Shown here: positions 1 through 64,000 of the stretch, piece by piece | How the letters are laid out: every line of letters starts with the position of its first letter | How positions within the stretch are numbered: position 1 is the stretch's first letter | Assembly: GCF_004362055.1 (NCBI RefSeq) | Contig: NZ_SNXB01000008.1 | Coordinates: forward strand, 124,001-188,000 | Direction of reading: 5' to 3' | Source of the DNA: Flavobacterium sp. 245 | GTDB lineage: Bacteria > Bacteroidota > Bacteroidia > Flavobacteriales > Flavobacteriaceae | DNA length: 64,000 nt | Position numbers and translations under genes: made by a program | The notes under the pieces: model-generated | Databases searched by the model: none | Seen by the model: only the letters and a program-made list of their open reading frames with translations | Told to the model about the DNA's origin: nothing

Positions 1-237
1 CAAGTTCTTGCTTATGCGTTTATGTTTGAAAAGCAGGCTGGAAGTCTGCCTATTGAAGTTGGAATTATTTCTTTTAAGAATTTAAAATCTGGATTTCTGC
101 CTTTTGGATTTAAAGAAGAAAAAGACTTGGATATGGTGGTCTCTAAAGAAATTCTGGATTTTTATTTGGAGGAAATTGTTTTGCTTTTAAGTGAAATTTT
201 TGATGTTAAAATTCCTTTTGAAGAAAAAACAGACTAA
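1..237 (+). CDS. PD-(D/E)XK nuclease family protein, C-terminal end (partial)
   Basis: The reading frame is open at the first base of the window, so this is the 3' end of a longer gene (78 codons visible). The first residues, QVLAYAFMFEKQ, look like the QxxxY motif that closes the active site of RecB/AddB-type PD-(D/E)XK nucleases. I infer a helicase-associated or stand-alone RecB-like nuclease, as is common in Bacteroidetes. The catalytic D/E/K residues lie outside the window, so the assignment rests on this motif only. The next gene starts 2 bases after the stop, which suggests cotranscription. Confidence 0.6.
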   Translation, partial: QVLAYAFMFEKQAGSLPIEVGIISFKNLKSGFLPFGFKEEKDLDMVVSKEILDFYLEEIVLLLSEIFDVKIPFEEKTD

Positions 238-239
238 CA

Positions 240-533
240 ATGAGAAAGATATTAAACATATTTGAGTTTTATAAAACTACATTGCCTTTTAATTTGATGT
301 TTTGTGCAATTGCCGTTTTCTTAGGAGGTCCTGATTGTTTCTTTATTTTTTTCCTGAGCTTTGGTTTTTTGGCTAGTATAAGTTATAAAGAATTTTACCG
401 TAAAAATGATTATTTATTTTATGTGAATAACGGAGTTTCTAAAATCCAGCTTTTGGTTTTTAGTTATTTTATGACATTTTGCACTGCAGTTTTATTTGGT
501 TTTATGATTTTTTTAAAAAATAAATTATTTTGA
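240..533 (+). CDS. Small hydrophobic membrane protein of unknown function
   Basis: A 97-residue protein with about three hydrophobic stretches (roughly residues 18-32, 33-48 and 70-92) and a charged segment with aromatic residues between the second and third (KEFYRKNDYLF). No family is recognised. It starts 2 bases after the nuclease stop. Its own TGA stop overlaps the TTG start of the following ABC ATPase (TTGA), so translation is probably coupled. The coupling suggests it may be the membrane partner of that ATPase, but it is much shorter than a usual ABC permease. Confidence 0.6.
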   Translation: MRKILNIFEFYKTTLPFNLMFCAIAVFLGGPDCFFIFFLSFGFLASISYKEFYRKNDYLFYVNNGVSKIQLLVFSYFMTFCTAVLFGFMIFLKNKLF

Positions 534-1201
534 AGAGCCACACTTTAGAAATAAGCGGTATTCAAAAAAGATTTGGGGAGAAGACAATTCTTTCGGATGT
601 TTTTTTGAAATGTGAAACATCAGAAATTATTGGATTGCTCGGGCGAAATGGCTCTGGAAAATCCACTTTATTGAAAATTATTGCTGGACTTGAATCTGTT
701 CCTGATCGATGTATTCGTATCAATTCAGTTTCTTTGAATACTAAAAATGTATTGATGAATGAAGTCAGTTATTTGGATCAAGATCGATTTATTCCAAATC
801 ATTTGTCTGTACGAAAAGCAATTTCCTTGTCAATCGATAAAGTAGAAAGAGCTAATTTTTGCAATGATGAATTTATTGAAAAAATTTTAAAGAAAAAGAT
901 CAAACATTTATCGAGCGGGGAATTGCGTTACCTTGAAATAAAAATGGTGCTTAATAATTCTTCTTTGTTTGTTTTACTCGATGAGCCTTATAATGGACTT
1001 TCTCCACTGATGATTGAAATTATTAACGAAATGCTCAGAGCAAGCTTAAACAAAAAAGGAATTATCATTACGGACCACAACTATCAGAATGTAATAAAAA
1101 TCGCAAATAGACTCGTTTTGATAAAAGATGGAAAGACACATCAAATAAAAGAAAGAAAAGAACTTATTGAAAAGGGATATCTTAGTAATTTAGCTTTTTA
1201 A
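530..1201 (+). CDS. ABC transporter ATP-binding protein
   Basis: A 223-residue single ATPase domain. Walker A is GRNGSGKS at residues 38-45, the ABC signature is LSSGE near residue 140, and Walker B with the catalytic Glu is FVLLDEP, followed by the H-loop in TDHNYQ. The length is normal for a stand-alone ABC ATPase of the LptB/LivF size class. The start is TTG at 530, overlapping the stop of the small membrane protein; no better ATG lies upstream. Substrate is unknown. The only linked membrane protein is the 97-residue product just upstream. Confidence 0.85.
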   Translation: MKSHTLEISGIQKRFGEKTILSDVFLKCETSEIIGLLGRNGSGKSTLLKIIAGLESVPDRCIRINSVSLNTKNVLMNEVSYLDQDRFIPNHLSVRKAISLSIDKVERANFCNDEFIEKILKKKIKHLSSGELRYLEIKMVLNNSSLFVLLDEPYNGLSPLMIEIINEMLRASLNKKGIIITDHNYQNVIKIANRLVLIKDGKTHQIKERKELIEKGYLSNLAF

Positions 1202-1885
1202 AAAGCATGTTTTAATGGAGTTGTTTTTTATAATTTGCTTGTTTTTAGTGCGTTGTGTGGCGGTGTTATTTGTTTTTCTGTTTCAAATTATAAAAATATA
1301 AACTTTTTCAATTTTGCATTTTGACTAAAAATTACTTCTCAATTTGTTTTTGTTTTTGTGTTTTTTCTGCAAAAAGATGAAAAAACTTTCTCTAGTAGAA
1401 AGTTCGTGCTTAAGCTTAAAATCAGAAATGAATTTTATGAAAGAAATTGTTATGTTTTTAAGAAAATCTATTTTTTCTGTTGTTTTTTATTGCGCATCTT
1501 CTTTTTATAAAAGCTAATAAGTATGTGATAAATAAAAGTGATTCAAAAGGTTAGGCTTGGAGTTTTTTTTAACAAGTGTTTATCGAGCAATTATGTTAAT
1601 TGAAATATCTTTGGTGCTTCTTAAAGGAAATACAAGTCTGTATAATTTAAGAGAAATGATAGGGAACACAGGTGCAAATTTTTTGATGTACTTGAAAATG
1701 TGGGTAATGGGAATCTCCAACAAAGAATAATTAAAAAATAATTTTGGATTAACTAGAGCGACTTTGTCTAAATTAAGTAAAGACATTATTGCCATATTAT
1801 AATTTTTTGCCCCCACAAAAGGAAGAAAAGGCTGTTTCGATGTTTATTCGAAATGGCCTTTTCTGATTTTTAAAACATTTATCTT
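1202..1885. other. Gene-poor intergenic stretch with only doubtful small ORFs
   Basis: No convincing gene in 684 bases. A 46-codon plus-strand ORF (1377-1517, ATG start, basic then hydrophobic) and a 78-codon minus-strand ORF (1580-1816, GTG start) are the only candidates. Neither resembles a family I know and neither has a clear ribosome binding site. A short hairpin with arms AACTTTCT and AGAAAGTT lies near 1384-1406. The right end holds the terminator of the hydrolase gene that follows on the minus strand. Confidence 0.5.
1824..1864 (-). terminator. Hairpin terminator of the alpha/beta hydrolase gene
   Basis: Long inverted repeat with arms AGAAAAGGC..TTTCGA and TCGAAA..GCCTTTTCT around a short loop, beginning about 20 bases past the stop of the minus-strand hydrolase gene. 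Confidence 0.6.
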
Positions 1886-2662
1886 TTAATTGAAAAAATC
1901 GGCTAAAATTGCTTTCAGTTCTTCTTTGTTTTCAATGTGGCTCATGTGTCCATCTTCAAAAGAAATCAATTCTGCTGTTGTGTCTTCAATTTGGGCAAGG
2001 CTTTCTTCGTAGTTTAAAACAGGATCTTTTTTGCCTAAAATCAATAAAACCGGGAACCGATTTTCATGTAAAAGCCATTCTCTGTCTTTTCGTATTTTCA
2101 TTCCTTCAAGAGAAGCTACAATTCCTTGCAAAGGTGTTTTTAAAGCTTGCTCTTTTACTTTTTCAATTTCTTCTGCGAGACGAATTCTATTGTTTTCACT
2201 AAATAAATTCGCAATAGCCAAACTTATGAAGCCAATATAATTTTGTTTTACGGCTTTTATGGCGCGGGTTCGGTTTAGTTTTTTCTCGGCGCTGTCTTCT
2301 TTAGATGTTGAATTCAATAAAACTAATTTTTGCATTTTCTGCGGATACAATTCGGCGAAAGCCAAACTAACATACCCCCCCATAGAATGTCCCAAAACAG
2401 TAGCTTTTTCAATTTTCAAATGTTCCAAAACTTCGTTTACAGCATTGGCATTTTCCTCCATTTCATGCACATACCCCAAAGAATCAGATTCTCCGTGGCC
2501 TAATAAATCGATTGTGATTACACGGTATTTTTCTGAGAAAAGGTCAACATACTCTTTCCACATTTTTTTGTTTTCTAAAAAGCCGTGAAGCAATACAATT
2601 GCATTTCCTTTTCCTGAATCTGTAAATGATATTTTGGTGTTTTTATATAGAATGTTTTTCAA
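1886..2662 (-). CDS. Alpha/beta hydrolase (BioH/MenH-like esterase fold)
   Basis: 258 residues, one cytoplasmic alpha/beta hydrolase domain without a signal peptide. The oxyanion motif is LLHGF near residue 25, the nucleophile elbow is GHSMGG near residue 93, and the catalytic His is in EDGHMSHIE near the C-terminus, with a likely acidic residue in GKKDPV. The start codon is TTG at 2662 because no ATG fits the N-terminus expected for the family. Substrate unknown; related proteins are generic carboxylesterases. It is the first of three alpha/beta hydrolases in the window (see 2836 and 62774) and the only one without a signal sequence. Confidence 0.85.
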   Translation of the reverse strand: MKNILYKNTKISFTDSGKGNAIVLLHGFLENKKMWKEYVDLFSEKYRVITIDLLGHGESDSLGYVHEMEENANAVNEVLEHLKIEKATVLGHSMGGYVSLAFAELYPQKMQKLVLLNSTSKEDSAEKKLNRTRAIKAVKQNYIGFISLAIANLFSENNRIRLAEEIEKVKEQALKTPLQGIVASLEGMKIRKDREWLLHENRFPVLLILGKKDPVLNYEESLAQIEDTTAELISFEDGHMSHIENKEELKAILADFFN

Positions 2663-2794
2663 AACGGTATTTTTAAATTGTAAAGTACAAAGATAGAAAA
2701 GGTAAAACCATATGAGAAATATAAGTTCATTTCAGTTAAAAATTTACCTAATCGAGCTCAAATTAAATGAACTTTATATTTTTTATATGGTTTT

Positions 2795-2830
2795 AAAAAA
2801 AAAACGGCTTCCATTTCTGAAAGCCATTTT
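2795..2830 (-). terminator. Hairpin terminator of the secreted hydrolase gene
   Basis: On the minus strand, GGCTTTC pairs with GGAAGCC (one G-T pair), followed by a run of about ten T. It starts within 10 bases of the stop of the hydrolase at 2836. Confidence 0.7.
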
Positions 2831-2835
2831 TTAAT

Positions 2836-3735
2836 TTAAGATTTTAAAAAAGAATTAATATCGCTAAAATACTTTTCTCTCGCATCGAGCCATCCATAAT
2901 GTTTAGAATGTTCCAGAAGGATTAGTTTCGAATTTGGAAAAGTCTTTTGTGCCAATTCTCCAATTTCATTACTTATAATATCTTCTTTTCCCTGAATAAT
3001 TAAAACTGGGTTTTTAAAGCTTTTCAATGTGGCTTTACAATCAAAATTCATTTGCTGCATATCTGCCCATAACAAACCGTTTATTGTCGAATTACCCTGA
3101 GTCAATCTTTCTGCAATAATCGGAATATATTTTCGATCGTAAACATAGGCCGGAGCCATTGCCCTTCCTCGAGCTAAACGAGCGCTGTGTGAAGTATCGC
3201 CTTTTTCGATTTTATCATTCCAGTAATCCATAGAATCTTTTTCGACTTTGCTTAAATTACGTTCAATCAGATTCGGGCCTTTCAGTAAAGTTAAATCTAA
3301 GCCACCAGAAGATGATAAAATCAGTTTGTCAATACTATTTGGATAAACAGTTGCGTAATACGAACCCAGCATGCCACCAAAAGAATGCCCAAGAATGTTC
3401 CATTTTTTAATTTTAAGATGGTTTCGCAAAGATTCAATATCGTCTGCCATCATTTTCATCGAAATGGTTTTAGAATCTATTTTTGAAAGTTTTGATTTCC
3501 CGGTTCCTCTTTGGTCGTAAATAATGGTTTGTTGTGTTTCGGCCAAAACTTTAGCCATGTCCTCAAATCCATTGCTATTCATTCCTGGACCGCCGTTAAT
3601 AATTAAAAGCGGTTCGCCTTTCCCGAATGTTTTGTAATAGGTTTTGCTTCCGTCATTATTTACGGCATAACCTTCGGTTTGAGCGAAAGTGTTTGCAGTA
3701 ATAATTAGAAAAAGGAATAGAAAAATCTTTTTCAT
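2836..3735 (-). CDS. Secreted alpha/beta hydrolase, proline-iminopeptidase-like
   Basis: About 299 residues. The start is placed at the second possible Met (3735) because it gives a clean signal peptide, MKKIFLFLFLIITANTFAQ, with cleavage after FAQ; the frame could begin 15 bases upstream, inside the end of pepP. Motifs: NGGPGMN (oxyanion hole), YDQRGTG, the nucleophile GHSFGG, and the C-terminal catalytic His in LEHSKHYGW. HGGPG-type proteins include proline iminopeptidases, so a periplasmic or exported peptidase is likely; the substrate is not fixed by sequence. It follows the Xaa-Pro aminopeptidase with an 8-base gap, so both may serve proline-peptide breakdown. Confidence 0.85.
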   Translation of the reverse strand: MKKIFLFLFLIITANTFAQTEGYAVNNDGSKTYYKTFGKGEPLLIINGGPGMNSNGFEDMAKVLAETQQTIIYDQRGTGKSKLSKIDSKTISMKMMADDIESLRNHLKIKKWNILGHSFGGMLGSYYATVYPNSIDKLILSSSGGLDLTLLKGPNLIERNLSKVEKDSMDYWNDKIEKGDTSHSARLARGRAMAPAYVYDRKYIPIIAERLTQGNSTINGLLWADMQQMNFDCKATLKSFKNPVLIIQGKEDIISNEIGELAQKTFPNSKLILLEHSKHYGWLDAREKYFSDINSFLKS

Positions 3736-3742
3736 CACGAAA

Positions 3743-5035
3743 TTATTCATTCATCAAAGTTTCGATCTCGTCAACTTCAACCGGAATGTTTCTCATTAAG
3801 TTAAATGGTGCACCTTTTTCCTGAACTACAACATTGTCCTCTAAACGAATTCCGAATTTCTCGTTAGGAATATAAATTCCAGGCTCAACCGTAAATACCA
3901 TATTTGCCTTCATTGGTTCGTGAAGCAATCCGTAATCATGCGTGTCAAGTCCCATATGATGAGAAGTTCCGTGCATGAAATATTTTTTGTAAGCTGGCCA
4001 TTCCGGGTTTTCATTTTGAACATCGGCTTTGTCTAATAAACCTAAACCAAGCAATTCAGAAGTCATAATTTTGCCCACTTCAATATGATATTGTTTCCAA
4101 AGCGTTCCTGGAGTCAACATTGTTGTAGCTTCATTCTTAACCTTCAAAACTGCATTATAAACCGCTTTTTGACGATCAGAAAAACGTCCCGAAACCGGAA
4201 TTGTTCTTGTCATGTCGCTTGAATAATTGGCGTATTCGGCTGCAACATCTAATAAAATTAAATCTCCAGCTTTACATTGCTGATTATTTTCAATATAATG
4301 CAAAACATTCGCATTATTTCCCGAAGCAATAATTGGTGTGTAAGCAAAACCTTTCGAACGGTTACGAATGAACTCGTGTGCCAATTCAGCTTCGATTTCA
4401 TATTCCGTAACATTTGGTTTTACAAACGATAACAATCTGCGGAAACCTTTCTCTGTAATATCGCAAGCGTGTTGAATCAAATCGATTTCTTCGCTTTCTT
4501 TTATAGAACGAATGCGCTGCAAAATTGGGTTGCTTTTCGCAACATTGTGTGCAGGGTAGCGCTCTTTCCACCATTTTACAAAACGAGCTTCGCGAGTTTC
4601 AGTTTCAACTGTTGCGCGGTAATGTTCGTTTGTATTGATATACATGGTGTCAGCATACGTCATCATTTCGTTCAAAATTTTATGAAAATCCTGCAACCAA
4701 TAAACCGTTCTGATTCCCGAAACCTGAAAAGCACGTTCTTTGCTTAGTTTTTCACCTTCCCAAACTGCGATATGATCGTTAGTTTCTTTTAGGAAAAGAA
4801 TTTCTTTTTGGTGCTCATAAGGCGCATCCGGAAACAAAAGTAAAACACTTTCTTCCTGATCTACACCGCTCAGATAAAAAATGTCGCGGTGTTGTGCAAA
4901 CGGCAAAGTACTGTCGGCACTAATTGGATAAATGTCATTTGAGTTGAAAACGGCAACCGAATTAGGTTTCATTTCTGCCGTGAATTTTCTGCGATTTTTT
5001 ACAAAAAGAGCGCTGTTTATTTGATGATATTTCAT
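3743..5035 (-). CDS. pepP: Xaa-Pro aminopeptidase (M24B)
   Basis: 430 residues, the usual length for aminopeptidase P. An N-terminal creatinase-like domain is followed by the pita-bread metallopeptidase domain. The dinuclear metal ligands are visible: Asp in LLDVAAEY and SSDMTRT, His in HGTSHHMGLDTHD, Glu in FTVEPGIYI and IRLEDNVVV. It removes N-terminal residues preceding proline, in the cytoplasm. It lies just upstream of a secreted proline-iminopeptidase-like hydrolase on the same strand, probably one transcript. Confidence 0.95.
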   Translation of the reverse strand: MKYHQINSALFVKNRRKFTAEMKPNSVAVFNSNDIYPISADSTLPFAQHRDIFYLSGVDQEESVLLLFPDAPYEHQKEILFLKETNDHIAVWEGEKLSKERAFQVSGIRTVYWLQDFHKILNEMMTYADTMYINTNEHYRATVETETREARFVKWWKERYPAHNVAKSNPILQRIRSIKESEEIDLIQHACDITEKGFRRLLSFVKPNVTEYEIEAELAHEFIRNRSKGFAYTPIIASGNNANVLHYIENNQQCKAGDLILLDVAAEYANYSSDMTRTIPVSGRFSDRQKAVYNAVLKVKNEATTMLTPGTLWKQYHIEVGKIMTSELLGLGLLDKADVQNENPEWPAYKKYFMHGTSHHMGLDTHDYGLLHEPMKANMVFTVEPGIYIPNEKFGIRLEDNVVVQEKGAPFNLMRNIPVEVDEIETLMNE

Positions 5036-5135
5036 AATAACTTAATTTTTGAACTTCGAATTTCAAAATTAGTGATTTTTGAATAAGTGGCGCACAGTTG
5101 ATTTCTTAAAGTTTTATTATTTGTTTGCACACCAT

Positions 5136-5240
5136 TTTTGTCATTCCGAGGAACGAGGAATCCCCGCAAGTAGCTCGACAAAAATGAGGAAATGCATTGC
5201 GGAGCTACTTGCGGGGATTTCTCCTCCGTCGAAATGAAAA
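5136..5240. repeat. REP-like palindromic repeat (family with ATCCCCGCAAGTAGCTC arms)
   Basis: Perfect 17-18 bp inverted repeat: left arm about 5160-5176, right arm about 5202-5219, enclosed by less perfect outer arms (TCATTCCGAGGAACGAGG and CCTCCGTCGAAATGA). It is intergenic and non-coding. Elements of this style are dispersed in Flavobacteriaceae genomes (general knowledge); I cannot count copies from here. Confidence 0.75.
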
Positions 5241-5289
5241 TATTGAGAAAATCTCAGCAGCTTAGCAACTCAGAATCTTAGAAGCTTAA

Positions 5290-5390
5290 TAAGGGCGTGC
5301 CCCTCCGGGTCGGGCTTTCGGCTATATCTTTTATTTCGCTCCGCTTCATAAAAGGATACCGCCTCTATCCCTCACGCGAATCTTGGATTT
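5290..5390 (-). repeat. Structured dispersed repeat with CGGnATCCTTTT hairpin core (copy 1)
   Basis: Read on the minus strand it has the core GATAGAGGCGGTATCCTTTT, then a loop, then ATAAAAGATATAG and a GC-rich hairpin (GCCCGACCCGGAGGGGC). The core matches two plus-strand copies near 56740 and 57270. The paired CTTTTAT/ATAAAAG arms and the conserved flanks suggest a folded RNA or a mobile palindromic element. No reading frame. Confidence 0.6.
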
Positions 5391-5533
5391 AAAAGAAATT
5401 TTTTGTCGCATAAGAGAATAATTTTTCAATTGTAGATTTTGTATATTGTCTCGCAGATTTTGAAATCATATGTACTATAAATAGTAAAAGATATTTTAAC
5501 CTAACCTTATAAATAAATCACACAGCGAATAGA

Positions 5534-6073
5534 ATGGCAGCAATTTTTGAAAAATTAAAACTGAGAGAACAATTTGAGTATCAGTTAGAAATTGATAAAG
5601 ATGTTTTTTTTGATAACCTTAAACAAATTGTAGACAAAGGTAATTCTAGTGATCTTTTTTCGAGGCAGTTTGATAAATACATTGATGGTGATAATGATTA
5701 TATTGGATCTGTTTATAAGGATAATTTCAGAATAAGAAAACGCTATGAACTTTTTAATAATAATAGTTCGATTGCAATTGGAAAAATTAATATTAAGAAC
5801 AATACTGTTTCAATAAGTACTTCAGTAACTGCTTTTAACCATAGCAATGTTTATGCGCCAATAGTGTTTCTGGTTCTTTATGTTGGATTTTCAATTTTTG
5901 GGCATTCTCATTTTCCAGAATCATTTTTGATTTTCTTTAGAAGTATAACCATTCTTTATATTTCACTAATTGTCTTACTTTTTGTTTTAATGAGAAAAGC
6001 TGTCGCGAATTTGAGTAGTGAATTAGAAGCGGATTTCGATTTTATTCAAATAAAAAATAAAAAGATTCAATGA
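5534..6073 (+). CDS. Membrane protein of unknown function
   Basis: 179 residues: a soluble N-terminal part of about 105 residues, two transmembrane segments (about 108-128 and 132-152), and a short acidic C-terminal tail. No family recognised. Its stop overlaps the start of the leucine-rich-repeat gene by 4 bases (ATGA), which points to translational coupling and a shared role. Confidence 0.7.
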   Translation: MAAIFEKLKLREQFEYQLEIDKDVFFDNLKQIVDKGNSSDLFSRQFDKYIDGDNDYIGSVYKDNFRIRKRYELFNNNSSIAIGKINIKNNTVSISTSVTAFNHSNVYAPIVFLVLYVGFSIFGHSHFPESFLIFFRSITILYISLIVLLFVLMRKAVANLSSELEADFDFIQIKNKKIQ

Positions 6074-7254
6074 AATTAAAAGTATTTTTACTGCTATTAA
6101 TAAATACAGTTGTTTACTCACAGTATACTTTAATTCCTGATGCCAATTTTGAGAGGGCTCTAATTGCAAAAGGTCACGATTCTGGTGATGTTGATGGAAA
6201 AGTACTTACAGAATCGATCAATAAAATAAAAGAACTTGAAATCTATACTTCAAAAATTTCAGATTTAACTGGAATTCAGGATTTTACTGCGTTAGAGGAT
6301 TTTAACTGTTCTGAAAATGAACTATCGAGCTTAGATGTTTCTAAGAATTTGAATTTGTGGAGATTGACATGTGTTAGAAATAAAATAACTAGTTTAAAAG
6401 TGTCTGAAAATTTGAAGTTAAGATATTTAGAATGCTACGATAACAAATTAACAATTTTGGATATTTCTAAGAATTTAAATCTTTCACATTTAGATTGTTA
6501 CAAAAATAAAATAATGAGTTTGGATCTTTCTAATAATTTAGAAATGTGGTATTTGGATTGTTCTTCCAATCAAGTTCAGTTTTTGGATCTTTCGAAGAAT
6601 AAGGATTTAAATAAGTTGTTTTGTAGAGACAATAAATTAAAAAGTTTGGATGTTTCGAAAAATGTCAATTTAACTATTTTAAACTGCTTTGTCAATCAAA
6701 TAGCAGTTTTGGATGTTTCTAAAAATTTAGAATTAGAGTTTTTAAGCTGCGCAGGAAATCAATTAAACAGTTTTGATGTTTCGAAAAATTTGAAGCTAAA
6801 ATTATTGGATTGCAGTAAAAATAAAATAAAGAATTTCGATACTTCAAAAAATGTAATCTTGTCGCAGTTATATTTAAATACTAATGAATTAAAGAAGATT
6901 GATGTTTCCAAAAATTTGAAACTTAATTTTCTAGGCTGCTCTGAAAATAAACTCTATGAATTGGATATTTCTAGAAATTTAGAGTTGTTCAATTTAGATT
7001 GCAGGGCAAATAAATTGCAACGTGTAGATATCTCTAAAAACTTAAAAATAGCATATCTCGATTGCTCTTCAAATAATCTTGTAAGTCTGAATTTAAAAAA
7101 TGGTAATTACGCTAATTTTGGTACAGTGTTGATAGATTTTAAAAACAATAAGAACCTTTCGTGTATTATTGTAGATAATGTTGATTATGCAAATTCTAAA
7201 TGGAGCTACTTTAAAGATCCAAATGTAAGTTATAGTTTGAATTGTAAAAGATAA
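6070..7254 (+). CDS. Secreted leucine-rich-repeat protein, 13 repeats
   Basis: 394 residues with a signal peptide (MKLKVFLLLLINTVVYSQ). After a short N-terminal cap come thirteen repeats of 21 residues with the pattern LxxLDCSxNxLxxLDVSKNL (about residues 75-346), encoded by 63-base units that have drifted apart in sequence. The Cys in each repeat is conserved except in repeat 10 (LYLNTNEL). A short C-terminal cap ends in a lone Cys. No type IX secretion sorting tail is visible, unlike many flavobacterial surface LRR proteins, so it may stay in the periplasm or outer membrane. Role probably protein or ligand binding; partner unknown. Confidence 0.9.
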   Translation: MKLKVFLLLLINTVVYSQYTLIPDANFERALIAKGHDSGDVDGKVLTESINKIKELEIYTSKISDLTGIQDFTALEDFNCSENELSSLDVSKNLNLWRLTCVRNKITSLKVSENLKLRYLECYDNKLTILDISKNLNLSHLDCYKNKIMSLDLSNNLEMWYLDCSSNQVQFLDLSKNKDLNKLFCRDNKLKSLDVSKNVNLTILNCFVNQIAVLDVSKNLELEFLSCAGNQLNSFDVSKNLKLKLLDCSKNKIKNFDTSKNVILSQLYLNTNELKKIDVSKNLKLNFLGCSENKLYELDISRNLELFNLDCRANKLQRVDISKNLKIAYLDCSSNNLVSLNLKNGNYANFGTVLIDFKNNKNLSCIIVDNVDYANSKWSYFKDPNVSYSLNCKR

Positions 7255-7298
7255 TAAATTTACGATTTATAAGTAATCACAATGTATATCCACATGAT

Positions 7299-7328
7299 TT
7301 GTCATTTCTCTTTACGTCGAAATGACAA
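7299..7328. repeat. Short palindrome TTGTCATTTC/GAAATGACAA
   Basis: 10-bp perfect arms (7299-7308 and 7319-7328) in the gap after the LRR gene. It resembles the outer arms of the REP-like element at 5136 and may be a decayed relative or a weak terminator. Confidence 0.5.
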
Positions 7329-7392
7329 GATTGCATTAAAAAGACTTTGTTAAAGTTTCAGTCGATTTTAATTTCACACATTTTTCAAACCA

Positions 7393-7842
7393 ATGATAAT
7401 TCAAAAAGCCAACATACTCGACAACGAAATCCTCACAGCAATAACCAAAAAGTCAAAAGCATATTGGGGATATTCAGCAGAACAAATTCAAAAATGGGAT
7501 CAAAATTTGACCATTTCTCAGGATTATATTAGAAACAATAATACATTCAAATTGATAGATAACGATTTAATTATAGGTTATTATTCCTATCTTTTTGAAA
7601 ATGAAAAGACTGTAAAACTTGATAATTTATTTATCTTGCCGGAATATATTGGAAAAGGATTTGGAAAATATTTGCTTCTTGATTTTGTAGCCCGAATAAA
7701 AGAGGAAAAAATAGAAAAAATCATACTCGATTCAGAACCAAATGCTGCGGAATTTTACTCCAAAATGGGATTTGTAAAAATTGGAGAATTTGAAACTTCC
7801 ATAAAAAACCGTTTCATGCCCATTATGGAAATGAAACTTTAA
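7393..7842 (+). CDS. GNAT family N-acetyltransferase
   Basis: 149 residues, single GNAT domain. The acetyl-CoA binding motif A is DNLFILPEYIGKGFGKYLL (about residues 76-94), followed by SEPNAAEFYSKMGF, the usual beta4-alpha4 region. Substrate not predictable. The LytTR regulator gene starts 2 bases after its stop, so the two are probably cotranscribed. Confidence 0.9.
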   Translation: MIIQKANILDNEILTAITKKSKAYWGYSAEQIQKWDQNLTISQDYIRNNNTFKLIDNDLIIGYYSYLFENEKTVKLDNLFILPEYIGKGFGKYLLLDFVARIKEEKIEKIILDSEPNAAEFYSKMGFVKIGEFETSIKNRFMPIMEMKL

Positions 7843-7844
7843 AA

Positions 7845-8597
7845 TTGAATCAAAAAGTGAAACAGCTCAACATCTCCATAAAGCATAATCTTGTAATCGG
7901 TTTACTGATTGGTTTATGGCTTTTCATTTTTGCCTTCATCATAAAACCTTTTGATGATGGAACTATAAATTTTCAAGCTTGGTTTTTAATTAGTTCTGGT
8001 TTTAGTGCAGTGGCTTTTTTATGTTATGGACTTTTAGCTTTTATTCAAAAAAGCCTTTATGAAAGAATTGGAAAGTGGAATGTTAGTTTAGAAATAACAG
8101 CCATTTTTTTATTTCATTTAATGTACCTGATTGGGATTTTTGCTTTTTACAAAAGCCCAATTTTAAAAGGCGGATATAAATTTTCAGAATTCTTTTTGAT
8201 CATATTTATTAAAGTAGCTTTAATTTTGACTCCCGTAATTATTTTGGCAAGAAGATATTTAATCAAACTAATTCCCGTAAAAGATGATATTTTAATATTT
8301 AAGGGAGAAAATAAATTAGATATTCTAAAAATAAATAAAGCAGATTTGGTTTGCATTTCAAATGCACAAAATTATGTTGAAATTTTTTATACAGAGAACG
8401 GAAAGCTAACTTCAAAACTATTACGGACTTCACTCAAAAATGTACAGAAAGATTTTGGTTTTTTAATGCAAATTCATCGTTCACATTTAATAAATCCAAT
8501 ACATTTTAAATCCTGGAGAAATGCAAACACAATTATTTTGACCCAAATAGAACTTCCTGTGTCAAAAAATTATAAAGAAACTTTATTGGCATTGTGA
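7845..8597 (+). CDS. Membrane-bound LytTR family transcriptional regulator
   Basis: 250 residues. Four transmembrane segments lie in the first 135 residues, then a C-terminal LytTR DNA-binding domain (about 150-250) with the typical pattern ISNAQNYVEIFY, LRTSLKNVQKDF, QIHRSHLINP and SKNYKETLL. There is no receiver domain, so signal sensing is likely through the membrane part. The start is TTG at 7845, 2 bases after the acetyltransferase stop; no upstream ATG is available. The small genes that follow are candidate targets or partners. Confidence 0.85.
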   Translation: MNQKVKQLNISIKHNLVIGLLIGLWLFIFAFIIKPFDDGTINFQAWFLISSGFSAVAFLCYGLLAFIQKSLYERIGKWNVSLEITAIFLFHLMYLIGIFAFYKSPILKGGYKFSEFFLIIFIKVALILTPVIILARRYLIKLIPVKDDILIFKGENKLDILKINKADLVCISNAQNYVEIFYTENGKLTSKLLRTSLKNVQKDFGFLMQIHRSHLINPIHFKSWRNANTIILTQIELPVSKNYKETLLAL

Positions 8598-8614
8598 TTT
8601 CGTGCCTAAAATAA

Positions 8615-9055
8615 ATGAAGCTAAATTGTGGCTATTGTTTTAATTCGTATTTTCGTTCTACTGACAGACTCAAACAAAACAAATTGAATAAAAATCTAAA
8701 ATACTTTCTTTCGCTCTTTCTAGTCTTTGCTATGATTGCGACGGATTGTACAATAGATTCTCAGTCAAAATCAGTAGAATATTATCAGGTTTCGCAAGTT
8801 GCTTTTGGAAAAGAATTTGAGATTAGAAATTCTCGTTTATATAAATTTGATCAGGTTGTATCTTTTGGTAAAACAAGATTTTCAATTGTTTTAAATTTTC
8901 TTAAAACCGAATATGTCTTTACTTTTCAAATTAATAAATTGCTAAAACTTCAGGATTTACTTCGTCAAAAACTAACTTCATTTATAAATCAATCTGTTTT
9001 TATAAATGAAATAATCACTTCAAACAATTTATATAAAAGTTTATACAGCGCTTAG
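8615..9055 (+). CDS. Hypothetical protein with one membrane segment
   Basis: 146 residues, starting 17 bases after the LytTR gene. A basic N-terminal stretch with two Cys (CGYC) precedes one hydrophobic segment (about 28-44), followed by a mostly beta-like, basic tail. No family recognised. It could start at an internal Met instead. Confidence is moderate because the support is length and position only. Confidence 0.45.
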   Translation: MKLNCGYCFNSYFRSTDRLKQNKLNKNLKYFLSLFLVFAMIATDCTIDSQSKSVEYYQVSQVAFGKEFEIRNSRLYKFDQVVSFGKTRFSIVLNFLKTEYVFTFQINKLLKLQDLLRQKLTSFINQSVFINEIITSNNLYKSLYSA

Positions 9056-9127
9056 TTTTTTCTGCGCATTTATGCGCTTCAACGCATAAGATGATAAAAT
9101 AATGTCTAATCATTTATCATTTTTAAA

Positions 9128-9307
9128 ATGTATAAACACAAAAATAAAACACGTTTAGAGCAATCTAGGCGACCACTTCATTGGATAAAAAGAAAACTGC
9201 TTTTAATAATAACAGCCTTTATGCTCGGAATGTCAAACGGAATGCACGTGCATGACGAAGCTCTTAAAGGAAATCAAACTTATACAGAACAACATAAGAA
9301 GGACTAG
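9128..9307 (+). CDS. 59-residue single-pass membrane peptide
   Basis: ATG at 9128, TAG at 9305-9307. The product is basic at the N-terminus (MYKHKNKTRLEQSRRPLHW), has one hydrophobic helix (LLLIITAFMLGMSNGM) and a polar tail rich in Gln, Lys and His. It lies 72 bases after the previous small gene and downstream of the LytTR regulator. It has the shape of small flavobacterial membrane peptides of unknown role. Codon use looks like the neighbours. Confidence 0.55.
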   Translation: MYKHKNKTRLEQSRRPLHWIKRKLLLIITAFMLGMSNGMHVHDEALKGNQTYTEQHKKD

Positions 9308-9321
9308 TGAAACAGTTGCAA

Positions 9322-9408
9322 TGTCATTGCGAGGAACGAAGCAATCTCATCCGGTATATAACATCATGTATCATTGCTAGTACGGTTGCTTCGTTCCTCG
9401 CAATGACA
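9322..9408. repeat. REP-like palindrome with 23-bp perfect arms
   Basis: Left arm 9322-9344 begins TGTCATTGCGAGGAACGAAG; right arm 9386-9408 is its exact reverse complement, with 41 bases between. It sits between the 59-residue peptide gene and the HMG-CoA synthase terminator. Similar ATTGCGAGGAACGAAGCAA elements are dispersed in many bacterial genomes (general knowledge). Confidence 0.8.
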
Positions 9409-9420
9409 AACTTTACGCAT

Positions 9421-9450
9421 AAAAAAAACCGAAGCAATTTTGCTTCGGTT
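9421..9450 (-). terminator. Terminator of the HMG-CoA synthase gene
   Basis: Arms AACCGAAGCA and TGCTTCGGTT with a 4-base loop, followed on the minus strand by a run of eight T. Confidence 0.85.
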
Positions 9451-9468
9451 TCTGTGTTTCTTGGAACT

Positions 9469-10830
9469 TTAGTCAATCCATTTATAATATCTCGCCCCAA
9501 TCAAAACTGGAATTTCTTTTTCAATTCGGTCAAGAATCCATTCATTTTTAGGAGTTCTAACACTTTGTTTTTGTTCTTTTTTATGAAGGCTTTCGTAAGT
9601 GTTGAAATCTATTTCTACGCTTTCACCTAAATTTTCAAAAAGCTTCACGTTTTCTAAAGCCAATTTCCATTCGGGCTGAATCGTTCCTTCAAAAACTTTC
9701 GATTTCGATCCGCTTCCATAAGCTAAAAAACCGAATTTAGTTCCGGAAACTTCTTTGTTTGTATCATAAAAATGAGCCAAAGTAGATAATAATCCCATGA
9801 AAATAGAACCGGTGTAAAGGTTTCCAATTAATGAAGAAGCCAATTCTGCAGGTTGTAATTTCTCTGTTACAAAGCTTTTGTAATCTTCAGATTTTGCTAC
9901 TTCTTTAATTTTTGTTTGATAATCTGCAGGAGCAATATCGTCGGCAATAATTTTTTCGGCATTATCTAAAGCGTAAATTTCAGATAACATTCTGCGACCT
10001 TGGAAAGAATAGGGCAAGTGCATTACAATACTGTGCCAACTGTTGTATAAAGTTTCAGTAGCGTTTTTTGATTTTTTGAATGAAAAATAAGCATTTCGCG
10101 TACGATCCATATAACATTGATTGGAATATTGTCCGTCAAAAACCGGCTGGTCTTTATGGATTTCGATTTCGGCTTCTAAATTGTCAAACCACGAATCGTT
10201 GTTATTGTTTTTTGTAATTTCTTCTTTAGCGATAGTTCTGTATGGTTTAAAGAAATCAAAAACACCTTTTGTACTTGTTGCCCAATTGTCATCAAAAGCA
10301 ATGATTTTTGGGTTTGCAGTTACCAACATCGCAACAGCTCCGGCACCTTGCGTATATTCTCCGCCTGAATTTAAATCGTATTTTGCAAAATCAGTTGCAA
10401 CAACGATAGCTTTTTTAGTCGGATTCAATTTTACAAAATCAAGGCAGTTTTGCAAAGCGTCAACACCCCCAATACAAGCAAAAGTAAAATCTACAACGTC
10501 GCATTCTACTAATGAATCTTCGCCAAACTTTTGCTCCATTAAATTAATTAAATAAGAAGCAATTGGTTTAGAGCTGTCGATGCCGCTTTCGGTACCAACA
10601 TAGATTCGGCTTATTTCATTAAGATTGATTTTATTGTCAAGGATTAGTTTGGTTAAAGCATTCGCTCCAAAAACAACAGCATCCTGATGAACATCCGGAA
10701 AAGTCATTTTTAGTAATCCAAGACCTTTCTCTAATTTTTCTGGTTCAATATTTCTGGCAACAGCCAAGGTTTTTATGGGTAAATGTATGTTTGCTACATC
10801 AAAAGAGATAGCATCAATTCCTGTTTTCAT
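9469..10830 (-). CDS. Hydroxymethylglutaryl-CoA synthase family protein
   Basis: 453 residues, thiolase-fold condensing enzyme. The catalytic Cys is C119 in DFTFACIGG, the general base Glu is E81 in VGTESGIDSSKP, and the acetyl-CoA contact motif YSFQGRRM follows a His-containing strand (MHLPY). It condenses acetyl-CoA with acetoacetyl-CoA to HMG-CoA. Flavobacteria make isoprenoids by the mevalonate pathway, so this is the likely role; a polyketide beta-branching HMG synthase is a less likely alternative because no PKS genes are near. It is divergent from sdhC with 335 bases between. Confidence 0.85.
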   Translation of the reverse strand: MKTGIDAISFDVANIHLPIKTLAVARNIEPEKLEKGLGLLKMTFPDVHQDAVVFGANALTKLILDNKINLNEISRIYVGTESGIDSSKPIASYLINLMEQKFGEDSLVECDVVDFTFACIGGVDALQNCLDFVKLNPTKKAIVVATDFAKYDLNSGGEYTQGAGAVAMLVTANPKIIAFDDNWATSTKGVFDFFKPYRTIAKEEITKNNNNDSWFDNLEAEIEIHKDQPVFDGQYSNQCYMDRTRNAYFSFKKSKNATETLYNSWHSIVMHLPYSFQGRRMLSEIYALDNAEKIIADDIAPADYQTKIKEVAKSEDYKSFVTEKLQPAELASSLIGNLYTGSIFMGLLSTLAHFYDTNKEVSGTKFGFLAYGSGSKSKVFEGTIQPEWKLALENVKLFENLGESVEIDFNTYESLHKKEQKQSVRTPKNEWILDRIEKEIPVLIGARYYKWID

Positions 10831-11041
10831 TCTTATTTTTTTGAGCCGCTAAAGGTAAAACTATGTTATGGAATGACAATTTTTTGCTTAGATAAAATTA
10901 AGTACAGCCGGCACTTTTGAAGAAAACAAATCAAAACTTTGAATAAAATAACAATATGATAAATTTTTAGTAATCTGAATACGTATTAAAATTAGGAGAA
11001 AGTGACTGTAAAGCAATTTTTTAGATTGGCTATACTAAATT

Positions 11042-11061
11042 TATACGTAAAAATACGTATA
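11042..11061. promoter_or_regulatory. Perfect palindrome, possible operator upstream of sdhCAB
   Basis: TATACGTA-AAAA-TACGTATA, 8-bp perfect arms. The two TACGTA cores are spaced 10 bp, one helical turn. A third TACGTA inside AATACGTATT lies about 65 bp upstream. Position is about 60-80 bp before the predicted sdh -7 box. Function is inferred. Confidence 0.45.
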
Positions 11062-11102
11062 TGCATTCTATTTTAAAATGATTATAAATAACAACGAAAT
11101 GG

Positions 11103-11133
11103 TTGTAGTTCTTTTGTATTTGAGTTATTTTTG
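11103..11133 (+). promoter_or_regulatory. Predicted Bacteroidetes-type promoter of sdhCAB
   Basis: TTG at 11103-11105, 20-base spacer, TATTTTTG at 11126-11133, matching the -33 TTG / -7 TAnnTTTG pattern. It lies 32 bases before the sdhC start. Confidence 0.6.
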
Positions 11134-11165
11134 TGTAATTTTTTAAAACAAACTACTTAACACTT

Positions 11166-11831
11166 ATGGCACAATCTGCACAGTTGAATGCTTCCATCTT
11201 AAAGAAAGTCGCTATGGCACTTTCGGGAATATTCTTAATCACGTTTTTAGCGCTGCATGTTTCCTTAAATTTCATTTCTATTATTAGTGAAGATGTTTTT
11301 AACGAAGCTTCTCACTTTATGGGATACAATCCGCTGATCCAATATGTAATGCAGCCAGTTTTGGCATTTGGAGTAATTTTCCACTTTGTAATGGGATTTG
11401 TTCTAACAGCTCAAAACAGCGCAGCAAGACCAATTGCATATGCAAAATACAATGGAGCGGCAAACGCTTCTTGGAGTTCTAGAAATATGATTATTTCTGG
11501 ATTGGTTATTTTGGCTTTCTTAGGATTGCATTTTTATGATTTCTGGTTTCCTGAAGTTGCCTATAAATATATTGCAGGTACGGCACCAGATGCTACAAGG
11601 TATTATGGAGAGTTAGTTCATAAATTCCACGATCCAATTCGTACAGGATTATATTGTGTGGCTTTTGTGCTTTTAGGATTCCACTTATGGCACGGGTTTG
11701 CATCTTCTCTTCAATCAATGGGAATGCACAACAAATATTCAAGATTTTTAAGTAAAGTAGGCTATGGTTTTGCAGTTGTAGTGCCGGCTCTTTTCATAAT
11801 TATCGCATTATTTCATCATTTCAATAATTAA
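11166..11831 (+). CDS. sdhC: Succinate dehydrogenase cytochrome b subunit
   Basis: 221 residues with five transmembrane helices, the architecture of the single-subunit, di-heme type-B membrane anchor (b558 family). His residues suitable as heme ligands are present in successive helices ([33 protein letters not shown]). It anchors SdhAB to the inner membrane and passes electrons to menaquinone. It starts the sdhCAB operon; sdhA follows after 11 bases. One membrane subunit rather than two fits Bacteroidetes complex II. Confidence 0.95.
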
Positions 11832-11842
11832 TATCAATTATA

Positions 11843-13843
11843 ATGGCATTAGATTCAAAAATTCCAAATGGTCCTATAGCGGACAAGTGGACAAATTATA
11901 AAGATCATATTAATTTAGTAAACCCTGCTAACAAACGTAATTTAGATATTATCGTTGTTGGTACAGGTTTGGCTGGAGGTTCTGCGGCAGCTACTTTGGC
12001 TGAGTTAGGATATAACGTAAAAGCATTTTGTTTCCAAGATTCTCCACGTCGTGCGCACTCAATCGCGGCACAAGGGGGTATCAATGCAGCAAAAAATTAT
12101 AAAGGTGATGGTGACTCGGTTTACAGATTGTTTTACGATACTGTAAAAGGTGGTGACTACCGTGCACGTGAGGCAAACGTTCACCGTTTGGCTGAAGTTT
12201 CGGCAAATATTATTGACCAGTGTGTGGCTCAAGGGGTGCCATTGGCTCGTGAATATGGCGGACTTTTAGATAACCGTTCTTTTGGAGGAACTTTGGTTTC
12301 TCGTACATTCTACGCACAAGGACAAACTGGACAGCAATTATTGTTAGGAGCTTATTCTGCAATGAACCGTCAAATTGGCCGTGGAAAAATTAAAATGTAC
12401 AACCGTCACGAAATGCTTGACATTGTAATCGTGAACGGAAAAGCGAGAGGTATTATCGCTCGTAACTTAATCACTGGAGAAATAGAAAGACATTCTGCTC
12501 ATGCGGTAGTAGTTGGTTCTGGAGGATACGGAAACGTATTTTTCCTTTCAACAAATGCTATGGGAAGTAACGCAACAGCAGCTTGGAAAATTCATAAAAA
12601 AGGAGCATTTTTCGCAAATCCTTGTTATACACAAATTCACCCAACATGTATTCCGGTTTCAGGAGATCACCAGTCAAAATTGACTTTGATGTCTGAGTCG
12701 TTACGTAATGATGGTCGTATTTGGGTTCCTGCAAAATTAGAAGATGCTCAGGCAATTCGTGAAGGAAAGAAAAAAGCAACAGATTTATCTGAAGCAGAAA
12801 GAGATTATTTCTTAGAAAGAAGATACCCAGCGTTTGGTAACTTAGTACCTCGTGACGTTGCGTCTCGTGCAGCTAAAGAAAGATGTGATGCTGGTTTTGG
12901 AGTTAACAAAACAGGTGAAGCAGTTTACTTAGATTTCGCAGCAGCAATTAAACGTTACGGAACTGAAGATGCTTATGTAAAAGGTTTAGATGATAAAGAT
13001 ACTGCTTTGGTAACTAAACTAGGAGCTGCAATCGTGAAAAGTAAATACGGAAACTTATTCCAGATGTATTACAAAATCGTTGACGAAGATCCTTATACAA
13101 CACCAATGATGATTTACCCTGCAGTTCACTACACAATGGGTGGAACTTGGGTTGATTATAACTTGATGACTACAATTCCTGGATGTTTCTCAATTGGAGA
13201 ATCTAACTTCTCTGATCACGGAGCAAACAGACTTGGAGCTTCTGCTTTAATGCAAGGTTTAGCTGATGGATATTTTGTGCTTCCTTATACTATTGGAGAT
13301 TATCTTGCTCCAGATATTAAAATGGGAGAAATTTCTACAGATTTACCAGAATTTGTTGAAGCTGAAAAAGCGGTAAAAGATCAAATCGAGAAATTTATCA
13401 ATAATAACGGGACACATTCTGTAGATTATTTCCATAAAAAATTAGGGAAAATCATGTGGGATAAAGTAGGTATGGCTCGTAATGCTAAAGGATTAACTGA
13501 AGCTATCGAAGAAATTGCTGCTTTACGTGAAGAGTTTTATAGAGATGTAAAAGTTCCTGGAAGCGCTAACGAATTTAATCAGGAGTTAGAAAAAGCAACT
13601 CGTGTTGCCGATTTCTTAGAATTAGGAGAATTGTTCGCGAAAGATGCTTTGCACCGTAACGAATCTTGTGGTGGTCACTTCCGTGAGGAATACCAAACAG
13701 AAGAAGGAGAAGCACTTCGTGATGACGATAATTTTGCATATGTTGCAGCTTGGGAATATAAAGGAAAACCAAGTGATGCAGTATTGCACAAAGAACCTCT
13801 TAATTACGAAAACATTAAATTAGTACAGCGTAGCTATAAATAA
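11843..13843 (+). CDS. sdhA: Succinate dehydrogenase flavoprotein subunit
   Basis: 666 residues, normal for the family. FAD dinucleotide motif [13 protein letters not shown] near the N-terminus, covalent-FAD His in the motif [13 protein letters not shown], and the active-site region HPTCIP plus the C-terminal [11 protein letters not shown] loop. It oxidises succinate to fumarate; a fumarate reductase role is possible in type-B enzymes. It is followed by sdhB after 95 bases that contain a short inverted repeat rather than the few bases usual in such operons. Confidence 0.97.
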
Positions 13844-13850
13844 GAATTTG

Positions 13851-13930
13851 GTCGAAAGTCCAAAGTCTTAAAGTCAAAAGACAAAATATGTCAAGCGACT
13901 TTCGACTTTCGGCTTTATGACTTTCAAACT
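13851..13930. repeat. GTCGAAAGTC-type short repeat inside the sdh operon
   Basis: GTCGAAAGTC (13851-13860) is mirrored by GACTTTCGAC (13897-13906) with further AAAGTC units around. The same units recur after queD (59493-59522) and after lpxH (60365-60412). It forms a possible hairpin between sdhA and sdhB. Confidence 0.6.
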
Positions 13931-13938
13931 AAAAAGGT

Positions 13939-14685
13939 ATGAAACTTACATTAAAAATATGGCGTCAAAAAAACGCTCAAGATAAAGGAGGGATTGTAGA
14001 ATATCCTATTGATGGAATTGAACCAGATATGTCTTTCCTTGAAATGCTTGATGTTCTTAACGAACAATTAATCAATAAAGGAGAAGAGCCAGTTGCATTT
14101 GACCACGATTGTCGTGAGGGAATCTGCGGAATGTGTTCTTTATTCATCAACGGTGAAGCGCACGGACCAGACAGAGGTGTTACAACTTGTCAGTTGCACA
14201 TGCGTATGTTTAAAGATGGTGATACGATTTTTATCGAGCCATTTAGAGCAAAAGCTTTCCCTGTAATTAAAGATTTAGTTGTTGACAGAAGTTCTTTCGA
14301 TAGAATTCAGCATGCGGGAGGATTTATCTCTGTAAATACTTCAGGAAATACAATTGATGCCAATACAATTCCAATTAACAAAGACGACGCAGACAAATCA
14401 TTTGATGCTGCAGCTTGTATTGGTTGTGGAGCTTGTGTTGCAACTTGTAAAAACTCTTCAGCAATGTTGTTCGTTTCTGCAAAAGTTTCTCAATATGCAT
14501 TATTGCCTCAAGGTAAAGTTGAAGCAGTTGACCGTGTATTAAACATGGTGCACCAAATGGATTTAGAAGGTTTTGGAAACTGTACAAATACTGGAGCTTG
14601 CGAAGTAGAATGTCCTAAAGGAATTTCTCTTGAAAATATTGCACGTATGAACCGTGAGTATTTAGCAGCAAGTTTAAAAGGATAA
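13939..14685 (+). CDS. sdhB: Succinate dehydrogenase iron-sulfur subunit
   Basis: 248 residues. The [2Fe-2S] site is CREGICGMC followed by a later Cys in TTCQ; the [4Fe-4S] site is [11 protein letters not shown]; the [3Fe-4S] site uses the Cys of [15 protein letters not shown]. It links the flavin of SdhA to the heme/quinone site of SdhC. Third gene of sdhCAB, ended by a strong shared terminator. Confidence 0.97.
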
Positions 14686-14704
14686 TATATCTTTTTATAT
14701 AAAT

Positions 14705-14738
14705 AAAAAAGCATCCGTCAATGGCGGATGCTTTTTTT
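14705..14738. terminator. Bidirectional terminator between sdhB and the hexosaminidase gene
   Basis: Arms AAAAAAGCATCCG and CGGATGCTTTTTT around a 7-base loop. T-runs on both strands serve the two convergent genes. Confidence 0.9.
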
Positions 14739-14748
14739 TGATTTGTTT

Positions 14749-17046
14749 CTATTCGTAATATAATTGCGATGCGCTTATTTCCTGTTTTTCTTTCCCTTCT
14801 TGTTGGATAAAACAGTTTAAGGTTGTTCCGCCAATTTGATCAAAATAAGTGATGTTGATTTTGTGAAATCCTTTCTCCAATTTTACTGCTCCATAAGCTT
14901 CATTTAGCCAATGAATACCATCATTATTTACAATAAGTTCATTGTCTATAAAAAGCTTTGATCCGTCATCTGAAAGCGTTGAAATGGTGTAATTAGCAGT
15001 TTCCGGAATAAAGATATATCCGTCGAATTTTAATCCGATATAACGCTCCGTTTTAGTTTTCCATTTTTCACTGCTGACTGTTCCTTCAAAAATGCCGGAA
15101 TTAACAGGTTTGGTAAAATCTAAATCTTGAACCTGCTGAAATGTTCCGGTATAATAATCATATTTCAATCCGTTTTTAGTTGGTTTTATAGCTAATGCCG
15201 ATTTTAAATCGGGATTTCGGACCAATATTTTGCTGATAGAACTTCTTCGTCCGCTTGGATTGATTTGGACTGTCTTAATAATTCTATACTCACCTTTCGG
15301 GATATTTATGGTTGTCGGTTTGGTGTATGGTTCGGCGGTTTCATCTGGATTGTAGCCGTCAATTGTATAGAAAATCTGTCCTCTTTTGATTGTTGGTTTT
15401 AAATCTAAAATATATTTTGATGCAATTATGGCTGTTTCATTAGATCCAAAAGGCGTTGGCACTTTGTAAAGTCTTTTTTGCTGTTCTAATTTTTCTAAAT
15501 GATATGGCATCTGGTTCAAAATAAAATGATTGTAGTTTTTATTTTGAGGTTGGGTCCACGCAATTTCTGCCAAAGCAAATAATCGAGGGTAAAGCATATA
15601 ATTTAGTTTGGTAGGACTTGTCAAATATTCTGACCAAAGATTAGACTGCACGCCCATAATGTACTTTTGTTCTTCAACAGTCAAGCTGTCAACAGGAGTT
15701 GGATTGTAGTTGTAAATTTTTTCAACTGTTGTTAATCGCCCAATTGTTAAAGGTTCTTGCGGAGAATAGCCTTGGTTGTAATCCAGATAAAGAACTTGCT
15801 CCGGATTCATAATGACATTATGTTTTTGTTTCGCAGCACTTATGCCACCTGATTCGCCTCGCCAAGACATTACGGCTGCATTTGGTGCTAAACCGCCTTC
15901 AAGCATTTCATCCCAGCCAAGAATCTGTCTGCCATTTGCGTTTAGAAACTTTTCGATTCGAGTTGTTAAATAACTTTGTAACTCATGTTCGTTTTTCAAA
16001 CCTAAATCTTTGATTCTTTTTTGGCAATTCGGACATTCTTTCCATCTTGCTTTTGGACATTCGTCGCCACCAATATGAATGTATTTACTCGGAAATAAAG
16101 CCATGACTTCGGTTAAGACGTCTTCTAAAAAAGTGAAAGTTTCCTCTTTTCCGGCGCAAAAAATATCTTCAAAAACGCCCCATGTTTCTACAACTTTATA
16201 AGTTCTGTCTGGAAAGCATGATAAATTTGGGTAAGCCGTTACCGCTGCAGTTGCATGACCCGGCATTTCGATTTCGGGAATAATATTTACATAATGAGCT
16301 TCGGCAAATTTTACAACGTCTTTAATTTCTTCCTGCGTGTAAAATCCGCCATATGGATTTCCGTCAAAAAAAAGCGGTGATCTTTCAAATTTATTTCCAA
16401 CTAAAGTCTGTGCTCTCTTAGAACCCACTTCAGTTAATTTTGGATACTTTTTTATTTCAATTCTCCATCCCTGATCATCAGTTAAGTGCCAATGGAAATT
16501 ATTTAATTTATAACTAGACATTTGTGCGATAAAATCTTTTATAACATCGATTGAGAAAAAGTGACGGCAAACATCTAAGTGTAAACCTCGGTAAGCGTAT
16601 CGCGGCGCGTCTTCAATGGTTGTGCAAGGCAATTTTATTTCTTTTTTGTCCGATGGTTTATTTGGTAAAAGTTGTAATAAACTTTGGACAGCATAAAATA
16701 ATCCTTCTTCAGAACCTGTAACAATTATTTTTTTGGAAGAAATCGAAATTTTATAGGATTCTTTGCTTGTCGAAGGACTTTTGGTAATAAACAAAACTTC
16801 AATAGAACTCTTTTTTGCTAGAACATTTGCGTTTATAGCATCTTCAAAAATTTGTCCTGTTTTAAGTTCTTTAGCGCTGTATTTATTGTTCTCAAAAACA
16901 ACTTTTATTTTTCCATTCAAACTTATACTGTCGCCAGTCGCTTTATATGAATTTGGTGCAGGAATAATCGTAGTGTTTTGAGAAGCGTTTTGAGCTTTTC
17001 CGATAAAACAGCAAAATAGTATAAAGAGAAATATGTTTTTTTTCAT
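14749..17046 (-). CDS. Beta-N-acetylhexosaminidase (GH20) with PA14-like C-terminal domain
   Basis: 765 residues. Signal peptide MKKNIFLFILFCCFIGKAQ, then a GH20b-type domain (to about 150), the GH20 TIM barrel with the catalytic Asp-Glu pair in HIGGDECPK, and active-site Trp in NNFHWHLTDDQGWR and LGWDEM. After about residue 540 comes a chitobiase-type Ig-like segment, then a PA14-like domain (about 630-755; TISTLSDDGSKLFIDN). It removes terminal beta-GlcNAc or GalNAc in the periplasm or at the surface. It is divergent from a DeoR-type regulator, and its promoter carries the same TGCA-N7-TGCA palindrome as susC. Confidence 0.93.
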   Translation of the reverse strand: MKKNIFLFILFCCFIGKAQNASQNTTIIPAPNSYKATGDSISLNGKIKVVFENNKYSAKELKTGQIFEDAINANVLAKKSSIEVLFITKSPSTSKESYKISISSKKIIVTGSEEGLFYAVQSLLQLLPNKPSDKKEIKLPCTTIEDAPRYAYRGLHLDVCRHFFSIDVIKDFIAQMSSYKLNNFHWHLTDDQGWRIEIKKYPKLTEVGSKRAQTLVGNKFERSPLFFDGNPYGGFYTQEEIKDVVKFAEAHYVNIIPEIEMPGHATAAVTAYPNLSCFPDRTYKVVETWGVFEDIFCAGKEETFTFLEDVLTEVMALFPSKYIHIGGDECPKARWKECPNCQKRIKDLGLKNEHELQSYLTTRIEKFLNANGRQILGWDEMLEGGLAPNAAVMSWRGESGGISAAKQKHNVIMNPEQVLYLDYNQGYSPQEPLTIGRLTTVEKIYNYNPTPVDSLTVEEQKYIMGVQSNLWSEYLTSPTKLNYMLYPRLFALAEIAWTQPQNKNYNHFILNQMPYHLEKLEQQKRLYKVPTPFGSNETAIIASKYILDLKPTIKRGQIFYTIDGYNPDETAEPYTKPTTINIPKGEYRIIKTVQINPSGRRSSISKILVRNPDLKSALAIKPTKNGLKYDYYTGTFQQVQDLDFTKPVNSGIFEGTVSSEKWKTKTERYIGLKFDGYIFIPETANYTISTLSDDGSKLFIDNELIVNNDGIHWLNEAYGAVKLEKGFHKINITYFDQIGGTTLNCFIQQEGKEKQEISASQLYYE

Positions 17047-17105
17047 GGCTGGTTACGCTTCAGTTATTGAGATTACTGGCAAATTTGTATTTTAAAATTT
17101 ATTTC

Positions 17106-17120
17106 TGCAAAAAATATGCA
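17106..17120. promoter_or_regulatory. TGCA-N7-TGCA operator at the hexosaminidase promoter
   Basis: TGCAAAAAATATGCA. The nearest TTTGC -7-like element of the hexosaminidase gene has its G at 17080, 26 bases from the proximal edge of the palindrome. The two copies upstream of susC have the same form, with a distance of 27. It lies in the gap shared with the DeoR-type gene. Confidence 0.6.
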
Positions 17121-17243
17121 AAGCAATTTAGTGTATAAATGTCTTTAAAATTGGTTAGTTAACTTTTTTATTACATTGTGTTGTAATTTGTTTCGCAATA
17201 ATATTGCATTATTTGTTTACATTTGTTTAAAAAATATATTGGC

Positions 17244-18020
17244 ATGAATAATGAAAATGAAGTGGTAAATTACACTAAGGAAGAACGAAAAAATCTTATT
17301 TTAAAAGAGATTAACCTGCACACTCGTGTAAGTTTTGAAACACTTTCTGCCAAATTATTTGTTTCAGAAGATACTGTCAGACGCGATATTAATGAACTTG
17401 AAGCAGACTCTTTGTTGATTAAGGTGAAAGGTGGCGCGATGACAAAAGCGTACCATCATTCTTCATCAAATCAGACATATGCTGGCGAATCAAAACAGAT
17501 TATTGCGCAAAAAACGTTAGGACTTCTTCGTGACGGAATGGTTCTGCTAATTGGAGGTGGAACTACAATCAGAGAGTTTATTCGTTTAATTCCGAATGAT
17601 TTAAATCTTACCATTTTTACAGTCACAGTTTTATCTGCTGTTGAACTTTTGGATAAACCAAATGTCAAAATTATTATGATTGGCGGCAGTATTTCATCTT
17701 ACAGCCAAATGTGCGTGAGCGGCGATGTCTATAATCAGTTGGCCAATATTAAAGTCGATTTGTTAATATTAGGAACTAACGCCTTAGATATCGAAGGCGG
17801 TTTCTCAGATTCTGACTGGGAAACAGTTCAAGTTAAAAAAGCAATGATTCAGGCTTCTGAAAAAACCGCAATTTTGACTATTTCTGAAAAATTAGACACC
17901 GTTTTAAAAATGAAAATTGCCAACTTATCCGAAGTTGATTATGTAGTTACCGAAGTTGATCCGAGTGACGAGAAATTAAAATCGTATAAGAAGGCTGTTC
18001 CAAGCTTAGTTTTTATTTAA
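17244..18020 (+). CDS. DeoR/GlpR family transcriptional regulator
   Basis: 258 residues from the ATG at 17244 (an in-frame TTG at 17223 is less likely). N-terminal DeoR helix-turn-helix (about 15-70; SEDTVRRDINELE), then a DeoRC sugar-phosphate sensor domain (about 80-250) with IGGGTTIREF and the GGSISSYS loop. Such regulators respond to phosphorylated sugar intermediates, here possibly KDPG or a related sugar acid phosphate. It lies between the hexosaminidase and the catabolic operon and overlaps the dipeptidase stop by 4 bases, so it is the likely local regulator. Confidence 0.9.
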   Translation: MNNENEVVNYTKEERKNLILKEINLHTRVSFETLSAKLFVSEDTVRRDINELEADSLLIKVKGGAMTKAYHHSSSNQTYAGESKQIIAQKTLGLLRDGMVLLIGGGTTIREFIRLIPNDLNLTIFTVTVLSAVELLDKPNVKIIMIGGSISSYSQMCVSGDVYNQLANIKVDLLILGTNALDIEGGFSDSDWETVQVKKAMIQASEKTAILTISEKLDTVLKMKIANLSEVDYVVTEVDPSDEKLKSYKKAVPSLVFI

Positions 18021-19087
18021 TCCCAGTTTTTCATTAAAAAATTAATCCAGTTCTGGTGAAAGATTTTATCTAAATCTTCATCAGAATAACCATTATTTTT
18101 AAATATCGGAACCAATTTTTGCAAATCAGCAATGGTGTTTAAATCATACGGTGACTGTTCTGTGCCAAAAGCGCCGTCAAGATCAGAACCAATTCCGATA
18201 TGATCTGCATTTCCTGCCAATTGACAAATGTGATCCATATGTTTAAAAACCGTTTCTAAATTGCAGTTTGTCCCTTTTGGAGTAGAAACGCCTCTTTCCC
18301 AATTTGGAACAAGCATCCAAGCGTCTAAAGCACCGCCAATAACAGCTCCTCTCGAAATTAATGCCTTTATCATTTCATCGCTGTATTGACGATTATGGTC
18401 CACCAGACTTCTGCAATTATTATGACTTGCCCAAACTGGTCCATTATAGTGATCTAAGGCTTGCCAAAAAGCATCATCACATAAATGTGTTGCATCCAAA
18501 ATGATATTTAAACGCTCCATTTCTTTTAATAAATCAAGACCATTTTGATTCATTTTTCCCGTCGCATCAGTTCCATTTGCATAACGTCCAGGGCCATAAT
18601 GCGCGGGACCAATGGCTCGTAATCCGTAATTGTGCGCTTTTTCTAAATACGAAATATCAATAATAGAATCGGCGCCTTCTAAACTCAGAATGTAGCCAAT
18701 TGGTTTTTTATCATTTGGCGTTCCGTCATTCCATAAGTCAATTTGCTTTTGAAGCGTTTTTTTATCTGTAATCTGAATCATTTCTCCAGCTTCTTCCATG
18801 GCTTTGTACCATGTAATTTGCCCTTGCGTTTGTGCCCAAGCTTGCTCAGGAGAATTCCAACCCGGAATAATACTGTCTGGTTTTACAAATCGTGCAATTT
18901 GAGTAGCCACAACAATCCCAATATTGCCACGTCGCAAATCAGGAAATGAAACCGTCGCGCGCTCACGATCTGGTTTGTCTGTCATTCCTTTTTCTAAATG
19001 ACGCAAAGTTGCAACATCATTTCGTAAATCTCTATTCCATTCCATCGCATTCATGCTCAGGTCTAAATGGGCGTCTAGTATAAACAT
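18017..19087 (-). CDS. Membrane dipeptidase family M19 (renal-dipeptidase-like)
   Basis: 356 residues, no signal peptide. The metal site is visible as AHLD near the N-terminus, Glu in LSLEGADSI, His in DATHLCDD and WASHNNCRSL, and Asp in GIGSDLDGAFG. M19 enzymes are zinc amidohydrolases that cleave dipeptides, including those with a D-amino acid at the C-terminal side. It is the last gene of the minus-strand catabolic operon, 18 bases after the PLP enzyme. In that context it may hydrolyse an amide bond in the imported substrate. Confidence 0.9.
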   Translation of the reverse strand: MFILDAHLDLSMNAMEWNRDLRNDVATLRHLEKGMTDKPDRERATVSFPDLRRGNIGIVVATQIARFVKPDSIIPGWNSPEQAWAQTQGQITWYKAMEEAGEMIQITDKKTLQKQIDLWNDGTPNDKKPIGYILSLEGADSIIDISYLEKAHNYGLRAIGPAHYGPGRYANGTDATGKMNQNGLDLLKEMERLNIILDATHLCDDAFWQALDHYNGPVWASHNNCRSLVDHNRQYSDEMIKALISRGAVIGGALDAWMLVPNWERGVSTPKGTNCNLETVFKHMDHICQLAGNADHIGIGSDLDGAFGTEQSPYDLNTIADLQKLVPIFKNNGYSDEDLDKIFHQNWINFLMKNWD

Positions 19088-19105
19088 ATTCGTTTGAACT
19101 TAATT

Positions 19106-20221
19106 TTATATATTAATTTTTCTGCTTCGGGCGGCAACTTTCCATTCATCACAAATTTCATGTGCCGAATTTATAACTTGAACCGAATCATAAAGTGCGC
19201 AAGTTGGGCAGACATGATACGGAATTGCGTAAATAATATCGCCGATAGCATATTGATTTTTTCCTTGGTTTTCTAATATTAAATGCTCTTCTGAATGCGC
19301 TGTTGGAATCAGATTTTCATCATTTAAAATTAGTAATCGTTGATCGATTGGATTTTCTGAAGAAACTGCTTTGTATCCAACATCAATACAAAAGGTTGAT
19401 TTTGTTGGTTTTGAAATAATCGTTCCAACAATGACAAATGCAGGTTCGAATTTTTGTTCTGGAAGATGAATCGTATAATTGGAGTCCCAGAAAACAAAAG
19501 TTCCTGGACTGCATTCAACATTTTTTTCTGAAGCATAAAACGGAAATGTATTCGATCCACCTGCCACTATTTTTAGTTCATAATCCAGTTTTTCCTGAAT
19601 CGCTTTTAGCTTTTCGCTGACGCTGAAAAAAGAATTTGATGCAACCGCTGTTCGATGTTCTAAAGTTCCTTTTAAATGGCCGTCATAAATGTGAATTCCG
19701 GCAAAATGAATGTTTTTTAACTTTAGAATTTCGTCGATTAGAGTGATCCAATTTTCAGAAATTGAAATTCCGGTTCTGTTCATTCCTGTATTTAAATCCA
19801 GAAAAACAGTCAGCGATAAATCATTATTTTGAGCAATTTCATTTAAGGCTTTCGCCGAATCTAAATTGTCTACTATTGTTGAAAAAGTGCTTTTTGAGTA
19901 TTTCTGAATAAGAGAAATCCATCTTTCTTTTTTGTTTCCGACAAGCTGATAGGCCAGAAGAATATCCGAAATATTATGAATGGCTGCAAGTTCAGCTTCA
20001 GCAATTGTGGCGCATTTTATTTTATTGATGCCGTATGATTTGAACAAATTCAGAATTTCGCCAATTTTATGTGTTTTAATATGAGGCCTTAAATTTTGAA
20101 CTTTACCATTTACAGATTCAATCAGACGCTCGATATTTTGCTGCATACGATTTTCATAAACAGCAATAAACGGAGTGTCAACACGTATTTCGGAATTTAT
20201 TTTCCACCAATTTTCTTGCAT
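19106..20221 (-). CDS. D-threonine-aldolase/D-serine-dehydratase-like PLP enzyme
   Basis: 371 residues, alanine-racemase-type fold III. The PLP Lys is K49 in LRPHIKTHK, and the C-terminal metal site is seen as SEEH plus IPYHVCPTC. Family members act on D-threonine, D-serine or D-3-hydroxyaspartate. D-Glucosaminate dehydratase of Pseudomonas has been reported as related to this group (from memory). The gene sits 3 bases after a KDPG aldolase and with KDG kinase, GntP and RidA, which makes an ammonia-lyase giving KDG an attractive role. That role is inference; D-threonine aldolase remains possible. Confidence 0.85.
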   Translation of the reverse strand: MQENWWKINSEIRVDTPFIAVYENRMQQNIERLIESVNGKVQNLRPHIKTHKIGEILNLFKSYGINKIKCATIAEAELAAIHNISDILLAYQLVGNKKERWISLIQKYSKSTFSTIVDNLDSAKALNEIAQNNDLSLTVFLDLNTGMNRTGISISENWITLIDEILKLKNIHFAGIHIYDGHLKGTLEHRTAVASNSFFSVSEKLKAIQEKLDYELKIVAGGSNTFPFYASEKNVECSPGTFVFWDSNYTIHLPEQKFEPAFVIVGTIISKPTKSTFCIDVGYKAVSSENPIDQRLLILNDENLIPTAHSEEHLILENQGKNQYAIGDIIYAIPYHVCPTCALYDSVQVINSAHEICDEWKVAARSRKINI

Positions 20222-20224
20222 AAC

Positions 20225-20872
20225 TTAGTTTCTTGTTTTTTCTACAACTTCAATTAAATCCTGAAAAGCTTTTAATGACTGTTCGTAATTTAAATTTAAA
20301 AGCATTTCTTTTGAAAACAAATTAGAACCAATTCCAACGCATACAACACCAGATTTGAACCAAGATTTTAAATTGCTTTCTTCTAAAGTTACGCCTCCAG
20401 TTGGCATTATTTTTAAATTAGGAAATGGTGCTCTTATTGCCTTTACATATCCTGGTCCACCAATTTTATCAGCTGGAAAAAGTTTTACAACTTCAGCTCC
20501 TAATTTGTTGGCATGAAGTATTTCGTTTAAAGTAGCAGCGCCGGGAATCCAGTAAATGTTATTTTTAAAACAGTAGTTTCCAATTTCAGGATCAGTATGC
20601 GGGCAAACAATACAGTCAGCACCTAATTGCTGAAAAATTTCGGCATCTTCAACGCTTAAAATGGATCCAACGGCTAGTTTAACATCTAAATTATTGGCTT
20701 TTCTAAACGCAATCATTTGGCTAAACACATCTTTGGCGTCATCTGCACGAGCGGCAAATTCAATAATTTTTATTCCTGAATCAGCGGCTGCTTGCAAAAT
20801 GATTTTTGCTGTTTCAATGTTGATTTGTGTTACTAGCGGAAGCACACCTTGAGCTTTTAAAATACTGTACAT
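20225..20872 (-). CDS. eda: KDPG/KHG aldolase
   Basis: 215 residues, class I aldolase TIM barrel. The Schiff-base Lys is in VVKLFPAD; the phosphate-binding loop is MPTGGV and the active-site Glu lies in the early FAARA/VGSI region. It splits 2-keto-3-deoxy-6-phosphogluconate into pyruvate and glyceraldehyde-3-phosphate. It follows the kinase with a 16-base gap and precedes the PLP enzyme by 3 bases. Confidence 0.93.
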   Translation of the reverse strand: MYSILKAQGVLPLVTQINIETAKIILQAAADSGIKIIEFAARADDAKDVFSQMIAFRKANNLDVKLAVGSILSVEDAEIFQQLGADCIVCPHTDPEIGNYCFKNNIYWIPGAATLNEILHANKLGAEVVKLFPADKIGGPGYVKAIRAPFPNLKIMPTGGVTLEESNLKSWFKSGVVCVGIGSNLFSKEMLLNLNYEQSLKAFQDLIEVVEKTRN

Positions 20873-20888
20873 ATTTTGGGGTAATTTA

Positions 20889-21920
20889 TTATCTGTTAAT
20901 TCTGTTACTTGAACCGTTTTGCATAAAATGATTTATTTCGGCAAGACTGGTTATGGCAAAATCGCCATGTATACTTTGTTTGATCACACCGCAGGCTGTT
21001 GCCCACTCAATGCATTCCTGACCCGATAATTTATTGGATAAACCATAAAGCAATCCGGCATTAAAAGCATCACCAGAACCAATCTGGTCTGTAACAGCGT
21101 GTATTTTGTGTTCTTTGGTTTCGTAAAAATTACCTTCATGCATTAATAAACCTTTGTATAAATGTGCCGGTCCGTCTGATTTTCTAAAACTCATTGCGAG
21201 TGTTTTTAGAAAAGGCATTTCTTTTTTTAGTAATTCAAACGTTTTTTGAAAACGATCTGCGTCTGATTCTTTTTTGTCGGTTTTTATTCCGAAGTAAATT
21301 TCGATTGCGTCCAAATCAGCGACAGTAATAGTACTATATTGAAGCAAATCGGGCATAATTTCAGAAGGTTTTTTTCCGTATTGCCATAATTTGGAACGAT
21401 AATTAAAATCAGAAGAAATTGACAATCCTTTTTTGTGCGCTGCCAAAATCCCTTCTTTGCAGACAAGTCCAGCTTCATAAGAAACGCCTGGACTGATTCC
21501 GGACCAGTGAAAATGAGTTGCATCTTTTAAAGCTTCATCCCAATTAATCTGATCTTTTTGAATTGTTGCAAAAGAGGAATTGGTTCTGTCGTAAATAACC
21601 TGCGATTGTCTGATCTGATTTCCCGATTCAACAAAATAAAGTCCTAAACGTTCACCGCCATAAACACACTTTGAAGTGTTTACTTTGTATTTTTGAAGTT
21701 CGTTTATAGCTAATTGGGCCAAATCATTTTGCGGTAATCTTGTAATATAATCGGTTTGAATTCCGAGTTGGGAAAGTAAAACACAAACATTTGCTTCGGC
21801 ACCACCAACATGTATTTTTATTTCATTGGCCTGGGTAAACCTATTTCCATCAGCAACACTCATCCGAAGTAATAATTCTCCGAAAGTTGCAATTCTTGTT
21901 TGTGACGTATTTGTATTCAT
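20889..21920 (-). CDS. kdgK: 2-keto-3-deoxygluconate kinase (PfkB family)
   Basis: 343 residues. PfkB signatures: VGGAEANVCVLLSQLG near the N-terminus and DQIGSGDAFNAGLLYGL near the C-terminus, with the catalytic Asp in GSGD. In the context of eda and a gntP-type permease, phosphorylation of KDG to KDPG is the best reading. It is separated from ridA upstream by 193 bases filled with a nested inverted repeat. Confidence 0.88.
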   Translation of the reverse strand: MNTNTSQTRIATFGELLLRMSVADGNRFTQANEIKIHVGGAEANVCVLLSQLGIQTDYITRLPQNDLAQLAINELQKYKVNTSKCVYGGERLGLYFVESGNQIRQSQVIYDRTNSSFATIQKDQINWDEALKDATHFHWSGISPGVSYEAGLVCKEGILAAHKKGLSISSDFNYRSKLWQYGKKPSEIMPDLLQYSTITVADLDAIEIYFGIKTDKKESDADRFQKTFELLKKEMPFLKTLAMSFRKSDGPAHLYKGLLMHEGNFYETKEHKIHAVTDQIGSGDAFNAGLLYGLSNKLSGQECIEWATACGVIKQSIHGDFAITSLAEINHFMQNGSSNRINR

Positions 21921-21935
21921 GTTTATTGTTTTTTT

Positions 21936-22102
21936 GCCACAGATTACACAGATTAAAATGATTTATTAGTGTTGTGGTTAATTTTTCGCCACGAATTTCA
22001 CGAATTTTCACTAATTGATTGCGTGAAAAATAATTCGTGTAAATTCGTGAAATTCGCGGCAAACCTGAACTTCTAATCTTTTTAAATCATTTAATCTGTG
22101 GC
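21936..22102. repeat. Nested inverted repeat between ridA and kdgK
   Basis: Outer arms: GCCACAGATT..AAATGATTT from 21936 and AAATCATTTAATCTGTGGC at 22084-22102, the left arm carrying a 10-base extra unit (ACACAGATTA). Inner arms of about 29 bases: 21988-22016 (GCCACGAATTTCACGAATTT..) and 22032-22060 (..AAATTCGTGAAATTCGCGGC). A single-layer relative of the outer arms lies at 58739-58786. No ORF of note. Confidence 0.8.
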
Positions 22103-22113
22103 ATAACTTTTCT

Positions 22114-22581
22114 TTAATATAATTCAAAAACGGCTTCGACTTCAACAGGAATATTATCTGGTAAAGAACCCATTCCAACTGCACTTCGAACTCCAATTCC
22201 GTTTTCCTGACCCCAAACTTCAGCAAATAATTCGCTGCAACCGTTTATCACGTAAGGATGTCGCAAGAATTCACCATTGCAGTTCACCATTCCAAGTACT
22301 TTAATAACTCTTTTGACTTTATTCAAGCTTCCAAAATTGGTTACTATTGTAGAAAGCATCGTTAATCCGACTTGTCTTGCTGCTAATTTTCCTTCTTCGA
22401 TATCCATATCATCGCCAATTCTACCGATGATTAAGGATTTGTCATCACGAACCGGACCGTGACCAGACAGGTATAAATATTTACCATCAACTAAATAAGG
22501 TTTGTAAATGCCAAGAGGCTGTGGAGCTGGCGGTAATGACAAACCAAGTGTTTCAAATTTTTCTTGAGGTAATAAATTCAT
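22114..22581 (-). CDS. RidA family deaminase
   Basis: 155 residues, YjgF/YER057c/UK114 fold. The substrate-carboxylate Arg is in GVRSAVGMGSLP and the family end motif VEVEAVFEL is present. RidA proteins hydrolyse enamine/imine intermediates released by PLP-dependent dehydratases, giving the keto acid and ammonia. Its place in this operon supports a PLP dehydratase/ammonia-lyase step by the fold-III enzyme encoded downstream. It starts 4 bases after the permease. Confidence 0.93.
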   Translation of the reverse strand: MNLLPQEKFETLGLSLPPAPQPLGIYKPYLVDGKYLYLSGHGPVRDDKSLIIGRIGDDMDIEEGKLAARQVGLTMLSTIVTNFGSLNKVKRVIKVLGMVNCNGEFLRHPYVINGCSELFAEVWGQENGIGVRSAVGMGSLPDNIPVEVEAVFELY

Positions 22582-22585
22582 GATA

Positions 22586-23905
22586 TTAATGTATTATAGA
22601 GTTTAAAATAAAAACGAAAATGATTCCTAAAACAGATACTAAAGATTCCATAACGGTCCAGGATTTAAAAGTGTCTTTTAGGCTGATATTAAAATATTCT
22701 TTGAACATCCAAAAGCTTGGGTCGTTTACATGCGAACACATAAGACTTCCGGCTCCAACTGCCAATACTAATAAGTTGGGGTCCAGACCGTTCAATTGTA
22801 ACAAAGGTAATAAAACGCTGGCAGTCATTAATCCGGCTGCGGTGGCTGAGCCAACACAAACACGAATAATTGCCGCCATTAGCCAAGCGAGTAAATAGGG
22901 ATGAATATTTGTTTGAGTTAAAGCCGTAACAATTGTTTCGTTTACACCGCTTACAATCATAACTTCTTTTAGACTTCCTGCTCCACCAACAATTAAAACA
23001 ATCAAGGCAACATCTTTTATGGCAAGGGCGTAGTCATCCATCACAGAAGCTAGACTTCGATTCATTCTTGTTCCTAATGTATAAGTACAAAGAAGAAGGG
23101 AAATCAGCATAATCATACTAGGTTCTCCAATTGTTTTACAAAGATTATTTACTGCTTCATTTGTTGTAATTAATGGCAGTAAAGAAGTTATAGTCAAACC
23201 AAAAACAGGAAATAAAGCCGAGAATAAACTGATCGAAAAACTCGGCAGTTTGCCGTCATTTACAACTTCTTCAACGTTTATTATTTCATGATCTGATTCG
23301 GTTTTAATGTTTTTTAGCAAATTCGAAAACAACAATCCTGCTATAAAAATGGTTGGAATCGCAATTATGATTCCGTAAACTAAAACAAGGCCAATATCAG
23401 CTTTTAAAATACTGCTCAAAGCCATTGGAGAAGGATGTGGTGGCAAAAAACCGTGTGCTACTGAAAGCGAGGCCAGCATTGGGATTCCGAGATATACTTT
23501 TGAAAGCTTAAATTGATGGGCTACTGAGAAGATTAAGGGTACTAACAAAACAAAACCAACACTATAAAATAGAGGTATCCCAACAATAAATCCGGTAATC
23601 ATTAATCCTAGGCGAACGTGTTTTTTGCCTGTCCATCCCATAACTGTTTTAGCAATGACATTTGCCGCGCCCGAGGAGACAGCAAGTTTGCCAATGCAGG
23701 TTCCAAAAACAATAATTAATGTAATTGAACCCAACATTTCGCCCAAACCCTTTTGAACTGTTTGCGACAAAGTGTTTATTGGCAGACCTAAAAATAGGCC
23801 TGCCAGCAAAGCTGTAATGATAAAGGCAATAAACGGATTGATTTTAAACCAAGCAATTTGAAGGATTAAAAATGCAATACATGCCGTAAGAATTATAATG
23901 CTCAT
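22586..23905 (-). CDS. GntP family gluconate-type permease
   Basis: 439 residues with about 12-14 transmembrane helices. Family-like segments are present: FGTCIGKLAVSSGAANVIAK, GFLPPHPSP and the C-terminal MCSHVNDPSFWMFKEYF. GntP members import aldonates such as gluconate, 2-keto-3-deoxygluconate or glucosaminate-like sugar acids across the inner membrane by proton symport. Third in the susC-susD-gntP order, with 14- and 4-base gaps to its neighbours. Confidence 0.93.
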   Translation of the reverse strand: MSIIILTACIAFLILQIAWFKINPFIAFIITALLAGLFLGLPINTLSQTVQKGLGEMLGSITLIIVFGTCIGKLAVSSGAANVIAKTVMGWTGKKHVRLGLMITGFIVGIPLFYSVGFVLLVPLIFSVAHQFKLSKVYLGIPMLASLSVAHGFLPPHPSPMALSSILKADIGLVLVYGIIIAIPTIFIAGLLFSNLLKNIKTESDHEIINVEEVVNDGKLPSFSISLFSALFPVFGLTITSLLPLITTNEAVNNLCKTIGEPSMIMLISLLLCTYTLGTRMNRSLASVMDDYALAIKDVALIVLIVGGAGSLKEVMIVSGVNETIVTALTQTNIHPYLLAWLMAAIIRVCVGSATAAGLMTASVLLPLLQLNGLDPNLLVLAVGAGSLMCSHVNDPSFWMFKEYFNISLKDTFKSWTVMESLVSVLGIIFVFILNSIIH

Positions 23906-23919
23906 TATCTAATTTTTTA

Positions 23920-25449
23920 TTATTTATCCCACCAGATTCTAGTTGTGAAATTATCTTCGCCCTGACGCTTAACGGCTTCTGCTAAGTTAACTGAATTAAC
24001 AGAATATTCACTGGTTGGATATTTGAATCGTCTTGGAATTGTGCCATTTGTAACATTTCCAGGGAAATTTACCGGAACCAAAACAGGATATCCAGTTCTT
24101 CTCCAATTTGAATATACTTCTTGTTCATCTACAAAAAGCGCCACATAAATCTGTGTATGAATTTGATTCATTTTTGCATCAAATGAACCTGCAACATTAA
24201 AAGGATTTGCCGTTAAATAAGGCGTTGCATCCGTTATGGCATAACCAGCGCCATAAATTGCCATGTTTAAGAACGAAGCTTTTACTCCTTTTTCGTATAA
24301 ATCTTTATCAGTTTCATTAGTGTACCAGCCTCTTGCGGCAGCTTCGGCTAGTAATAAATTGGTTTCAGCATTGCTTATTATCATAAGCGGTGCATCATAT
24401 TTGAAAACCGTACTTTGGTTTGGTTCAGAATAAGTGCCTTGTTCAACTGGAGTGGGAGCAGTTTTAGTTCCGTTAGGGAAACCTTTTTGTACAGCAAGAG
24501 AAGTATTTTGAGTTGTTCCCTGCCAAACTCCGGCATAAACGCTGATTCTAGGATCGGCAGTTGATTTTAATAAATCGATAAATGTTTTAGCTAATTTTCC
24601 GCCTTCTACATTTTTTTGGCCGTATGATCCTGCTGTAAAATCTTGTCTTCTTGAATCAAATCCAACAGGGTTTCTGTTAATGTCATTTGGTCCGTCAGTA
24701 TATTTAATTACAGCATTATCAGTTCCGTTTAGGATGACACCTCCTGCAATAGCTTTTGTCACCCAAGTTTTAGCCAAAGCTGGATCAACTTTAGTTAACC
24801 TCATTCCCAAACGAAGCATTAAAGAATAGGAGAATTTTTTCCATTTTGCGATATCGCCGTCATATAAAAAGTCTGCTTTTCCAAAACTTGTTTTTGATGC
24901 ATCCAAAGCCGTTGCTGCTTCATCAAGTTCTTTTAGCAAATCTTTATAAATTGATTCTTGAGAATCGTATTTAGGAAGAAAAATGGCAGAACTGTTTGCT
25001 TTTGCGGCCTGAGAATATGGAATATCTCCATACAAATCGGTTAGCCTGTGATACAAATAAGCTTTCCAGATTCTGGCAATATTGAGTTTGTTGCTGTCGT
25101 TAGGGGTGTTTTTTAAGGCATCAATAACAATTTCAGTTTCGTTTATTCCTGTTGGATACGCCTGATTAAAATAAGCGGAGTAATAAACCTCGTTGCTTAA
25201 ATATTTGTCTCCGGCGCCAGAAGCTTCTTTGTATGTTGCGTAATGCTGTAAAATGCCACCACATTCCAAAATATTTGTTGCAAAATAATTGTTGTTTAAT
25301 CCGTCCAGCTGCGCTTTGCTGAAAATGTAATTTGGATTTGGTTTTTCAACAACATTCGGATTGGTATTGATTTCTTCAAAATCTTCGGTGCAGGATGTCA
25401 TACTTGCTAAAAGTATTCCTGCCATATATAAAAAGGTTAGCTTTTTCAT
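23920..25449 (-). CDS. SusD/RagB-like outer-membrane lipoprotein
   Basis: 509 residues. Lipoprotein signal with lipobox MTSC (Cys near residue 20), then the all-helical SusD-like domain with TPR-like segments (IARIWKAYLYHRLTDLYGDIPYS, LLLAEAAARGW). It belongs to the shorter SusD-like_2 type. It sits on the cell surface as the lid of the SusC pore and binds the ligand. It starts 11 bases after susC. Confidence 0.93.
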   Translation of the reverse strand: MKKLTFLYMAGILLASMTSCTEDFEEINTNPNVVEKPNPNYIFSKAQLDGLNNNYFATNILECGGILQHYATYKEASGAGDKYLSNEVYYSAYFNQAYPTGINETEIVIDALKNTPNDSNKLNIARIWKAYLYHRLTDLYGDIPYSQAAKANSSAIFLPKYDSQESIYKDLLKELDEAATALDASKTSFGKADFLYDGDIAKWKKFSYSLMLRLGMRLTKVDPALAKTWVTKAIAGGVILNGTDNAVIKYTDGPNDINRNPVGFDSRRQDFTAGSYGQKNVEGGKLAKTFIDLLKSTADPRISVYAGVWQGTTQNTSLAVQKGFPNGTKTAPTPVEQGTYSEPNQSTVFKYDAPLMIISNAETNLLLAEAAARGWYTNETDKDLYEKGVKASFLNMAIYGAGYAITDATPYLTANPFNVAGSFDAKMNQIHTQIYVALFVDEQEVYSNWRRTGYPVLVPVNFPGNVTNGTIPRRFKYPTSEYSVNSVNLAEAVKRQGEDNFTTRIWWDK

Positions 25450-25460
25450 TTCTCTTCAAA

Positions 25461-28400
25461 TTAAAATTTAACATTTAAGCTTAAACCAAAGCTTCTTGTT
25501 TTAGGCAATCCAAATTGCTCTACACCTTGCGCATTTCCTGCACTAAATACAGATTCTGGATCAACATTTGGTGTTTTCTTATAAAGGATGAATAAATTTC
25601 TGGCAACAAAAGAAACAGAAAGACTCTGAAGTTTTGCCAATGCTTTTATTCTTTCAATTGGTAATTGATAACCAACAATTACTTGTCTCAATTTGATAAA
25701 GCTTGCATCATAAATGAAAGTCGAAGAAATGTTTCGTAAACCGTCATAATAAGTTCTTAAGTTTTCTGGAGCAATTACCATGTTTACAGGGTTTCCGTTA
25801 GTGTCAACTCCCGAAATTGGCAATCCGGTTTCACGGCCTTCTAAAGTCAGTTTAGTTAATCCCATACGAGTTCCATATAAATCTGTTCCAGAATATAAGC
25901 TTCCGCCAAATTTCCCATCAATTAAAAAGCTGAATGATATTGCTTTGTATTTAAATTCATTGCTGATTCCAGCTCCCCAAGGATGAACTCCTTGTCCTAA
26001 TTCTTCTAGCGGGCCTCGTGCAATGCTTGCAGATCCTCCGCTCACATTATAAACTGTATTTCCATTAGCATCTTTTAATGGTTTGTAACCTTTTATAATG
26101 CTGTAAGGACGTCCAACATCACTTGTAATAGTAACATATCCATTTACAGAAGTAGCCATCGTAATAGAATTCAAATCATCTGTAAGTGCTTGAACGGTAT
26201 TTTTGTTGTACGATCCGTTGAAAGTGGCATCCCATGAAAAATCTTGATTGCTGATGATTTTTCCTGTAAGTAAGAGTTCAACACCTGTATTTTTCATTTT
26301 TCCAAGATTCAGTAGAGCCGTATTTGCTCCTGAACTTGTTGAAATCGTTGTTTCAACAATATCATTTGTAGTGGCGCGGTTGTACCATGCAAAATCAACA
26401 TTTAATCGGTTATTGAAAAAACCTAAATCGGTACCAATTTCAAATGTTGTAGAAGTCAGTGGACTTAAAGTTGAATTTGGAACTCTGCTGCTTGTTGGTC
26501 CTTGTAACTGTTGTCCGTTATGTCCTCCCTGAACCATTGAATACGATTGATTTAAAGCATAAGGATCTGGAGTTGCTCCTCCAACTTGAGCCCAAGAACT
26601 TCTTAGTTTTGCAAACGAAACCCATTCAGGCATTTTTAATAAATCGGAAACAATTATACTTGTTCCTACTGAAGGATAAAATACCGTATTGTTTTCTGCA
26701 GAAAGCGTAGAGAACCAATCTTGACGTCCAGTGAAATTTAAAAATATGACGTTTTTATAATCGAAGTCTGCAGCGCCATAAACAGAATTTGTTTTTGTTT
26801 TTCCGTACGGATAGGAATACGTAAGCGTTGTTAAATTGCTTAAAGCATAAAAATCATCTAATACATATCCAGATCCTTCAACTTTAGTTTCGTCTCTCAA
26901 TGTAGTTCGGGAGTTTACACCAACTAAGGCATTTAAAGAGAAATCTTTGTAGAAGTTCTTTTTAGTATAATTTAAAATTGCTTCGGTATTTAAATTTGAA
27001 AGTTTCATTCTAGAACCTTGTGCATATCCAACAGGATTATTTAATGTAGTTTTCGGAATATATCCAAAGAACTCATAATCGGTATAATCTTGTCCGATTC
27101 GGCCTTGAAGAAAAAGATCTGGTGTAAAATTCAGTTTTACATTCAGCATCCCAATAAAACGATTTTTGGTATCGCTGTTTTTAATTTTATTGACAACAAA
27201 ATAAGGATTTGTTGCAACGGCAACGGGATTCCAAGCCTCTTCAATTCCGTTTTCATCATAACCTGGAGCCAGATTTCTAATGTCAACTGTGTTTGCAATC
27301 ATATAAGTTCCCCAGTTTGCATTTGCCTCAGCATCAGAAACTGTAGGTCGGTTTGCTGATTTTTCTAAATTGTATTGTGTTACCACGTCAAATTTCAACC
27401 AATCAGTCAGGTTTACATTACTTGCCAAGTTGAATGTTTTACGGCTAAAGCCAGAATTTGGCAAAATGCTTTCGTTTTCTAGGTTTGAAAATGAAAGGCG
27501 TCCAGTTGCTTTTTCAGTTCCTCCAGATAAAGCAATCGAATTAATAAAAGTAGTTCCGGTTTCGTAGAAGTTTTTGATGTTGTTTTTTTGTGCTACATAA
27601 GGTCGGGCAACACCATCGAACTGAACAACATTTGTTCCGTCCATTTTTGCTCCCCACGACCAGCGCCCGTCAGCAATGGCTTCAGCTTGATTAGCTGGTT
27701 TTTGTCCGTTGTGGCCAGAACCATACTCGTACTGCCAATCTGGAAAAATAGATGGAGTTTCAAAAGTGAATGAGCTATTATATTCAATTCCAATGCCTTT
27801 TTGGGCAGTTCCTCGTTTGGTTTGAATTAAAATAACCCCGTTCGCAGCGTTGGCGCCATACAATGCCGCAGCTGTTCCTCCTTTTAAAACGGTGATAGAT
27901 TTGATGTCATCAGGATTGATTACCGCTGTTCCGTCACCTCGATCTACATTGATTCTGGTAGATCCTGGGCCGTTTCCAATACCAGGCAAGTTAAGCTGTG
28001 TATTGTCGATTGGCAAATCGTTTACCACGTACATTGGCTGATTATTTCCGTTTAAAGATCCGTTTCCACGAATTACAACACGGCTTGAACCATTAGGACC
28101 GGTTGCAGTACTGCTTACGTTAACTCCGGCAATTTTTCCAACTAATGCATTGGTAATATTGGCTTCTTTTGCTTTAGTAAATTCAGTCCCTTTTAATTCA
28201 GTAACAGCATATGAAACTGCTTTTCCGCTTTTTTTAACTCCCAGAGCGGTTACTAAAACCTGATCCAGAACATTTTCTGCAGGTTTTAATTTTATTACTA
28301 AATCTTTTGTATTGTCTAATTTGAATTCTAAAGTTCCATAACCCATATAAGAAATCACAATATGGGTTTCGTTTTCAGGTACGTTTAGTTTAAAATTTCC

Positions 28401-28616
28401 ATTTTCATCTGTTATGGCAGCAATTTTAGGATTGTTCTTTGCGTAAATTGTTGCTCCAGCAATTGGCATTCCGTCGTCTTGACCTAGAACTTGGCCCGAA
28501 ATTTCAGTTTGATTGCTTTTCTGTTCAAAGAGATGCTTTTTTATTGCAGTCTCTTTTGCATTTGCAGAGAAAATTATTCCTCCAACAAGTACTAATGAAA
28601 TTAGCTTTGTTTTCAT
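25461..28616 (-). CDS. SusC/RagA TonB-dependent outer-membrane transporter
   Basis: 1051 residues from the Met at 28616, chosen because it gives a signal peptide (MKTKLISLVLVGGIIFSANA); the frame is open 45 bases further upstream. After the signal come a carboxypeptidase-regulatory-like domain (about 40-120; ISGQVLGQDDGMPIAGATI), the TonB plug (about 125-240; VVIRGNGSLNG, LYGANAANGVILI) and a 22-strand barrel ending in KTRSFGLSLNVKF. It imports the substrate captured by SusD. First gene of the minus-strand catabolic operon. Confidence 0.95.
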   Translation of the reverse strand: MKTKLISLVLVGGIIFSANAKETAIKKHLFEQKSNQTEISGQVLGQDDGMPIAGATIYAKNNPKIAAITDENGNFKLNVPENETHIVISYMGYGTLEFKLDNTKDLVIKLKPAENVLDQVLVTALGVKKSGKAVSYAVTELKGTEFTKAKEANITNALVGKIAGVNVSSTATGPNGSSRVVIRGNGSLNGNNQPMYVVNDLPIDNTQLNLPGIGNGPGSTRINVDRGDGTAVINPDDIKSITVLKGGTAAALYGANAANGVILIQTKRGTAQKGIGIEYNSSFTFETPSIFPDWQYEYGSGHNGQKPANQAEAIADGRWSWGAKMDGTNVVQFDGVARPYVAQKNNIKNFYETGTTFINSIALSGGTEKATGRLSFSNLENESILPNSGFSRKTFNLASNVNLTDWLKFDVVTQYNLEKSANRPTVSDAEANANWGTYMIANTVDIRNLAPGYDENGIEEAWNPVAVATNPYFVVNKIKNSDTKNRFIGMLNVKLNFTPDLFLQGRIGQDYTDYEFFGYIPKTTLNNPVGYAQGSRMKLSNLNTEAILNYTKKNFYKDFSLNALVGVNSRTTLRDETKVEGSGYVLDDFYALSNLTTLTYSYPYGKTKTNSVYGAADFDYKNVIFLNFTGRQDWFSTLSAENNTVFYPSVGTSIIVSDLLKMPEWVSFAKLRSSWAQVGGATPDPYALNQSYSMVQGGHNGQQLQGPTSSRVPNSTLSPLTSTTFEIGTDLGFFNNRLNVDFAWYNRATTNDIVETTISTSSGANTALLNLGKMKNTGVELLLTGKIISNQDFSWDATFNGSYNKNTVQALTDDLNSITMATSVNGYVTITSDVGRPYSIIKGYKPLKDANGNTVYNVSGGSASIARGPLEELGQGVHPWGAGISNEFKYKAISFSFLIDGKFGGSLYSGTDLYGTRMGLTKLTLEGRETGLPISGVDTNGNPVNMVIAPENLRTYYDGLRNISSTFIYDASFIKLRQVIVGYQLPIERIKALAKLQSLSVSFVARNLFILYKKTPNVDPESVFSAGNAQGVEQFGLPKTRSFGLSLNVKF

Positions 28617-28658
28617 AATTCTTTGGTTTTCATGTTTTTTTTGGTTTTTATTGGCAGT

Positions 28659-28666
28659 CAAATATA
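28659..28666 (-). promoter_or_regulatory. Predicted -7 element of the susC operon
   Basis: TATATTTG on the minus strand, 43 bases before the susC start. The expected -33 TTG is absent; instead the TGCA-N7-TGCA site occupies that position. Confidence 0.5.
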
Positions 28667-28685
28667 AATATTAATTTTTCACATT

Positions 28686-28720
28686 TGCATTTTTTTTGCA
28701 CAAAATGCATTTTTTTTGCA
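28686..28720. promoter_or_regulatory. Tandem TGCA-N7-TGCA operators upstream of susC
   Basis: Two identical 15-mers, TGCATTTTTTTTGCA, at 28686-28700 and 28706-28720, spaced exactly 20 bp. Their centres would lie near -41 and -61 of the predicted transcript, a layout typical of activator sites. A third copy is at the hexosaminidase promoter (17106-17120). Confidence 0.65.
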
Positions 28721-28837
28721 AAATAAAAGTTTGAAATGTTTTTTATTTCCTTATGAAATATTGATTTTAGACGTATTTTGAGAAAATTTTGCAGAAAATG
28801 CTTTTTGGAGAAAAAATTAGATTTAGCTGAAAATTCG

Positions 28838-28845
28838 TATTTTTG
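28838..28845 (+). promoter_or_regulatory. Predicted -7 element of the amidase gene, very close to its ATG
   Basis: TATTTTTG ends 4 bases before the ATG at 28850, so transcripts from it would be leaderless or nearly so. Confidence 0.35.
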
Positions 28846-28849
28846 AAAT

Positions 28850-29617
28850 ATGAAAATCGCACTTATACAATCAGATCTGCATTGGGAAAACGCTTTGGAA
28901 AACAGAAAAAGCTTCGAATCGAAAATAAATCAAATCGATTCTAAGGTGAATTTGATTGTTTTGCCTGAAATGTTTTCGACAGGATTTACAATGAACCCTT
29001 CTGCTGTTGCCGAAACAATGGATGGCGAAACGGTTCTATGGATGAAAGAGGTAGCAAAACAAAAAAGCGCTGCAGTTACAGGAAGTTTGGTTATTTCTGA
29101 AAAGGGAAAATTTTATAACCGAATGTTTTTTGTTTTTCCTTCGGGAGAAATTCAATATTACAATAAACGCCATTTATTTACATTGGCAGGAGAAGATCAA
29201 TTTTATACTGCCGGAACAGAAAAAGTTATTGTCGAATATTTAGATTGGAAAATTTGCCTGCAAGTTTGTTATGATTTGCGATTTCCTGTTTTTGCCCGAA
29301 ATACTGAAAATTATGATCTGCTTTTATATGTTGCCAATTGGCCAAAAGTGCGCACCAATGCATGGGACGCTTTGCTGAAAGCACGCGCCATTGAGAACTT
29401 AAGTTATGCTGTTGGTGTAAATAGAATTGGTTTTGACGCTAATAATTACGAGCATATAGGACACTCTCAGGCAGTTGATTTTTTAGGAAATTATATTCTT
29501 GAACCACAAGAAACTGAAGGTGTTTTTGTGGTTGATTTAGATAAAAATAAAATGTTGGAAACTAGAAAAAAACTTGATTTTTTAAGTGATCAGGATGTTT
29601 TTGAAATTAAGTTTTAG
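28850..29617 (+). CDS. Nitrilase-superfamily amidohydrolase (omega-amidase/YafV-like)
   Basis: 255 residues. The Glu-Lys-Cys triad is E40 in VLPEMFSTGF, K106 in YYNKRHLF and C140 in LQVCYDLRFP. The motif set is that of YafV/Nit2 omega-amidases, which hydrolyse 2-oxoglutaramate and 2-oxosuccinamate formed by glutamine or asparagine transaminases. Cytoplasmic, no signal. Its stop overlaps the stop of the convergent lipoprotein gene by 4 bases. Confidence 0.9.
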   Translation: MKIALIQSDLHWENALENRKSFESKINQIDSKVNLIVLPEMFSTGFTMNPSAVAETMDGETVLWMKEVAKQKSAAVTGSLVISEKGKFYNRMFFVFPSGEIQYYNKRHLFTLAGEDQFYTAGTEKVIVEYLDWKICLQVCYDLRFPVFARNTENYDLLLYVANWPKVRTNAWDALLKARAIENLSYAVGVNRIGFDANNYEHIGHSQAVDFLGNYILEPQETEGVFVVDLDKNKMLETRKKLDFLSDQDVFEIKF

Positions 29618-31302
29618 AAAGCTTTTCGTTTCTTTTCGGCTTCTTTCTTTTTCTTTTCGTCTGTTTTTTTCTCGACTTCTGGACTAAAAGGAATACTTAA
29701 ATCGATAGGCTGATCAACATCCCAATTTGCTCGCACATCAACTTCTTTCTGGAAATAGAAAACTTCTTCAGAATAAGTTTTGCTCAGGAAATTTCCAGTA
29801 TCATAAACTTTGTTTTTGTTGTCGTCATAAATTACACGCACCGAAAAGGCTTCGGGTTCAACTAAATTGAACTCGATTTTAGTCTGACTTTCAGAATATT
29901 CAGTTGCAAGAACTTTGTCTCCTCTTTTATTAATGATTTGAACAATAATTGGGAAACGCTTCACATTTTGCAGATTAAGAACTAAATTTCCATAGTCTTC
30001 TAATTCCTTAGTGGTTAATTTATACGACAAAGTATCGTTTGATTTATCATAAAAATCAGTCAAGGCACCCGGCATTAATGTAAAACGATATTTTTCTAAA
30101 GGTTCTTTTTTGAAATCAAAATATAATTTTTGCTCAAACTCATCATATTCTGTGGTAAATTTTACAGCAACAGAATCTTTGTTGACTAATGAAATTTTTG
30201 AATTATCAAATTTCACCAAAGGTGTTTCCGATTCTAGTGTGAAGCGTTCTCTAAAATTAAGTACGCCATTTTGAACCGCTTTGATATTCAGTGTGTCTTT
30301 TTTCAGCTCTTTAATTTTAAAACCGAATTTCTTGTTGTATTTATCGGCATTAACTTCCAGAGACAGCGAATCGGTTTTTATTGGTTTATACCAAATTTGC
30401 AGGGAATCTTTTTTAGGGAACTCTGTAACAATAGTTTCCAAAACATCATTGTGGTTTTTAAGCGTAATTTTAGGTTTGGTAACTTTGAAATCCATATTCC
30501 CCTCATACGGAAGATATAATCTGTTTCCAGATGCCTGAATTGGTTTTAAAGTTTTTAAAGGCAATTTTTCTTTGAATAATTCCAATTCAAAAATAGTATC
30601 GTTTGGAACCGTAATTGGATGTTTTATAAATGCAATCTTGTCATCTTTTGGATTGAATTTATTGTTGCTTGATTTGTCTTTCATGGCAACTAAAAGATAT
30701 TTTCCGGCCTTTAAATTTTCTAATTTAAAAGTTCGCAAACTATCCAGAGTGTTGGTAACATATCTCGGGAATTCTTTATAAACAGCCGAATCTTTGTATT
30801 TGTCATTTACTTCGTAAAGCATAACAGAGACAAAATTATCGACATATTTTTCATAAGAATCTTTGATGATTCCTTTTATAGAAAGTGAATCAATGTAAGA
30901 TCCAGTCGAAAAAACATACTTAAATTGATTAATCGAATTTCCTTCGTTATTGTCTGCCATACTTTCGCCAAAATTCAAACTGTAAGTGGTGTTTGGCTGT
31001 AAAGTGTCTTTTAGTTTTATAGTGATAACTTTGCTTGCGTTTGTTGGCAATACAAGCGGTTCATACTTCATTGGAGGGGAAATGATCAGCTGTTTGTTCA
31101 GGTTTTTCAGCTTTACATATTCATCAAATGTCAAAATGATTTCATTGGCTTTAAAGTCAGTGCTGAAATTTTCAGGCGAGCTTGATCGTAAAACAGGAGC
31201 AAGCGTGTCTTTTAATCCGCCTGTAATACTGCCTCTTTTAGCACAGCTCATCATTAAAAATACCAATAAAAGTGAAATGTATTTGAGAGTGTTTTTCAAC
31301 AT
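29614..31302 (-). CDS. Ig-like domain (SbsA-type) lipoprotein
   Basis: About 562 residues from the Met at 31302, which gives a lipoprotein signal (MLKNTLKYISLLLVFLMMSC); the frame can be extended 24 bases upstream. An N-terminal SbsA-like Ig domain (about 30-140; LTFDEYVKLKNLNKQ, NFGESMADNNEGN) precedes several beta-rich segments. The tail is Lys/Glu-rich (EKKTDEKKKKEAEKKRKAF). Family members are conserved in Bacteroidetes with no fixed function; probably an outer-membrane or periplasmic structural protein. Confidence 0.85.
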   Translation of the reverse strand: MLKNTLKYISLLLVFLMMSCAKRGSITGGLKDTLAPVLRSSSPENFSTDFKANEIILTFDEYVKLKNLNKQLIISPPMKYEPLVLPTNASKVITIKLKDTLQPNTTYSLNFGESMADNNEGNSINQFKYVFSTGSYIDSLSIKGIIKDSYEKYVDNFVSVMLYEVNDKYKDSAVYKEFPRYVTNTLDSLRTFKLENLKAGKYLLVAMKDKSSNNKFNPKDDKIAFIKHPITVPNDTIFELELFKEKLPLKTLKPIQASGNRLYLPYEGNMDFKVTKPKITLKNHNDVLETIVTEFPKKDSLQIWYKPIKTDSLSLEVNADKYNKKFGFKIKELKKDTLNIKAVQNGVLNFRERFTLESETPLVKFDNSKISLVNKDSVAVKFTTEYDEFEQKLYFDFKKEPLEKYRFTLMPGALTDFYDKSNDTLSYKLTTKELEDYGNLVLNLQNVKRFPIIVQIINKRGDKVLATEYSESQTKIEFNLVEPEAFSVRVIYDDNKNKVYDTGNFLSKTYSEEVFYFQKEVDVRANWDVDQPIDLSIPFSPEVEKKTDEKKKKEAEKKRKAF

Positions 31303-31455
31303 AATCGTTTTTGAATTTGATTGCACAAAATAACGATTATATTTGCTTTAATCGAAATTTTTTATCTATTTATTAGGATTTGCAATTTTTGGTTTTTACT
31401 CTTTTTTACCGTAATATTTTCTTACTTTTGATTCAAAATGTAATACTATTTAGTT

Positions 31456-32460
31456 TTGTTAAAACGATTTTTTTGGATCTCACTCTTTCTTTTGCTCACC
31501 GCGTGCAGTAAAAACGACAAGCCCATAATTGCGTTTTATTATTGGAAAACCAATTTAAAATTTTCAGAAACAGAAAAAGAAGTTTTGAGAGACAACAATG
31601 TCAGAAAACTTTATATCAGATACTTTGATATTGGACTTCATCCAAAAACGCAAAATCCATTTCCTATAAGTCCAATTCATTTTCAGGAAAATATTCAAAG
31701 CTTTGAAATTGTTCCTGTGATTTTTATTCAGAACAAAGTAATGCTTGAGCAAAAAATTGATGTTAAAGATTTGGCAGAAAAAACAATTCATTTGATTGCA
31801 GAAATCAATCAGAAAAATAAAATTAATTGCGCCGAAATTCAAATTGACTGCGACTGGTCTTTAAAAAGCAAAGACAATTATCTTAAATTTATTGAGCAGA
31901 TTAAAAAGCTTTCGCATAAAAAGCTCTCGGCTACAATCAGACTTCATCAGGTCAAGTATTTTAAGAAAACGAAAATCCCAAATGTTGATTCGGGTGTTTT
32001 GATGTTTTACAATATGGGAAGCATTTCGCCAGACTCTCTGAATTCGATTTATAGCAGAGAAATTTCAGAGCGATATCTTAAAAGTTTGAAGAAATATCCA
32101 TTGCGTCTTAATTATGCACTGCCTATTTATTCGTGGGCAATTCACATTCGGGATCAAAAGGTTTTAGGACTTCGGTCAAAAATGAATTTTGTGGCGCTCA
32201 AAAATGATAAAAACTTCGAACAGATTAATCCGATATTCTTTAAAGTAAAACAATCAAATTATAAAAATGGGGTTTATTATGAAGAAAACGATTTGCTGAA
32301 AATAGAAAGTATTTCGGCAGAAAATTTAAAAGAAATGGCTGAAGATTTAAACCAAAATACCACACAGCCACCAAGAGAAATTATATTTTACGATTTAGAT
32401 GAATTCAATTTAAAAAATTATGAAAAGAATATTTTCAAGCAAACTGTTTCTTGTTTTTAG
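31456..32460 (+). CDS. Lipoprotein of unknown function, possible TIM-barrel (DUF3142-like)
   Basis: 334 residues with a TTG start and a lipoprotein signal (MLKRFFWISLFLLLTAC). The body alternates strands and helices in a way that suggests a glycosidase-like TIM barrel: IAFYYWKTNL, CAEIQIDCDWS, ATIRLHQVKYF, GVLMFYNMG, LNYALPIYSWA. The acidic residues in QIDCDW would be at the right place for an active site, but this is inference. Its last 41 bases overlap the start of the next gene in another frame, a strong sign that the two work as a pair. Confidence 0.75.
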   Translation: MLKRFFWISLFLLLTACSKNDKPIIAFYYWKTNLKFSETEKEVLRDNNVRKLYIRYFDIGLHPKTQNPFPISPIHFQENIQSFEIVPVIFIQNKVMLEQKIDVKDLAEKTIHLIAEINQKNKINCAEIQIDCDWSLKSKDNYLKFIEQIKKLSHKKLSATIRLHQVKYFKKTKIPNVDSGVLMFYNMGSISPDSLNSIYSREISERYLKSLKKYPLRLNYALPIYSWAIHIRDQKVLGLRSKMNFVALKNDKNFEQINPIFFKVKQSNYKNGVYYEENDLLKIESISAENLKEMAEDLNQNTTQPPREIIFYDLDEFNLKNYEKNIFKQTVSCF

Positions 32461-34777
32461 TATTGGCCTGCTTTCGGTTTACGGAGTGATTTATGCCTGC
32501 GCCGGCGGTGACGACTGGGATTTTTTTGGATATAATTCGAATTTTACACCAGAAACTTTCGCAGACAAATCATATTCACCGCTGTTTTTGTCCAATTCAA
32601 TTTTTTACGGAATTGGATTTGATACCGAACACAATTCCCGATTCAATAAAAATATAAAAGAGGATTGGGCTTCTTATTTAAAAGGGAAAGCCGACACTAC
32701 TTCTGTCAATTATTTTTTAATTGGAAATGAAACAACAAGATATTATTCGGATGATAAAAACGTAATCAAGAATAAAGAAGAGATTGCAGATTTACATGCT
32801 TTTTATAAGAATAAAAAAGAGAATAAAACTTCTCAAAAATGGGGCAAAAAACTCAATTTGAAAGAAGAGAAAATTAAAAATTTTGTTGAGTTTTTGTATT
32901 TGGCACAAAAAATAGAAACCGTTTCAATTGGTGAAGAAAACTGGAGTTACGAGCCGGTTGTGGCAAAAACGTTCAATGACGCAAAAATGATTCAGTCAAT
33001 CGAAAATGTGTATAATACTTTATCAGATCCATTTTTGAAGAACCGTTATTGGTTTCTTACGATGAAAGCTCGTTTTTACAGTAATGACAAACAAAAAGCG
33101 ATTGATTTTTTTAATAAAACAGAAAGTTCGGTTCCTAAAAACACTTTGTATTATAGAGCACTTTCCTATGTTGCGGGGATTAATTACAAACAAAAGAAAT
33201 ATGCAACTTCGAATTATTTATATGCGAAAGTTTTTGATAAATGTCCGGAATTAAGAGTTGTAACGGCTTACAGTTTTCGTCCAAAAAACGATTCAGACTG
33301 GAACAAGGCGCTTTTAATGGCAAAAACCAATGATGAAAAAGCAGCGCTTTGGGCAATTCACGGTTATTATAAAGATGAAAAACAGGCGATTGAAAAAATA
33401 TATGAATTAAACCCAAAAAGCGAGCATTTAAATTATTTGGCGACCAGATTAGTTAATGGGCTTGAACAATCTATAAACAATTCTTTTCAGCAGGATTCAG
33501 GAGATAATCAGCCAAGAAAAAAATTGACTGTAGCAGAAAGCAAAACGGAAAATCAAGCCAAAGTAGATAAAAAAGCACTGGATTTAATTGCTAAAATTTC
33601 GGCAGCTGGAAATACAGACAGACCTTATCTTTGGGATTTATCGCTAGGGTATTTACAGACCTTAAAAGGTGATTATGCAAATGCAGATAAGAATTTAGAC
33701 AAAGCTGTAAAAACACTTCCTAAAACAGAGTTGGCGGGAATGCAGCTTCGATTATTGCATTTTGTAAATAACCTGAGTAAAATTGATAAATTGACAGACA
33801 AAAACGAGAAAACAATTCTAGCCGATTTGAATTGGTTGTATTATGAACTTCCAAAAACGTATAAAGGGCAGGAATTTCGTTATCAAAATGCTTCTTCATG
33901 GAGCAGAAGTTATTTGTCAACGCTTTATCGAGAAAAAGGAGATTTGGTAATGACTGAAATTTTTGGTGAATCACGTTATAGTTATTGGAACGACGGAAAT
34001 TCGTTTTATGACAATGAAAAGGTTTTGTTGGAAATGAAAGTTTTTCTGGAGAAACCAAATAAAACCGAAATTGAGAAAATTGGTGCGGGAATTTATAGTT
34101 TGAAATTAAAAGACATCAATAATTTTCAGGCGGTTCAGGCAACTTTCAAAAATAAAATTCCGGAAGCTATTGAATTTATGAAGCAGACAGATTCGGTTCA
34201 GTATTATAAATTTTTAGGAAATCCGTTTAATGGAAATATAAAAGATTGCCATGATTGCGAGCATGCTGCATATCAGAAAAAGAAATATTCGCAAATGGAT
34301 TTCTTGACTACCATTAAAGATATGCAGGATAAATTGGCAAAAAAAGAAGATGTTTATACAAATAGTTTGTTGCTGGGAAATGCGTTTTATAATATTTCGC
34401 ATTTCGGAAACGGAAGAACTTTTTATGAAATCAGCATTGTAGGTTACGGCTCAAGTCCATACTCGTTTAGAAACTCGATGAAAGAAATGATTACGAATAA
34501 TTCGGTTTCTAAAATGTATTATCAAAAAGCTTTCGAGGCGGCTTCAAACAAAGAACAAAAAGCCAAATGTTTGTATTTGATTTCAAAATGTGAGCGAAAC
34601 GATTATTACAATAAAAAATACAATGACATCAATAATTACTGGGAAATTCGAGATGATAAAGTTAATTTTATTGCATGGAATTCATTCAAAGCTTTAAGAA
34701 AAGATTATTCGGATACAAAATATTATCAGGATGTTATTGCAGAATGCGGTTACTTTAATACATATGTGAACCAATAA
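32420..34777 (+). CDS. Large exported protein of unknown function, TPR-like
   Basis: 785 residues. N-terminal signal or anchor (KLFLVFSIGLLSVYGVIYACAG) followed by an acidic-aromatic motif (GGDDWDFFGYNSNF) and a long helical region that looks like degenerate tetratricopeptide repeats (for example KNTLYYRALSYVAGINYKQ, GYLQTLKGDYANADKNLDKA). A CHDCEH motif lies near residue 615, too isolated to call a metal or heme site. No family name recalled with confidence. It overlaps the preceding lipoprotein gene by 41 bases. Confidence 0.75.
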   Translation: MKRIFSSKLFLVFSIGLLSVYGVIYACAGGDDWDFFGYNSNFTPETFADKSYSPLFLSNSIFYGIGFDTEHNSRFNKNIKEDWASYLKGKADTTSVNYFLIGNETTRYYSDDKNVIKNKEEIADLHAFYKNKKENKTSQKWGKKLNLKEEKIKNFVEFLYLAQKIETVSIGEENWSYEPVVAKTFNDAKMIQSIENVYNTLSDPFLKNRYWFLTMKARFYSNDKQKAIDFFNKTESSVPKNTLYYRALSYVAGINYKQKKYATSNYLYAKVFDKCPELRVVTAYSFRPKNDSDWNKALLMAKTNDEKAALWAIHGYYKDEKQAIEKIYELNPKSEHLNYLATRLVNGLEQSINNSFQQDSGDNQPRKKLTVAESKTENQAKVDKKALDLIAKISAAGNTDRPYLWDLSLGYLQTLKGDYANADKNLDKAVKTLPKTELAGMQLRLLHFVNNLSKIDKLTDKNEKTILADLNWLYYELPKTYKGQEFRYQNASSWSRSYLSTLYREKGDLVMTEIFGESRYSYWNDGNSFYDNEKVLLEMKVFLEKPNKTEIEKIGAGIYSLKLKDINNFQAVQATFKNKIPEAIEFMKQTDSVQYYKFLGNPFNGNIKDCHDCEHAAYQKKKYSQMDFLTTIKDMQDKLAKKEDVYTNSLLLGNAFYNISHFGNGRTFYEISIVGYGSSPYSFRNSMKEMITNNSVSKMYYQKAFEAASNKEQKAKCLYLISKCERNDYYNKKYNDINNYWEIRDDKVNFIAWNSFKALRKDYSDTKYYQDVIAECGYFNTYVNQ

Positions 34778-34787
34778 ACTCGAAACA

Positions 34788-35192
34788 ATGGTAAATAAAA
34801 TTGAACATATAGGAATTGCGGTAAAAAATATGGACGATGCCAATGCGTTGTTCGAAAAAATGCTGGGAGTTCCGTCTTATAAAATGGAAGAAGTAAAAAG
34901 CGAAGGTGTATTAACTTCTTTTTTTCAAACTGGAAACAATAAAATTGAACTTTTAGTGGCCACAAATCCAGAAAGCCCGATTGCGAAATTTTTAGAAAAA
35001 AAAGGAGAAGGAATTCATCATATTGCTTTTGATGTTACAGATATTTATGCCGAAATCGAACGTTTAAAAAACGAAGGTTTTGTGCTAATAAACGAAGTAC
35101 CGAAGAAAGGTGCCGACAATAAACTGATCGTTTTTCTGCATCCAAAGAATACAAATGGTGTTTTGGTAGAGCTTTGTCAGGAAATTAAATAA
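34788..35192 (+). CDS. mce: Methylmalonyl-CoA epimerase
   Basis: 134 residues, vicinal-oxygen-chelate fold with two beta-alpha-beta-beta-beta modules. Metal ligands: His in IEHIGIAV, His in GIHHIAFDV and Glu in VLVELCQ; a Glu-Gln pattern fits the family. It interconverts (R)- and (S)-methylmalonyl-CoA in propionate metabolism. It starts 10 bases after the preceding gene, though no functional link is obvious. Confidence 0.93.
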   Translation: MVNKIEHIGIAVKNMDDANALFEKMLGVPSYKMEEVKSEGVLTSFFQTGNNKIELLVATNPESPIAKFLEKKGEGIHHIAFDVTDIYAEIERLKNEGFVLINEVPKKGADNKLIVFLHPKNTNGVLVELCQEIK

Positions 35193-35338
35193 AAAAATAA
35201 CATTTTTGTTTTTAAATAAGGTATTGAAAATCAATCTGCTTTTTTGGAACCACCACTTCAAAACAGAATTAAATACAAATGATGTCTTAAAATATTTGGA
35301 GTGAATGAAAAATAGTAGTAATATTGCATCCTCAAACC

Positions 35339-35412
35339 GGTCCTATAGCTCAGCTGGTTAGAGCACCTGACTCATAATCAGGTGGTCCCTGGTTCGAGCC
35401 CAGGTGGGACCA
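35339..35412 (+). tRNA. tRNA with anticodon CAT (elongator Met or Ile2)
   Basis: 74 bases forming a full cloverleaf: acceptor GGTCCTA with TGGGACC, D arm GCTC..GAGC, anticodon stem CCTGA/TCAGG with loop CTCATAA, T arm CCTGG/CCAGG with loop TTCGAGC. CCA is not encoded. The lack of a C1-A72 mismatch excludes the initiator. Met and lysidine-modified Ile cannot be separated by eye. Confidence 0.95.
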
Positions 35413-35425
35413 CAATTTAAGTTTA

Positions 35426-35462
35426 AAAAGCCTTATAAACATTGCGTTTGTAAGGCTTTTTT
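35426..35462 (+). terminator. Terminator of the tRNA(CAT) gene
   Basis: 15-base arms AAAAGCCTTATAAAC and GTTTGTAAGGCTTTT (one G-T pair), then T-run, starting 14 bases after the tRNA. Confidence 0.85.
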
Positions 35463-35504
35463 GTTTCTAGGGGACGAATTTTTTTATTTATAAATTATTC
35501 AATA

Positions 35505-35529
35505 AAAAAACCTCTAGTAAGAGGTTTTA
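35505..35529 (-). terminator. Terminator of the ATPase-methyltransferase gene
   Basis: Arms AAAACCTC and GAGGTTTT around TAGTAA, with a T-run on the minus strand, 26 bases past the stop. Confidence 0.75.
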
Positions 35530-35554
35530 TTGACTTTTGGAAAGATTAGTTGGA

Positions 35555-37528
35555 TTATTTTTGTTTCTTTAAAAAATCTATTGCAAGTTGACTATTTACA
35601 TATGAATTTGCTTTTAGAGCATACATTCTGCCCAAACTTAAATTTTTGGTATTTTGCTCTCTGTATTTTATTATTTCTTTTAATGAATTCGATTTAAGTT
35701 TTTCTAAGGTTGATATTAGGATTTTTTTATCAATCGAGTTAATATCATTTGTAGAAATTATTCCACAAATTATTCTGTCTTTGTATTTGTCTATTGATGG
35801 ATTGATAAATTTGATTTCATTTCCCAAGAGAGTTTTTAATTCTTCTTTTCCTAATAATAGAAAGCCAAGTTCATTTGGTAATTCTCCTATCGGTAATTGA
35901 AGATCTTCAATTATCGCTAAAAATCCTTCAGGCTTTAATGCTTTTTTTAATGTATTTAGAGTTTCTTGCCATGCCTCTATGTGGATTTCGTGCAGTACAT
36001 TCACAATTATAATTATGTCATATTTGTTGTCTTCAATATTTTCAATTTCATTAATGATTAAATGAGCACCTTTTGAAAGTATTAAATCATTATTGTTTAT
36101 GTCAATGTCAAAGCAATCGTATTTTTGAATTCGGTTCCATGTGTTTTCTGATTCCTTAATTCGGTCTAATAATCGCCCTTTACCACAGCCATAATCCAAA
36201 ATATTAAGTTGCTCATTTTCTAATATCAATTTTTTAAATATTTCTAATTGTGGGTCATTTTTATTTGCAGTGTCAAACACTTCAGGGTCTTCAAAACATT
36301 GTGCCATAAAATTGGTCATTGCCCAACTAGGTGTTGAGACTAGAAATTCAACTATTTTATTGTAATGTTCTTCAAAGCCCATTAAATCATCAACTGCATT
36401 GAATGGTACCGATGAAGATGGAGAATGCAATGTGTCATCTCTAACTAAAAAAATTGAGCTATAATCTAGATTTGCTGTTATAGAAAGGGAGTGAGTTGCA
36501 ATAATTAACTGTCCCTCATCTTTAATTAAGTTTTCAAGTGTTTGAATTAGTTTTATTTGAGCTTTCGGATGAAGGTTTAATTCTGGTTCATCTATAATGA
36601 TTATTGATTCTTTGAACTTTATTTTGGGATTTGTATTTAAAAGAAATAATAGTATTGCATATGTAAATAAAACTTTTTCCCCAGACGAAAAATCTTCGTA
36701 ATTAAATTCTCTTTTATTAATAGTCCAATATCCGGTTCCAGAAATATTAAAACTGTCATCTTGCTCAACTATATTTGTCGATCTTGATTCCCACTCAAGA
36801 GTTTTTCCTAAAAATTCATGAATAAGTGAACTTAATAATTCAAATCTTTTATAAGCCACCCTGCTTTTGAATTTTTTTTCGTCACCTCTAGTCTCAATGT
36901 CATCAATAACTAATCTATGAGGTAATCTCTGCAGATATGTTAATGCACTTTCTGTAATCATGCTAAATTCTTCTATCTCGATATTTTCTAAAGTAGAATC
37001 CACAATACTTTGGAAGCTGACTTTTGTCTGGTCTTTGGAGTCAAAACTTTGTTGAAGAGCTCTTAGGTCTTCGGGTTTTATAATTTTTAATCTGTTGTTT
37101 ATTTCTGATGAAATATTTTTATTTATAATTTTGAATGAATCGACATTTACAGGGTTTTTGGTATGCTCTCGATTAAGCTTTGCTTGAGATGTTCTTATTT
37201 TTGCATCAATATCTACAGACTTTGGATTGATTGTTTTTTCCACTAATAAATCTTGAAGTTCTTTGTGAGCAGAATACACTTCTCGATATTTTATATTTTG
37301 GCTAAAAATGTTTAATAAAGGATTTGATATGAAATCAAATTCTTCACTTATTGTAGAGTTTAAGTCAATACTTCTAATTTTATTCTCAATAGCCTTTAGA
37401 TATCTAGATTTTCCTGAGCCATTTTTGCCAATTAACGCAATAGTTGTATTGAATTTTGTGGAATAAAAGCTTTTTAAACCAAGAGGTTCAACATCGCTTT
37501 CGTTTAGTTCTAGTCGTTTTATTCTCAT
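35555..37528 (-). CDS. Fusion of OLD/RecF-like AAA ATPase and SAM-dependent methyltransferase
   Basis: 657 residues, no signal. Residues 1-400 form an SMC/OLD-type ATPase: Walker A GKNGSGKS at 34-41, signature SSGEK at 281-285, Walker B IIIIDEPELNLHP at 309-321, H-loop His 346 in IATHSLS, with a helical insertion (80-260) as in coiled-coil ATPases. Residues about 430-600 form a class I methyltransferase: motif I DYGCGKG at 445-451, acidic motif II around FDID 473-476, VNVLHEI at 509-515, then a post-motif strand GFLAIIEDLQL. Such ATPases often act in phage defence. The gene stands alone beside a tRNA and a replication-protein relic, so horizontal transfer is likely. Target unknown. Confidence 0.85.
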   Translation of the reverse strand: MRIKRLELNESDVEPLGLKSFYSTKFNTTIALIGKNGSGKSRYLKAIENKIRSIDLNSTISEEFDFISNPLLNIFSQNIKYREVYSAHKELQDLLVEKTINPKSVDIDAKIRTSQAKLNREHTKNPVNVDSFKIINKNISSEINNRLKIIKPEDLRALQQSFDSKDQTKVSFQSIVDSTLENIEIEEFSMITESALTYLQRLPHRLVIDDIETRGDEKKFKSRVAYKRFELLSSLIHEFLGKTLEWESRSTNIVEQDDSFNISGTGYWTINKREFNYEDFSSGEKVLFTYAILLFLLNTNPKIKFKESIIIIDEPELNLHPKAQIKLIQTLENLIKDEGQLIIATHSLSITANLDYSSIFLVRDDTLHSPSSSVPFNAVDDLMGFEEHYNKIVEFLVSTPSWAMTNFMAQCFEDPEVFDTANKNDPQLEIFKKLILENEQLNILDYGCGKGRLLDRIKESENTWNRIQKYDCFDIDINNNDLILSKGAHLIINEIENIEDNKYDIIIIVNVLHEIHIEAWQETLNTLKKALKPEGFLAIIEDLQLPIGELPNELGFLLLGKEELKTLLGNEIKFINPSIDKYKDRIICGIISTNDINSIDKKILISTLEKLKSNSLKEIIKYREQNTKNLSLGRMYALKANSYVNSQLAIDFLKKQK

Positions 37529-37602
37529 CTTTCGGTTTTAATTAATTAACTGTTTTTTTTGTTTATAGGCTCCGTATTTATTCAGGATTTTTTTTACAAA
37601 TT

Positions 37603-37610
37603 CAAATATA
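37603..37610 (-). promoter_or_regulatory. Predicted -7 element of the ATPase-methyltransferase gene
   Basis: TATATTTG on the minus strand, about 75 bases before the start codon, in a very AT-rich spacer. No clear -33 TTG. Confidence 0.35.
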
Positions 37611-37789
37611 TCCAAAAAAATAACATATTATTTAATATTGCTTTTTTGTTAATTTATTGAATGTAATAATAATTATAAAAAGATTTTAGAGGCTAGATTA
37701 AAATTTATATAAATTAAAAAAAAGCCTACTTAAAAAATTGACTTGCACCATCATTATGATTTATTAAATGAATATATTCAGGATTAAGA

Positions 37790-38020
37790 TTAATAAAATC
37801 CAATACTATGTTGATTATAATGTTTTTTACTTCTCTTTCTTTTTTTATTCTCAATTTCATTAGCGGATTCTAGAAGTTGGTTAAATGAAGTTCCGTTATA
37901 AATTAAAATTGCTATTAGGTATTCTCCAAGAATCATGTCTTCGTTGTCTGAATTAAAGGTTGCAAATTTTGTGTCTTTTGGCAGTTCTTTTAGTTTGGTG
38001 TTGTTAGTTTTAGTTGTCAT
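37790..38020 (-). CDS. Small protein of unknown function in the mobile-element relic
   Basis: 76 residues, polar at both ends (basic tail KKRKRSKKHYNQ) with a short central hydrophobic stretch (EYLIAILIYNG). It lies 11 bases downstream of the end of the broken replication protein on the same strand, so it probably belongs to the same element. No family recognised. Confidence 0.5.
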   Translation of the reverse strand: MTTKTNNTKLKELPKDTKFATFNSDNEDMILGEYLIAILIYNGTSFNQLLESANEIENKKRKRSKKHYNQHSIGFY

Positions 38021-38031
38021 AATTTTTTGTT

Positions 38032-38574
38032 TTAGTTAGTTATTGCTTTGTTTTTATCGTCCAATCTTTTGTAGAGTGGTAGTATCTGTCTATTCAAGTT
38101 TATCATTTTTAAGTTTATAATTAATCTATTGCTGTGGTCTTTTACTTCAAATTCTTTCAATACAGCATCTAATTTTTTAAATTCATCTACATAGCTAGAA
38201 TCTGTATGGAAATCAGTGTAGAGTTCTGAAACTTGCCTGAACAGTTCCATACTTGGCATTTGAATTTGTCATTATTCTTTGTGACATATTTTGTGACGTA
38301 AGAAGCAATTGATCTAATGTTATTTGAGTTTAATTCCCGAACATCAAAGGCGGAAGACGGTTTGTAATTTTCATCTCTCGGAATTATTCCATTTTTCTTC
38401 TGCAAGTCAAGCCAGTAATTCCACCATTTTTCGATTTTCCAATATTTGTTGGTAATCATGTGAAAGTGAATATTCCCTTTGAACAGGTCGTTTTTTGTTT
38501 GTCTTTCGGCTACCCACAGATATTGAAAATTTACGCTTCGCTTTTTTACGTTGTCTATAAACTTGCGTAAAAAT
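38032..38574 (-). pseudogene. Broken HUH-type rolling-circle replication initiation protein
   Basis: Reading upstream in frame from the Met at 38459 gives a homologous-looking chain ending in FQYLWVAERQ, GNIHFHMITNK (the HUH metal motif, HFH) and then ASYVTKYVTK with the likely catalytic Tyr. The frame is closed by a stop just before the first homologous residues (about 38575), so the N-terminal 100 or so residues are missing. Near 38226-38243 the frame breaks: VWNCS continues in the other frame as QVSELYTDFHTD down to 38032. So it is truncated and frameshifted. Proteins of this kind start replication of small plasmids and filamentous phages. Confidence 0.75.
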
Positions 38575-38602
38575 GTTTAATGCTTGTTTGTTTAGGAATA
38601 AT

Positions 38603-38637
38603 AAAAAAGCTTCATAAATTTTTATGAAGCTTTTTTT
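38603..38637. terminator. Terminator-like hairpin at the edge of the element
   Basis: Arms AAAAAAGCTTCATAAA and TTTATGAAGCTTTTTT, nearly perfect, with T-runs on both strands. It lies right where homology to the replication protein ends, so it may mark the element boundary. Confidence 0.65.
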
Positions 38638-38749
38638 TGTTTTTAAGTTGTATTTTTGCAAAAATCTTCTACATTTGTCCAGTGAAGCTCTTTAATAACA
38701 AGGGTTTGTACGAAATTTCATAAAAGACCCCAAGTCTAATTTAATATCG

Positions 38750-38764
38750 CTTGTCCTTGACAAG
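38750..38764. promoter_or_regulatory. Short palindrome CTTGTC-CTT-GACAAG before the small exported protein
   Basis: 6-bp perfect arms, 9 bases upstream of the ATG at 38774. It could be an operator or could hide the ribosome site; weak evidence. Confidence 0.3.
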
Positions 38765-38773
38765 TTTAAACTT

Positions 38774-39022
38774 ATGAAGATTAAAAAAACTATTTTTTGT
38801 TCCTATTTCGTCTTACTGACGGTTTCAAATGCGATAGCAAAACCAGCTCCTCCTAAGCCTGAGGCTCGAATGAGTACTACTGCTCAAGCTAGTGCTGCTG
38901 GGCCAGATTTGCCTCCCGGAGCACCTATCGATCAAAATTTATTTGTTTTAACCGGATGCGCAGTATTATTTGGTATCTATGCAATTCGCAGATATGATTT
39001 CATAAAAAAAGATTCAATTTAA
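38774..39022 (+). CDS. Small exported protein with C-terminal PID motif (PID-CTERM-like)
   Basis: 82 residues: signal peptide (KTIFCSYFVLLTVSNAIA), a Pro/Ala-rich linker (KPAPPKPEARM), then PPGAPIDQNLFVLTGCAV, one transmembrane helix and a basic tail (RRYDFIKK). The arrangement of PID motif, helix and basic end resembles the small flavobacterial proteins called PID-CTERM, as I recall them. No processing enzyme is recognisable nearby. Its stop codon lies inside the terminator stem. Confidence 0.75.
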   Translation: MKIKKTIFCSYFVLLTVSNAIAKPAPPKPEARMSTTAQASAAGPDLPPGAPIDQNLFVLTGCAVLFGIYAIRRYDFIKKDSI

Positions 39023-39037
39023 ATTGAATCTTTTTTT
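39004..39037. terminator. Bidirectional terminator between the PID protein and ribE
   Basis: 17-base perfect palindrome, AAAAAAAGATTCAATTT joined directly to its reverse complement; serves both convergent genes. Confidence 0.85.
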
Positions 39038-39053
39038 ATTTAAGGGTATTTCT

Positions 39054-39644
39054 TTATTTGTTTATGGCATATAATCGCGAGATATATTTGCCAACAACAT
39101 CAAACTCTAAATTTATTTTTGTTCCAACTTTGAAATCTTTAAAGTTGGTGTTCTCGAAAGTGTAAGGTATTATCGAGACGCTAAATTCATTTGTTTTTGA
39201 ATTGACAACCGTAAGGCTTACTCCATTTACAGTTATAGAACCTTTTTCGATAGTAATATTGCTGAGGTTTTTGTCATATTCAAAAGTATAGTTCCAGCTT
39301 CCATGTGCTTCTTCAATTTTTACGCATGTTCCAGTTTGGTCTACGTGACCTTGAACAATATGGCCATCAAGACGGTCGCCAAGTTTCATGCCGCGCTCTA
39401 AATTTACAATGTCGCCTTCGCTCCAGTCTCCAATATTAGTTTTTAAAATAGTTTCGTCAATGGCTGTTACGGTATAAAAAGAATCTTTAATAGCGACAAC
39501 AGTAAGGCAGATGCCGTTATGAGAAACACTCTGGTCAATTTTTAATTCGTTTGTAATCGATGAATCGATTGTAAGATGAAGATTGTTTTGGTCTTTCTCT
39601 ATTTTATGAACCCTTCCTAGGGTTTCTATAATTCCTGTGAACAT
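39054..39644 (-). CDS. ribE: Riboflavin synthase, alpha chain
   Basis: 196 residues made of two lumazine-binding beta-barrel repeats. N-terminus MFTGIIE is typical; each half carries the ligand loop (SHNGICLTV in the first, GSITVNGVSLTV in the second), with HIVQGHVD in between. It converts two 6,7-dimethyl-8-ribityllumazine to riboflavin plus a pyrimidine. Divergent from pdxA. No FMN riboswitch is seen upstream. Confidence 0.95.
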   Translation of the reverse strand: MFTGIIETLGRVHKIEKDQNNLHLTIDSSITNELKIDQSVSHNGICLTVVAIKDSFYTVTAIDETILKTNIGDWSEGDIVNLERGMKLGDRLDGHIVQGHVDQTGTCVKIEEAHGSWNYTFEYDKNLSNITIEKGSITVNGVSLTVVNSKTNEFSVSIIPYTFENTNFKDFKVGTKINLEFDVVGKYISRLYAINK

Positions 39645-39660
39645 TGTTGTTTTATTTTAC

Positions 39661-39668
39661 TAAATTTG
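39661..39668 (+). promoter_or_regulatory. Predicted -7 element of pdxA
   Basis: TAAATTTG followed by CAC, 33 bases before the pdxA ATG; matches TAnnTTTG. Confidence 0.5.
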
Positions 39669-39701
39669 CACATCAAAATTAGTAATAAATAAGCTGAGCT
39701 C

Positions 39702-40751
39702 ATGAATAAAAAAGCAGAAAATATAATTGTTGGAATTTCAGTAGGAGATTTAAACGGTATTGGAAGCGAGGTTATATTAAAGACATTCGAGGATTCTCGT
39801 ATGCTTGAGATGTGTACGCCGGTTATTTTTGCAAATGCTAAGATATTGTCTTTTGTTAAAAAGAGTTTTACATCTTCGGTTCAGTTTCATGGCGTAGATA
39901 AATTAGAGCAGGTTTTGCCAGGAAAAGTTAATGTTTTCAATCTTTGGAAAGAAGGTGTTGATATAACTTTGGGAAAAAATGATGAGAAAATAGGAGAATA
40001 TGCTATTAAATCTTTTGTAGCGGCGACTAAAGCTTTGAAAGACGGTTTGATAGATGTTTTAGTAACTGCTCCAATTAACAAATATAATATTCAGTCAGAG
40101 GATTTTAAATTTCCTGGACATACGGATTATTTAGATAAAGAATTAGAGGGTGATGCATTGATGATGATGGTGCAGGATAATTTAAGAGTAGGTTTGTTGA
40201 CTGATCACGTGCCTATAAATGAAGTCTCTTCGCATTTAACAGAAGAATTAATTACAAGAAAAATTGAAACAATCAGAAAATCACTAATTCAGGATTTTAG
40301 TATTGTAAAGCCAAAAATTGCTGTATTAGGATTGAATCCACATGCAGGTGACGGTGGCGTTATTGGAAAAGAAGATGATTTGGTTTTAAAGCCAACTTTG
40401 AAGAAAATTTTTGAAGGAGGAACAATGGTTTTTGGGCCATTTCCTGCAGATGGTTTTTTTGGAAGCGGTCAATATGAGAAATATGATGCTATTGTGGCAA
40501 CCTATCATGATCAAGGATTAATTCCTTTTAAAACATTGTCTTTTGGTAAAGGAGTGAATTATACAGCAGGTTTAAATAAGGTTAGAACTTCTCCAGATCA
40601 TGGCACTGCGTATGATATTGCAGGAAAAGATATGGCCGATTTCAATTCGTTTAAAGAAGCAGTTTATCTTGCAATCGATATTTTTCGCTCGCGTAATCAG
40701 TATGAGGAGATTAGCCAAAAACCTCTAAAAATAAAAGAAAAACAGTTATAA
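39702..40751 (+). CDS. pdxA: 4-Hydroxythreonine-4-phosphate dehydrogenase
   Basis: 349 residues. N-terminal VGISVGDLNGIGSEV and metal-binding His residues in FPGHTDYL, LTDHVPI and TYHDQGLIPFK, with LGLNPHAGDGG as the family signature. It oxidises 4-phosphohydroxy-L-threonine in pyridoxal phosphate synthesis. A cytoplasmic dimer in known family members. A separate promoter and DUF177-rpmF transcript follow. Confidence 0.95.
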   Translation: MNKKAENIIVGISVGDLNGIGSEVILKTFEDSRMLEMCTPVIFANAKILSFVKKSFTSSVQFHGVDKLEQVLPGKVNVFNLWKEGVDITLGKNDEKIGEYAIKSFVAATKALKDGLIDVLVTAPINKYNIQSEDFKFPGHTDYLDKELEGDALMMMVQDNLRVGLLTDHVPINEVSSHLTEELITRKIETIRKSLIQDFSIVKPKIAVLGLNPHAGDGGVIGKEDDLVLKPTLKKIFEGGTMVFGPFPADGFFGSGQYEKYDAIVATYHDQGLIPFKTLSFGKGVNYTAGLNKVRTSPDHGTAYDIAGKDMADFNSFKEAVYLAIDIFRSRNQYEEISQKPLKIKEKQL

Positions 40752-40794
40752 ACAAAAAAAGGTGAATAAGATTATTAGATTTGTAATAATTTTA

Positions 40795-40802
40795 TATCTT
40801 TG
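40795..40802 (+). promoter_or_regulatory. Predicted -7 element of the DUF177-rpmF-fabH-acc cluster
   Basis: TATCTTTG followed by CACCCC, a near-ideal Bacteroidetes -7 box, 54 bases before the chosen start of the DUF177 gene. It lies inside the longer possible reading frame, which argues against the upstream start. Confidence 0.65.
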
Positions 40803-40856
40803 CACCCCAATTCAGATATCTGTTTACAGATGCGAATTGTTCAAATTGATGTTGAA

Positions 40857-41408
40857 ATGAGCAAAACAAAAGAATTTTTAATTCCTTTCGTAGGATTAAA
40901 ACTAGGAAAACACCATTTTGAGTATCAGGTAAATAATGAGTTCTTTGAGAGCTTTGAGTATAACGAATTTCAAAGTTCGGATATCAAAGTAAGTTTGGTT
41001 TTAGATAAAAAAAGCAGCATGCTTGAGTTAGATTTTAAACACAAAGGAACTGTAAATGTGCCTTGTGATCTTACAGGCGAAGAGTTTGATCTTCCTATAA
41101 AAGGGAAAATGAAATTAATTGTTCGTTTTGGAGAAGAATTTAATGACGAGAATGAAGAGTTGCTGATTTTACCGCACGGAGAGTTTGAAATAAATGTAGC
41201 ACAATATATTTATGAAATGATAGCTCTTTCGGTACCTCTAAAACGAGTTCATCCAGGAGTAAAAGACGGTAGCTTAGAAAGTGAGGCTTTGAAAAAACTA
41301 AATGAACTGAAAGTAAAAACAGTCAAAGAAAAAAAGGAAGAGAGTAAACAAGAAGAAGATATTGACCCACGTTGGGAAAAATTAAAGAAACTATTAACGG
41401 ATAAATAA
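40857..41408 (+). CDS. DUF177 (YceD-like) protein
   Basis: 183 residues from the ATG at 40857 (MSKTKEFLIPFVGLKLG), preferred over an upstream TTG because the promoter lies in between. Family features: CDLTGEEFDLPI with a conserved Cys and a Lys/Glu-rich end (VKEKKEESKQEEDIDPRWEKL). DUF177/YceD is commonly encoded just before rpmF, as here (9-base gap), and is linked to 23S rRNA or 50S biogenesis in other bacteria. Confidence 0.9.
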   Translation: MSKTKEFLIPFVGLKLGKHHFEYQVNNEFFESFEYNEFQSSDIKVSLVLDKKSSMLELDFKHKGTVNVPCDLTGEEFDLPIKGKMKLIVRFGEEFNDENEELLILPHGEFEINVAQYIYEMIALSVPLKRVHPGVKDGSLESEALKKLNELKVKTVKEKKEESKQEEDIDPRWEKLKKLLTDK

Positions 41409-41417
41409 TATAGTAAA

Positions 41418-41612
41418 ATGGCACATCCTAAGAGAAAAATCTCGAAAACAAGAAGAGATAAGAGAAGAACACATTATAAAGCTACTGTAGCTCAAATCGC
41501 TACATGTCCTATTACAGGTGAAGCGCATTTATACCACAGAGCTTACTGGCATGAAGGTAAAATGTATTACAGAGGACAAGTTGTTATCGATAAATCTGAA
41601 GCGGTTGCTTAA
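41418..41612 (+). CDS. rpmF: Ribosomal protein bL32
   Basis: 64 residues, [19 protein letters not shown] start typical of bL32, with [15 protein letters not shown] in the middle. Only one Cys is present, so this is a zinc-independent form. It is followed by a terminator, then fabH. Confidence 0.96.
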
Positions 41613-41635
41613 TACGTTTTTGTAAATTATACTAG

Positions 41636-41662
41636 AACTCTCACATAGTGAGAGTTTTTTTT
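41636..41662 (+). terminator. Terminator after rpmF
   Basis: AACTCTCAC and GTGAGAGTT arms with loop ATAG region and a following run of eight T. Some readthrough into fabH is possible. Confidence 0.85.
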
Positions 41663-41785
41663 GTTGGTTATAATTTTCTTTTTTTAGGAAATTATATACA
41701 AAATAATTTCGTTTTTTTTTGTAATTTTCAAGTCTTTTAAAAATTTTTCAAATACACTGTATTTGGGAGGAAATAATAGAATATA

Positions 41786-42784
41786 ATGAGTACAATCACA
41801 GCCGCAATTACCGCTGTTGGAGCTTATGTTCCAGATTTTGTTCTTTCGAACAAAGTACTGGAAACTATGGTAGATACCAATGACGAATGGATTACCACTC
41901 GTACCGGAATTAAAGAAAGAAGAATTCTTAAAGATGCTGATAAAGGAACATCGTTTCTTGCTATAAAAGCAGCACAGGATTTAATTGCGAAAGCAAATAT
42001 TGATCCTTTAGAGATTGATATGGTTATAATGGCAACAGCTACTGCAGATATGCCGGTAGCCTCTACAGGAGTTTATGTTGCAACAGAAATTGGAGCTACA
42101 AACGCATTTGCATACGATTTGCAGGCGGCATGTTCAAGTTTCTTATACGGAATGTCAACTGCTGCAGCTTATGTTCAGTCAGGACGTTACAAAAAAGTTT
42201 TATTAATTGGAGCTGATAAAATGTCTTCAATTGTAGATTACACAGACAGATCTACTTGTATTATTTTTGGAGATGGAGCAGGTGCTGTTTTATTCGAACC
42301 AAATTATGAAGGTTTAGGCTTGCAAGATGAATATCTAAGAAGTGATGGTGTAGGACGTGATTTTCTTAAAATTTCTGCCGGAGGTTCTCTAATCCCGACT
42401 ACAGAAGAGACCGTTAAAAACAGACAGCACAACATTATTCAAGATGGAAAAACTGTTTTTAAATATGCAGTTACTAACATGGCTGACGCTAGCGAATTGA
42501 TCGTAAAAAGAAACAATTTGACTAATGAAGATGTAGATTGGTTAGTGCCACATCAAGCAAATAAACGTATTATTGATGCTACTGCGAGCAGAATGAACCT
42601 TGAAGATTCAAAAGTATTGATGAATATTGAAAAATATGGCAATACAACTTCAGCAACTTTGCCATTAGTATTAAGCGATTTTGAACGCCAATTCAAAAAA
42701 GGAGATAATATTATTTTAGCCGCTTTTGGTGGTGGATTCACTTGGGGATCTATTTACTTGAAATGGGCTTACGATACAAAATAA
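41786..42784 (+). CDS. fabH: Beta-ketoacyl-ACP synthase III
   Basis: 332 residues, thiolase fold. Catalytic triad: Cys in LQAACSSFLYG, His in LVPHQANKRI, Asn in EKYGNTTSATLPL; the C-terminal GGFTWGS is typical. It starts fatty acid synthesis by condensing acetyl-CoA with malonyl-ACP. A GGAGG-like sequence (TTGGGAGGAAAT) lies upstream. Clustered with accB and accC, which make malonyl-CoA. Confidence 0.96.
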   Translation: MSTITAAITAVGAYVPDFVLSNKVLETMVDTNDEWITTRTGIKERRILKDADKGTSFLAIKAAQDLIAKANIDPLEIDMVIMATATADMPVASTGVYVATEIGATNAFAYDLQAACSSFLYGMSTAAAYVQSGRYKKVLLIGADKMSSIVDYTDRSTCIIFGDGAGAVLFEPNYEGLGLQDEYLRSDGVGRDFLKISAGGSLIPTTEETVKNRQHNIIQDGKTVFKYAVTNMADASELIVKRNNLTNEDVDWLVPHQANKRIIDATASRMNLEDSKVLMNIEKYGNTTSATLPLVLSDFERQFKKGDNIILAAFGGGFTWGSIYLKWAYDTK

Positions 42785-42807
42785 ATTAAAACTAAAAACG
42801 AATCATT

Positions 42808-43296
42808 ATGGATTTAAAAGAAATTCAAAACCTAATCAAATTTGTAGCAAATTCGGGAGTTGCAGAAGTAAAGTTAGAAATGGATGATGTAAAAATCACT
42901 ATTAGAACAACTTTAGAAGGGAATGTAACAGAAACTACTTATGTACAGCAATTGCCAGCTCAGGCTGCATTGCCACAAGCTGCTGTTCCTCAAGTGGCTG
43001 CTCCAGTTGTTGTAAATGTAAATAGTGAAGCAGCAGCTCCAGCTGAAAATTCTAAATTCATTACTATAAAATCTCCAATTATTGGAACATTCTATAGAAA
43101 ACCATCTCCAGACAAACCAGTTTTTACTGAAGTAGGAAGTACTATCGCAAAAGGTGATGTTCTTTGTGTAATTGAAGCAATGAAATTATTCAACGAAATC
43201 GAATCAGAAGTTTCAGGTAAAATTGTAAAAATTCTTGTTGACGATATGTCTCCAGTAGAATTTGATCAACCTTTATTCTTAGTAGATCCATCATAA
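42808..43296 (+). CDS. accB: Biotin carboxyl carrier protein of acetyl-CoA carboxylase
   Basis: 162 residues. N-terminal helical region, an Ala/Pro/Val-rich flexible linker (about 50-80), and the biotinyl domain with the modified Lys in VIEAMKLFNEIE plus SPIIGTFYRKP at its start. It carries carboxybiotin between AccC and the carboxyltransferase. It starts 23 bases after fabH and is followed by accC after 103 bases of repetitive sequence. Confidence 0.96.
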   Translation: MDLKEIQNLIKFVANSGVAEVKLEMDDVKITIRTTLEGNVTETTYVQQLPAQAALPQAAVPQVAAPVVVNVNSEAAAPAENSKFITIKSPIIGTFYRKPSPDKPVFTEVGSTIAKGDVLCVIEAMKLFNEIESEVSGKIVKILVDDMSPVEFDQPLFLVDPS

Positions 43297-43399
43297 ATAA
43301 ATTTAGATTTTAGATTTTAGATTTTAGAAGGATTCAAATTTTTTAAATCATCTAAAATTATCTAATTATCAAATTGTCTAATTATCTAATTAAAATAAG
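43297..43399. repeat. Low-complexity tandem units between accB and accC
   Basis: AGATTTT units repeated about three times, then TATCTAATTATC-type units. It replaces the short gap normal for accBC and resembles the AATCTAAG array before lpxH. Confidence 0.55.
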
Positions 43400-44746
43400 A
43401 TGTTTAAAAAAATATTAATTGCGAATAGAGGAGAAATTGCACTTCGTGTAATTCGTACATGTAAGGAAATGGGAATTAAAACTGTTGCAGTTTATTCTAC
43501 AGCCGATGCAGAAAGCTTACATGTAAAGTTTGCTGATGAAGCGGTTTGTATTGGTCCCCCTCCAAGTAACTTATCGTACTTAAAAATGTCAAATATTATT
43601 GCCGCTGCAGAAATTACAAATGCAGATGCAATACACCCAGGTTACGGTTTCCTTTCTGAAAATGCTAAATTCTCAAAAATTTGTCAAGAGCACGGAATCA
43701 AATTTATTGGTGCGGCTCCAGAAATGATCGACAGAATGGGAGATAAAGCTTCTGCAAAAGCTACAATGAAAGCGGCAGGAGTTCCATGTGTACCAGGTTC
43801 AGATGGATTATTAGAATCTTATGAACATGCACTAAAAATAGCTAAAGAAATTGGTTATCCAGTTATGATGAAAGCGACTGCTGGTGGTGGTGGAAAAGGA
43901 ATGCGTGCGATCTGGAAAGAAGAAGAGCTTTTAAAAGCTTGGGAAAGTGCACGTCAAGAAGCTGCTGCAGCATTTGGAAATGACGGAATGTACATGGAGA
44001 AACTTATCGAAGAGCCACGTCATATCGAAATTCAAGTTGTTGGAGATTCTTATGGAAAAGCATGTCACCTTTCTGAAAGAGATTGTTCTGTACAACGTCG
44101 TCACCAAAAATTGACTGAAGAAACTCCTTCGCCTTTCATGACTGACGAATTACGTACTGCAATGGGAGAAGCTGCTGTAAAAGCTGCTGAATTCATTAAA
44201 TACGAAGGAGCTGGAACGGTAGAGTTTCTTGTAGACAAACACAGAAATTTCTACTTCATGGAAATGAATACTCGTATTCAGGTAGAGCATCCAATTACAG
44301 AACAAGTTATTGATTATGATTTGATCCGTGAGCAAATTATGGTTGCTGCCGGAATTCCGATTTCGGGAAAAAACTATTTGCCACAATTACACGCTATTGA
44401 ATGTCGTATTAATGCTGAAGATCCTTATAATGATTTTCGTCCTTCACCAGGAAAAATTACTACGCTTCATATGCCAGGAGGACACGGAGTTCGTTTAGAT
44501 ACTCACGTTTACTCAGGTTATAGTATTCCGCCAAATTACGATTCGATGATTGCTAAGTTAATTACAACTGCACAATCTCGTGAAGAAGCTATCAGCAAAA
44601 TGCGAAGAGCTTTGGATGAATTCGTAATCGAAGGTGTGAAAACTACAATACCTTTCCACAGACAATTAATGGATGATCCAAAATATATTGCAGGTGACTA
44701 CACAACTGCATTTATGGATACTTTCAAAATGAATAGTCCAGAATAA
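43400..44746 (+). CDS. accC: Biotin carboxylase
   Basis: 448 residues, ATP-grasp enzyme. N-terminal [18 protein letters not shown], glycine-rich ATP loop AGGGGKGMR, and FLEMNTR-type active site ([13 protein letters not shown]). It carboxylates biotin on AccB using bicarbonate and ATP. Ended by two successive hairpins. Confidence 0.97.
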
Positions 44747-44752
44747 TTTTTT

Positions 44753-44780
44753 AAGGCTGTCGGTTTCGGCAGCCTTTTTT
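44753..44780 (+). terminator. Terminator of accC
   Basis: AAGGCTGTCG / CGGCAGCCTT hairpin with T-run, 6 bases after the stop. Confidence 0.85.
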
Positions 44781-44791
44781 ATTTCTACTAC

Positions 44792-44822
44792 AAACCCGAT
44801 GAGTTTTGAACTTATCGGGTTT
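44792..44822. terminator. Second hairpin after accC
   Basis: AAACCCGAT and ATCGGGTTT arms with partly paired interior; T-rich on the plus strand. May be a back-up terminator. Confidence 0.55.
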
Positions 44823-44851
44823 TGTTGTTTTATCGGTTAGGAAACACTAAA

Positions 44852-44892
44852 AGTGTATAATTTTTACACACTCGCTTAAGGAATTACACACT
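44852..44892. promoter_or_regulatory. Repeated TTACACACT sites upstream of the PepSY-like array
   Basis: TTACACACT at 44864-44872 and 44884-44892, exactly 20 bp apart, plus an inverted AGTGTATAA at 44852-44860. Spacing by whole helical turns suggests a dimeric regulator. A TTGGCATG at 44911-44918 resembles the -24 part of a sigma-54 promoter, but the -12 part (TTGC) is not met. Confidence 0.45.
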
Positions 44893-45038
44893 TTTTGCAA
44901 TGGAAAATTTTTGGCATGTTATTCAAGATCTCTTTAAAAACAAGGGATTAGGTACATTGGAGGTGGGTTTTTGTTTTACGGCATAATAATTTCATTATCT
45001 AAAGCGTAAACAACTACAAACAAACAAAAATTTACATT

Positions 45039-45335
45039 ATGAAAAAGATATTCTTATCAGCCGCTATTGTTTTGGGAAGTTTAACTTCATTCGCAGCAAA
45101 TTCTTCAATTGAAGATTCTATTATAAAAACAGTTTCAATTCAAGATGAATATACTGAAATAAAAGTAGAAGAATTACCAGTTGCAGTTACAGAGGCTTTA
45201 AAAAAATCATTTCCAAATGCAGTGGTTTCTAAAGCATACAAAAATGAAAAAGCACAATATAAACTAGATGTAACAGTTGGAGGCAAAGAAGGAAATCTTT
45301 TTGCTAACGCCGACGGAACTTGGATTCAAAAATAA
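45039..45335 (+). CDS. PepSY-like secreted protein, array copy 1
   Basis: 98 residues with signal peptide (MKKIFLSAAIVLGSLTSFA), a mature domain beginning SIQDEYTEIKVEELPVAV and ending in GGKEGNLFANADGTWIQK. The repeated pattern (AL..FPNA...KAYK...QYKLDVTV) matches the PepSY-like/BLIP-like small periplasmic domain. First of six tandem paralogs upstream of a two-component system. Function in flavobacteria not established; a sensory or envelope-stress role is inferred. Confidence 0.85.
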   Translation: MKKIFLSAAIVLGSLTSFAANSSIEDSIIKTVSIQDEYTEIKVEELPVAVTEALKKSFPNAVVSKAYKNEKAQYKLDVTVGGKEGNLFANADGTWIQK

Positions 45336-45409
45336 TCTAAAGACGTGTTCTGTGTATTTTCAAATAAAAAATACTAAAATTAAATTAACTATCTTAAAAT
45401 ACTATTATC

Positions 45410-45706
45410 ATGAAAAATTTATTTCTATCAGCCGCAATCGTTTTGGGAGGTTTAACATCATTTGCTTCGACTTCTCCAATATCAAATTCAATCGTAAAAA
45501 CAATTTCAATTCAAGACGAGTACACTGAAATTAAATTAGAAGAAGTTCCATCTGCAGTAACAGACGCACTTAAAAAAGCGTATCCAGATGCAGTACTTTC
45601 AAAAGCATACAAAAATGCTGCATCGCAATATAAACTTGACGTTACTGTAGGTGATAAAGTAGGTTCTGTTTATGCTAACGCAGACGGAACTTGGGTTAAA
45701 AAATAA
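45410..45706 (+). CDS. PepSY-like secreted protein, array copy 2
   Basis: 98 residues, same layout as copy 1 with signal peptide MKNLFLSAAIVLGGLTSFA. By my alignment it matches copy 3 at 86 of 98 positions, so the two come from a recent duplication. Gap to copy 1 is 74 bases. Confidence 0.85.
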   Translation: MKNLFLSAAIVLGGLTSFASTSPISNSIVKTISIQDEYTEIKLEEVPSAVTDALKKAYPDAVLSKAYKNAASQYKLDVTVGDKVGSVYANADGTWVKK

Positions 45707-45757
45707 GCCCTTTTTGTTCCAATCAAATTAACTATTTACTATTAATATACACACATT

Positions 45758-46054
45758 ATGAAAAATTTATTTTTATCAGCCGCAATCATTTTGGGAAGTT
45801 TAACATCATTTGCTTCAACTTCTCCAATTAAAAACACAATCGTAAAAACAATTTCAATTCAAGACGAATATACTGAGATTAAAGTAGAAGAAGTTCCTTC
45901 TGCAGTTACAAACGCGCTTAAAAAAGCATATCCAGATGCAATCCTTTCTAAAGCATACAAAAATGCAACTTCTCAATACAAATTAGAAGTTACAGTGGGT
46001 GACAAAGTAGGGGCTCTATATGCAAACGCCGATGGATCTTGGGTAAAAAAATAA
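45758..46054 (+). CDS. PepSY-like secreted protein, array copy 3
   Basis: 98 residues, close twin of copy 2 (signal MKNLFLSAAIILGSLTSFA; mature SIQDEYTEIKVEEVPSAV). Changes relative to copy 2 are mostly conservative (V/I, D/E, S/T). Gap to copy 4 is only 25 bases. Confidence 0.85.
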   Translation: MKNLFLSAAIILGSLTSFASTSPIKNTIVKTISIQDEYTEIKVEEVPSAVTNALKKAYPDAILSKAYKNATSQYKLEVTVGDKVGALYANADGSWVKK

Positions 46055-46079
46055 TTCGTTAACTAAAAAAACTATCATT

Positions 46080-46370
46080 ATGAAAAAGATAATCTTATCG
46101 GCAGCAATTCTATTAGGAGGACTGTCAGTACAAGCCACACCAATTGTTGCTATTAATCCAGCGACAGAATCAGTAAAGTTCCAAGATGAGTATAAAGAAG
46201 TTGATGCTGTTCCGGCAGCTATCAAAACAGCTTTAGATAATGCTTATCCTGGTGTAAAACTTGAAAAAGCATACGTAAACGATAAAAAAGAATACAAAAT
46301 CGACATTATTGTTCGTGATGTAAAATCTACTGTTTATACAGACGAAAAAGGAAACATTCTTAAAAAGTAA
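46080..46370 (+). CDS. PepSY-like secreted protein, array copy 4
   Basis: 96 residues, more divergent (signal MKKIILSAAILLGGLSVQA; mature KFQDEYKEVDAVPAAIKTAL, then KAYVNDKKEYKIDIIV). With copies 5 and 6 it forms a subgroup marked by KLEKAY in place of the SKAY of copies 1-3. Gap to copy 5 is 18 bases. Confidence 0.85.
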   Translation: MKKIILSAAILLGGLSVQATPIVAINPATESVKFQDEYKEVDAVPAAIKTALDNAYPGVKLEKAYVNDKKEYKIDIIVRDVKSTVYTDEKGNILKK

Positions 46371-46388
46371 CTATAAACTATCCCCACT

Positions 46389-46685
46389 ATGAAAAAGTTA
46401 ATCTTATCGGCAGCTATCGTTTTTGGAAGTTTGTCAATCAATGCTGCAACTGTTGTTGCAAAAAACGAAATGGTTCAATCAGTAAGCATTCAAGATGAAT
46501 ATACTGAAGTTTCTGTAGATGCTGTTCCAGACGCAGTAAAATCGACTATCGAAAAATCTTTTGCAGGTACAAAACTTGAAAAAGCATACAAAAACGCGAA
46601 GAACGAATATAAACTTGTCATAGCGAGCGGAGAGAAAAAGTATACTTTTTTTACAGATGCTTCTGGAAATATTATTAAAAAATAA
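46389..46685 (+). CDS. PepSY-like secreted protein, array copy 5
   Basis: 98 residues (signal MKKLILSAAIVFGSLSINA). The mature part keeps SIQDEYTEVSVDAVPDAV and KLEKAYKNAKNEYKLVI but has a different C-terminal strand (GEKKYTFFTDASGNIIKK). Confidence 0.85.
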   Translation: MKKLILSAAIVFGSLSINAATVVAKNEMVQSVSIQDEYTEVSVDAVPDAVKSTIEKSFAGTKLEKAYKNAKNEYKLVIASGEKKYTFFTDASGNIIKK

Positions 46686-46704
46686 TTCTTTAAAAAAGAG
46701 CAAT

Positions 46705-47001
46705 ATGAAAAAGTTAGCCATCACAGGGGCCGTTATTCTGGCAAGTTTGTCTATTCCAGCAAATTCGAAGACGATTCAAAATAAAATAAATGCGTCCGTT
46801 TTTGTTCAAACAGAATATACAGAAGTTACTGCAGATGCTGTTCCGGCTGCGGTAAAAACTGCTCTGCAGACTGCTTATCCAAATGCAAAATTGGAAAAAG
46901 CATATGTAAACGAGAAAAAAGAATACAAATTAGAAATATCAGTTAAGGACCAAAAGGCTACTGTTTACTCAGATGTCAATGGCAATTGGCTGAAAATATA
47001 A
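46705..47001 (+). CDS. PepSY-like secreted protein, array copy 6
   Basis: 98 residues from the ATG at 46705 (MKKLAITGAVILASLSIPA signal); an in-frame start 48 bases upstream would overlap copy 5 and spoil the signal peptide. Mature part: QTEYTEVTADAVPAAVKTAL, KLEKAYVNEKKEYKLEI. Last member; a terminator follows before the response regulator. Confidence 0.85.
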   Translation: MKKLAITGAVILASLSIPANSKTIQNKINASVFVQTEYTEVTADAVPAAVKTALQTAYPNAKLEKAYVNEKKEYKLEISVKDQKATVYSDVNGNWLKI

Positions 47002-47050
47002 TAGATATATTATAAATATAATTAGGTGAATTAGATTTATGTTTTTGGTG

Positions 47051-47081
47051 AAAAAGAGATTGCTTATAGCAGTCTCTTTTT
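47051..47081 (+). terminator. Terminator of the PepSY-like array
   Basis: AAAAAGAGATTGC and GCAGTCTCTTTTT arms around TTATA, then more T, 49 bases after copy 6. Confidence 0.85.
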
Positions 47082-47149
47082 TTTTGCATAATTTTGTGAG
47101 AATACAACTTTAATAGTATTATTTTAGCAAAAAAAGTCCTTAAAAACAG

Positions 47150-48499
47150 ATGTCAAAGATATTATTGATAGAAGATGATATTTCGTTTTGTAAATTATTA
47201 GAGAAGTTTCTAATAAAAAAAGCATACGATGTAACTATAGCTTTCTCTGCAGCAGAAGCAAGAGCAGCAATCAAAAGCGAATCGTTTGATTTGATTTTGA
47301 CAGATCTTCGTTTGCCAGATTCTGATGGTATTGGATTAATGACTGAAATTAAAAATTCTCATCCGCATATTCCTGTTGTTATGATGACAGGCTATTCAGA
47401 TGTGAATACGGCTGTAAAAGCAATAAAAAATGGTGCTGCCGATTATATTTCAAAACCCTTTAATCCAGATGAGGTTTTGTTAGTAATTACAAATGCTTTG
47501 CAAAATAATGAAGCCGAAGAAATTTCATCGCAAGAAAAGAAACCCACAAAAAAGCAAGTTACTGCAGAAAATGAATTTGTAAGAGGAATTTCTGTTGCGT
47601 CAAGAAAATTATTAGATCATATTCAGTTGGTAAGCCCAACAGATATGTCTGTTTTGATTATTGGAGAAAGCGGCACAGGAAAAGAAATTATCGCAAAAAG
47701 CATTCACCAGCAAAGTACTCGAAAAAACAATAATTTTATCGCGGTTGACTGCGGAGCAATTCCGAAAGAATTAGCCGCAAGTGAATTTTTCGGACATTTA
47801 AAAGGTTCTTTTACCGGTGCAATCAGCGACAAAATGGGTTATTTTGAAGCGGCAAATGGAGGGACTCTTTTTTTAGATGAAATTGGAAACCTTTCTTATG
47901 AAAACCAAATTCAATTATTAAGAGCACTTCAGGAAAGAAAAATAAAACCTGTTGGAAGCAATAAAGAAATAAACGTTGATATAAGGATCATTACGGCTAC
48001 AAATGAAGATTTGCGTGAAGCGGTAAAAAACGGCGATTTTAGAGAAGATTTATACCATAGAATCAATGAATTCTCTATTCTGTCGCCTTCGTTAAAAGAT
48101 AGGGAAGAGGATTTAATGGTTTTTGCTGATTATTTTCTTGAAAAAGCCAATCAGCAGTTAAATAAAGATATTATTGGGTTTTCTCCAGAAGTGGTTGCTA
48201 TTTTTCAAAAATACAATTGGCCAGGGAATTTACGCGAACTGCAAAATTGTGTAAAACGTGCGACACTTTTAACGCGTGGTGATTTTATTGAAAGCGAAGT
48301 TTTACCGGCTGAATTTTTTCAGATTCAAAAACAAAATTCTTCAGATAATTCGGTTAGTTTTTCTTTATCAGAAAATGAAAAAGAAACAATTATTCATGCG
48401 TTATCTAAAACGCAGAACAATAAATCTGAAGCGGCAAAACTGCTTAAAATTACCAGAAAGACACTTTACAATAAATTGAAGCAATACAACATCGATTAA
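47150..48499 (+). CDS. Sigma-54-dependent response regulator (NtrC type)
   Basis: 449 residues. Receiver domain (1-120) with acidic pair EDD 8-10 and phospho-acceptor D52; AAA+ domain (145-375) with Walker A GESGTGKE 172-179 and the sigma-54 contact loop GSFTGA 219-224 (usual form GAFTGA); C-terminal Fis-type helix-turn-helix (about 408-447; NKSEAAKLLKITRKTLYNKL). It should activate sigma-54 promoters when phosphorylated. The hybrid kinase on the opposite strand overlaps its stop by 4 bases and is the likely partner; the array upstream is a likely target. Confidence 0.95.
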   Translation: MSKILLIEDDISFCKLLEKFLIKKAYDVTIAFSAAEARAAIKSESFDLILTDLRLPDSDGIGLMTEIKNSHPHIPVVMMTGYSDVNTAVKAIKNGAADYISKPFNPDEVLLVITNALQNNEAEEISSQEKKPTKKQVTAENEFVRGISVASRKLLDHIQLVSPTDMSVLIIGESGTGKEIIAKSIHQQSTRKNNNFIAVDCGAIPKELAASEFFGHLKGSFTGAISDKMGYFEAANGGTLFLDEIGNLSYENQIQLLRALQERKIKPVGSNKEINVDIRIITATNEDLREAVKNGDFREDLYHRINEFSILSPSLKDREEDLMVFADYFLEKANQQLNKDIIGFSPEVVAIFQKYNWPGNLRELQNCVKRATLLTRGDFIESEVLPAEFFQIQKQNSSDNSVSFSLSENEKETIIHALSKTQNNKSEAAKLLKITRKTLYNKLKQYNID

Positions 48500-50931
48500 G
48501 CAATTTCTTTGTTTAAGATGGTGAAAAGCGAAACGATTTTGGCTTTTAGCCCTTTGTAAATTTCTCTTACCTCTGTAATTTCAAATTCATTTTTTTCTAA
48601 AACTGTTAGCGTTTTGGCAATTTCATTTGCTTCAATTTGTTTAAACATTGGAGCGATGCGATGAGCGATTGCATTTATTTCGACAGTATTTTCTAGTGAG
48701 ATAGCATTTTCAAGTAAGGCTAAATTTTCATTTGTGCTTTCAATAAATGATTTCAAAACTTCATTTAAAGCGTTTTTGTCGTTAGCTAAAAATTCTTTCA
48801 GCGTTACTAGAGAATATAATTTTGCAGATGATTTTTCTTCTGTTTCAGTCGTATCGACTTTTGGAAGAGGATCATCTTCTAAAATAATTCTAATCGTATC
48901 TAAAAGTATTCGTGGCGAATAAGGTTTTTTTACAACAGTCGTAAAGCCAGCATCAGCATATACAGAAGCATCTAGATCTGTTCTTCCCGTCAAGGCAATT
49001 ATAGGCTGATTTTTATAAACCGACGTATTTTTAAGCTTTTGCAAAAACGCAAATCCATCCATTTCTGGCATTTGAATATCAGTGATAACAAAATCAAAAT
49101 TTGTTTTCTGAATAGCTTCTAATGCTTTTCCGGCACTGTTAAAAGATAAAACCTGATGTTTTTCCTGTCGTAAAATACCGCATGTTAAATTCAAAAGATT
49201 AATGTCGTCATCAATAACAACAAAAGTTTGTGATTTAGTTTCCTGTGAAGGTGCTTTCTTAATTTCATCGGTTGAATTTGAACTTGTATCAAATAACAGC
49301 GGAAGCTGAATTTCAAAAGTGCTTCCTTGTCCAAAAATGCTCTCAAGTTTTAATGAACCGCCTAAAATCGAAATTATTTTCTGGCAGATTGATAAGCCTA
49401 AACCTGTTCCGCCGTATTTTTTTTCAATCCCTTCATTTGCCTGAGCGAATTCTTCAAAAACAAATTTCTGATTTCCTTTTTCAATTCCAATTCCCGTATC
49501 TTCTATTGTAATGGCAAAAAAATCATTGTTTTCTGCTAGGTAAGCGCTAATTTTTATATAACCTTCTTCTGTAAATTTGTAAGCATTTCCAATAATATTG
49601 CTCAAAATTTGTTTGAGTCGAAAAGGGTCTCCAACAATTTTTGAATTTAGCTTTTCATCAATATTAATTATCAAATCAATATTTTTTTGCTTGTAAACAG
49701 TCTGAATGCTTTTAGCTACTTCATCAATAATTTGAGGTAGTGAAAACGGCACTTTTTCAATCGTAATTTTTCCTGCTTCTATTTGAGAAAAATCAAGCAA
49801 ATCCTGAACTAACTGCGTAATATATTCAGATGAATTTTTAATATTAGTAATGAAATAAGACTGTTTTGTATTAATGTCAGAATTACTTAAAAGTTCCGAA
49901 TATCCTACAATCGTGCTTAAAGGTGTTTTTAGATCATGACTAACCGTCGAAATCAATTGTTCACGGCTTTTAAGCAGATTTTTAGTTTTGAAATTTGCGA
50001 TTTCAAGCTGTTTTTTATAGACCTGCGATTTAGAATAATCGCTCACAATTAAAACAGAGAAAAACAGGGTCAAAATTAATCCTGCAATTGCTGAGGCTGT
50101 AACAATTTCGTTGACTTTTTTAAGTGATTTTTCTTTGAGTGAATTGTTTTTTATGGAGTTGATGATAATTTCACGCTCAATAATTCGAAGTACTTTTCGG
50201 AGCTGATCTGAAATTGCTATTTCATTCTTCAGTAATTTGTTTTCCTCAAAATTTAAAGATTCTTTTTTCTTTTCGGCTCTTAATTTTACGGAGCTCAAAA
50301 GTTTTTTTGAATTGGCTAATATCGAATCCGAAGCTTTTTTACTAAGCGTATTGGTGCTGTCATCCGGAATATTCTGATTAAGATAATCGACATATTTTTG
50401 AAGGACATTTTTTTGATAAGATCCAAGCTGATTTGGATTTTTAGTAAAATCCTGAAGTTCCAGTTTACGGAGTTTAAACTCCATTTTGGTAATTTCATCA
50501 ATAGCCGAGTTTACCGAAACTTCATCGTCGGCCTTGTTTTTTATTGTTTTTAACTGCTGAATATTTTTGGTTTTTTCGGCCAGTAAATAAGTAACACTGT
50601 CTAAGAGCACTTTTTGATAATCTGTCGTTACAATTTGCTTTAAAGTGTCGATTCTTGCGCGCAGGGAATCGCTTTCAATTAAGTAGCTTTGAAAATCTTT
50701 TTCAGAATTGGTCTGGATTGTTTTTCGGGCTAAACTTTCCGTTTTATACACATTTGAAAATAATTTGCTGACTCTCAAAATCTTATTTTTTTCGAGTGCG
50801 ATTTTATCTTCTAATTTGTTATAAACGACATTTTCAGAATATAAAAACCATCCAACAGTAACAACTAACGCTAATAGTGCAACATAGCTAAAGAGCACTT
50901 TAATGGCGGTGTAACTTTTTTTGCTCTCCAT
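48496..50931 (-). CDS. Hybrid sensor histidine kinase with receiver and Hpt domains
   Basis: 811 residues. Transmembrane helices at about 12-31 and 277-297 enclose a periplasmic helical sensor of about 245 residues. HisKA with phospho-His H332 (STVSHDLKTPL), HATPase with N-box NIIGNAYKF, EDTGIGI and GTGLGLSI, a receiver with D618 (FVITDIQMPEMDG), and a C-terminal Hpt domain with likely phospho-His H757 (AIAHRIA). This is a complete His-Asp-His chain, so the final Asp would be in a separate regulator, probably the NtrC-type protein encoded convergently. Signal unknown. Confidence 0.95.
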   Translation of the reverse strand: MESKKSYTAIKVLFSYVALLALVVTVGWFLYSENVVYNKLEDKIALEKNKILRVSKLFSNVYKTESLARKTIQTNSEKDFQSYLIESDSLRARIDTLKQIVTTDYQKVLLDSVTYLLAEKTKNIQQLKTIKNKADDEVSVNSAIDEITKMEFKLRKLELQDFTKNPNQLGSYQKNVLQKYVDYLNQNIPDDSTNTLSKKASDSILANSKKLLSSVKLRAEKKKESLNFEENKLLKNEIAISDQLRKVLRIIEREIIINSIKNNSLKEKSLKKVNEIVTASAIAGLILTLFFSVLIVSDYSKSQVYKKQLEIANFKTKNLLKSREQLISTVSHDLKTPLSTIVGYSELLSNSDINTKQSYFITNIKNSSEYITQLVQDLLDFSQIEAGKITIEKVPFSLPQIIDEVAKSIQTVYKQKNIDLIINIDEKLNSKIVGDPFRLKQILSNIIGNAYKFTEEGYIKISAYLAENNDFFAITIEDTGIGIEKGNQKFVFEEFAQANEGIEKKYGGTGLGLSICQKIISILGGSLKLESIFGQGSTFEIQLPLLFDTSSNSTDEIKKAPSQETKSQTFVVIDDDINLLNLTCGILRQEKHQVLSFNSAGKALEAIQKTNFDFVITDIQMPEMDGFAFLQKLKNTSVYKNQPIIALTGRTDLDASVYADAGFTTVVKKPYSPRILLDTIRIILEDDPLPKVDTTETEEKSSAKLYSLVTLKEFLANDKNALNEVLKSFIESTNENLALLENAISLENTVEINAIAHRIAPMFKQIEANEIAKTLTVLEKNEFEITEVREIYKGLKAKIVSLFTILNKEIA

Positions 50932-51058
50932 AGATTGTTATTGTTGAGATTGGGAAGTTTTTTAAATTCGAATTCACTGCAATTTATTTAAAAAAATTTG
51001 TTTTAAAAAGAGAAATCACGGCTAAAGTGTTACATAATTCAAAGGTTTGGAAAATAAA

Positions 51059-51091
51059 ATAGCCACAGATTATATAACAATCTGTGGCTAT
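51059..51091 (-). terminator. Hairpin after the S9 peptidase gene
   Basis: 13-base perfect arms ATAGCCACAGATT and AATCTGTGGCTAT. The stem sequence is related to the CCACAGATT repeats at 21936 and 58739, so this terminator may derive from that repeat. Confidence 0.7.
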
Positions 51092-51112
51092 TAAAGCTTT
51101 AAAAAAAATATA

Positions 51113-53014
51113 TTATAATGTTTCGTTCAGCCATTTAAAGAATTCACCTTGCCAAACCTGTGCATTTTGCGGATGTAAAACCCAGTGGTTTTCATCAGGG
51201 AAATAAACAAATCGGCTTTTGATTCCTCTTAATTGAGCTGCCTGAAAAGCTTCCTGGCCTTGCCCAATTGGCACACGGAAATCTTTTCCTCCTTGGAAAA
51301 TCAAAATTGGACGATTCCAGTTTTGCACCAAAGTTGCAGGATTAAAAGTGGTGTATGATTTTTGAGCTACAGCATTATCTTTTTCCCAATATGCGCCGCC
51401 AAAATCCCAGTTATTAAAGAAAACTTCTTCAGTTGTTCCTAACATACTAACTGTATTGAAAACACCATCGTGAGCAATAAAAGTCTTGAAACGGTTATTG
51501 TGAATTCCCGCTAAATAAAATACGGAATAGCCTCCATAGCTTGCACCAACGCAACCTAAACGGCTTTTGTCAACATAGCTTTCTTTTGCAACATCATCAA
51601 TTGCCGAAAGATAATCGTCCATAACTTGTCCGCCCCAGTCTTTACTGATTTTCTCATTCCATTCAACACCATGTCCAGGCATTCCGCGACGGTTTGGCGC
51701 CACTACTACATAACCTTTTGCAGCCATTAAAGAAAAATTCCAACGGAAAGAATAAGATTGCGTCAATGGACTTTGTGGTCCGCCTTGGCAGAATAATAAA
51801 GTTGGGTATTTTTTTGAAGCATCAAAATTAGGAGGCAAAATTACCCAAACCAGCATTTTTTTTCCGTCAGTTGTAGTAACGTAACGTTTTTCCGTTTTGC
51901 TTAATGCTAAAGTTTTGTATGTATCTGTATTTACATTCGAAATTTGTTTCCAAGTATTTTTCTTCAAATTATAAGAAAAAATCTCAGCTGCATGATTCAT
52001 GTCTGTTCTTGTAACAATGATGTCATCGCCTGCAAAACCTACTAAATCATTTACATCAAAATCACCATTTGTAATTTGGCGAACATTAATTGCCATTTTA
52101 GTCAAACCTGGAAAATTAACTGTAAAAAGTTGTTTTGTTCCATCAACAGCAGCAACAAAAAATACGTTTTTACCATCTTTGCTCCAGATAAAATGATCTA
52201 CAGTTCCGTCCCAGTTTGCTGTTAAGTTGGTTTTGATACCTTTAAATTCAACAATAATGTCGTTTTTATCAGCTTCATAACCGTCGCGTTTCATTTGCAG
52301 CCATGTTAAATTTCCTGTTGGAGAAAATTGTGGAGCAGTATCATAACCAAGATTATCTTCGGTTCTGTTAATCGTTTTTTGAGTCTCTAAATTGTACTCG
52401 TAAATGTTTGTGTTTGTAGAAATTGCATAATCAGTACCAGCTTTTTTCTTGCACACGTATAAGATGCTTTTTCCGTCTGGAGACCAGATATAATCTTCGT
52501 CACCGCCAAAAGGTTTTTGAGGAGAATCAAAAGTTTCACCTTTTAAAATATCAATTCCTTTAGCGCCGTCTTTGTTTTCTTTATAAAAAACGTGGTTGAA
52601 TTTTCCCTCGTTCCAAGTATCCCAATGACGGTAATCTAAACCGTTATAAATTTGAGCATCAGATTTAGTAAGATTTGGATAAAAATCTTTTCCTAAAACT
52701 TTGTCGATTTTCACTTCTTCATTATAAACTAAAAATTTTCCGTCTGGCGAAACATTTTTGTCTTTTAAAATCTCTTTTGTGTCTTTGATTTCGATTGCTG
52801 TTCCACCATTTACAGGAATGGTGTAAAGTTTAGAACTTGATTTGTTTTCTTCTACAGAAGGCGTTGAAACCTTGAAAACAACATTTTTTTCATCTTTCGA
52901 AAGTCCGAGTGGTGTTACTCTTCCTAATTTCCATAACAATTCCGGTGACATTACATTCTGTCCGATAGCGTTTAAACTCATCATTATTAAGGTTGTTACT
53001 ACTACTTTTTTCAT
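51113..53014 (-). CDS. Secreted S9 family peptidase (prolyl-oligopeptidase type)
   Basis: 633 residues from the Met at 53014, which gives a signal peptide (MKKVVVTTLIMMSLNAIG); the frame extends 51 bases upstream without one. N-terminal WD40-like beta-propeller (about 25-370; repeated SPDGKFLVY, WSPDGKSILY) and a C-terminal alpha/beta hydrolase with the Ser in GASYGGYSV, Asp in QGGKDFRVP and His in DENHWVL. Exported aminopeptidase or dipeptidyl-peptidase; exact specificity not readable. Confidence 0.93.
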   Translation of the reverse strand: MKKVVVTTLIMMSLNAIGQNVMSPELLWKLGRVTPLGLSKDEKNVVFKVSTPSVEENKSSSKLYTIPVNGGTAIEIKDTKEILKDKNVSPDGKFLVYNEEVKIDKVLGKDFYPNLTKSDAQIYNGLDYRHWDTWNEGKFNHVFYKENKDGAKGIDILKGETFDSPQKPFGGDEDYIWSPDGKSILYVCKKKAGTDYAISTNTNIYEYNLETQKTINRTEDNLGYDTAPQFSPTGNLTWLQMKRDGYEADKNDIIVEFKGIKTNLTANWDGTVDHFIWSKDGKNVFFVAAVDGTKQLFTVNFPGLTKMAINVRQITNGDFDVNDLVGFAGDDIIVTRTDMNHAAEIFSYNLKKNTWKQISNVNTDTYKTLALSKTEKRYVTTTDGKKMLVWVILPPNFDASKKYPTLLFCQGGPQSPLTQSYSFRWNFSLMAAKGYVVVAPNRRGMPGHGVEWNEKISKDWGGQVMDDYLSAIDDVAKESYVDKSRLGCVGASYGGYSVFYLAGIHNNRFKTFIAHDGVFNTVSMLGTTEEVFFNNWDFGGAYWEKDNAVAQKSYTTFNPATLVQNWNRPILIFQGGKDFRVPIGQGQEAFQAAQLRGIKSRFVYFPDENHWVLHPQNAQVWQGEFFKWLNETL

Positions 53015-53130
53015 AATAAAAATTCTATTTTTTTGTGCGCTAAAAATACAACATTTAAATTCCAATCGGTTAAATTCTAAATTCCAATTTATTGTTAAAG
53101 TTTTACGTTATTTATACTTGATTGTCACCC

Positions 53131-53177
53131 TGAGCGAAGTCGAAGGGCGCACAGTGAAGGGGCTTCGACTTCGCTCA
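53131..53177. repeat. REP-like palindrome with TGAGCGAAGTCGAAG arms
   Basis: 15-base perfect arms (53131-53145, 53163-53177) with 17 bases between. It is in the divergent gap between the S9 peptidase and the FAD oxidoreductase. A different sequence family from the palindromes at 5136 and 9322. Confidence 0.75.
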
Positions 53178-53274
53178 GCCCGACATCGGTACATAACTTG
53201 AGGCTATTTTTTTAAATCAACTTATATTACTTCTATGGTTAAAAAAAATCATTATTTTTATAAAAATTTGATCG

Positions 53275-54387
53275 ATGGAATTAAGTTATTGGGAAATAAA
53301 AAACTGGTTCACAAATGTAGATTATGCCATTGTTGGCAGTGGTATAGTTGGCCTTCATGCTGCATTGCGCTTGCGCGAAAGATTTCCTGTGGCTAAAATT
53401 CTGGTTATAGAACGCGGTATGTTGCCGCAAGGTGCAAGTACTAAAAATGCTGGTTTTGCCTGTTTTGGAAGTCTTTCTGAAATTATGGATGATTTAAAAA
53501 CGCATTCAGAAGATGATGTTGCAGCACTTATCGAGAAACGTTGGAAAGGCTTGCAATTGCTCCGAAAAAGATTGGGAGATTCGGCAATTGATTTTAAGCC
53601 TCACGGTGGTTATGAATTATTTCTGAAAGAAGATGAACTTGGATTTAGCGAATGCATTTCGAAAATTCCATTTATAAATGAAGTTTTAAAGCCACTTTTT
53701 AAAGCCGATGTTTTTTCGAAAGAAGTGGATCGTTTTGGTTTTGAAAACATTCAGGAATATTTGATTTTTAATCCGTTTGAAGCGCAGATCGACACCGGAA
53801 ATATGATGCAAGAACTGCTAAAGCAAGCAATTTCAGCAGATATTTTAATTTTAAATCAACAGACTGTAACATCTTATTTAGATTCAGGAAATGATGTTGA
53901 AGTTGTTTTAAATGATTTTAGTTTTAAAACAAAAAAACTGCTTTTTGCGACAAACGGTTTCGCCGGATCGTTGACAAATGGTGCAGTTAAACCGGCTAGA
54001 GCTCAGGTTTTAATTACCGAGCCAATTCACAATTTAGATATAAAAGGAACGTTTCATTTAGATCGCGGCTATTATTATTTCAGAAATATTGGCGATCGAA
54101 TTTTACTTGGCGGAGGCCGAAATCTTGATTTTGAAGGAGAAACGACAACCGAATTTGGCCAAACGAAAATTATTCAAAATAAATTGGAAGATTTGCTGAA
54201 AAATGTAATTTTACCAAATCAGGATTTCCAGATTGCACACCGTTGGACTGGCATCATGGGAGTTGGGAACAGTAAGAATCCTGTTGTGATGCAACTTTCT
54301 GAAAATGTGTGCTGTGGTGTACGTTTAGGAGGAATGGGAGTGGCAATAGGAAGTTTAATAGGAACAGAATTAGCAGATTTAATATAA
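53275..54387 (+). CDS. FAD-dependent oxidoreductase (D-amino-acid-oxidase fold)
   Basis: 370 residues. FAD-binding motif YAIVGSGIVGLHAALRL at about 18-34, a second glycine-rich signature AGFACFGS, and the C-terminal GVRLGGMGVAIGS. DAO-family enzymes oxidise amines or amino acids such as glycine or sarcosine; the substrate is not defined here. Its stop shares one base with the mtgA start. Confidence 0.9.
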   Translation: MELSYWEIKNWFTNVDYAIVGSGIVGLHAALRLRERFPVAKILVIERGMLPQGASTKNAGFACFGSLSEIMDDLKTHSEDDVAALIEKRWKGLQLLRKRLGDSAIDFKPHGGYELFLKEDELGFSECISKIPFINEVLKPLFKADVFSKEVDRFGFENIQEYLIFNPFEAQIDTGNMMQELLKQAISADILILNQQTVTSYLDSGNDVEVVLNDFSFKTKKLLFATNGFAGSLTNGAVKPARAQVLITEPIHNLDIKGTFHLDRGYYYFRNIGDRILLGGGRNLDFEGETTTEFGQTKIIQNKLEDLLKNVILPNQDFQIAHRWTGIMGVGNSKNPVVMQLSENVCCGVRLGGMGVAIGSLIGTELADLI

Positions 54388-55163
54388 TGGCAGTAACCAA
54401 AAAACCAGCACCAAAAAAACCAGCTGCAGGCAAAGCTAAACCGACAGCAAAAAAGAAAACGAACAGAACCTTTGGCGAAAAAGTCAAATGGTTTTTTATT
54501 AAAGCAATGTTGTGGTTTTTTGGATTGTCAATCGGTTCAGTAGTCTTTTTTAAGTTCGTTCCAGTACCGTTTACACCCTTAATGCTCATTCGTGCCATTG
54601 AAAACAAAATGGCAGGAAAGGAAGTTTATTTTGATCATGACTGGGAACCAATTGATAAAATTTCGATGAATCTTCAAAAAGCAGTAATCGCCAGTGAAGA
54701 CGGAACTTTTTTAACGCATAACGGGTTTGATTTTAAAGCGCTTCAAAAAGCCTACAAAAGCAACGAACGCGGCCGCCGAATTCGTGGTGGTAGTACTATT
54801 TCACAACAGACAGCAAAAAATGTTTTTTTATGGCAGGGAAAAAGTTACCTGCGTAAAGGTCTTGAAGCATACTTTACCATTTTAATTGAAATTATTTGGG
54901 GTAAAGAAAGAATTATGGAGGTGTATTTGAACAGTATTGAAATGGGCGACGGCGTTTATGGCGCTTATGCAGCGACAGAACATTGGTACCGACGCGACGC
55001 TTCGAGCTTAACACCAATGCAGGCCGCCGGAATAGCGGCAATTCTTCCAAATCCTAGAAAATTTAAAGCAACAGGATCGTCTAGTTATATCAATAGAAGA
55101 AAAGAAAGAATTGTTCGCGAGATGCGTTACATTGGGAAAAAAGTAAATTATGATGCGAAATAA
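54387..55163 (+). CDS. mtgA: Monofunctional peptidoglycan glycosyltransferase
   Basis: 258 residues from the ATG at 54387; the longer frame from 54309 overlaps the oxidoreductase and is rejected. A Lys/Ala/Pro-rich cytoplasmic tail (about 1-28), one transmembrane helix (about 37-60), then the GT51 domain with Glu in ASEDGTF, RGGSTISQQTAKN, and EVYLNSIEMGDGVYG. It polymerises lipid II glycan strands without a transpeptidase domain. The next gene begins 14 bases before its stop. Confidence 0.93.
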   Translation: MAVTKKPAPKKPAAGKAKPTAKKKTNRTFGEKVKWFFIKAMLWFFGLSIGSVVFFKFVPVPFTPLMLIRAIENKMAGKEVYFDHDWEPIDKISMNLQKAVIASEDGTFLTHNGFDFKALQKAYKSNERGRRIRGGSTISQQTAKNVFLWQGKSYLRKGLEAYFTILIEIIWGKERIMEVYLNSIEMGDGVYGAYAATEHWYRRDASSLTPMQAAGIAAILPNPRKFKATGSSSYINRRKERIVREMRYIGKKVNYDAK

Positions 55164-56109
55164 AAACGTCTTTTTTGCTTTTTTTCTGCTGGCATCAACT
55201 TTGGTTTTTGGGCAGGGGAATACAAAAGAATTTGGATTTATTTCAGATAATGATTTATATACATCGTCTAAAAATGACATGTATTATACGAATGGTTTAG
55301 AACTTTTTTACCGTTATTTATCAAAGAATGAAAACGAGAAAATCAATAAAAAAATAACCGAATTTCGACTTGGACAATATATTTATAATCCGAGGTATAT
55401 TAATGAAACGGCTACAGATGTTAATGACCGTCCGTTTACGGGTTATCTTTTTGCTGAAGCTGGACGCAGTTTTTTTTACCAAAGCGAATCGGTTTTAAAA
55501 ACGGATTTTCAATTGGGTTATATGGGGCCAAATGCTTTTGGACGCGAAACTCAAGAAAGTTTTCATCATCTTATTGGCTATAAAAAGGTTTTTGGTTGGG
55601 AAAATCAGCTGCATAATGCTTTTGCCGTTCAGGCGCATGTTATGTATTCGAAGAAATTATTTCCAAGCAAACACAATGATTTTATAGATCTTCACTTTCA
55701 GTCCGAAGCTAATTTGGGAACTATTTTTACCGGAGTTTCGACAGGATTTCTCACCCGAATTGGATTCAAAAAATTACTTCCTATTTATGATTCCAATTTG
55801 CATGATGCTTCTGTAAGTTCAGAACCCCAGTATGATATCCGCGAATTCTATTTTTACGCCATGCCGAGTGTGAATTATCAGTTTTATGATGCTACGATTC
55901 AGGGAAGCATGTTCAGTAATACGAGCCCGATAACTTTCGATTTGGAACCGCTGCGTTTCAATGCCGAATTTGGTTTGAAATACCGTCATAACAAATTCAA
56001 TATTTCGTATTCTTTTCTTTACCGAGGCCGAGAATTGAAAGACCCTGGAATTGATACAAATTCTGGATATTTTTATGGGTCTATACGAGTTGGTTTTTTG
56101 ATTAAATAA
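55150..56109 (+). CDS. LpxR-like outer-membrane lipid A deacylase family protein
   Basis: 319 residues with signal peptide (KNVFFAFFLLASTLVFGQ). A beta-barrel with alternating aromatic strands; the family motifs NDLYTSSKNDMYYTNGLELFYR near the start and a C-terminal strand GYFYGSIRVGFLIK fit LpxR (3'-O-deacylase of lipid A). The overlap with mtgA suggests an envelope operon. Whether it is active on flavobacterial lipid A is unknown. Confidence 0.85.
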   Translation: MMRNKNVFFAFFLLASTLVFGQGNTKEFGFISDNDLYTSSKNDMYYTNGLELFYRYLSKNENEKINKKITEFRLGQYIYNPRYINETATDVNDRPFTGYLFAEAGRSFFYQSESVLKTDFQLGYMGPNAFGRETQESFHHLIGYKKVFGWENQLHNAFAVQAHVMYSKKLFPSKHNDFIDLHFQSEANLGTIFTGVSTGFLTRIGFKKLLPIYDSNLHDASVSSEPQYDIREFYFYAMPSVNYQFYDATIQGSMFSNTSPITFDLEPLRFNAEFGLKYRHNKFNISYSFLYRGRELKDPGIDTNSGYFYGSIRVGFLIK

Positions 56110-56239
56110 TGACATTTTGCTACGAAGGCGCCAAGAGACAAAGTTTTTTTTATTAACTAGAATTGTAGATTTGCTTTGCTGAACTAAGCTTATTGTCAAG
56201 AATTAAAGTCTTGGTAAAAAAATAAAATTTAAAATAGAT

Positions 56240-56650
56240 ATGTGGAATTATTTTTTCTTGTTCGTCTTTTTTGTCGTCTATGCTTTTATGAGCTATAAAT
56301 GGGGTGCATTTTTGATTTCAAATTTTGTTGTGGGATTTATTTTATTACTATTCTTGACCTATTTTTATTATCAGTATAATGATAGGGGATTGATTCTGAT
56401 TTTTATGGCTAATCTGTTTTTTTATATCCTTTTATTTTTTTCGTCGATATTCATTTATTTTGATAGAGAAAACGAAAAAAGATTTTACTATATATTTCCT
56501 GTTCTTGCATGTATTTTATTAATGATCGTAGAAAAAGAAACAGTGAATTATCACGAAGCTTTTAAGGGTATTTATATGCCAGTTGCAGGTGCATTTTTTC
56601 CTTTGTATTTTTTGAAGTATTATTTAAAATATATTAAAGAAGACGTTTAA
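56240..56650 (+). CDS. Four-helix membrane protein of unknown function
   Basis: 136 residues, almost wholly hydrophobic, with four or five helices and a short charged loop (YFDRENEKRFYY) in the second half. No family recognised. It stands alone before a gene-poor stretch. Confidence 0.6.
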   Translation: MWNYFFLFVFFVVYAFMSYKWGAFLISNFVVGFILLLFLTYFYYQYNDRGLILIFMANLFFYILLFFSSIFIYFDRENEKRFYYIFPVLACILLMIVEKETVNYHEAFKGIYMPVAGAFFPLYFLKYYLKYIKEDV

Positions 56651-56835
56651 TGCCCGCCCGTTATCGCGGATTTGCAATCCGTGCCCGTACAGTAATTCTG
56701 CAATTCAAATAAAAAATGGTTTACTAAAAACAAAAATATCAAGTCTAGTCCCGATGGAAACGGCATCCTTTTTCCTGCTTCTTTAGAAGGAAAAAAGATC
56801 GAGTGCGGGCTATCAGGTTGGATTTTTTATTGAAG
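56651..56835 (+). repeat. Structured dispersed repeat, copy 2
   Basis: Contains GCAATCCGTGCCCGTA, GTAATTCTGCAATTC, GGTTTACTAAAAACAAAAA and the core CCCGATGGAAACGGCATCC, then a hairpin made of CTTTTTCCT-type arms closing with AAAAAAGAT. It matches copy 3 over roughly 120 bases in the same order and orientation. Confidence 0.7.
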
Positions 56836-56850
56836 TAGATTTTTTAATAA

Positions 56851-56880
56851 AAAAAGCCATAACTTTTGTTATGGCTTTTT
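56851..56880. terminator. Bidirectional terminator in the gene-poor region
   Basis: AAAAAGCCATAAC and GTTATGGCTTTTT with a TTTT loop; T-runs on both strands. Confidence 0.85.
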
Positions 56881-57053
56881 TTGGTATTTATCTATAATAT
56901 GAATTTTCTATCTTAATAATTTCGGGGTACTAATTCAGAAATATTTAAAAATGATACTTAATTCAAAAACAGATACTTATTGTTTTCTTAAAAATTTGAG
57001 TCCGCTTTAGTCTTCTTTAGACTCATATTGCATTCAAATATTTTGCAAAAGTA
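56851..57053 (-). ncRNA. Candidate small RNA between a promoter and a terminator
   Basis: TACTTTTG (minus strand, 57053-57046) matches the Bacteroidetes -7 box and is followed by CA. About 160-190 bases downstream lies the strong terminator at 56880-56851. The only ORF starting near the 5' end codes for 12 residues (MSLKKTKADSNF). No known RNA family recognised. Confidence 0.35.
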
Positions 57054-57177
57054 CAAACAACATGTTGATTAATTCTCAATTTAAGGTTAAATTTTTGTTT
57101 TTTATTTAAAATAGGATTCTTAAATAGTGTCAAAATTGATGAATAATTAATTTTGAAGCAAAAAAGCGTTCGAATTA

Positions 57178-57345
57178 GGTAATGCTGATTTGTAATCCGT
57201 TCCCGTAAAGTAATTCTACAATCCAAATAAAAAGGTCTACTAAAAACAAAAACATCTAGTCTAGCCCCGATGGAAACGGCATCCTTTTATGGTGGGGTTC
57301 ACCATAAAAGATAGAGTGGACAGCGGGACAAAAGGTGTTTTGAAA
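57178..57345 (+). repeat. Structured dispersed repeat, copy 3
   Basis: Contains GTAATCCGTTCCCGTAAAG, GTAATTCTACAATCC, GGTCTACTAAAAACAAAAA and CCCCGATGGAAACGGCATCC, then CTTTTATGGTG and CACCATAAAAG as clear hairpin arms, ending AGTGGACAGCGGG. Conserved core with copy 2 and with the minus-strand copy at 5290-5390. Confidence 0.75.
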
Positions 57346-57440
57346 ACGAAATGTCTGCTTCTAATTTTTAAAAAGAACACTTAACATTCTGATAATATGT
57401 GTTATAGTTTAAATGCTTATACTTAATTAAAATTTAAATT

Positions 57441-57617
57441 ATGGATGTTAATTGGAACATAATAGGTATTGTGGCAATCTTGGTAGTTGTTTTGGTTGTG
57501 CTTACAATCAGAAAAAACTTGAAGGAAAAAAAGAAATTGGAAAATTTGCTGAATAACGATTTTAAGAAAGCAGAAAAAAAGAGAGTTGATGCTGATGATG
57601 CGGCTAATGAGAAATAA
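57441..57617 (+). CDS. 58-residue single-pass membrane protein
   Basis: ATG at 57441, TAA at 57615-57617. Short N-terminus (MDVNWN), one transmembrane helix (IIGIVAILVVVLVVLTI), then a charged cytoplasmic tail rich in Lys and Asp (RKNLKEKKKLENLLNNDF). Small proteins with this layout are common in flavobacteria; function unknown. Confidence 0.65.
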   Translation: MDVNWNIIGIVAILVVVLVVLTIRKNLKEKKKLENLLNNDFKKAEKKRVDADDAANEK

Positions 57618-57671
57618 TTGTCAATCCTAAAATCTATTAAGAATAAAAATATTAATTGTTGTAAGTCAACA

Positions 57672-57743
57672 TAGCCAACGGTTTCAACCGTTGGGACGCA
57701 ACGTATATAACAATCTGTCTCCAGTGGCTGAAACCGCGGGCTG
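57672..57743. repeat. Palindromic element resembling RAYT-linked repeats
   Basis: CCAACGGTT-TC-AACCGTTGG forms a hairpin at 57675-57694, and the segment CCAGTGGCTGAAACCGCGGG at 57721-57740 is an imperfect inverted partner. No transposase gene is near. Confidence 0.5.
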
Positions 57744-57752
57744 TATTAAAAA

Positions 57753-57785
57753 AAAACCGTACTACAATGAAGTAATACGGTTTTT
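57753..57785 (-). terminator. Terminator of tRNA-Ala
   Basis: AAAACCGTACTAC and GTAATACGGTTTT arms, immediately 3' of the minus-strand tRNA. Confidence 0.75.
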
Positions 57786-57788
57786 TTG

Positions 57789-57862
57789 TGGAGAATATCG
57801 GATTCGAACCGACCACCTCTTGCCTGCCAGGCAAGCGCTCTAGCCAAATGAGCTAATCCCCC
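57789..57862 (-). tRNA. tRNA-Ala (anticodon GGC)
   Basis: 74 bases. On the minus strand: acceptor GGGGGAT with ATTCTCC (two G-T pairs), D arm GCTC..GAGC, anticodon stem CTTGC/GCAAG with loop CTGGCAG, T arm GTCGG/CCGAT with loop TTCGAAT. CCA is not encoded. Confidence 0.95.
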
Positions 57863-57966
57863 AAAGCGTTAACAAATAAAGTCAAATAAATTTCAAAAAA
57901 CAAATTTCGATGAGTTTCTGGAGTATTATTTTTCAAAAGCGTAACTTTACTTTTAAATCTGTTTTT

Positions 57967-58731
57967 ATGAATTTAGAAAATGCAAACGCAAGCTTAGAAA
58001 CTTCTTTTCAAAATACAATTGCAACTGTCCAGTTTGGTCATCCTGCGAGTAATTCTTTTCCGCGTCAATTGCTGGACCGCCTTACCGCCGAAATTAATTT
58101 GTTGAGCCGAAATGAAAACGTTTCGGTTATTATTTTAAAAAGCGAAGGAAATAGGGTTTTTTGTTCCGGTGCTTCGTTTGATGAGCTTTTGCAGGTTGAA
58201 AATGAAGAGCAAGGAACGGAATTTTTCTCTGGTTTTGCTCATTTGCTCAACGCAATGCGCAATTGCAATAAATTGATTATTGGTCGCGTTCAAGGAAAAG
58301 CAGTTGGGGGAGGTGTCGGAATTATTTCGGCTTGCGATTATGTTTTTGCAACATTGTTAAGTGATGTGAAATTGTCCGAACTTGCTATCGGAATTGGGCC
58401 TTTTGTAATCGAACCAGCTGTTTCTCGAAAAATTGGCAAAACAGCTATGGCCGAAATGACATTGGCACCTGATCAGTGGAAAAGTGCCAAATGGGCTTTT
58501 GAGAAAGGGCTCTATTCTGTTTTGTGCGATGCTGCTAATCTTGATTTAGAGGTCAATGATTTTGCTCAAAAATTGAGTTCGTATAATCCAGAAGCTTTGT
58601 TTGAAATGAAAAAAATCATTTGGGAAGGAACGGAGCAATGGGAATCAATATTAATTGAACGTGCTAAAATTACCGGAAAACTGGTTTTGTCTGATTTCGC
58701 GAGAAAGGCTTTGATACAATTTAAGAAATAA
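57967..58731 (+). CDS. Enoyl-CoA hydratase/isomerase family protein
   Basis: 254 residues from the ATG at 57967; the frame is open upstream from 57910 but that extension does not match the family. Crotonase fold with the CoA-binding/oxyanion segments SGASFDELL and VQGKAVGGGVGIISACDYVFA. The usual first catalytic Glu is not obvious and a Glu lies in KLSELAIGIGP. Probably fatty acid or phenylacetate-type beta-oxidation; exact reaction unknown. Confidence 0.88.
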   Translation: MNLENANASLETSFQNTIATVQFGHPASNSFPRQLLDRLTAEINLLSRNENVSVIILKSEGNRVFCSGASFDELLQVENEEQGTEFFSGFAHLLNAMRNCNKLIIGRVQGKAVGGGVGIISACDYVFATLLSDVKLSELAIGIGPFVIEPAVSRKIGKTAMAEMTLAPDQWKSAKWAFEKGLYSVLCDAANLDLEVNDFAQKLSSYNPEALFEMKKIIWEGTEQWESILIERAKITGKLVLSDFARKALIQFKK

Positions 58732-58738
58732 GTTTTTT

Positions 58739-58786
58739 GCCACAGATTACACAGATTAATCTTTTTTAATCCTTTAATCTGTGACA
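58739..58786. repeat. Short copy of the CCACAGATT inverted repeat
   Basis: GCCACAGATTACACAGATTAA followed by TTTAATCTGTGACA. It matches the outer arms of the nested repeat at 21936-22102 and may act as a terminator here. Confidence 0.65.
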
Positions 58787-58832
58787 ACTTTTTTTAAATT
58801 TTTGAGGCTTTTTTACTATATATGTATTGAAT

Positions 58833-59009
58833 ATGAAAATGATCTTTTTAGTTCTTCAGGTTGACGTTGCAGAGAAAATTAAAAACGCGCCAGATAGTGG
58901 TTATCAGATTGGTGTCGTGATTGGATCTTTTATTCCGTTCCTGATTTTAGGCGGAATTGCCTTGTGGATGTATAAGCGTGCTAAAAAAAGAGACGAAAAC
59001 GGTTATTAA
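58833..59009 (+). CDS. 58-residue membrane protein
   Basis: ATG at 58833 (an in-frame TTG six bases upstream is less likely). A short hydrophobic start, a polar segment (EKIKNAPDSGYQ), one transmembrane helix (VVIGSFIPFLILGGIALWMY) and a basic tail (KRAKKRDENGY). Unknown function. It precedes queD by 33 bases, which hold a TAAATTTG -7 box at 59014-59021, so queD probably has its own promoter. Confidence 0.6.
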   Translation: MKMIFLVLQVDVAEKIKNAPDSGYQIGVVIGSFIPFLILGGIALWMYKRAKKRDENGY

Positions 59010-59042
59010 TTTGTAAATTTGCAAGCTTAAAATTAAACATCG

Positions 59043-59492
59043 ATGAGTAATATCAGAATTACAAAACAATTTAGTTTCGAAACCGGCCACGCTTTGTACG
59101 GTTACGACGGAAAATGCAAGAACGTTCACGGACACAGTTATAAATTGTCGGTAACCGTTATTGGTTCGCCAATTACGGATCGATCGAATGTGAAATTCGG
59201 AATGGTAATTGACTTTTCGGATCTAAAGAAAATTGTAAAAGAAGAGATCGTCGATCAGTTTGATCATGCAACAGTTTTTAATCAGACAACGCCTCATATT
59301 GAATTGGCAAACGAATTGAAAAACCGAGGACACCACGTAATTTTAGTAGATTATCAGCCAACAAGTGAAAATATGGTGGTTGATTTTGCTGAAAGAATTG
59401 TGGCAAGACTTCCAAAAGGAATTTCTCTTTTCTCTTTAAAACTTCAAGAAACAGAATCGTCGTTTGCAGAATGGTATGCTTCTGATAATTAG
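59043..59492 (+). CDS. queD: 6-Carboxytetrahydropterin synthase
   Basis: 149 residues. Zinc ligands: His in ETGHALYG and HGHSY; catalytic Cys in GKCKNVHGH; the C-terminal LQETESSFAEWY is typical of QueD/PTPS. It makes 6-carboxy-5,6,7,8-tetrahydropterin from dihydroneopterin triphosphate for queuosine. Other queuosine genes are not in the window. Confidence 0.93.
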   Translation: MSNIRITKQFSFETGHALYGYDGKCKNVHGHSYKLSVTVIGSPITDRSNVKFGMVIDFSDLKKIVKEEIVDQFDHATVFNQTTPHIELANELKNRGHHVILVDYQPTSENMVVDFAERIVARLPKGISLFSLKLQETESSFAEWYASDN

Positions 59493-59627
59493 TCAAAAGT
59501 CGAAAGTCAAAAGTCGAAAGTTCTACAATCCAGAAATCTAAGAAATCTAAGAAATCTAAGAAGTCTAACAATCTAAGAAATCTAAGAAGTCTAACAATCT
59601 AAAAAGTCTAAAATTCCAACAATCTAA
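59493..59627. repeat. Tandem AATCTAAG-type array before lpxH
   Basis: After GTCGAAAGTC units, the sequence is built of AAATCTAAG/AAGTCTAAC units repeated about ten times up to the lpxH start codon. The last unit ends only two bases before the ATG. Confidence 0.7.
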
Positions 59628-60371
59628 ATGAAAAAAATATATTTTGCTTCAGATCAGCATTTTGGTGCGCCAACTCCTGAATTGAGTTTGCCACGCGAAA
59701 AGAAATTTGTGGCTTGGTTAGATGAGGTTAAAGAAGATGCTGAAGCGATTTTTTTGCTGGGTGATTTATTTGATTTTTGGTTCGAATATAAAACGGTTGT
59801 GCCAAAAGGTTTTGTACGCATTTTAGGTAAATTGGCTGAAATTCGTGACAGCGGGATTCCAATTTATTTTTTTGTGGGAAATCATGATCTTTGGATGAAT
59901 GATTATTTTGAAACCGAATTGAATATTCCGGTTTATCATGATAATAAAGAGTTCACTTTTAACGGAAAAACCTTTTTAATTGGCCACGGCGACGGAAAAG
60001 GGCCCGGTGATAAAGGGTATAAACGAATGAAAAAGGTATTTACCAATCCATTTTCAAAATGGCTTTTCCGCTGGCTTCATCCCGATGTTGGTGTAAGTCT
60101 TGCACAATATTTATCGGTTAAAAACAAACTGATTTCGGGCGATGAAGATGTGAAATTTCTTGGTGAAGAAAATGAATGGTTGGTTTTATACGCCAAACGA
60201 AAACTCGAAACGAAACATTATAATTATTTCATTTTCGGACATCGTCATTTGCCAATGATTATCTCGGTTGGAGAGGATTCTAATTATGTGAATTTAGGTG
60301 ACTGGATTGGTTACTTTACTTACGGTGTTTTTGACGGTGAAAATTTTGAACTTAAGAAATTCGAAAAGTAA
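59628..60371 (+). CDS. lpxH: UDP-2,3-diacylglucosamine diphosphatase
   Basis: 247 residues, calcineurin-like metallophosphoesterase. Motifs in order: SDQHFGAP, LGDLFDFWFEY, GNHDLWM, GHGDGKGPGDKGYKRMK, FGHRHLP. It removes UMP from UDP-2,3-diacylglucosamine in lipid A synthesis. Its leader is made entirely of tandem repeats. Confidence 0.94.
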   Translation: MKKIYFASDQHFGAPTPELSLPREKKFVAWLDEVKEDAEAIFLLGDLFDFWFEYKTVVPKGFVRILGKLAEIRDSGIPIYFFVGNHDLWMNDYFETELNIPVYHDNKEFTFNGKTFLIGHGDGKGPGDKGYKRMKKVFTNPFSKWLFRWLHPDVGVSLAQYLSVKNKLISGDEDVKFLGEENEWLVLYAKRKLETKHYNYFIFGHRHLPMIISVGEDSNYVNLGDWIGYFTYGVFDGENFELKKFEK

Positions 60372-60412
60372 GTAAGTCTAAAGCCCAAAGTCTAAAGTCG
60401 AAAGTCGAAAGT
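60365..60412. repeat. GTCTAAAG/GTCGAAAG repeat cluster after lpxH
   Basis: AAGTCTAAAGCCCAAAGTC followed by GTCGAAAGTCGAAAG units; same family as 13851-13930 and 59493-59522. Confidence 0.6.
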
Positions 60413-60439
60413 TAAAAAAGACTTTATTGTGATTATCGT

Positions 60440-61651
60440 TTATTTTGTGCTTACTGGATAAATTCCGATTTTATGTGTTCTCAAGATGTAATTTCCTAAT
60501 TGCTTACTATTTGAGAGCTGAAATTTAATTGCTCCTGATGCTTTTTTAGGCATGTGACATTCTACGCAATTTTCGGCTAATAAACTTCCTGACATTGTTT
60601 TTAAAGTTTTATCAGTATGTTTTAAATCCTGATGACAGCTCATACAGATTTTAGAGTATGATGTCATTTTTTTAGAAGCATTTTCATGTGGATTATGACA
60701 CGTAATGCAATCCATTTTTTCGCTGTTGATAAAGCATTTGCTTTGTGCCATCAAACGAAACTGGTTTCCGTGAACATCAAATTGTGCAGTGTCTGTAACG
60801 CTTCTAGTTGCTCTGTAGTAATCAGTTAAATTATCTCCGGGTTTAAAATCAAAACGCGATTTCAATTTCATCCCGTCATTTCCGGCATGACAAAGCGCGC
60901 AGGCATCCAGTCTTTGCTGTCTGTTTAAATTTTTAAAACTTGTAATGCTGTTGGCGACTTTTACATTTGGATTTTTTAAATGAAATTCAACATGTTTTTT
61001 TGCCGGACCATGACATTTTTCGCAGTCTATTCCGTAAACAATAGTTTCTTTTTTGATGATATCTTCAACATCCATAGACATCATGTTTTTTTCTGCAGAA
61101 CTTTGATTCACGCTTCGGCTGCTCGCATTTGAGGCGTGGCACGAATAACAGTCTTTTACAACCATTCGGTCGAAATACGGTTTGTCTGCTGGGAAACCTG
61201 GACTCGTAGCCCAATTGTTTATAGCATTATAGTAAGAAAGTGGAAGTTCGTACGTATTATTATTTCGCCAAAAAACCGAAGTTTGAGCATGTTTAATTCC
61301 AAAAACAATATCAAAACGGTGTGCTTCAACTTTTTTGCCATTTTTATACAAAACTTGAAAAAGACTGTCGCCGTGTTTTTCCATTACCAATTTGGTGTTT
61401 TTGTCATAAATAAAAGTATGATCGCCCTTATCAAATTCTCCTAAAACATTTCCTGAAATTGCTGGTGCGGTAGCCTTAAAGTGCGAACTTTTTAAAGCCA
61501 TATCATATTGTGTCTGATGGCATTGTATACAGCTTTCAGAACCTGCATAATCAGTGCCTCGTGGGTCAATATAATCATCAGATGAATCTTTGCAGCTGGT
61601 AAAATATACAGCCACAAGCAGAAGGGCAAAAAGAATGCGGATTTTTTTCAT
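60440..61651 (-). CDS. Seven-heme cytochrome c lipoprotein
   Basis: 403 residues. Lipoprotein signal (LFALLLVAVYFTSC, Cys 20). Seven CxxCH heme sites in order: CIQCH, CYSCH, CEKCH, CALCH, CITCH, CMSCH, CVECH. Beyond them are His residues suitable as distal ligands (for example HGNQFR, HNPHENA). The spacing resembles cytochrome c554/octaheme-like electron carriers rather than NrfA, as no CxxCK site is seen. Partner and acceptor not encoded nearby. Confidence 0.93.
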   Translation of the reverse strand: MKKIRILFALLLVAVYFTSCKDSSDDYIDPRGTDYAGSESCIQCHQTQYDMALKSSHFKATAPAISGNVLGEFDKGDHTFIYDKNTKLVMEKHGDSLFQVLYKNGKKVEAHRFDIVFGIKHAQTSVFWRNNNTYELPLSYYNAINNWATSPGFPADKPYFDRMVVKDCYSCHASNASSRSVNQSSAEKNMMSMDVEDIIKKETIVYGIDCEKCHGPAKKHVEFHLKNPNVKVANSITSFKNLNRQQRLDACALCHAGNDGMKLKSRFDFKPGDNLTDYYRATRSVTDTAQFDVHGNQFRLMAQSKCFINSEKMDCITCHNPHENASKKMTSYSKICMSCHQDLKHTDKTLKTMSGSLLAENCVECHMPKKASGAIKFQLSNSKQLGNYILRTHKIGIYPVSTK

Positions 61652-61734
61652 TGCCGTAAATATACTTTTTTTTGAAGAAAATCAAAATATATTTCAATAA
61701 TGAAAAAATGCTGTTAAAATATTTAGAATGCTTC

Positions 61735-62091
61735 TTAATTTAAGCCAGATCCGTAAACATATTCATCTAGTTCAATTCGGAAAAGAGAACCTTCAACCAA
61801 ATCTTTTATAGATTTTAATTCGGTAAGTGACACAGCTAAATCTATTGCAGAACAAGGCGTTTTTAATAAAAATTTATGACAGGAATATTTTAATTCACAG
61901 GCTTCACAACACGCATTTTCAATCATACTGTCTTCGATCAAATCGCAAAACTGATTCATTTCTGCAATTGTAAAATAAAAGCCTGTTTCCTTGAAAACCA
62001 GTTGTATTTTGTCAACTATGGTTTCGTTATTTTGTTTCCAATAAAAAGCTATCCCAAAATTGTTATGATATATCTGTTCTATTTCTCTCAT
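61735..62091 (-). CDS. Cys-rich small protein of unknown function, paralog A
   Basis: 118 residues. The core shares with the next gene REIEQIYHNNFGIAFYWK, SLTELKSIKDLVEGSLFR and the C-terminal YGSG(L/M)N. A central cluster CCEACELKYSC gives four Cys within 11 residues, with two more Cys (FCDL, TPCS) nearby; this looks like a metal or iron-sulfur site. Family name not recalled with certainty. Confidence 0.7.
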   Translation of the reverse strand: MREIEQIYHNNFGIAFYWKQNNETIVDKIQLVFKETGFYFTIAEMNQFCDLIEDSMIENACCEACELKYSCHKFLLKTPCSAIDLAVSLTELKSIKDLVEGSLFRIELDEYVYGSGLN

Positions 62092-62243
62092 CGTAAATCC
62101 TTTTATTAAGACAAATATAAATATTATTTATATTAATTCTAAATAAAAAGGTCGTAAAAGTTTGAAAAATGTTTTCATCCAGTTTACAAAATCTTGATGT
62201 CGAAAAAAGTTTGGATTAGTTGGGTAAGAGAGGTCGAAATCCT

Positions 62244-62600
62244 TTAGTTCATTCCAGAACCGTAAATATATTCATTGAGATTAAGTCGAAATAATGAACC
62301 TTCAACTAAGTCTTTGATGGAATTTAATTCAATAGGTGATATTTCTAAATCTATTGCAACGTAAGGTGTTTTCAATAAAAATTTATCAATGGCGCGCTTT
62401 ACACCACGCGTATCATAATCATTATGGTCTGTCACACAGTCTTCAATTAAATCGTGAAATTCATTTAATTCTTGAACTGAAAAATAAAATCCCATTTGTT
62501 TAAAAAGCAACTGGATTTTATCTGATATAATTTCGTTGCCTTCTTTCCAATAAAATGAAATTCCAAAATTGTTGCGGTATATCTGTTCGATGTCCTTCAT
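62244..62600 (-). CDS. Small protein of unknown function, paralog B
   Basis: 118 residues from the Met at 62600 (the frame starts 21 bases upstream with MRRKKIS, less likely). It aligns end to end with paralog A, but nearly all the Cys are gone: the CCEACELKYSC region reads DHNDYDTRGVKRA and only one Cys (EDC) remains. A tandem duplication followed by loss or gain of a metal site is the simplest view. Confidence 0.7.
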   Translation of the reverse strand: MKDIEQIYRNNFGISFYWKEGNEIISDKIQLLFKQMGFYFSVQELNEFHDLIEDCVTDHNDYDTRGVKRAIDKFLLKTPYVAIDLEISPIELNSIKDLVEGSLFRLNLNEYIYGSGMN

Positions 62601-62773
62601 GGAAATTTTTTTACGCCGCAAAGGTACATACTATTTGTACTAATATTTAATTAAGAAAAGCATAAAAAAAAGTCAAAAAACAGTATTAATAATTTGGTTT
62701 TTAATTGTTTGTGCTTGTTTTTTAGAAGTTCGCTTTTTAATAAACTGATATTTTTTAATGCGATTTAATAAAA

Positions 62774-63688
62774 TTAGTTCAGCCAATATTTTAAGTTGGA
62801 AAGAAATTCTTTCTGTTGGTCTACAAATAAATAATGCGAACAATTGTCGAGAAATGCGAAGTGATTTTTACCAACTAAATTTTTAATTGAAGTAATTTGT
62901 GCCAATGAAAAAATGCCATCTTCTTTTCCATAAATGGCAAAAATTGGAACTCCCGAAGCTTTAATTTTTTTTAAGAAAGGTCTGCTGTCTATGTTGTTTT
63001 GCTTTTCATTTTGATAAAAAAGTAATGGCGCATTTTTGTTCCTAATATTGGTTTTGAAAAATTCACTTGCTTCATAATCGGCATATAATTTTTTAGAATC
63101 AGGAGTTGGATTTGGCATTTTAAAGAATCCCTTTTCACTTGCAAGATCAAAACATCCTTTTCTGTATTCGGCAGAATTTTTATTTAGATTTTCTACGGTA
63201 TTTATTTTCTTTAATTGTTCAGAATCATTACTGTATTTAGTCTTCTGCGTATTTAAAATATGATCATAAGTTTCCTGCTGAGAAAATAATGCTCCGGCTA
63301 AAATTAAGGCACTCACATTTTTCGGATATTTATTTGCATAAAGCGTCGCAACCAAGCCTCCAAAACTATGACTAAGTAAAACTGCTTTTTTCAAGTGGTA
63401 TTTTACATAAATAGAATTTAGATCCTGAAAAGCTTCTTCATAAGTGAATTTTGCGTTGGAATCTGAAGATCTTCCTTCGCCTCTTCGGTCATATGCAATT
63501 ACAAAAAAGCCTAAGTTAGCGAGATTTTGAGCTGTTGTTCCTTCAAATAAAGTTGCGTTGCCACTTGGGCCTCCGTGAATGAAAATTATAGCTTTATTAT
63601 TCTCGTTTCCATAGGTTTTGATATAAAGATTTTGTCCATTTAGGAAAATGGATGTAATCAAAGCGACGATCAGTAATAATTGTTTCAT
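62774..63688 (-). CDS. Secreted alpha/beta hydrolase
   Basis: 304 residues with signal peptide (MKQLLLIVALITSIFLNGQ). HGGPSGNATLF oxyanion loop, YDRRGEGRS, nucleophile SHSFGG, Asp in YGKEDGIF and His in NCSHYLFV. Same general type as the hydrolase at 2836. Its start codon shares one base with the stop of the MFS transporter upstream, so the two are cotranscribed. Confidence 0.87.
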   Translation of the reverse strand: MKQLLLIVALITSIFLNGQNLYIKTYGNENNKAIIFIHGGPSGNATLFEGTTAQNLANLGFFVIAYDRRGEGRSSDSNAKFTYEEAFQDLNSIYVKYHLKKAVLLSHSFGGLVATLYANKYPKNVSALILAGALFSQQETYDHILNTQKTKYSNDSEQLKKINTVENLNKNSAEYRKGCFDLASEKGFFKMPNPTPDSKKLYADYEASEFFKTNIRNKNAPLLFYQNEKQNNIDSRPFLKKIKASGVPIFAIYGKEDGIFSLAQITSIKNLVGKNHFAFLDNCSHYLFVDQQKEFLSNLKYWLN

Positions 63689-64000
63689 TATTCCTGATTA
63701 TGATGCTCTTCCATATCTTTTTTAAGATCTAAATTTCTAAAAGTAGGAGATATAAAACCAAAGCCTAAAACGGTTAAAAGCGTAATACTTCCTCCAAAAA
63801 CAACAGACGTTACAGTGCCCATTAATTTTGCAGTGGCTCCACTTTCAAAAGCACCTAATTCATTAGACGATCCAACGAAAATTGAATTTACTGCTCCAAC
63901 ACGTCCACGCATATGATCGGGAGTTTTAAGCTGTAAAATCGTTTGGCGAATTACTACCGAAATTCCGTCGGCAAGTCCGCTCAAAAATAAAGCAAAAACA
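63688..64000 (-). CDS. MFS transporter, C-terminal part (partial)
   Basis: The frame is open to the end of the window (104 codons visible). MSGLADGISVVIRQTIL, HMRGRVGAVNSIFVGSSNELG and a last transmembrane helix match the C-terminal half of MFS exporters of the enterobactin/EntS-like group. Tail is acidic and His-rich (DMEEHHNQE). Substrate unknown. Confidence 0.8.
   Translation of the reverse strand, partial: VFALFLSGLADGISVVIRQTILQLKTPDHMRGRVGAVNSIFVGSSNELGAFESGATAKLMGTVTSVVFGGSITLLTVLGFGFISPTFRNLDLKKDMEEHHNQE

Follow-up and report, generated by a model that had tools for sequence, protein, structure and literature searches.

A Flavobacterium locus proposed to take up and catabolise a GlcNAc-derived amino-aldonate, a candidate counterpart in Bacteroidota of the ong pathway of marine bacteria

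The oxidative chitin pathway, ong, was described in Gammaproteobacteria, among them Pseudoalteromonas prydzensis ACAM 620; its OngC enzyme converts GlcN1A to KDG and has D-serine and D-threonine as further substrates (PMC9537276). A survey from 2022, for which ong homologues were used as queries, placed the complete pathway in Gammaproteobacteria only, plus one Betaproteobacterium (PMC9537276). The ChiUL locus of Flavobacterium johnsoniae is hydrolytic, with chitinases, chitobiase and a predicted glucosamine-6-phosphate deaminase (PMC7426924), and for haloarchaeal chitin use another route, through glucosaminate-6-phosphate, was proposed (PMC12343721). Searches of the open PMC literature found no mention of 'glucosaminate dehydratase', nothing joining glucosaminate with Flavobacterium, and no M19-type deacetylase tied to renal dipeptidase; GlcNAc1A and Bacteroidota-type names came up together in one paper, on marine chitinolytic isolates.

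Here we describe a candidate operon carried by the soil bacterium Flavobacterium sp. 245, located in a window (the whole stretch of DNA that was analysed) of 64,000 nucleotides. The ten genes named in the original prediction were all recovered, with the same positions and strands, from open reading frames and Pfam/NCBIfam profiles:

25461-28616, minus strand: susC, SusC/RagA TonB-linked outer-membrane receptor (TIGR04056, 620.7 bits, over the cut-off)
23920-25449, minus strand: susD, SusD-like_2 lipoprotein (PF12771)
22586-23905, minus strand: gntP, gluconate:H+ symporter family permease (TIGR00791, 460.7 bits, over the cut-off)
22114-22581, minus strand: ridA of the PF14588 type, proposed enamine/imine deaminase (PF14588, over the cut-off)
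20889-21920, minus strand: kdgK, 2-keto-3-deoxygluconate kinase (match to PDB 2afb)
20225-20872, minus strand: eda, KDPG/KHG aldolase (PF01081)
19106-20221, minus strand: PLP enzyme of fold type III, D-TA/DSD superfamily (PF01168 and PF14031)
18017-19087, minus strand: M19 'membrane dipeptidase' family (PF01244, 160.9 bits)
17223-18020, plus strand: deoR-family repressor (PF08220 and PF00455), convergent with the M19 gene and divergent from the GH20 gene
14749-17046, minus strand: GH20 beta-N-acetylhexosaminidase with a PA14 domain (PF00728, 402.5 bits), signal peptide by eye

For susC the first ATG was taken as the start; the open frame extends to 28661. Intergenic gaps within the operon are 3-18 bp (16 bp between kdgK and eda, 3 bp between eda and the PLP gene), the sole exception being the 193 bp between ridA and kdgK.

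In both this locus and ong, GH20, KdgK, RidA and a fold-type III PLP enzyme are encoded together, and a KDPG aldolase is also present (on the ong side, in Vibrio). TonB-type outer-membrane uptake, a secondary transporter, an amide hydrolase that depends on metal and a regulator of its own are likewise common to the two. The predicted chemistry, in which a fold-type III PLP enzyme converts a 2-amino-2-deoxy-aldonate to KDG in the company of KdgK, RidA and GH20, is that shown for OngC in Pseudoalteromonas (PMC9537276). The protein families, however, differ: uptake is by SusCD instead of TBDRs, the transporter is GntP instead of SSS (SSF in the Vibrio cluster), the amide hydrolase is M19 instead of the D-aminoacylase OngB (Amidohydro_3 in the Vibrio cluster), RidA belongs to PF14588 instead of PF01042, and the regulator is DeoR instead of MurR/RpiR. 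The PLP enzyme is not orthologous either: in this comparison ACAM 620 OngC was represented by an OngC-like protein, which pairs with 3gwq and comes from a Vibrio ong-like cluster (L097), and the two are 21% identical. Over 339 aa, the GH20 enzyme is 36% identical to its counterpart in that cluster. L097 was reached through a weaker second match in the same Vibrio record as H13 (L087), the best Vibrio match to the PLP enzyme; H13 itself was rejected as a possible OngC, having H-x-D at the metal site and no ong partner among 10 scanned neighbours. The locus is best read as a probable counterpart, in Bacteroidota, of the ong pathway of marine bacteria; it is not a member, since most of its proteins come from different families or subfamilies. 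No further ong clusters were recognised by way of D-aminoacylase relatives on plasmids among the 40 of 61 matches listed. LPMO_10 (PF03067) was not found in the genome of strain 245, and the organism is therefore not known to produce its own N-acetyl-D-glucosaminate (GlcNAc1A); the family was present in one of 42 PLP-clade genomes (G004) and in none of 14 other genomes.

ChiUL likewise has SusCD pairs and GH20 (PMC7426924). The strain 245 genome contains a locus resembling ChiUL (L111, in which the SusD of two SusCD pairs, GH18, GH20 and a NagB-like protein were scanned), whose SusD is of the same family as the window SusD and 36% identical to it; PLP enzyme, RidA, KdgK and Eda were absent from the nine L111 proteins scanned.

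We put at about 0.58 the probability that this operon serves the uptake and catabolism of a 2-amino-2-deoxy-aldonate derived from GlcNAc; the likeliest substrate would be GlcNAc1A on the oxidised end of a chito-oligosaccharide, or free D-glucosaminate. SusCD would carry the oligosaccharide across the outer membrane, GH20 would remove beta-linked HexNAc in the periplasm, and GntP, the proposed importer of the amino-aldonate, would bring in the acid. A cytoplasmic M19 hydrolase may then take off the N-acyl group, after which the PLP enzyme, proposed to be a D-glucosaminate ammonia-lyase yielding KDG, would dehydrate the D-configured beta-hydroxy amino acid, and RidA may aid hydrolysis of the enamine to KDG and ammonia. 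KdgK and Eda would convert KDG to pyruvate and glyceraldehyde-3-phosphate, and a repressor, probably the DeoR protein, would act at TGCA-W7-TGCA sites.

In the tree, the PLP enzyme did not group with D-threonine aldolases or D-serine dehydratases, but formed a clade distinct from the aldolases and also from dehydratases 3anu and 3wqc (support 98/98, and 100/100 once two proteobacterial rows were included); 3anu and 3wqc grouped with L080 (100/97), away from this clade. Residues K49, H336 and C338 were invariant in all 30 clade rows of the alignment. The dehydratase-type H336-x-C338 metal site is common to the PLP enzyme, the deaminase-type OngC-like protein of L097, 3gwq, and the Zn-type D-serine dehydratase and D-threo-3-hydroxyaspartate (D-THA) dehydratase (3anu, 3wqc), which also have the fold and the Schiff-base Lys in common with it though the clade is well separated from them, whereas the aldolases 4v15, 7dib and 6qkb have H-x-D (H-V-D in 7dib, as taken from its pairwise alignment with the PLP enzyme). 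The PDB includes D-THA dehydratase variants H351A and C353A. Because of the separate clade and the H-x-C site, the predicted ammonia-lyase chemistry appears likely from sequence. A D-threonine aldolase or 3-hydroxy-D-aspartate aldolase among unrelated neighbours, to which the fold and the top raw sequence scores point, is extremely improbable: 4v15 is the nearest single PDB sequence (E 2.3e-27) and BhcC the top NCBIfam model (117 bits against the 690 needed), but the H-x-C in place of H-x-D in 30/30 rows, the separate clade and the dedicated KDG genes within the operon argue against it. In Foldseek, a poor AlphaFold model of the enzyme (mean pLDDT 58.6, from 13 close Flavobacterium sequences) matched 4v15 first, followed by 3gwq, chicken D-serine dehydratase and D-THA dehydratase, all with TM of about 0.5 and rmsd of about 10-11, a ranking taken, for the structure search proposed originally, as evidence of the fold and not of function.

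Eight active-site residues of the M19 family were kept in all 17 PLP-linked M19 rows, including the Arg that binds the carboxylate of dipeptides; the AlphaFold model of the M19 protein was poor (mean pLDDT 48.3, 13 close Flavobacterium sequences). As no signal peptide was recognised by eye, the enzyme would meet only substrates admitted by GntP. The original prediction had a dipeptidase acting on a peptide-linked donor, that is, a true M19 dipeptidase freeing the amino-sugar acid from the amino acid or peptide with which SusCD would have brought it in. The kept active site, with its Arg, is consistent with this version, which is nevertheless highly unlikely in view of the restriction to what GntP admits, of the SusD family, which also occurs in this genome at the GH18/GH20 and GH92/GH125 loci, and of the substrate, as no natural peptide-linked amino-aldonate is known to us. 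The nearest SusD relatives in the genome lie beside GH92/GH125 (45% identity) and in a PUL (36%) that also carries GH18, GH20 and a NagB-like gene. The peptide-linked role was left unsupported, and we infer that M19 would fit better as an N-acyl-D-amino-acid amidase, deacetylating the GlcNAc-aldonate, although we know of no M19 enzyme that deacetylates GlcNAc1A.

A palindrome of the form TGCA-W7-TGCA was found before susC and between deoR and the GH20 gene:

17106-17120, no strand: palindrome TGCAAAAAATATGCA, deoR-GH20 gap, proposed operator
28686-28700, no strand: palindrome TGCAAAAAAAATGCA, copy 1, upstream of susC, proposed operator
28706-28720, no strand: palindrome TGCAAAAAAAATGCA, copy 2, upstream of susC, 20 bp from copy 1

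The exact sequence TGCAAAAAWWATGCA occurs three times in the 5.29 Mb genome, each time within the locus (once for the reversed control pattern), and the W7 pattern occurs at five places, three of them in the locus (three places for the reversed control). Of the two outside, one lies before the second susC of the chitin-type PUL (G000:C13:93816), and cross-regulation of that PUL through it was considered and rejected as chance; in other genomes bearing a closest relative of this SusC, none of the palindromes listed (all sites but one of G278 and those of G301) lies just upstream of it. The other (G000:C2:436551) is inside an open frame and was also taken as chance.

With up to one mismatch, the palindrome on the GH20 side was present in 20/20 loci with SusCD, KdgK and Eda compared with 1/6 loci without them, and in all 20 long loci the SusCD side and the GH20 side carry a common palindrome. 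Among 25 nag loci examined, 13 likewise have it ahead of nagP- or nagB-like genes (up to one mismatch; 1.15 expected from shuffles), with a LacI-type regulator near nagP as an alternative candidate binder, and such GlcNAc-type genes have it upstream in 12 of the 13 PLP-locus-bearing genomes examined; the nag genes were chosen because an earlier pattern search had pointed to five of them, and as the nag loci are orthologous, these occurrences are not independent. This common palindrome is in line with the predicted link of GH20 to the susC operon, and with a possible polysaccharide utilisation locus in which the hydrolase would be co-regulated with the SusCD pair. It also bears on the identity of the sugar, for the same pathway could instead serve N-acetyl-D-galactosaminate/D-galactosaminate or another 2-amino-2-deoxy-aldonate, giving 2-keto-3-deoxygalactonate for a dual-specificity KdgK and Eda. 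GH20 enzymes are active on both GlcNAc and GalNAc, and KdgK scores on bifunctional KDG/KDGal kinase models, below their cut-offs, but the palindrome sits at GlcNAc-type genes and the best solved KdgK match is named a KDG kinase, and we regard this version as quite improbable. By sequence, KdgK has its match in solved KDG kinases and Eda in solved KDPG aldolases: KdgK aligned with 2afb over its full length (E 2.5e-60, residues 8-343), with NCBIfam KDG kinase models matching only below their cut-offs, and Eda matched 8di1 (E 1.3e-42) and 1wa3 (E 2e-34).

The gene order of this locus recurs in all 12 Flavobacterium loci that are named, the PLP gene having led to them, and in 8 of the 14 PLP-bearing Flavobacterium genomes from the genome search (strain 245 included); at the locus of the remaining six, susC, susD, kdgK and eda are absent. 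A close locus is present in F. johnsoniae strain CI04 (L016). Over 26 Flavobacterium loci these four genes are all-or-none, with all in 20 and none in 6, a pattern that amounts to just one or two changes on the tree and suggests that outer-membrane uptake is tied to KDG use; GntP, RidA, the PLP enzyme, M19, DeoR and GH20 stay in the six short loci. In other Bacteroidota, the GntP-RidA-PLP-M19 set is whole in 6 of 28 loci and partial in 12 more, with none of the three partners near the PLP gene in the other 10; M19 is near in 16/28, adjacent or almost so, RidA in 14/28, GntP in 6/28 and all three in 6/28. KdgK or Eda was near the PLP gene in none of the 28. The expected co-occurrence of eda, kdgK, gntP and the PLP gene held in part: the GntP-RidA-PLP-M19 set recurs in Bacteroidota, while kdgK and eda are missing near the PLP gene in the 28 loci outside Flavobacterium and from 6/26 loci within it. 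Neighbours of the PLP gene elsewhere in Bacteroidota had no common theme among 20 proteins chosen from the 28 loci and scanned; they include GH63-like, PAP2, aminotransferase III, ceramidase-like and sulfatase proteins.

The PLP gene without KdgK and Eda, in all 28 of these loci and in six of Flavobacterium that also lack SusCD, suggests that a simple D-amino acid may have been the original substrate. Catabolism of D-serine, D-threonine or another D-beta-hydroxy amino acid is a serious rival to the aldonate reading, if an unlikely one: L-X-D-X dipeptides or N-acyl-D-amino acids would be hydrolysed by M19 to free the D-amino acid, the PLP enzyme would be a Zn-type D-Ser/D-Thr dehydratase, RidA would clear the enamine, and kdgK-eda and SusCD would be passengers. 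One operon need not mean one pathway for its genes. The distribution just given, the H-x-C site as in D-serine dehydratase, the membership of the D-serine transporter DsdX in the GntP family, and the action of M19 enzymes on L-D dipeptides are consistent with such a module. However, it leaves unexplained the dedicated KdgK and Eda with their all-or-none link to SusCD, and the palindrome at GH20 and at nagP/nagB-like genes, and GntP scores the gluconate transporter model PRK14984 (398 bits) above the DsdX model (234 bits), both below their cut-offs.

On the reading of the locus as an amino-aldonate operon, a broader proposal may be made tentatively, with the odds somewhat against it. Bacteroidota may have assembled their own pathway for C1-oxidised chitin ends independently of Gammaproteobacteria, with M19 turned into a GlcNAc1A deacetylase and a new PLP clade into a D-glucosaminate ammonia-lyase; Flavobacterium would scavenge fragments oxidised by the LPMOs of others, and the GntP-RidA-PLP-M19 core would be used throughout the phylum, also by gut members, for amino-sugar acids or D-amino acids. 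If a set of proteins mostly unlike those of ong does the same job here, the fate of LPMO products would be wider than the 2022 survey could see, because its queries were ong homologues (PMC9537276). If true, this would also give a function to the Bacteroidota gene pair currently annotated as 'D-TA family PLP-dependent enzyme' and 'membrane dipeptidase'.

Every gene named in the original prediction is present in the window, and open reading frames and family profiles agree with the names given. The host genome (G000) is that of a Flavobacterium, of 5.29 Mb, and the best named match of the PLP enzyme gene was from F. resistens (92%). The operon is arranged as follows.

Operon (minus strand, from first to last transcribed gene): susC, susD, gntP, ridA (PF14588 type), kdgK, eda, PLP enzyme gene, M19 gene

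Intergenic gaps in the operon are 3–18 bp, with the exception of the 193 bp between ridA and kdgK. The deoR gene is convergent with the M19 gene, whose end it overlaps by 4 bp, and forms a divergent pair with the GH20 gene.

Comparison of 26 Flavobacterium loci (the window, 12 from named genomes and 13 from further genomes) revealed that SusC, SusD, KdgK and Eda are encoded all together in 20 loci (long loci) and are all missing from six (short loci), which retain GntP, RidA, PLP enzyme, M19, DeoR and GH20 genes in the same place beside sdhB. The missing genes belong to two separate operon spots, so the four are gained or lost together as a functional set. To explain the pattern, a five-marker tree (GntP, RidA, M19, SdhB and DeoR) needs two changes, possibly one, and therefore the split reflects one or two events, not many. 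The 193-bp ridA-kdgK gap is mostly occupied by two nested inverted repeats (window 21932–22106; 32-nt arms, 88% and 78% complementary) adjoining the spot where short loci lack kdgK-eda; the word at their core has no second occurrence in the window.

KdgK aligned over residues 8–343 with PDB 2afb, named 2-keto-3-deoxygluconate (KDG) kinase (E 2.5e-60), and Eda matched 8di1 (E 1.3e-42) as well as 1wa3, a KDPG aldolase (E 2e-34). Copies at least 75% identical to this KdgK or Eda were found exclusively at this locus, in 8 of 56 genomes searched. In the short-locus genomes, no second copy close to the operon's KdgK or Eda was found; these genomes do hold a housekeeping-type pair of about 40% identity. 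KdgK-like and Eda-like genes are present in 41 of 42 genomes bearing the clade of the window PLP enzyme (PLP clade), G331 being the exception for both, and in 9 of 14 Flavobacterium genomes without the PLP gene, counts that ignore kinship.

Among 60 genomes sampled close to G000, five have the PLP gene, G000 itself being one of them; a sample from across the phylum gave 119 of 395 at E ≤ 1e-10. The latter showed a sharp score break: 38 genomes lie at E ≤ 4.7e-69 (28 from outside Flavobacterium and 10 from within it, counting G000), after which the best match drops to 8.5e-30. In 18-kb stretches from the 28 non-Flavobacterium loci, the PLP gene is accompanied by M19 in 16, RidA in 14 (13 by ORF clustering), all of M19, RidA and GntP in 6, and none of these three in 10. 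GntP is nearby in 6 of the 28, KdgK or Eda in none. Two plasmid copies keep the GntP-RidA-PLP-M19 core, whole or partial, as GntP-DUF4833-RidA-PLP-M19 in Parabacteroides distasonis and RidA-PLP-M19 in Hymenobacter. Two Bacteroidota loci (L049 and L050) have one gene between M19 and the PLP gene, neutral-ceramidase-like in L049 and its relative by clustering in L050, with a class III aminotransferase and a 3HCDH-type gene upstream. One non-Flavobacterium core locus (L068, 5340–6953) carries, after M19, a sulfatase with an N-sulphoglucosamine-sulphohydrolase C-terminal domain. On the E. coli plasmid pEC6563-NDM5 (L091), an IncI1-type plasmid also carrying blaNDM-5, a D-TA-type PLP gene sits in a contiguous group with genes for an M20 peptidase, a RidA protein and an MFS transporter.

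In phmmer searches of PDB, the PLP enzyme matched D-threonine aldolase 4v15 best (E 2.3e-27), with other aldolases and dehydratases behind. The metal site reads H-A-C in D-THA dehydratase 3wqc, identified there from the PDB variants H351A and C353A, and in chicken D-serine dehydratase 3anu; H-P-C in 3gwq and the OngC-like protein of the Vibrio locus L097 (see below); and, in three of the four aldolases matched (7yqa being the fourth), H-V-D in 4v15 and 7dib and H-C-D in 6qkb. The window enzyme has H336-V-C338. These two residues and K49, which from the fold we take to be the Schiff-base lysine, were invariant in all 30 PLP-clade rows, which come from 8 Flavobacterium loci, both plasmid copies and 20 of the 28 non-Flavobacterium loci. 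The 30 rows were monophyletic (98/98) in a 48-row tree, with two proteobacterial rows basal to them (100/100), and separate from the aldolases (100/95) and from the 3anu/3wqc group; the OngC-like protein and 3gwq formed a long-branched pair (100/100), and because of such branches no claim is made on deep relations. We concluded from the metal site and phylogeny that the window enzyme is predicted to be of the dehydratase (ammonia-lyase) type; no member of known activity was found in the PLP clade. Among the core genes, divergence is greatest for the PLP gene (window 19106–20221; 77% to F. johnsoniae CI04, vs 94% for M19 and 99% for RidA), and Thr267, present in 8/8 Flavobacterium rows, is Arg in 21/22 other clade rows.

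The M19 protein (PF01244) has 3fdg as its nearest solved relative (E 1.3e-20). H7, D9, E137, H163, H201, H222, R233 and D302, presumably metal ligands, catalytic or carboxylate-binding residues as in renal dipeptidase, were invariant in all 17 PLP-linked proteins (the window's and 16 more). M19 enzymes cleave amide bonds adjoining a free carboxylate on a D-carbon, and N-acetyl-D-glucosaminate (GlcNAc1A) is an N-acyl-D-amino acid of that kind. Inspection by eye revealed no signal peptide, so M19 would act on a GntP-imported substrate. No second deacetylase was found within the locus, and we infer that M19 is a putative GlcNAc1A deacetylase.

A palindrome, the proposed operator, ties the operon to GH20.

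TGCAAAAAWWATGCA, two copies: before susC, 20 bp apart
TGCAAAAAWWATGCA, one copy: in the deoR-GH20 gap

These three copies (0.01 expected in the window) are the only ones in G000, where the reversed control pattern occurs once; with W7 left free, the pattern TGCA-W7-TGCA occurs at five places, three of them at the locus, vs three for its control. With at most one mismatch, the operon-side palindrome was found within the compared stretches of 25 of 26 Flavobacterium loci, and the 26th (L083) has a pair just beyond its stretch (G008:C7:162898 and 162918). The GH20-side palindrome was found in 20/20 long loci (18 without mismatch) and 1/6 short loci (L099), the chance per region being 0.5–11.5% by shuffling. 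Therefore, GH20 has a site in common with SusCD-KdgK-Eda that is mostly absent without them.

The same palindrome lies upstream of nagP-like (NF046060, 457 bits, under the 625 cut-off) and nagB-like genes (TIGR00502, 257 bits, over the 236.9 cut-off). All 25 nagB-like copies of at least 85% identity among the matches listed for 35 genomes were surveyed.

Nag loci with the TGCA-W7-TGCA palindrome (at most one mismatch) before nagP or nagB: L113–L118, L121–L124, L126, L128, L131

These are 13 of 25 loci (1.15 expected), not a count of independent events because nag loci are related by descent; five of the 25 came from the palindrome search, and 8 of the remaining 20 have it. Per genome, it was present in 12 of 13 PLP-bearing genomes examined (G079 lacks it) and in one of four without the PLP gene (G083); G004, whose closest nagB-like copy is broken by contig ends, fell outside the survey. 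G000 encodes six nagB-like deaminase/PIG-L fusions (E ≤ 1e-150; contigs C4, C10, C11, C12 and C13), and of its three close nag copies (L118–L120) the C4 copy alone has the palindrome, before nagP with one mismatch. In four aligned nagP upstream stretches, TACTTTTG, which to us resembles the Bacteroidota -7 box, is conserved directly upstream of the palindrome. A LacI-type gene was found near nagP, and its product, instead of DeoR, could be the binder. Whichever protein binds, the operon and GlcNAc-type genes have a rare site in common, which speaks for an amino sugar as the probable operon substrate. The original interpretation is partly supported: real support was gained for an ammonia-lyase that forms KDG and for a connection with GlcNAc, but not for the peptide part.

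A marine oxidative chitin pathway of this outline is the ong pathway of Pseudoalteromonas prydzensis ACAM 620. According to the sections of PMC9537276 drawn on here, the order is LPMO, TBDRs, OngA (GH20), OngIT (SSS), OngB, OngC and KdgK; OngB is a GlcNAc1A deacetylase of D-aminoacylase type, OngD (RidA) is essential with its role not known, OngR is of the MurR/RpiR type, and a survey recovered the complete pathway in Gammaproteobacteria and one Betaproteobacterium. OngC converts D-glucosaminate to KDG and deaminates D-Ser and D-Thr too (PMC9537276, same sections); this breadth, and the many genomes in which the PLP gene lacks nearby KDG genes, make a D-Ser/D-Thr-type substrate a serious rival to the amino sugar. 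A megaplasmid of Vibrio sp. THAF191d (L097) encodes GH20, KdgA, KdgK, SSF, RidA, Amidohydro_3, PLP enzyme and RpiR, and by gene content, not ACAM 620 sequences, this nearly unannotated record seems to contain a complete ong cluster. Similarity between its proteins and those of the window is low (PLP 21%, KdgK 22% and Eda 27% identity; GH20 36% over 339 aa; RidA E 0.009), and therefore the window locus is ong-like in outline, not an ong member. OngB has been linked to amino-acid deacetylases (PMC12017989), so that replacement of OngB by an amidase from a different family is less surprising. On a Haladaptatus salinisoli plasmid (L092), a sodium:solute symporter, an H-x-C D-TA-type PLP enzyme and a D-aminoacylase adjoin, an OngIT-OngC-OngB-like trio in a haloarchaeon.

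An LPMO_10 gene was not found in G000, which counts against GlcNAc1A as the substrate; if GlcNAc1A is nevertheless used, the oxidised ends would be supplied by other organisms, or by another GlcN/GlcNAc oxidation.
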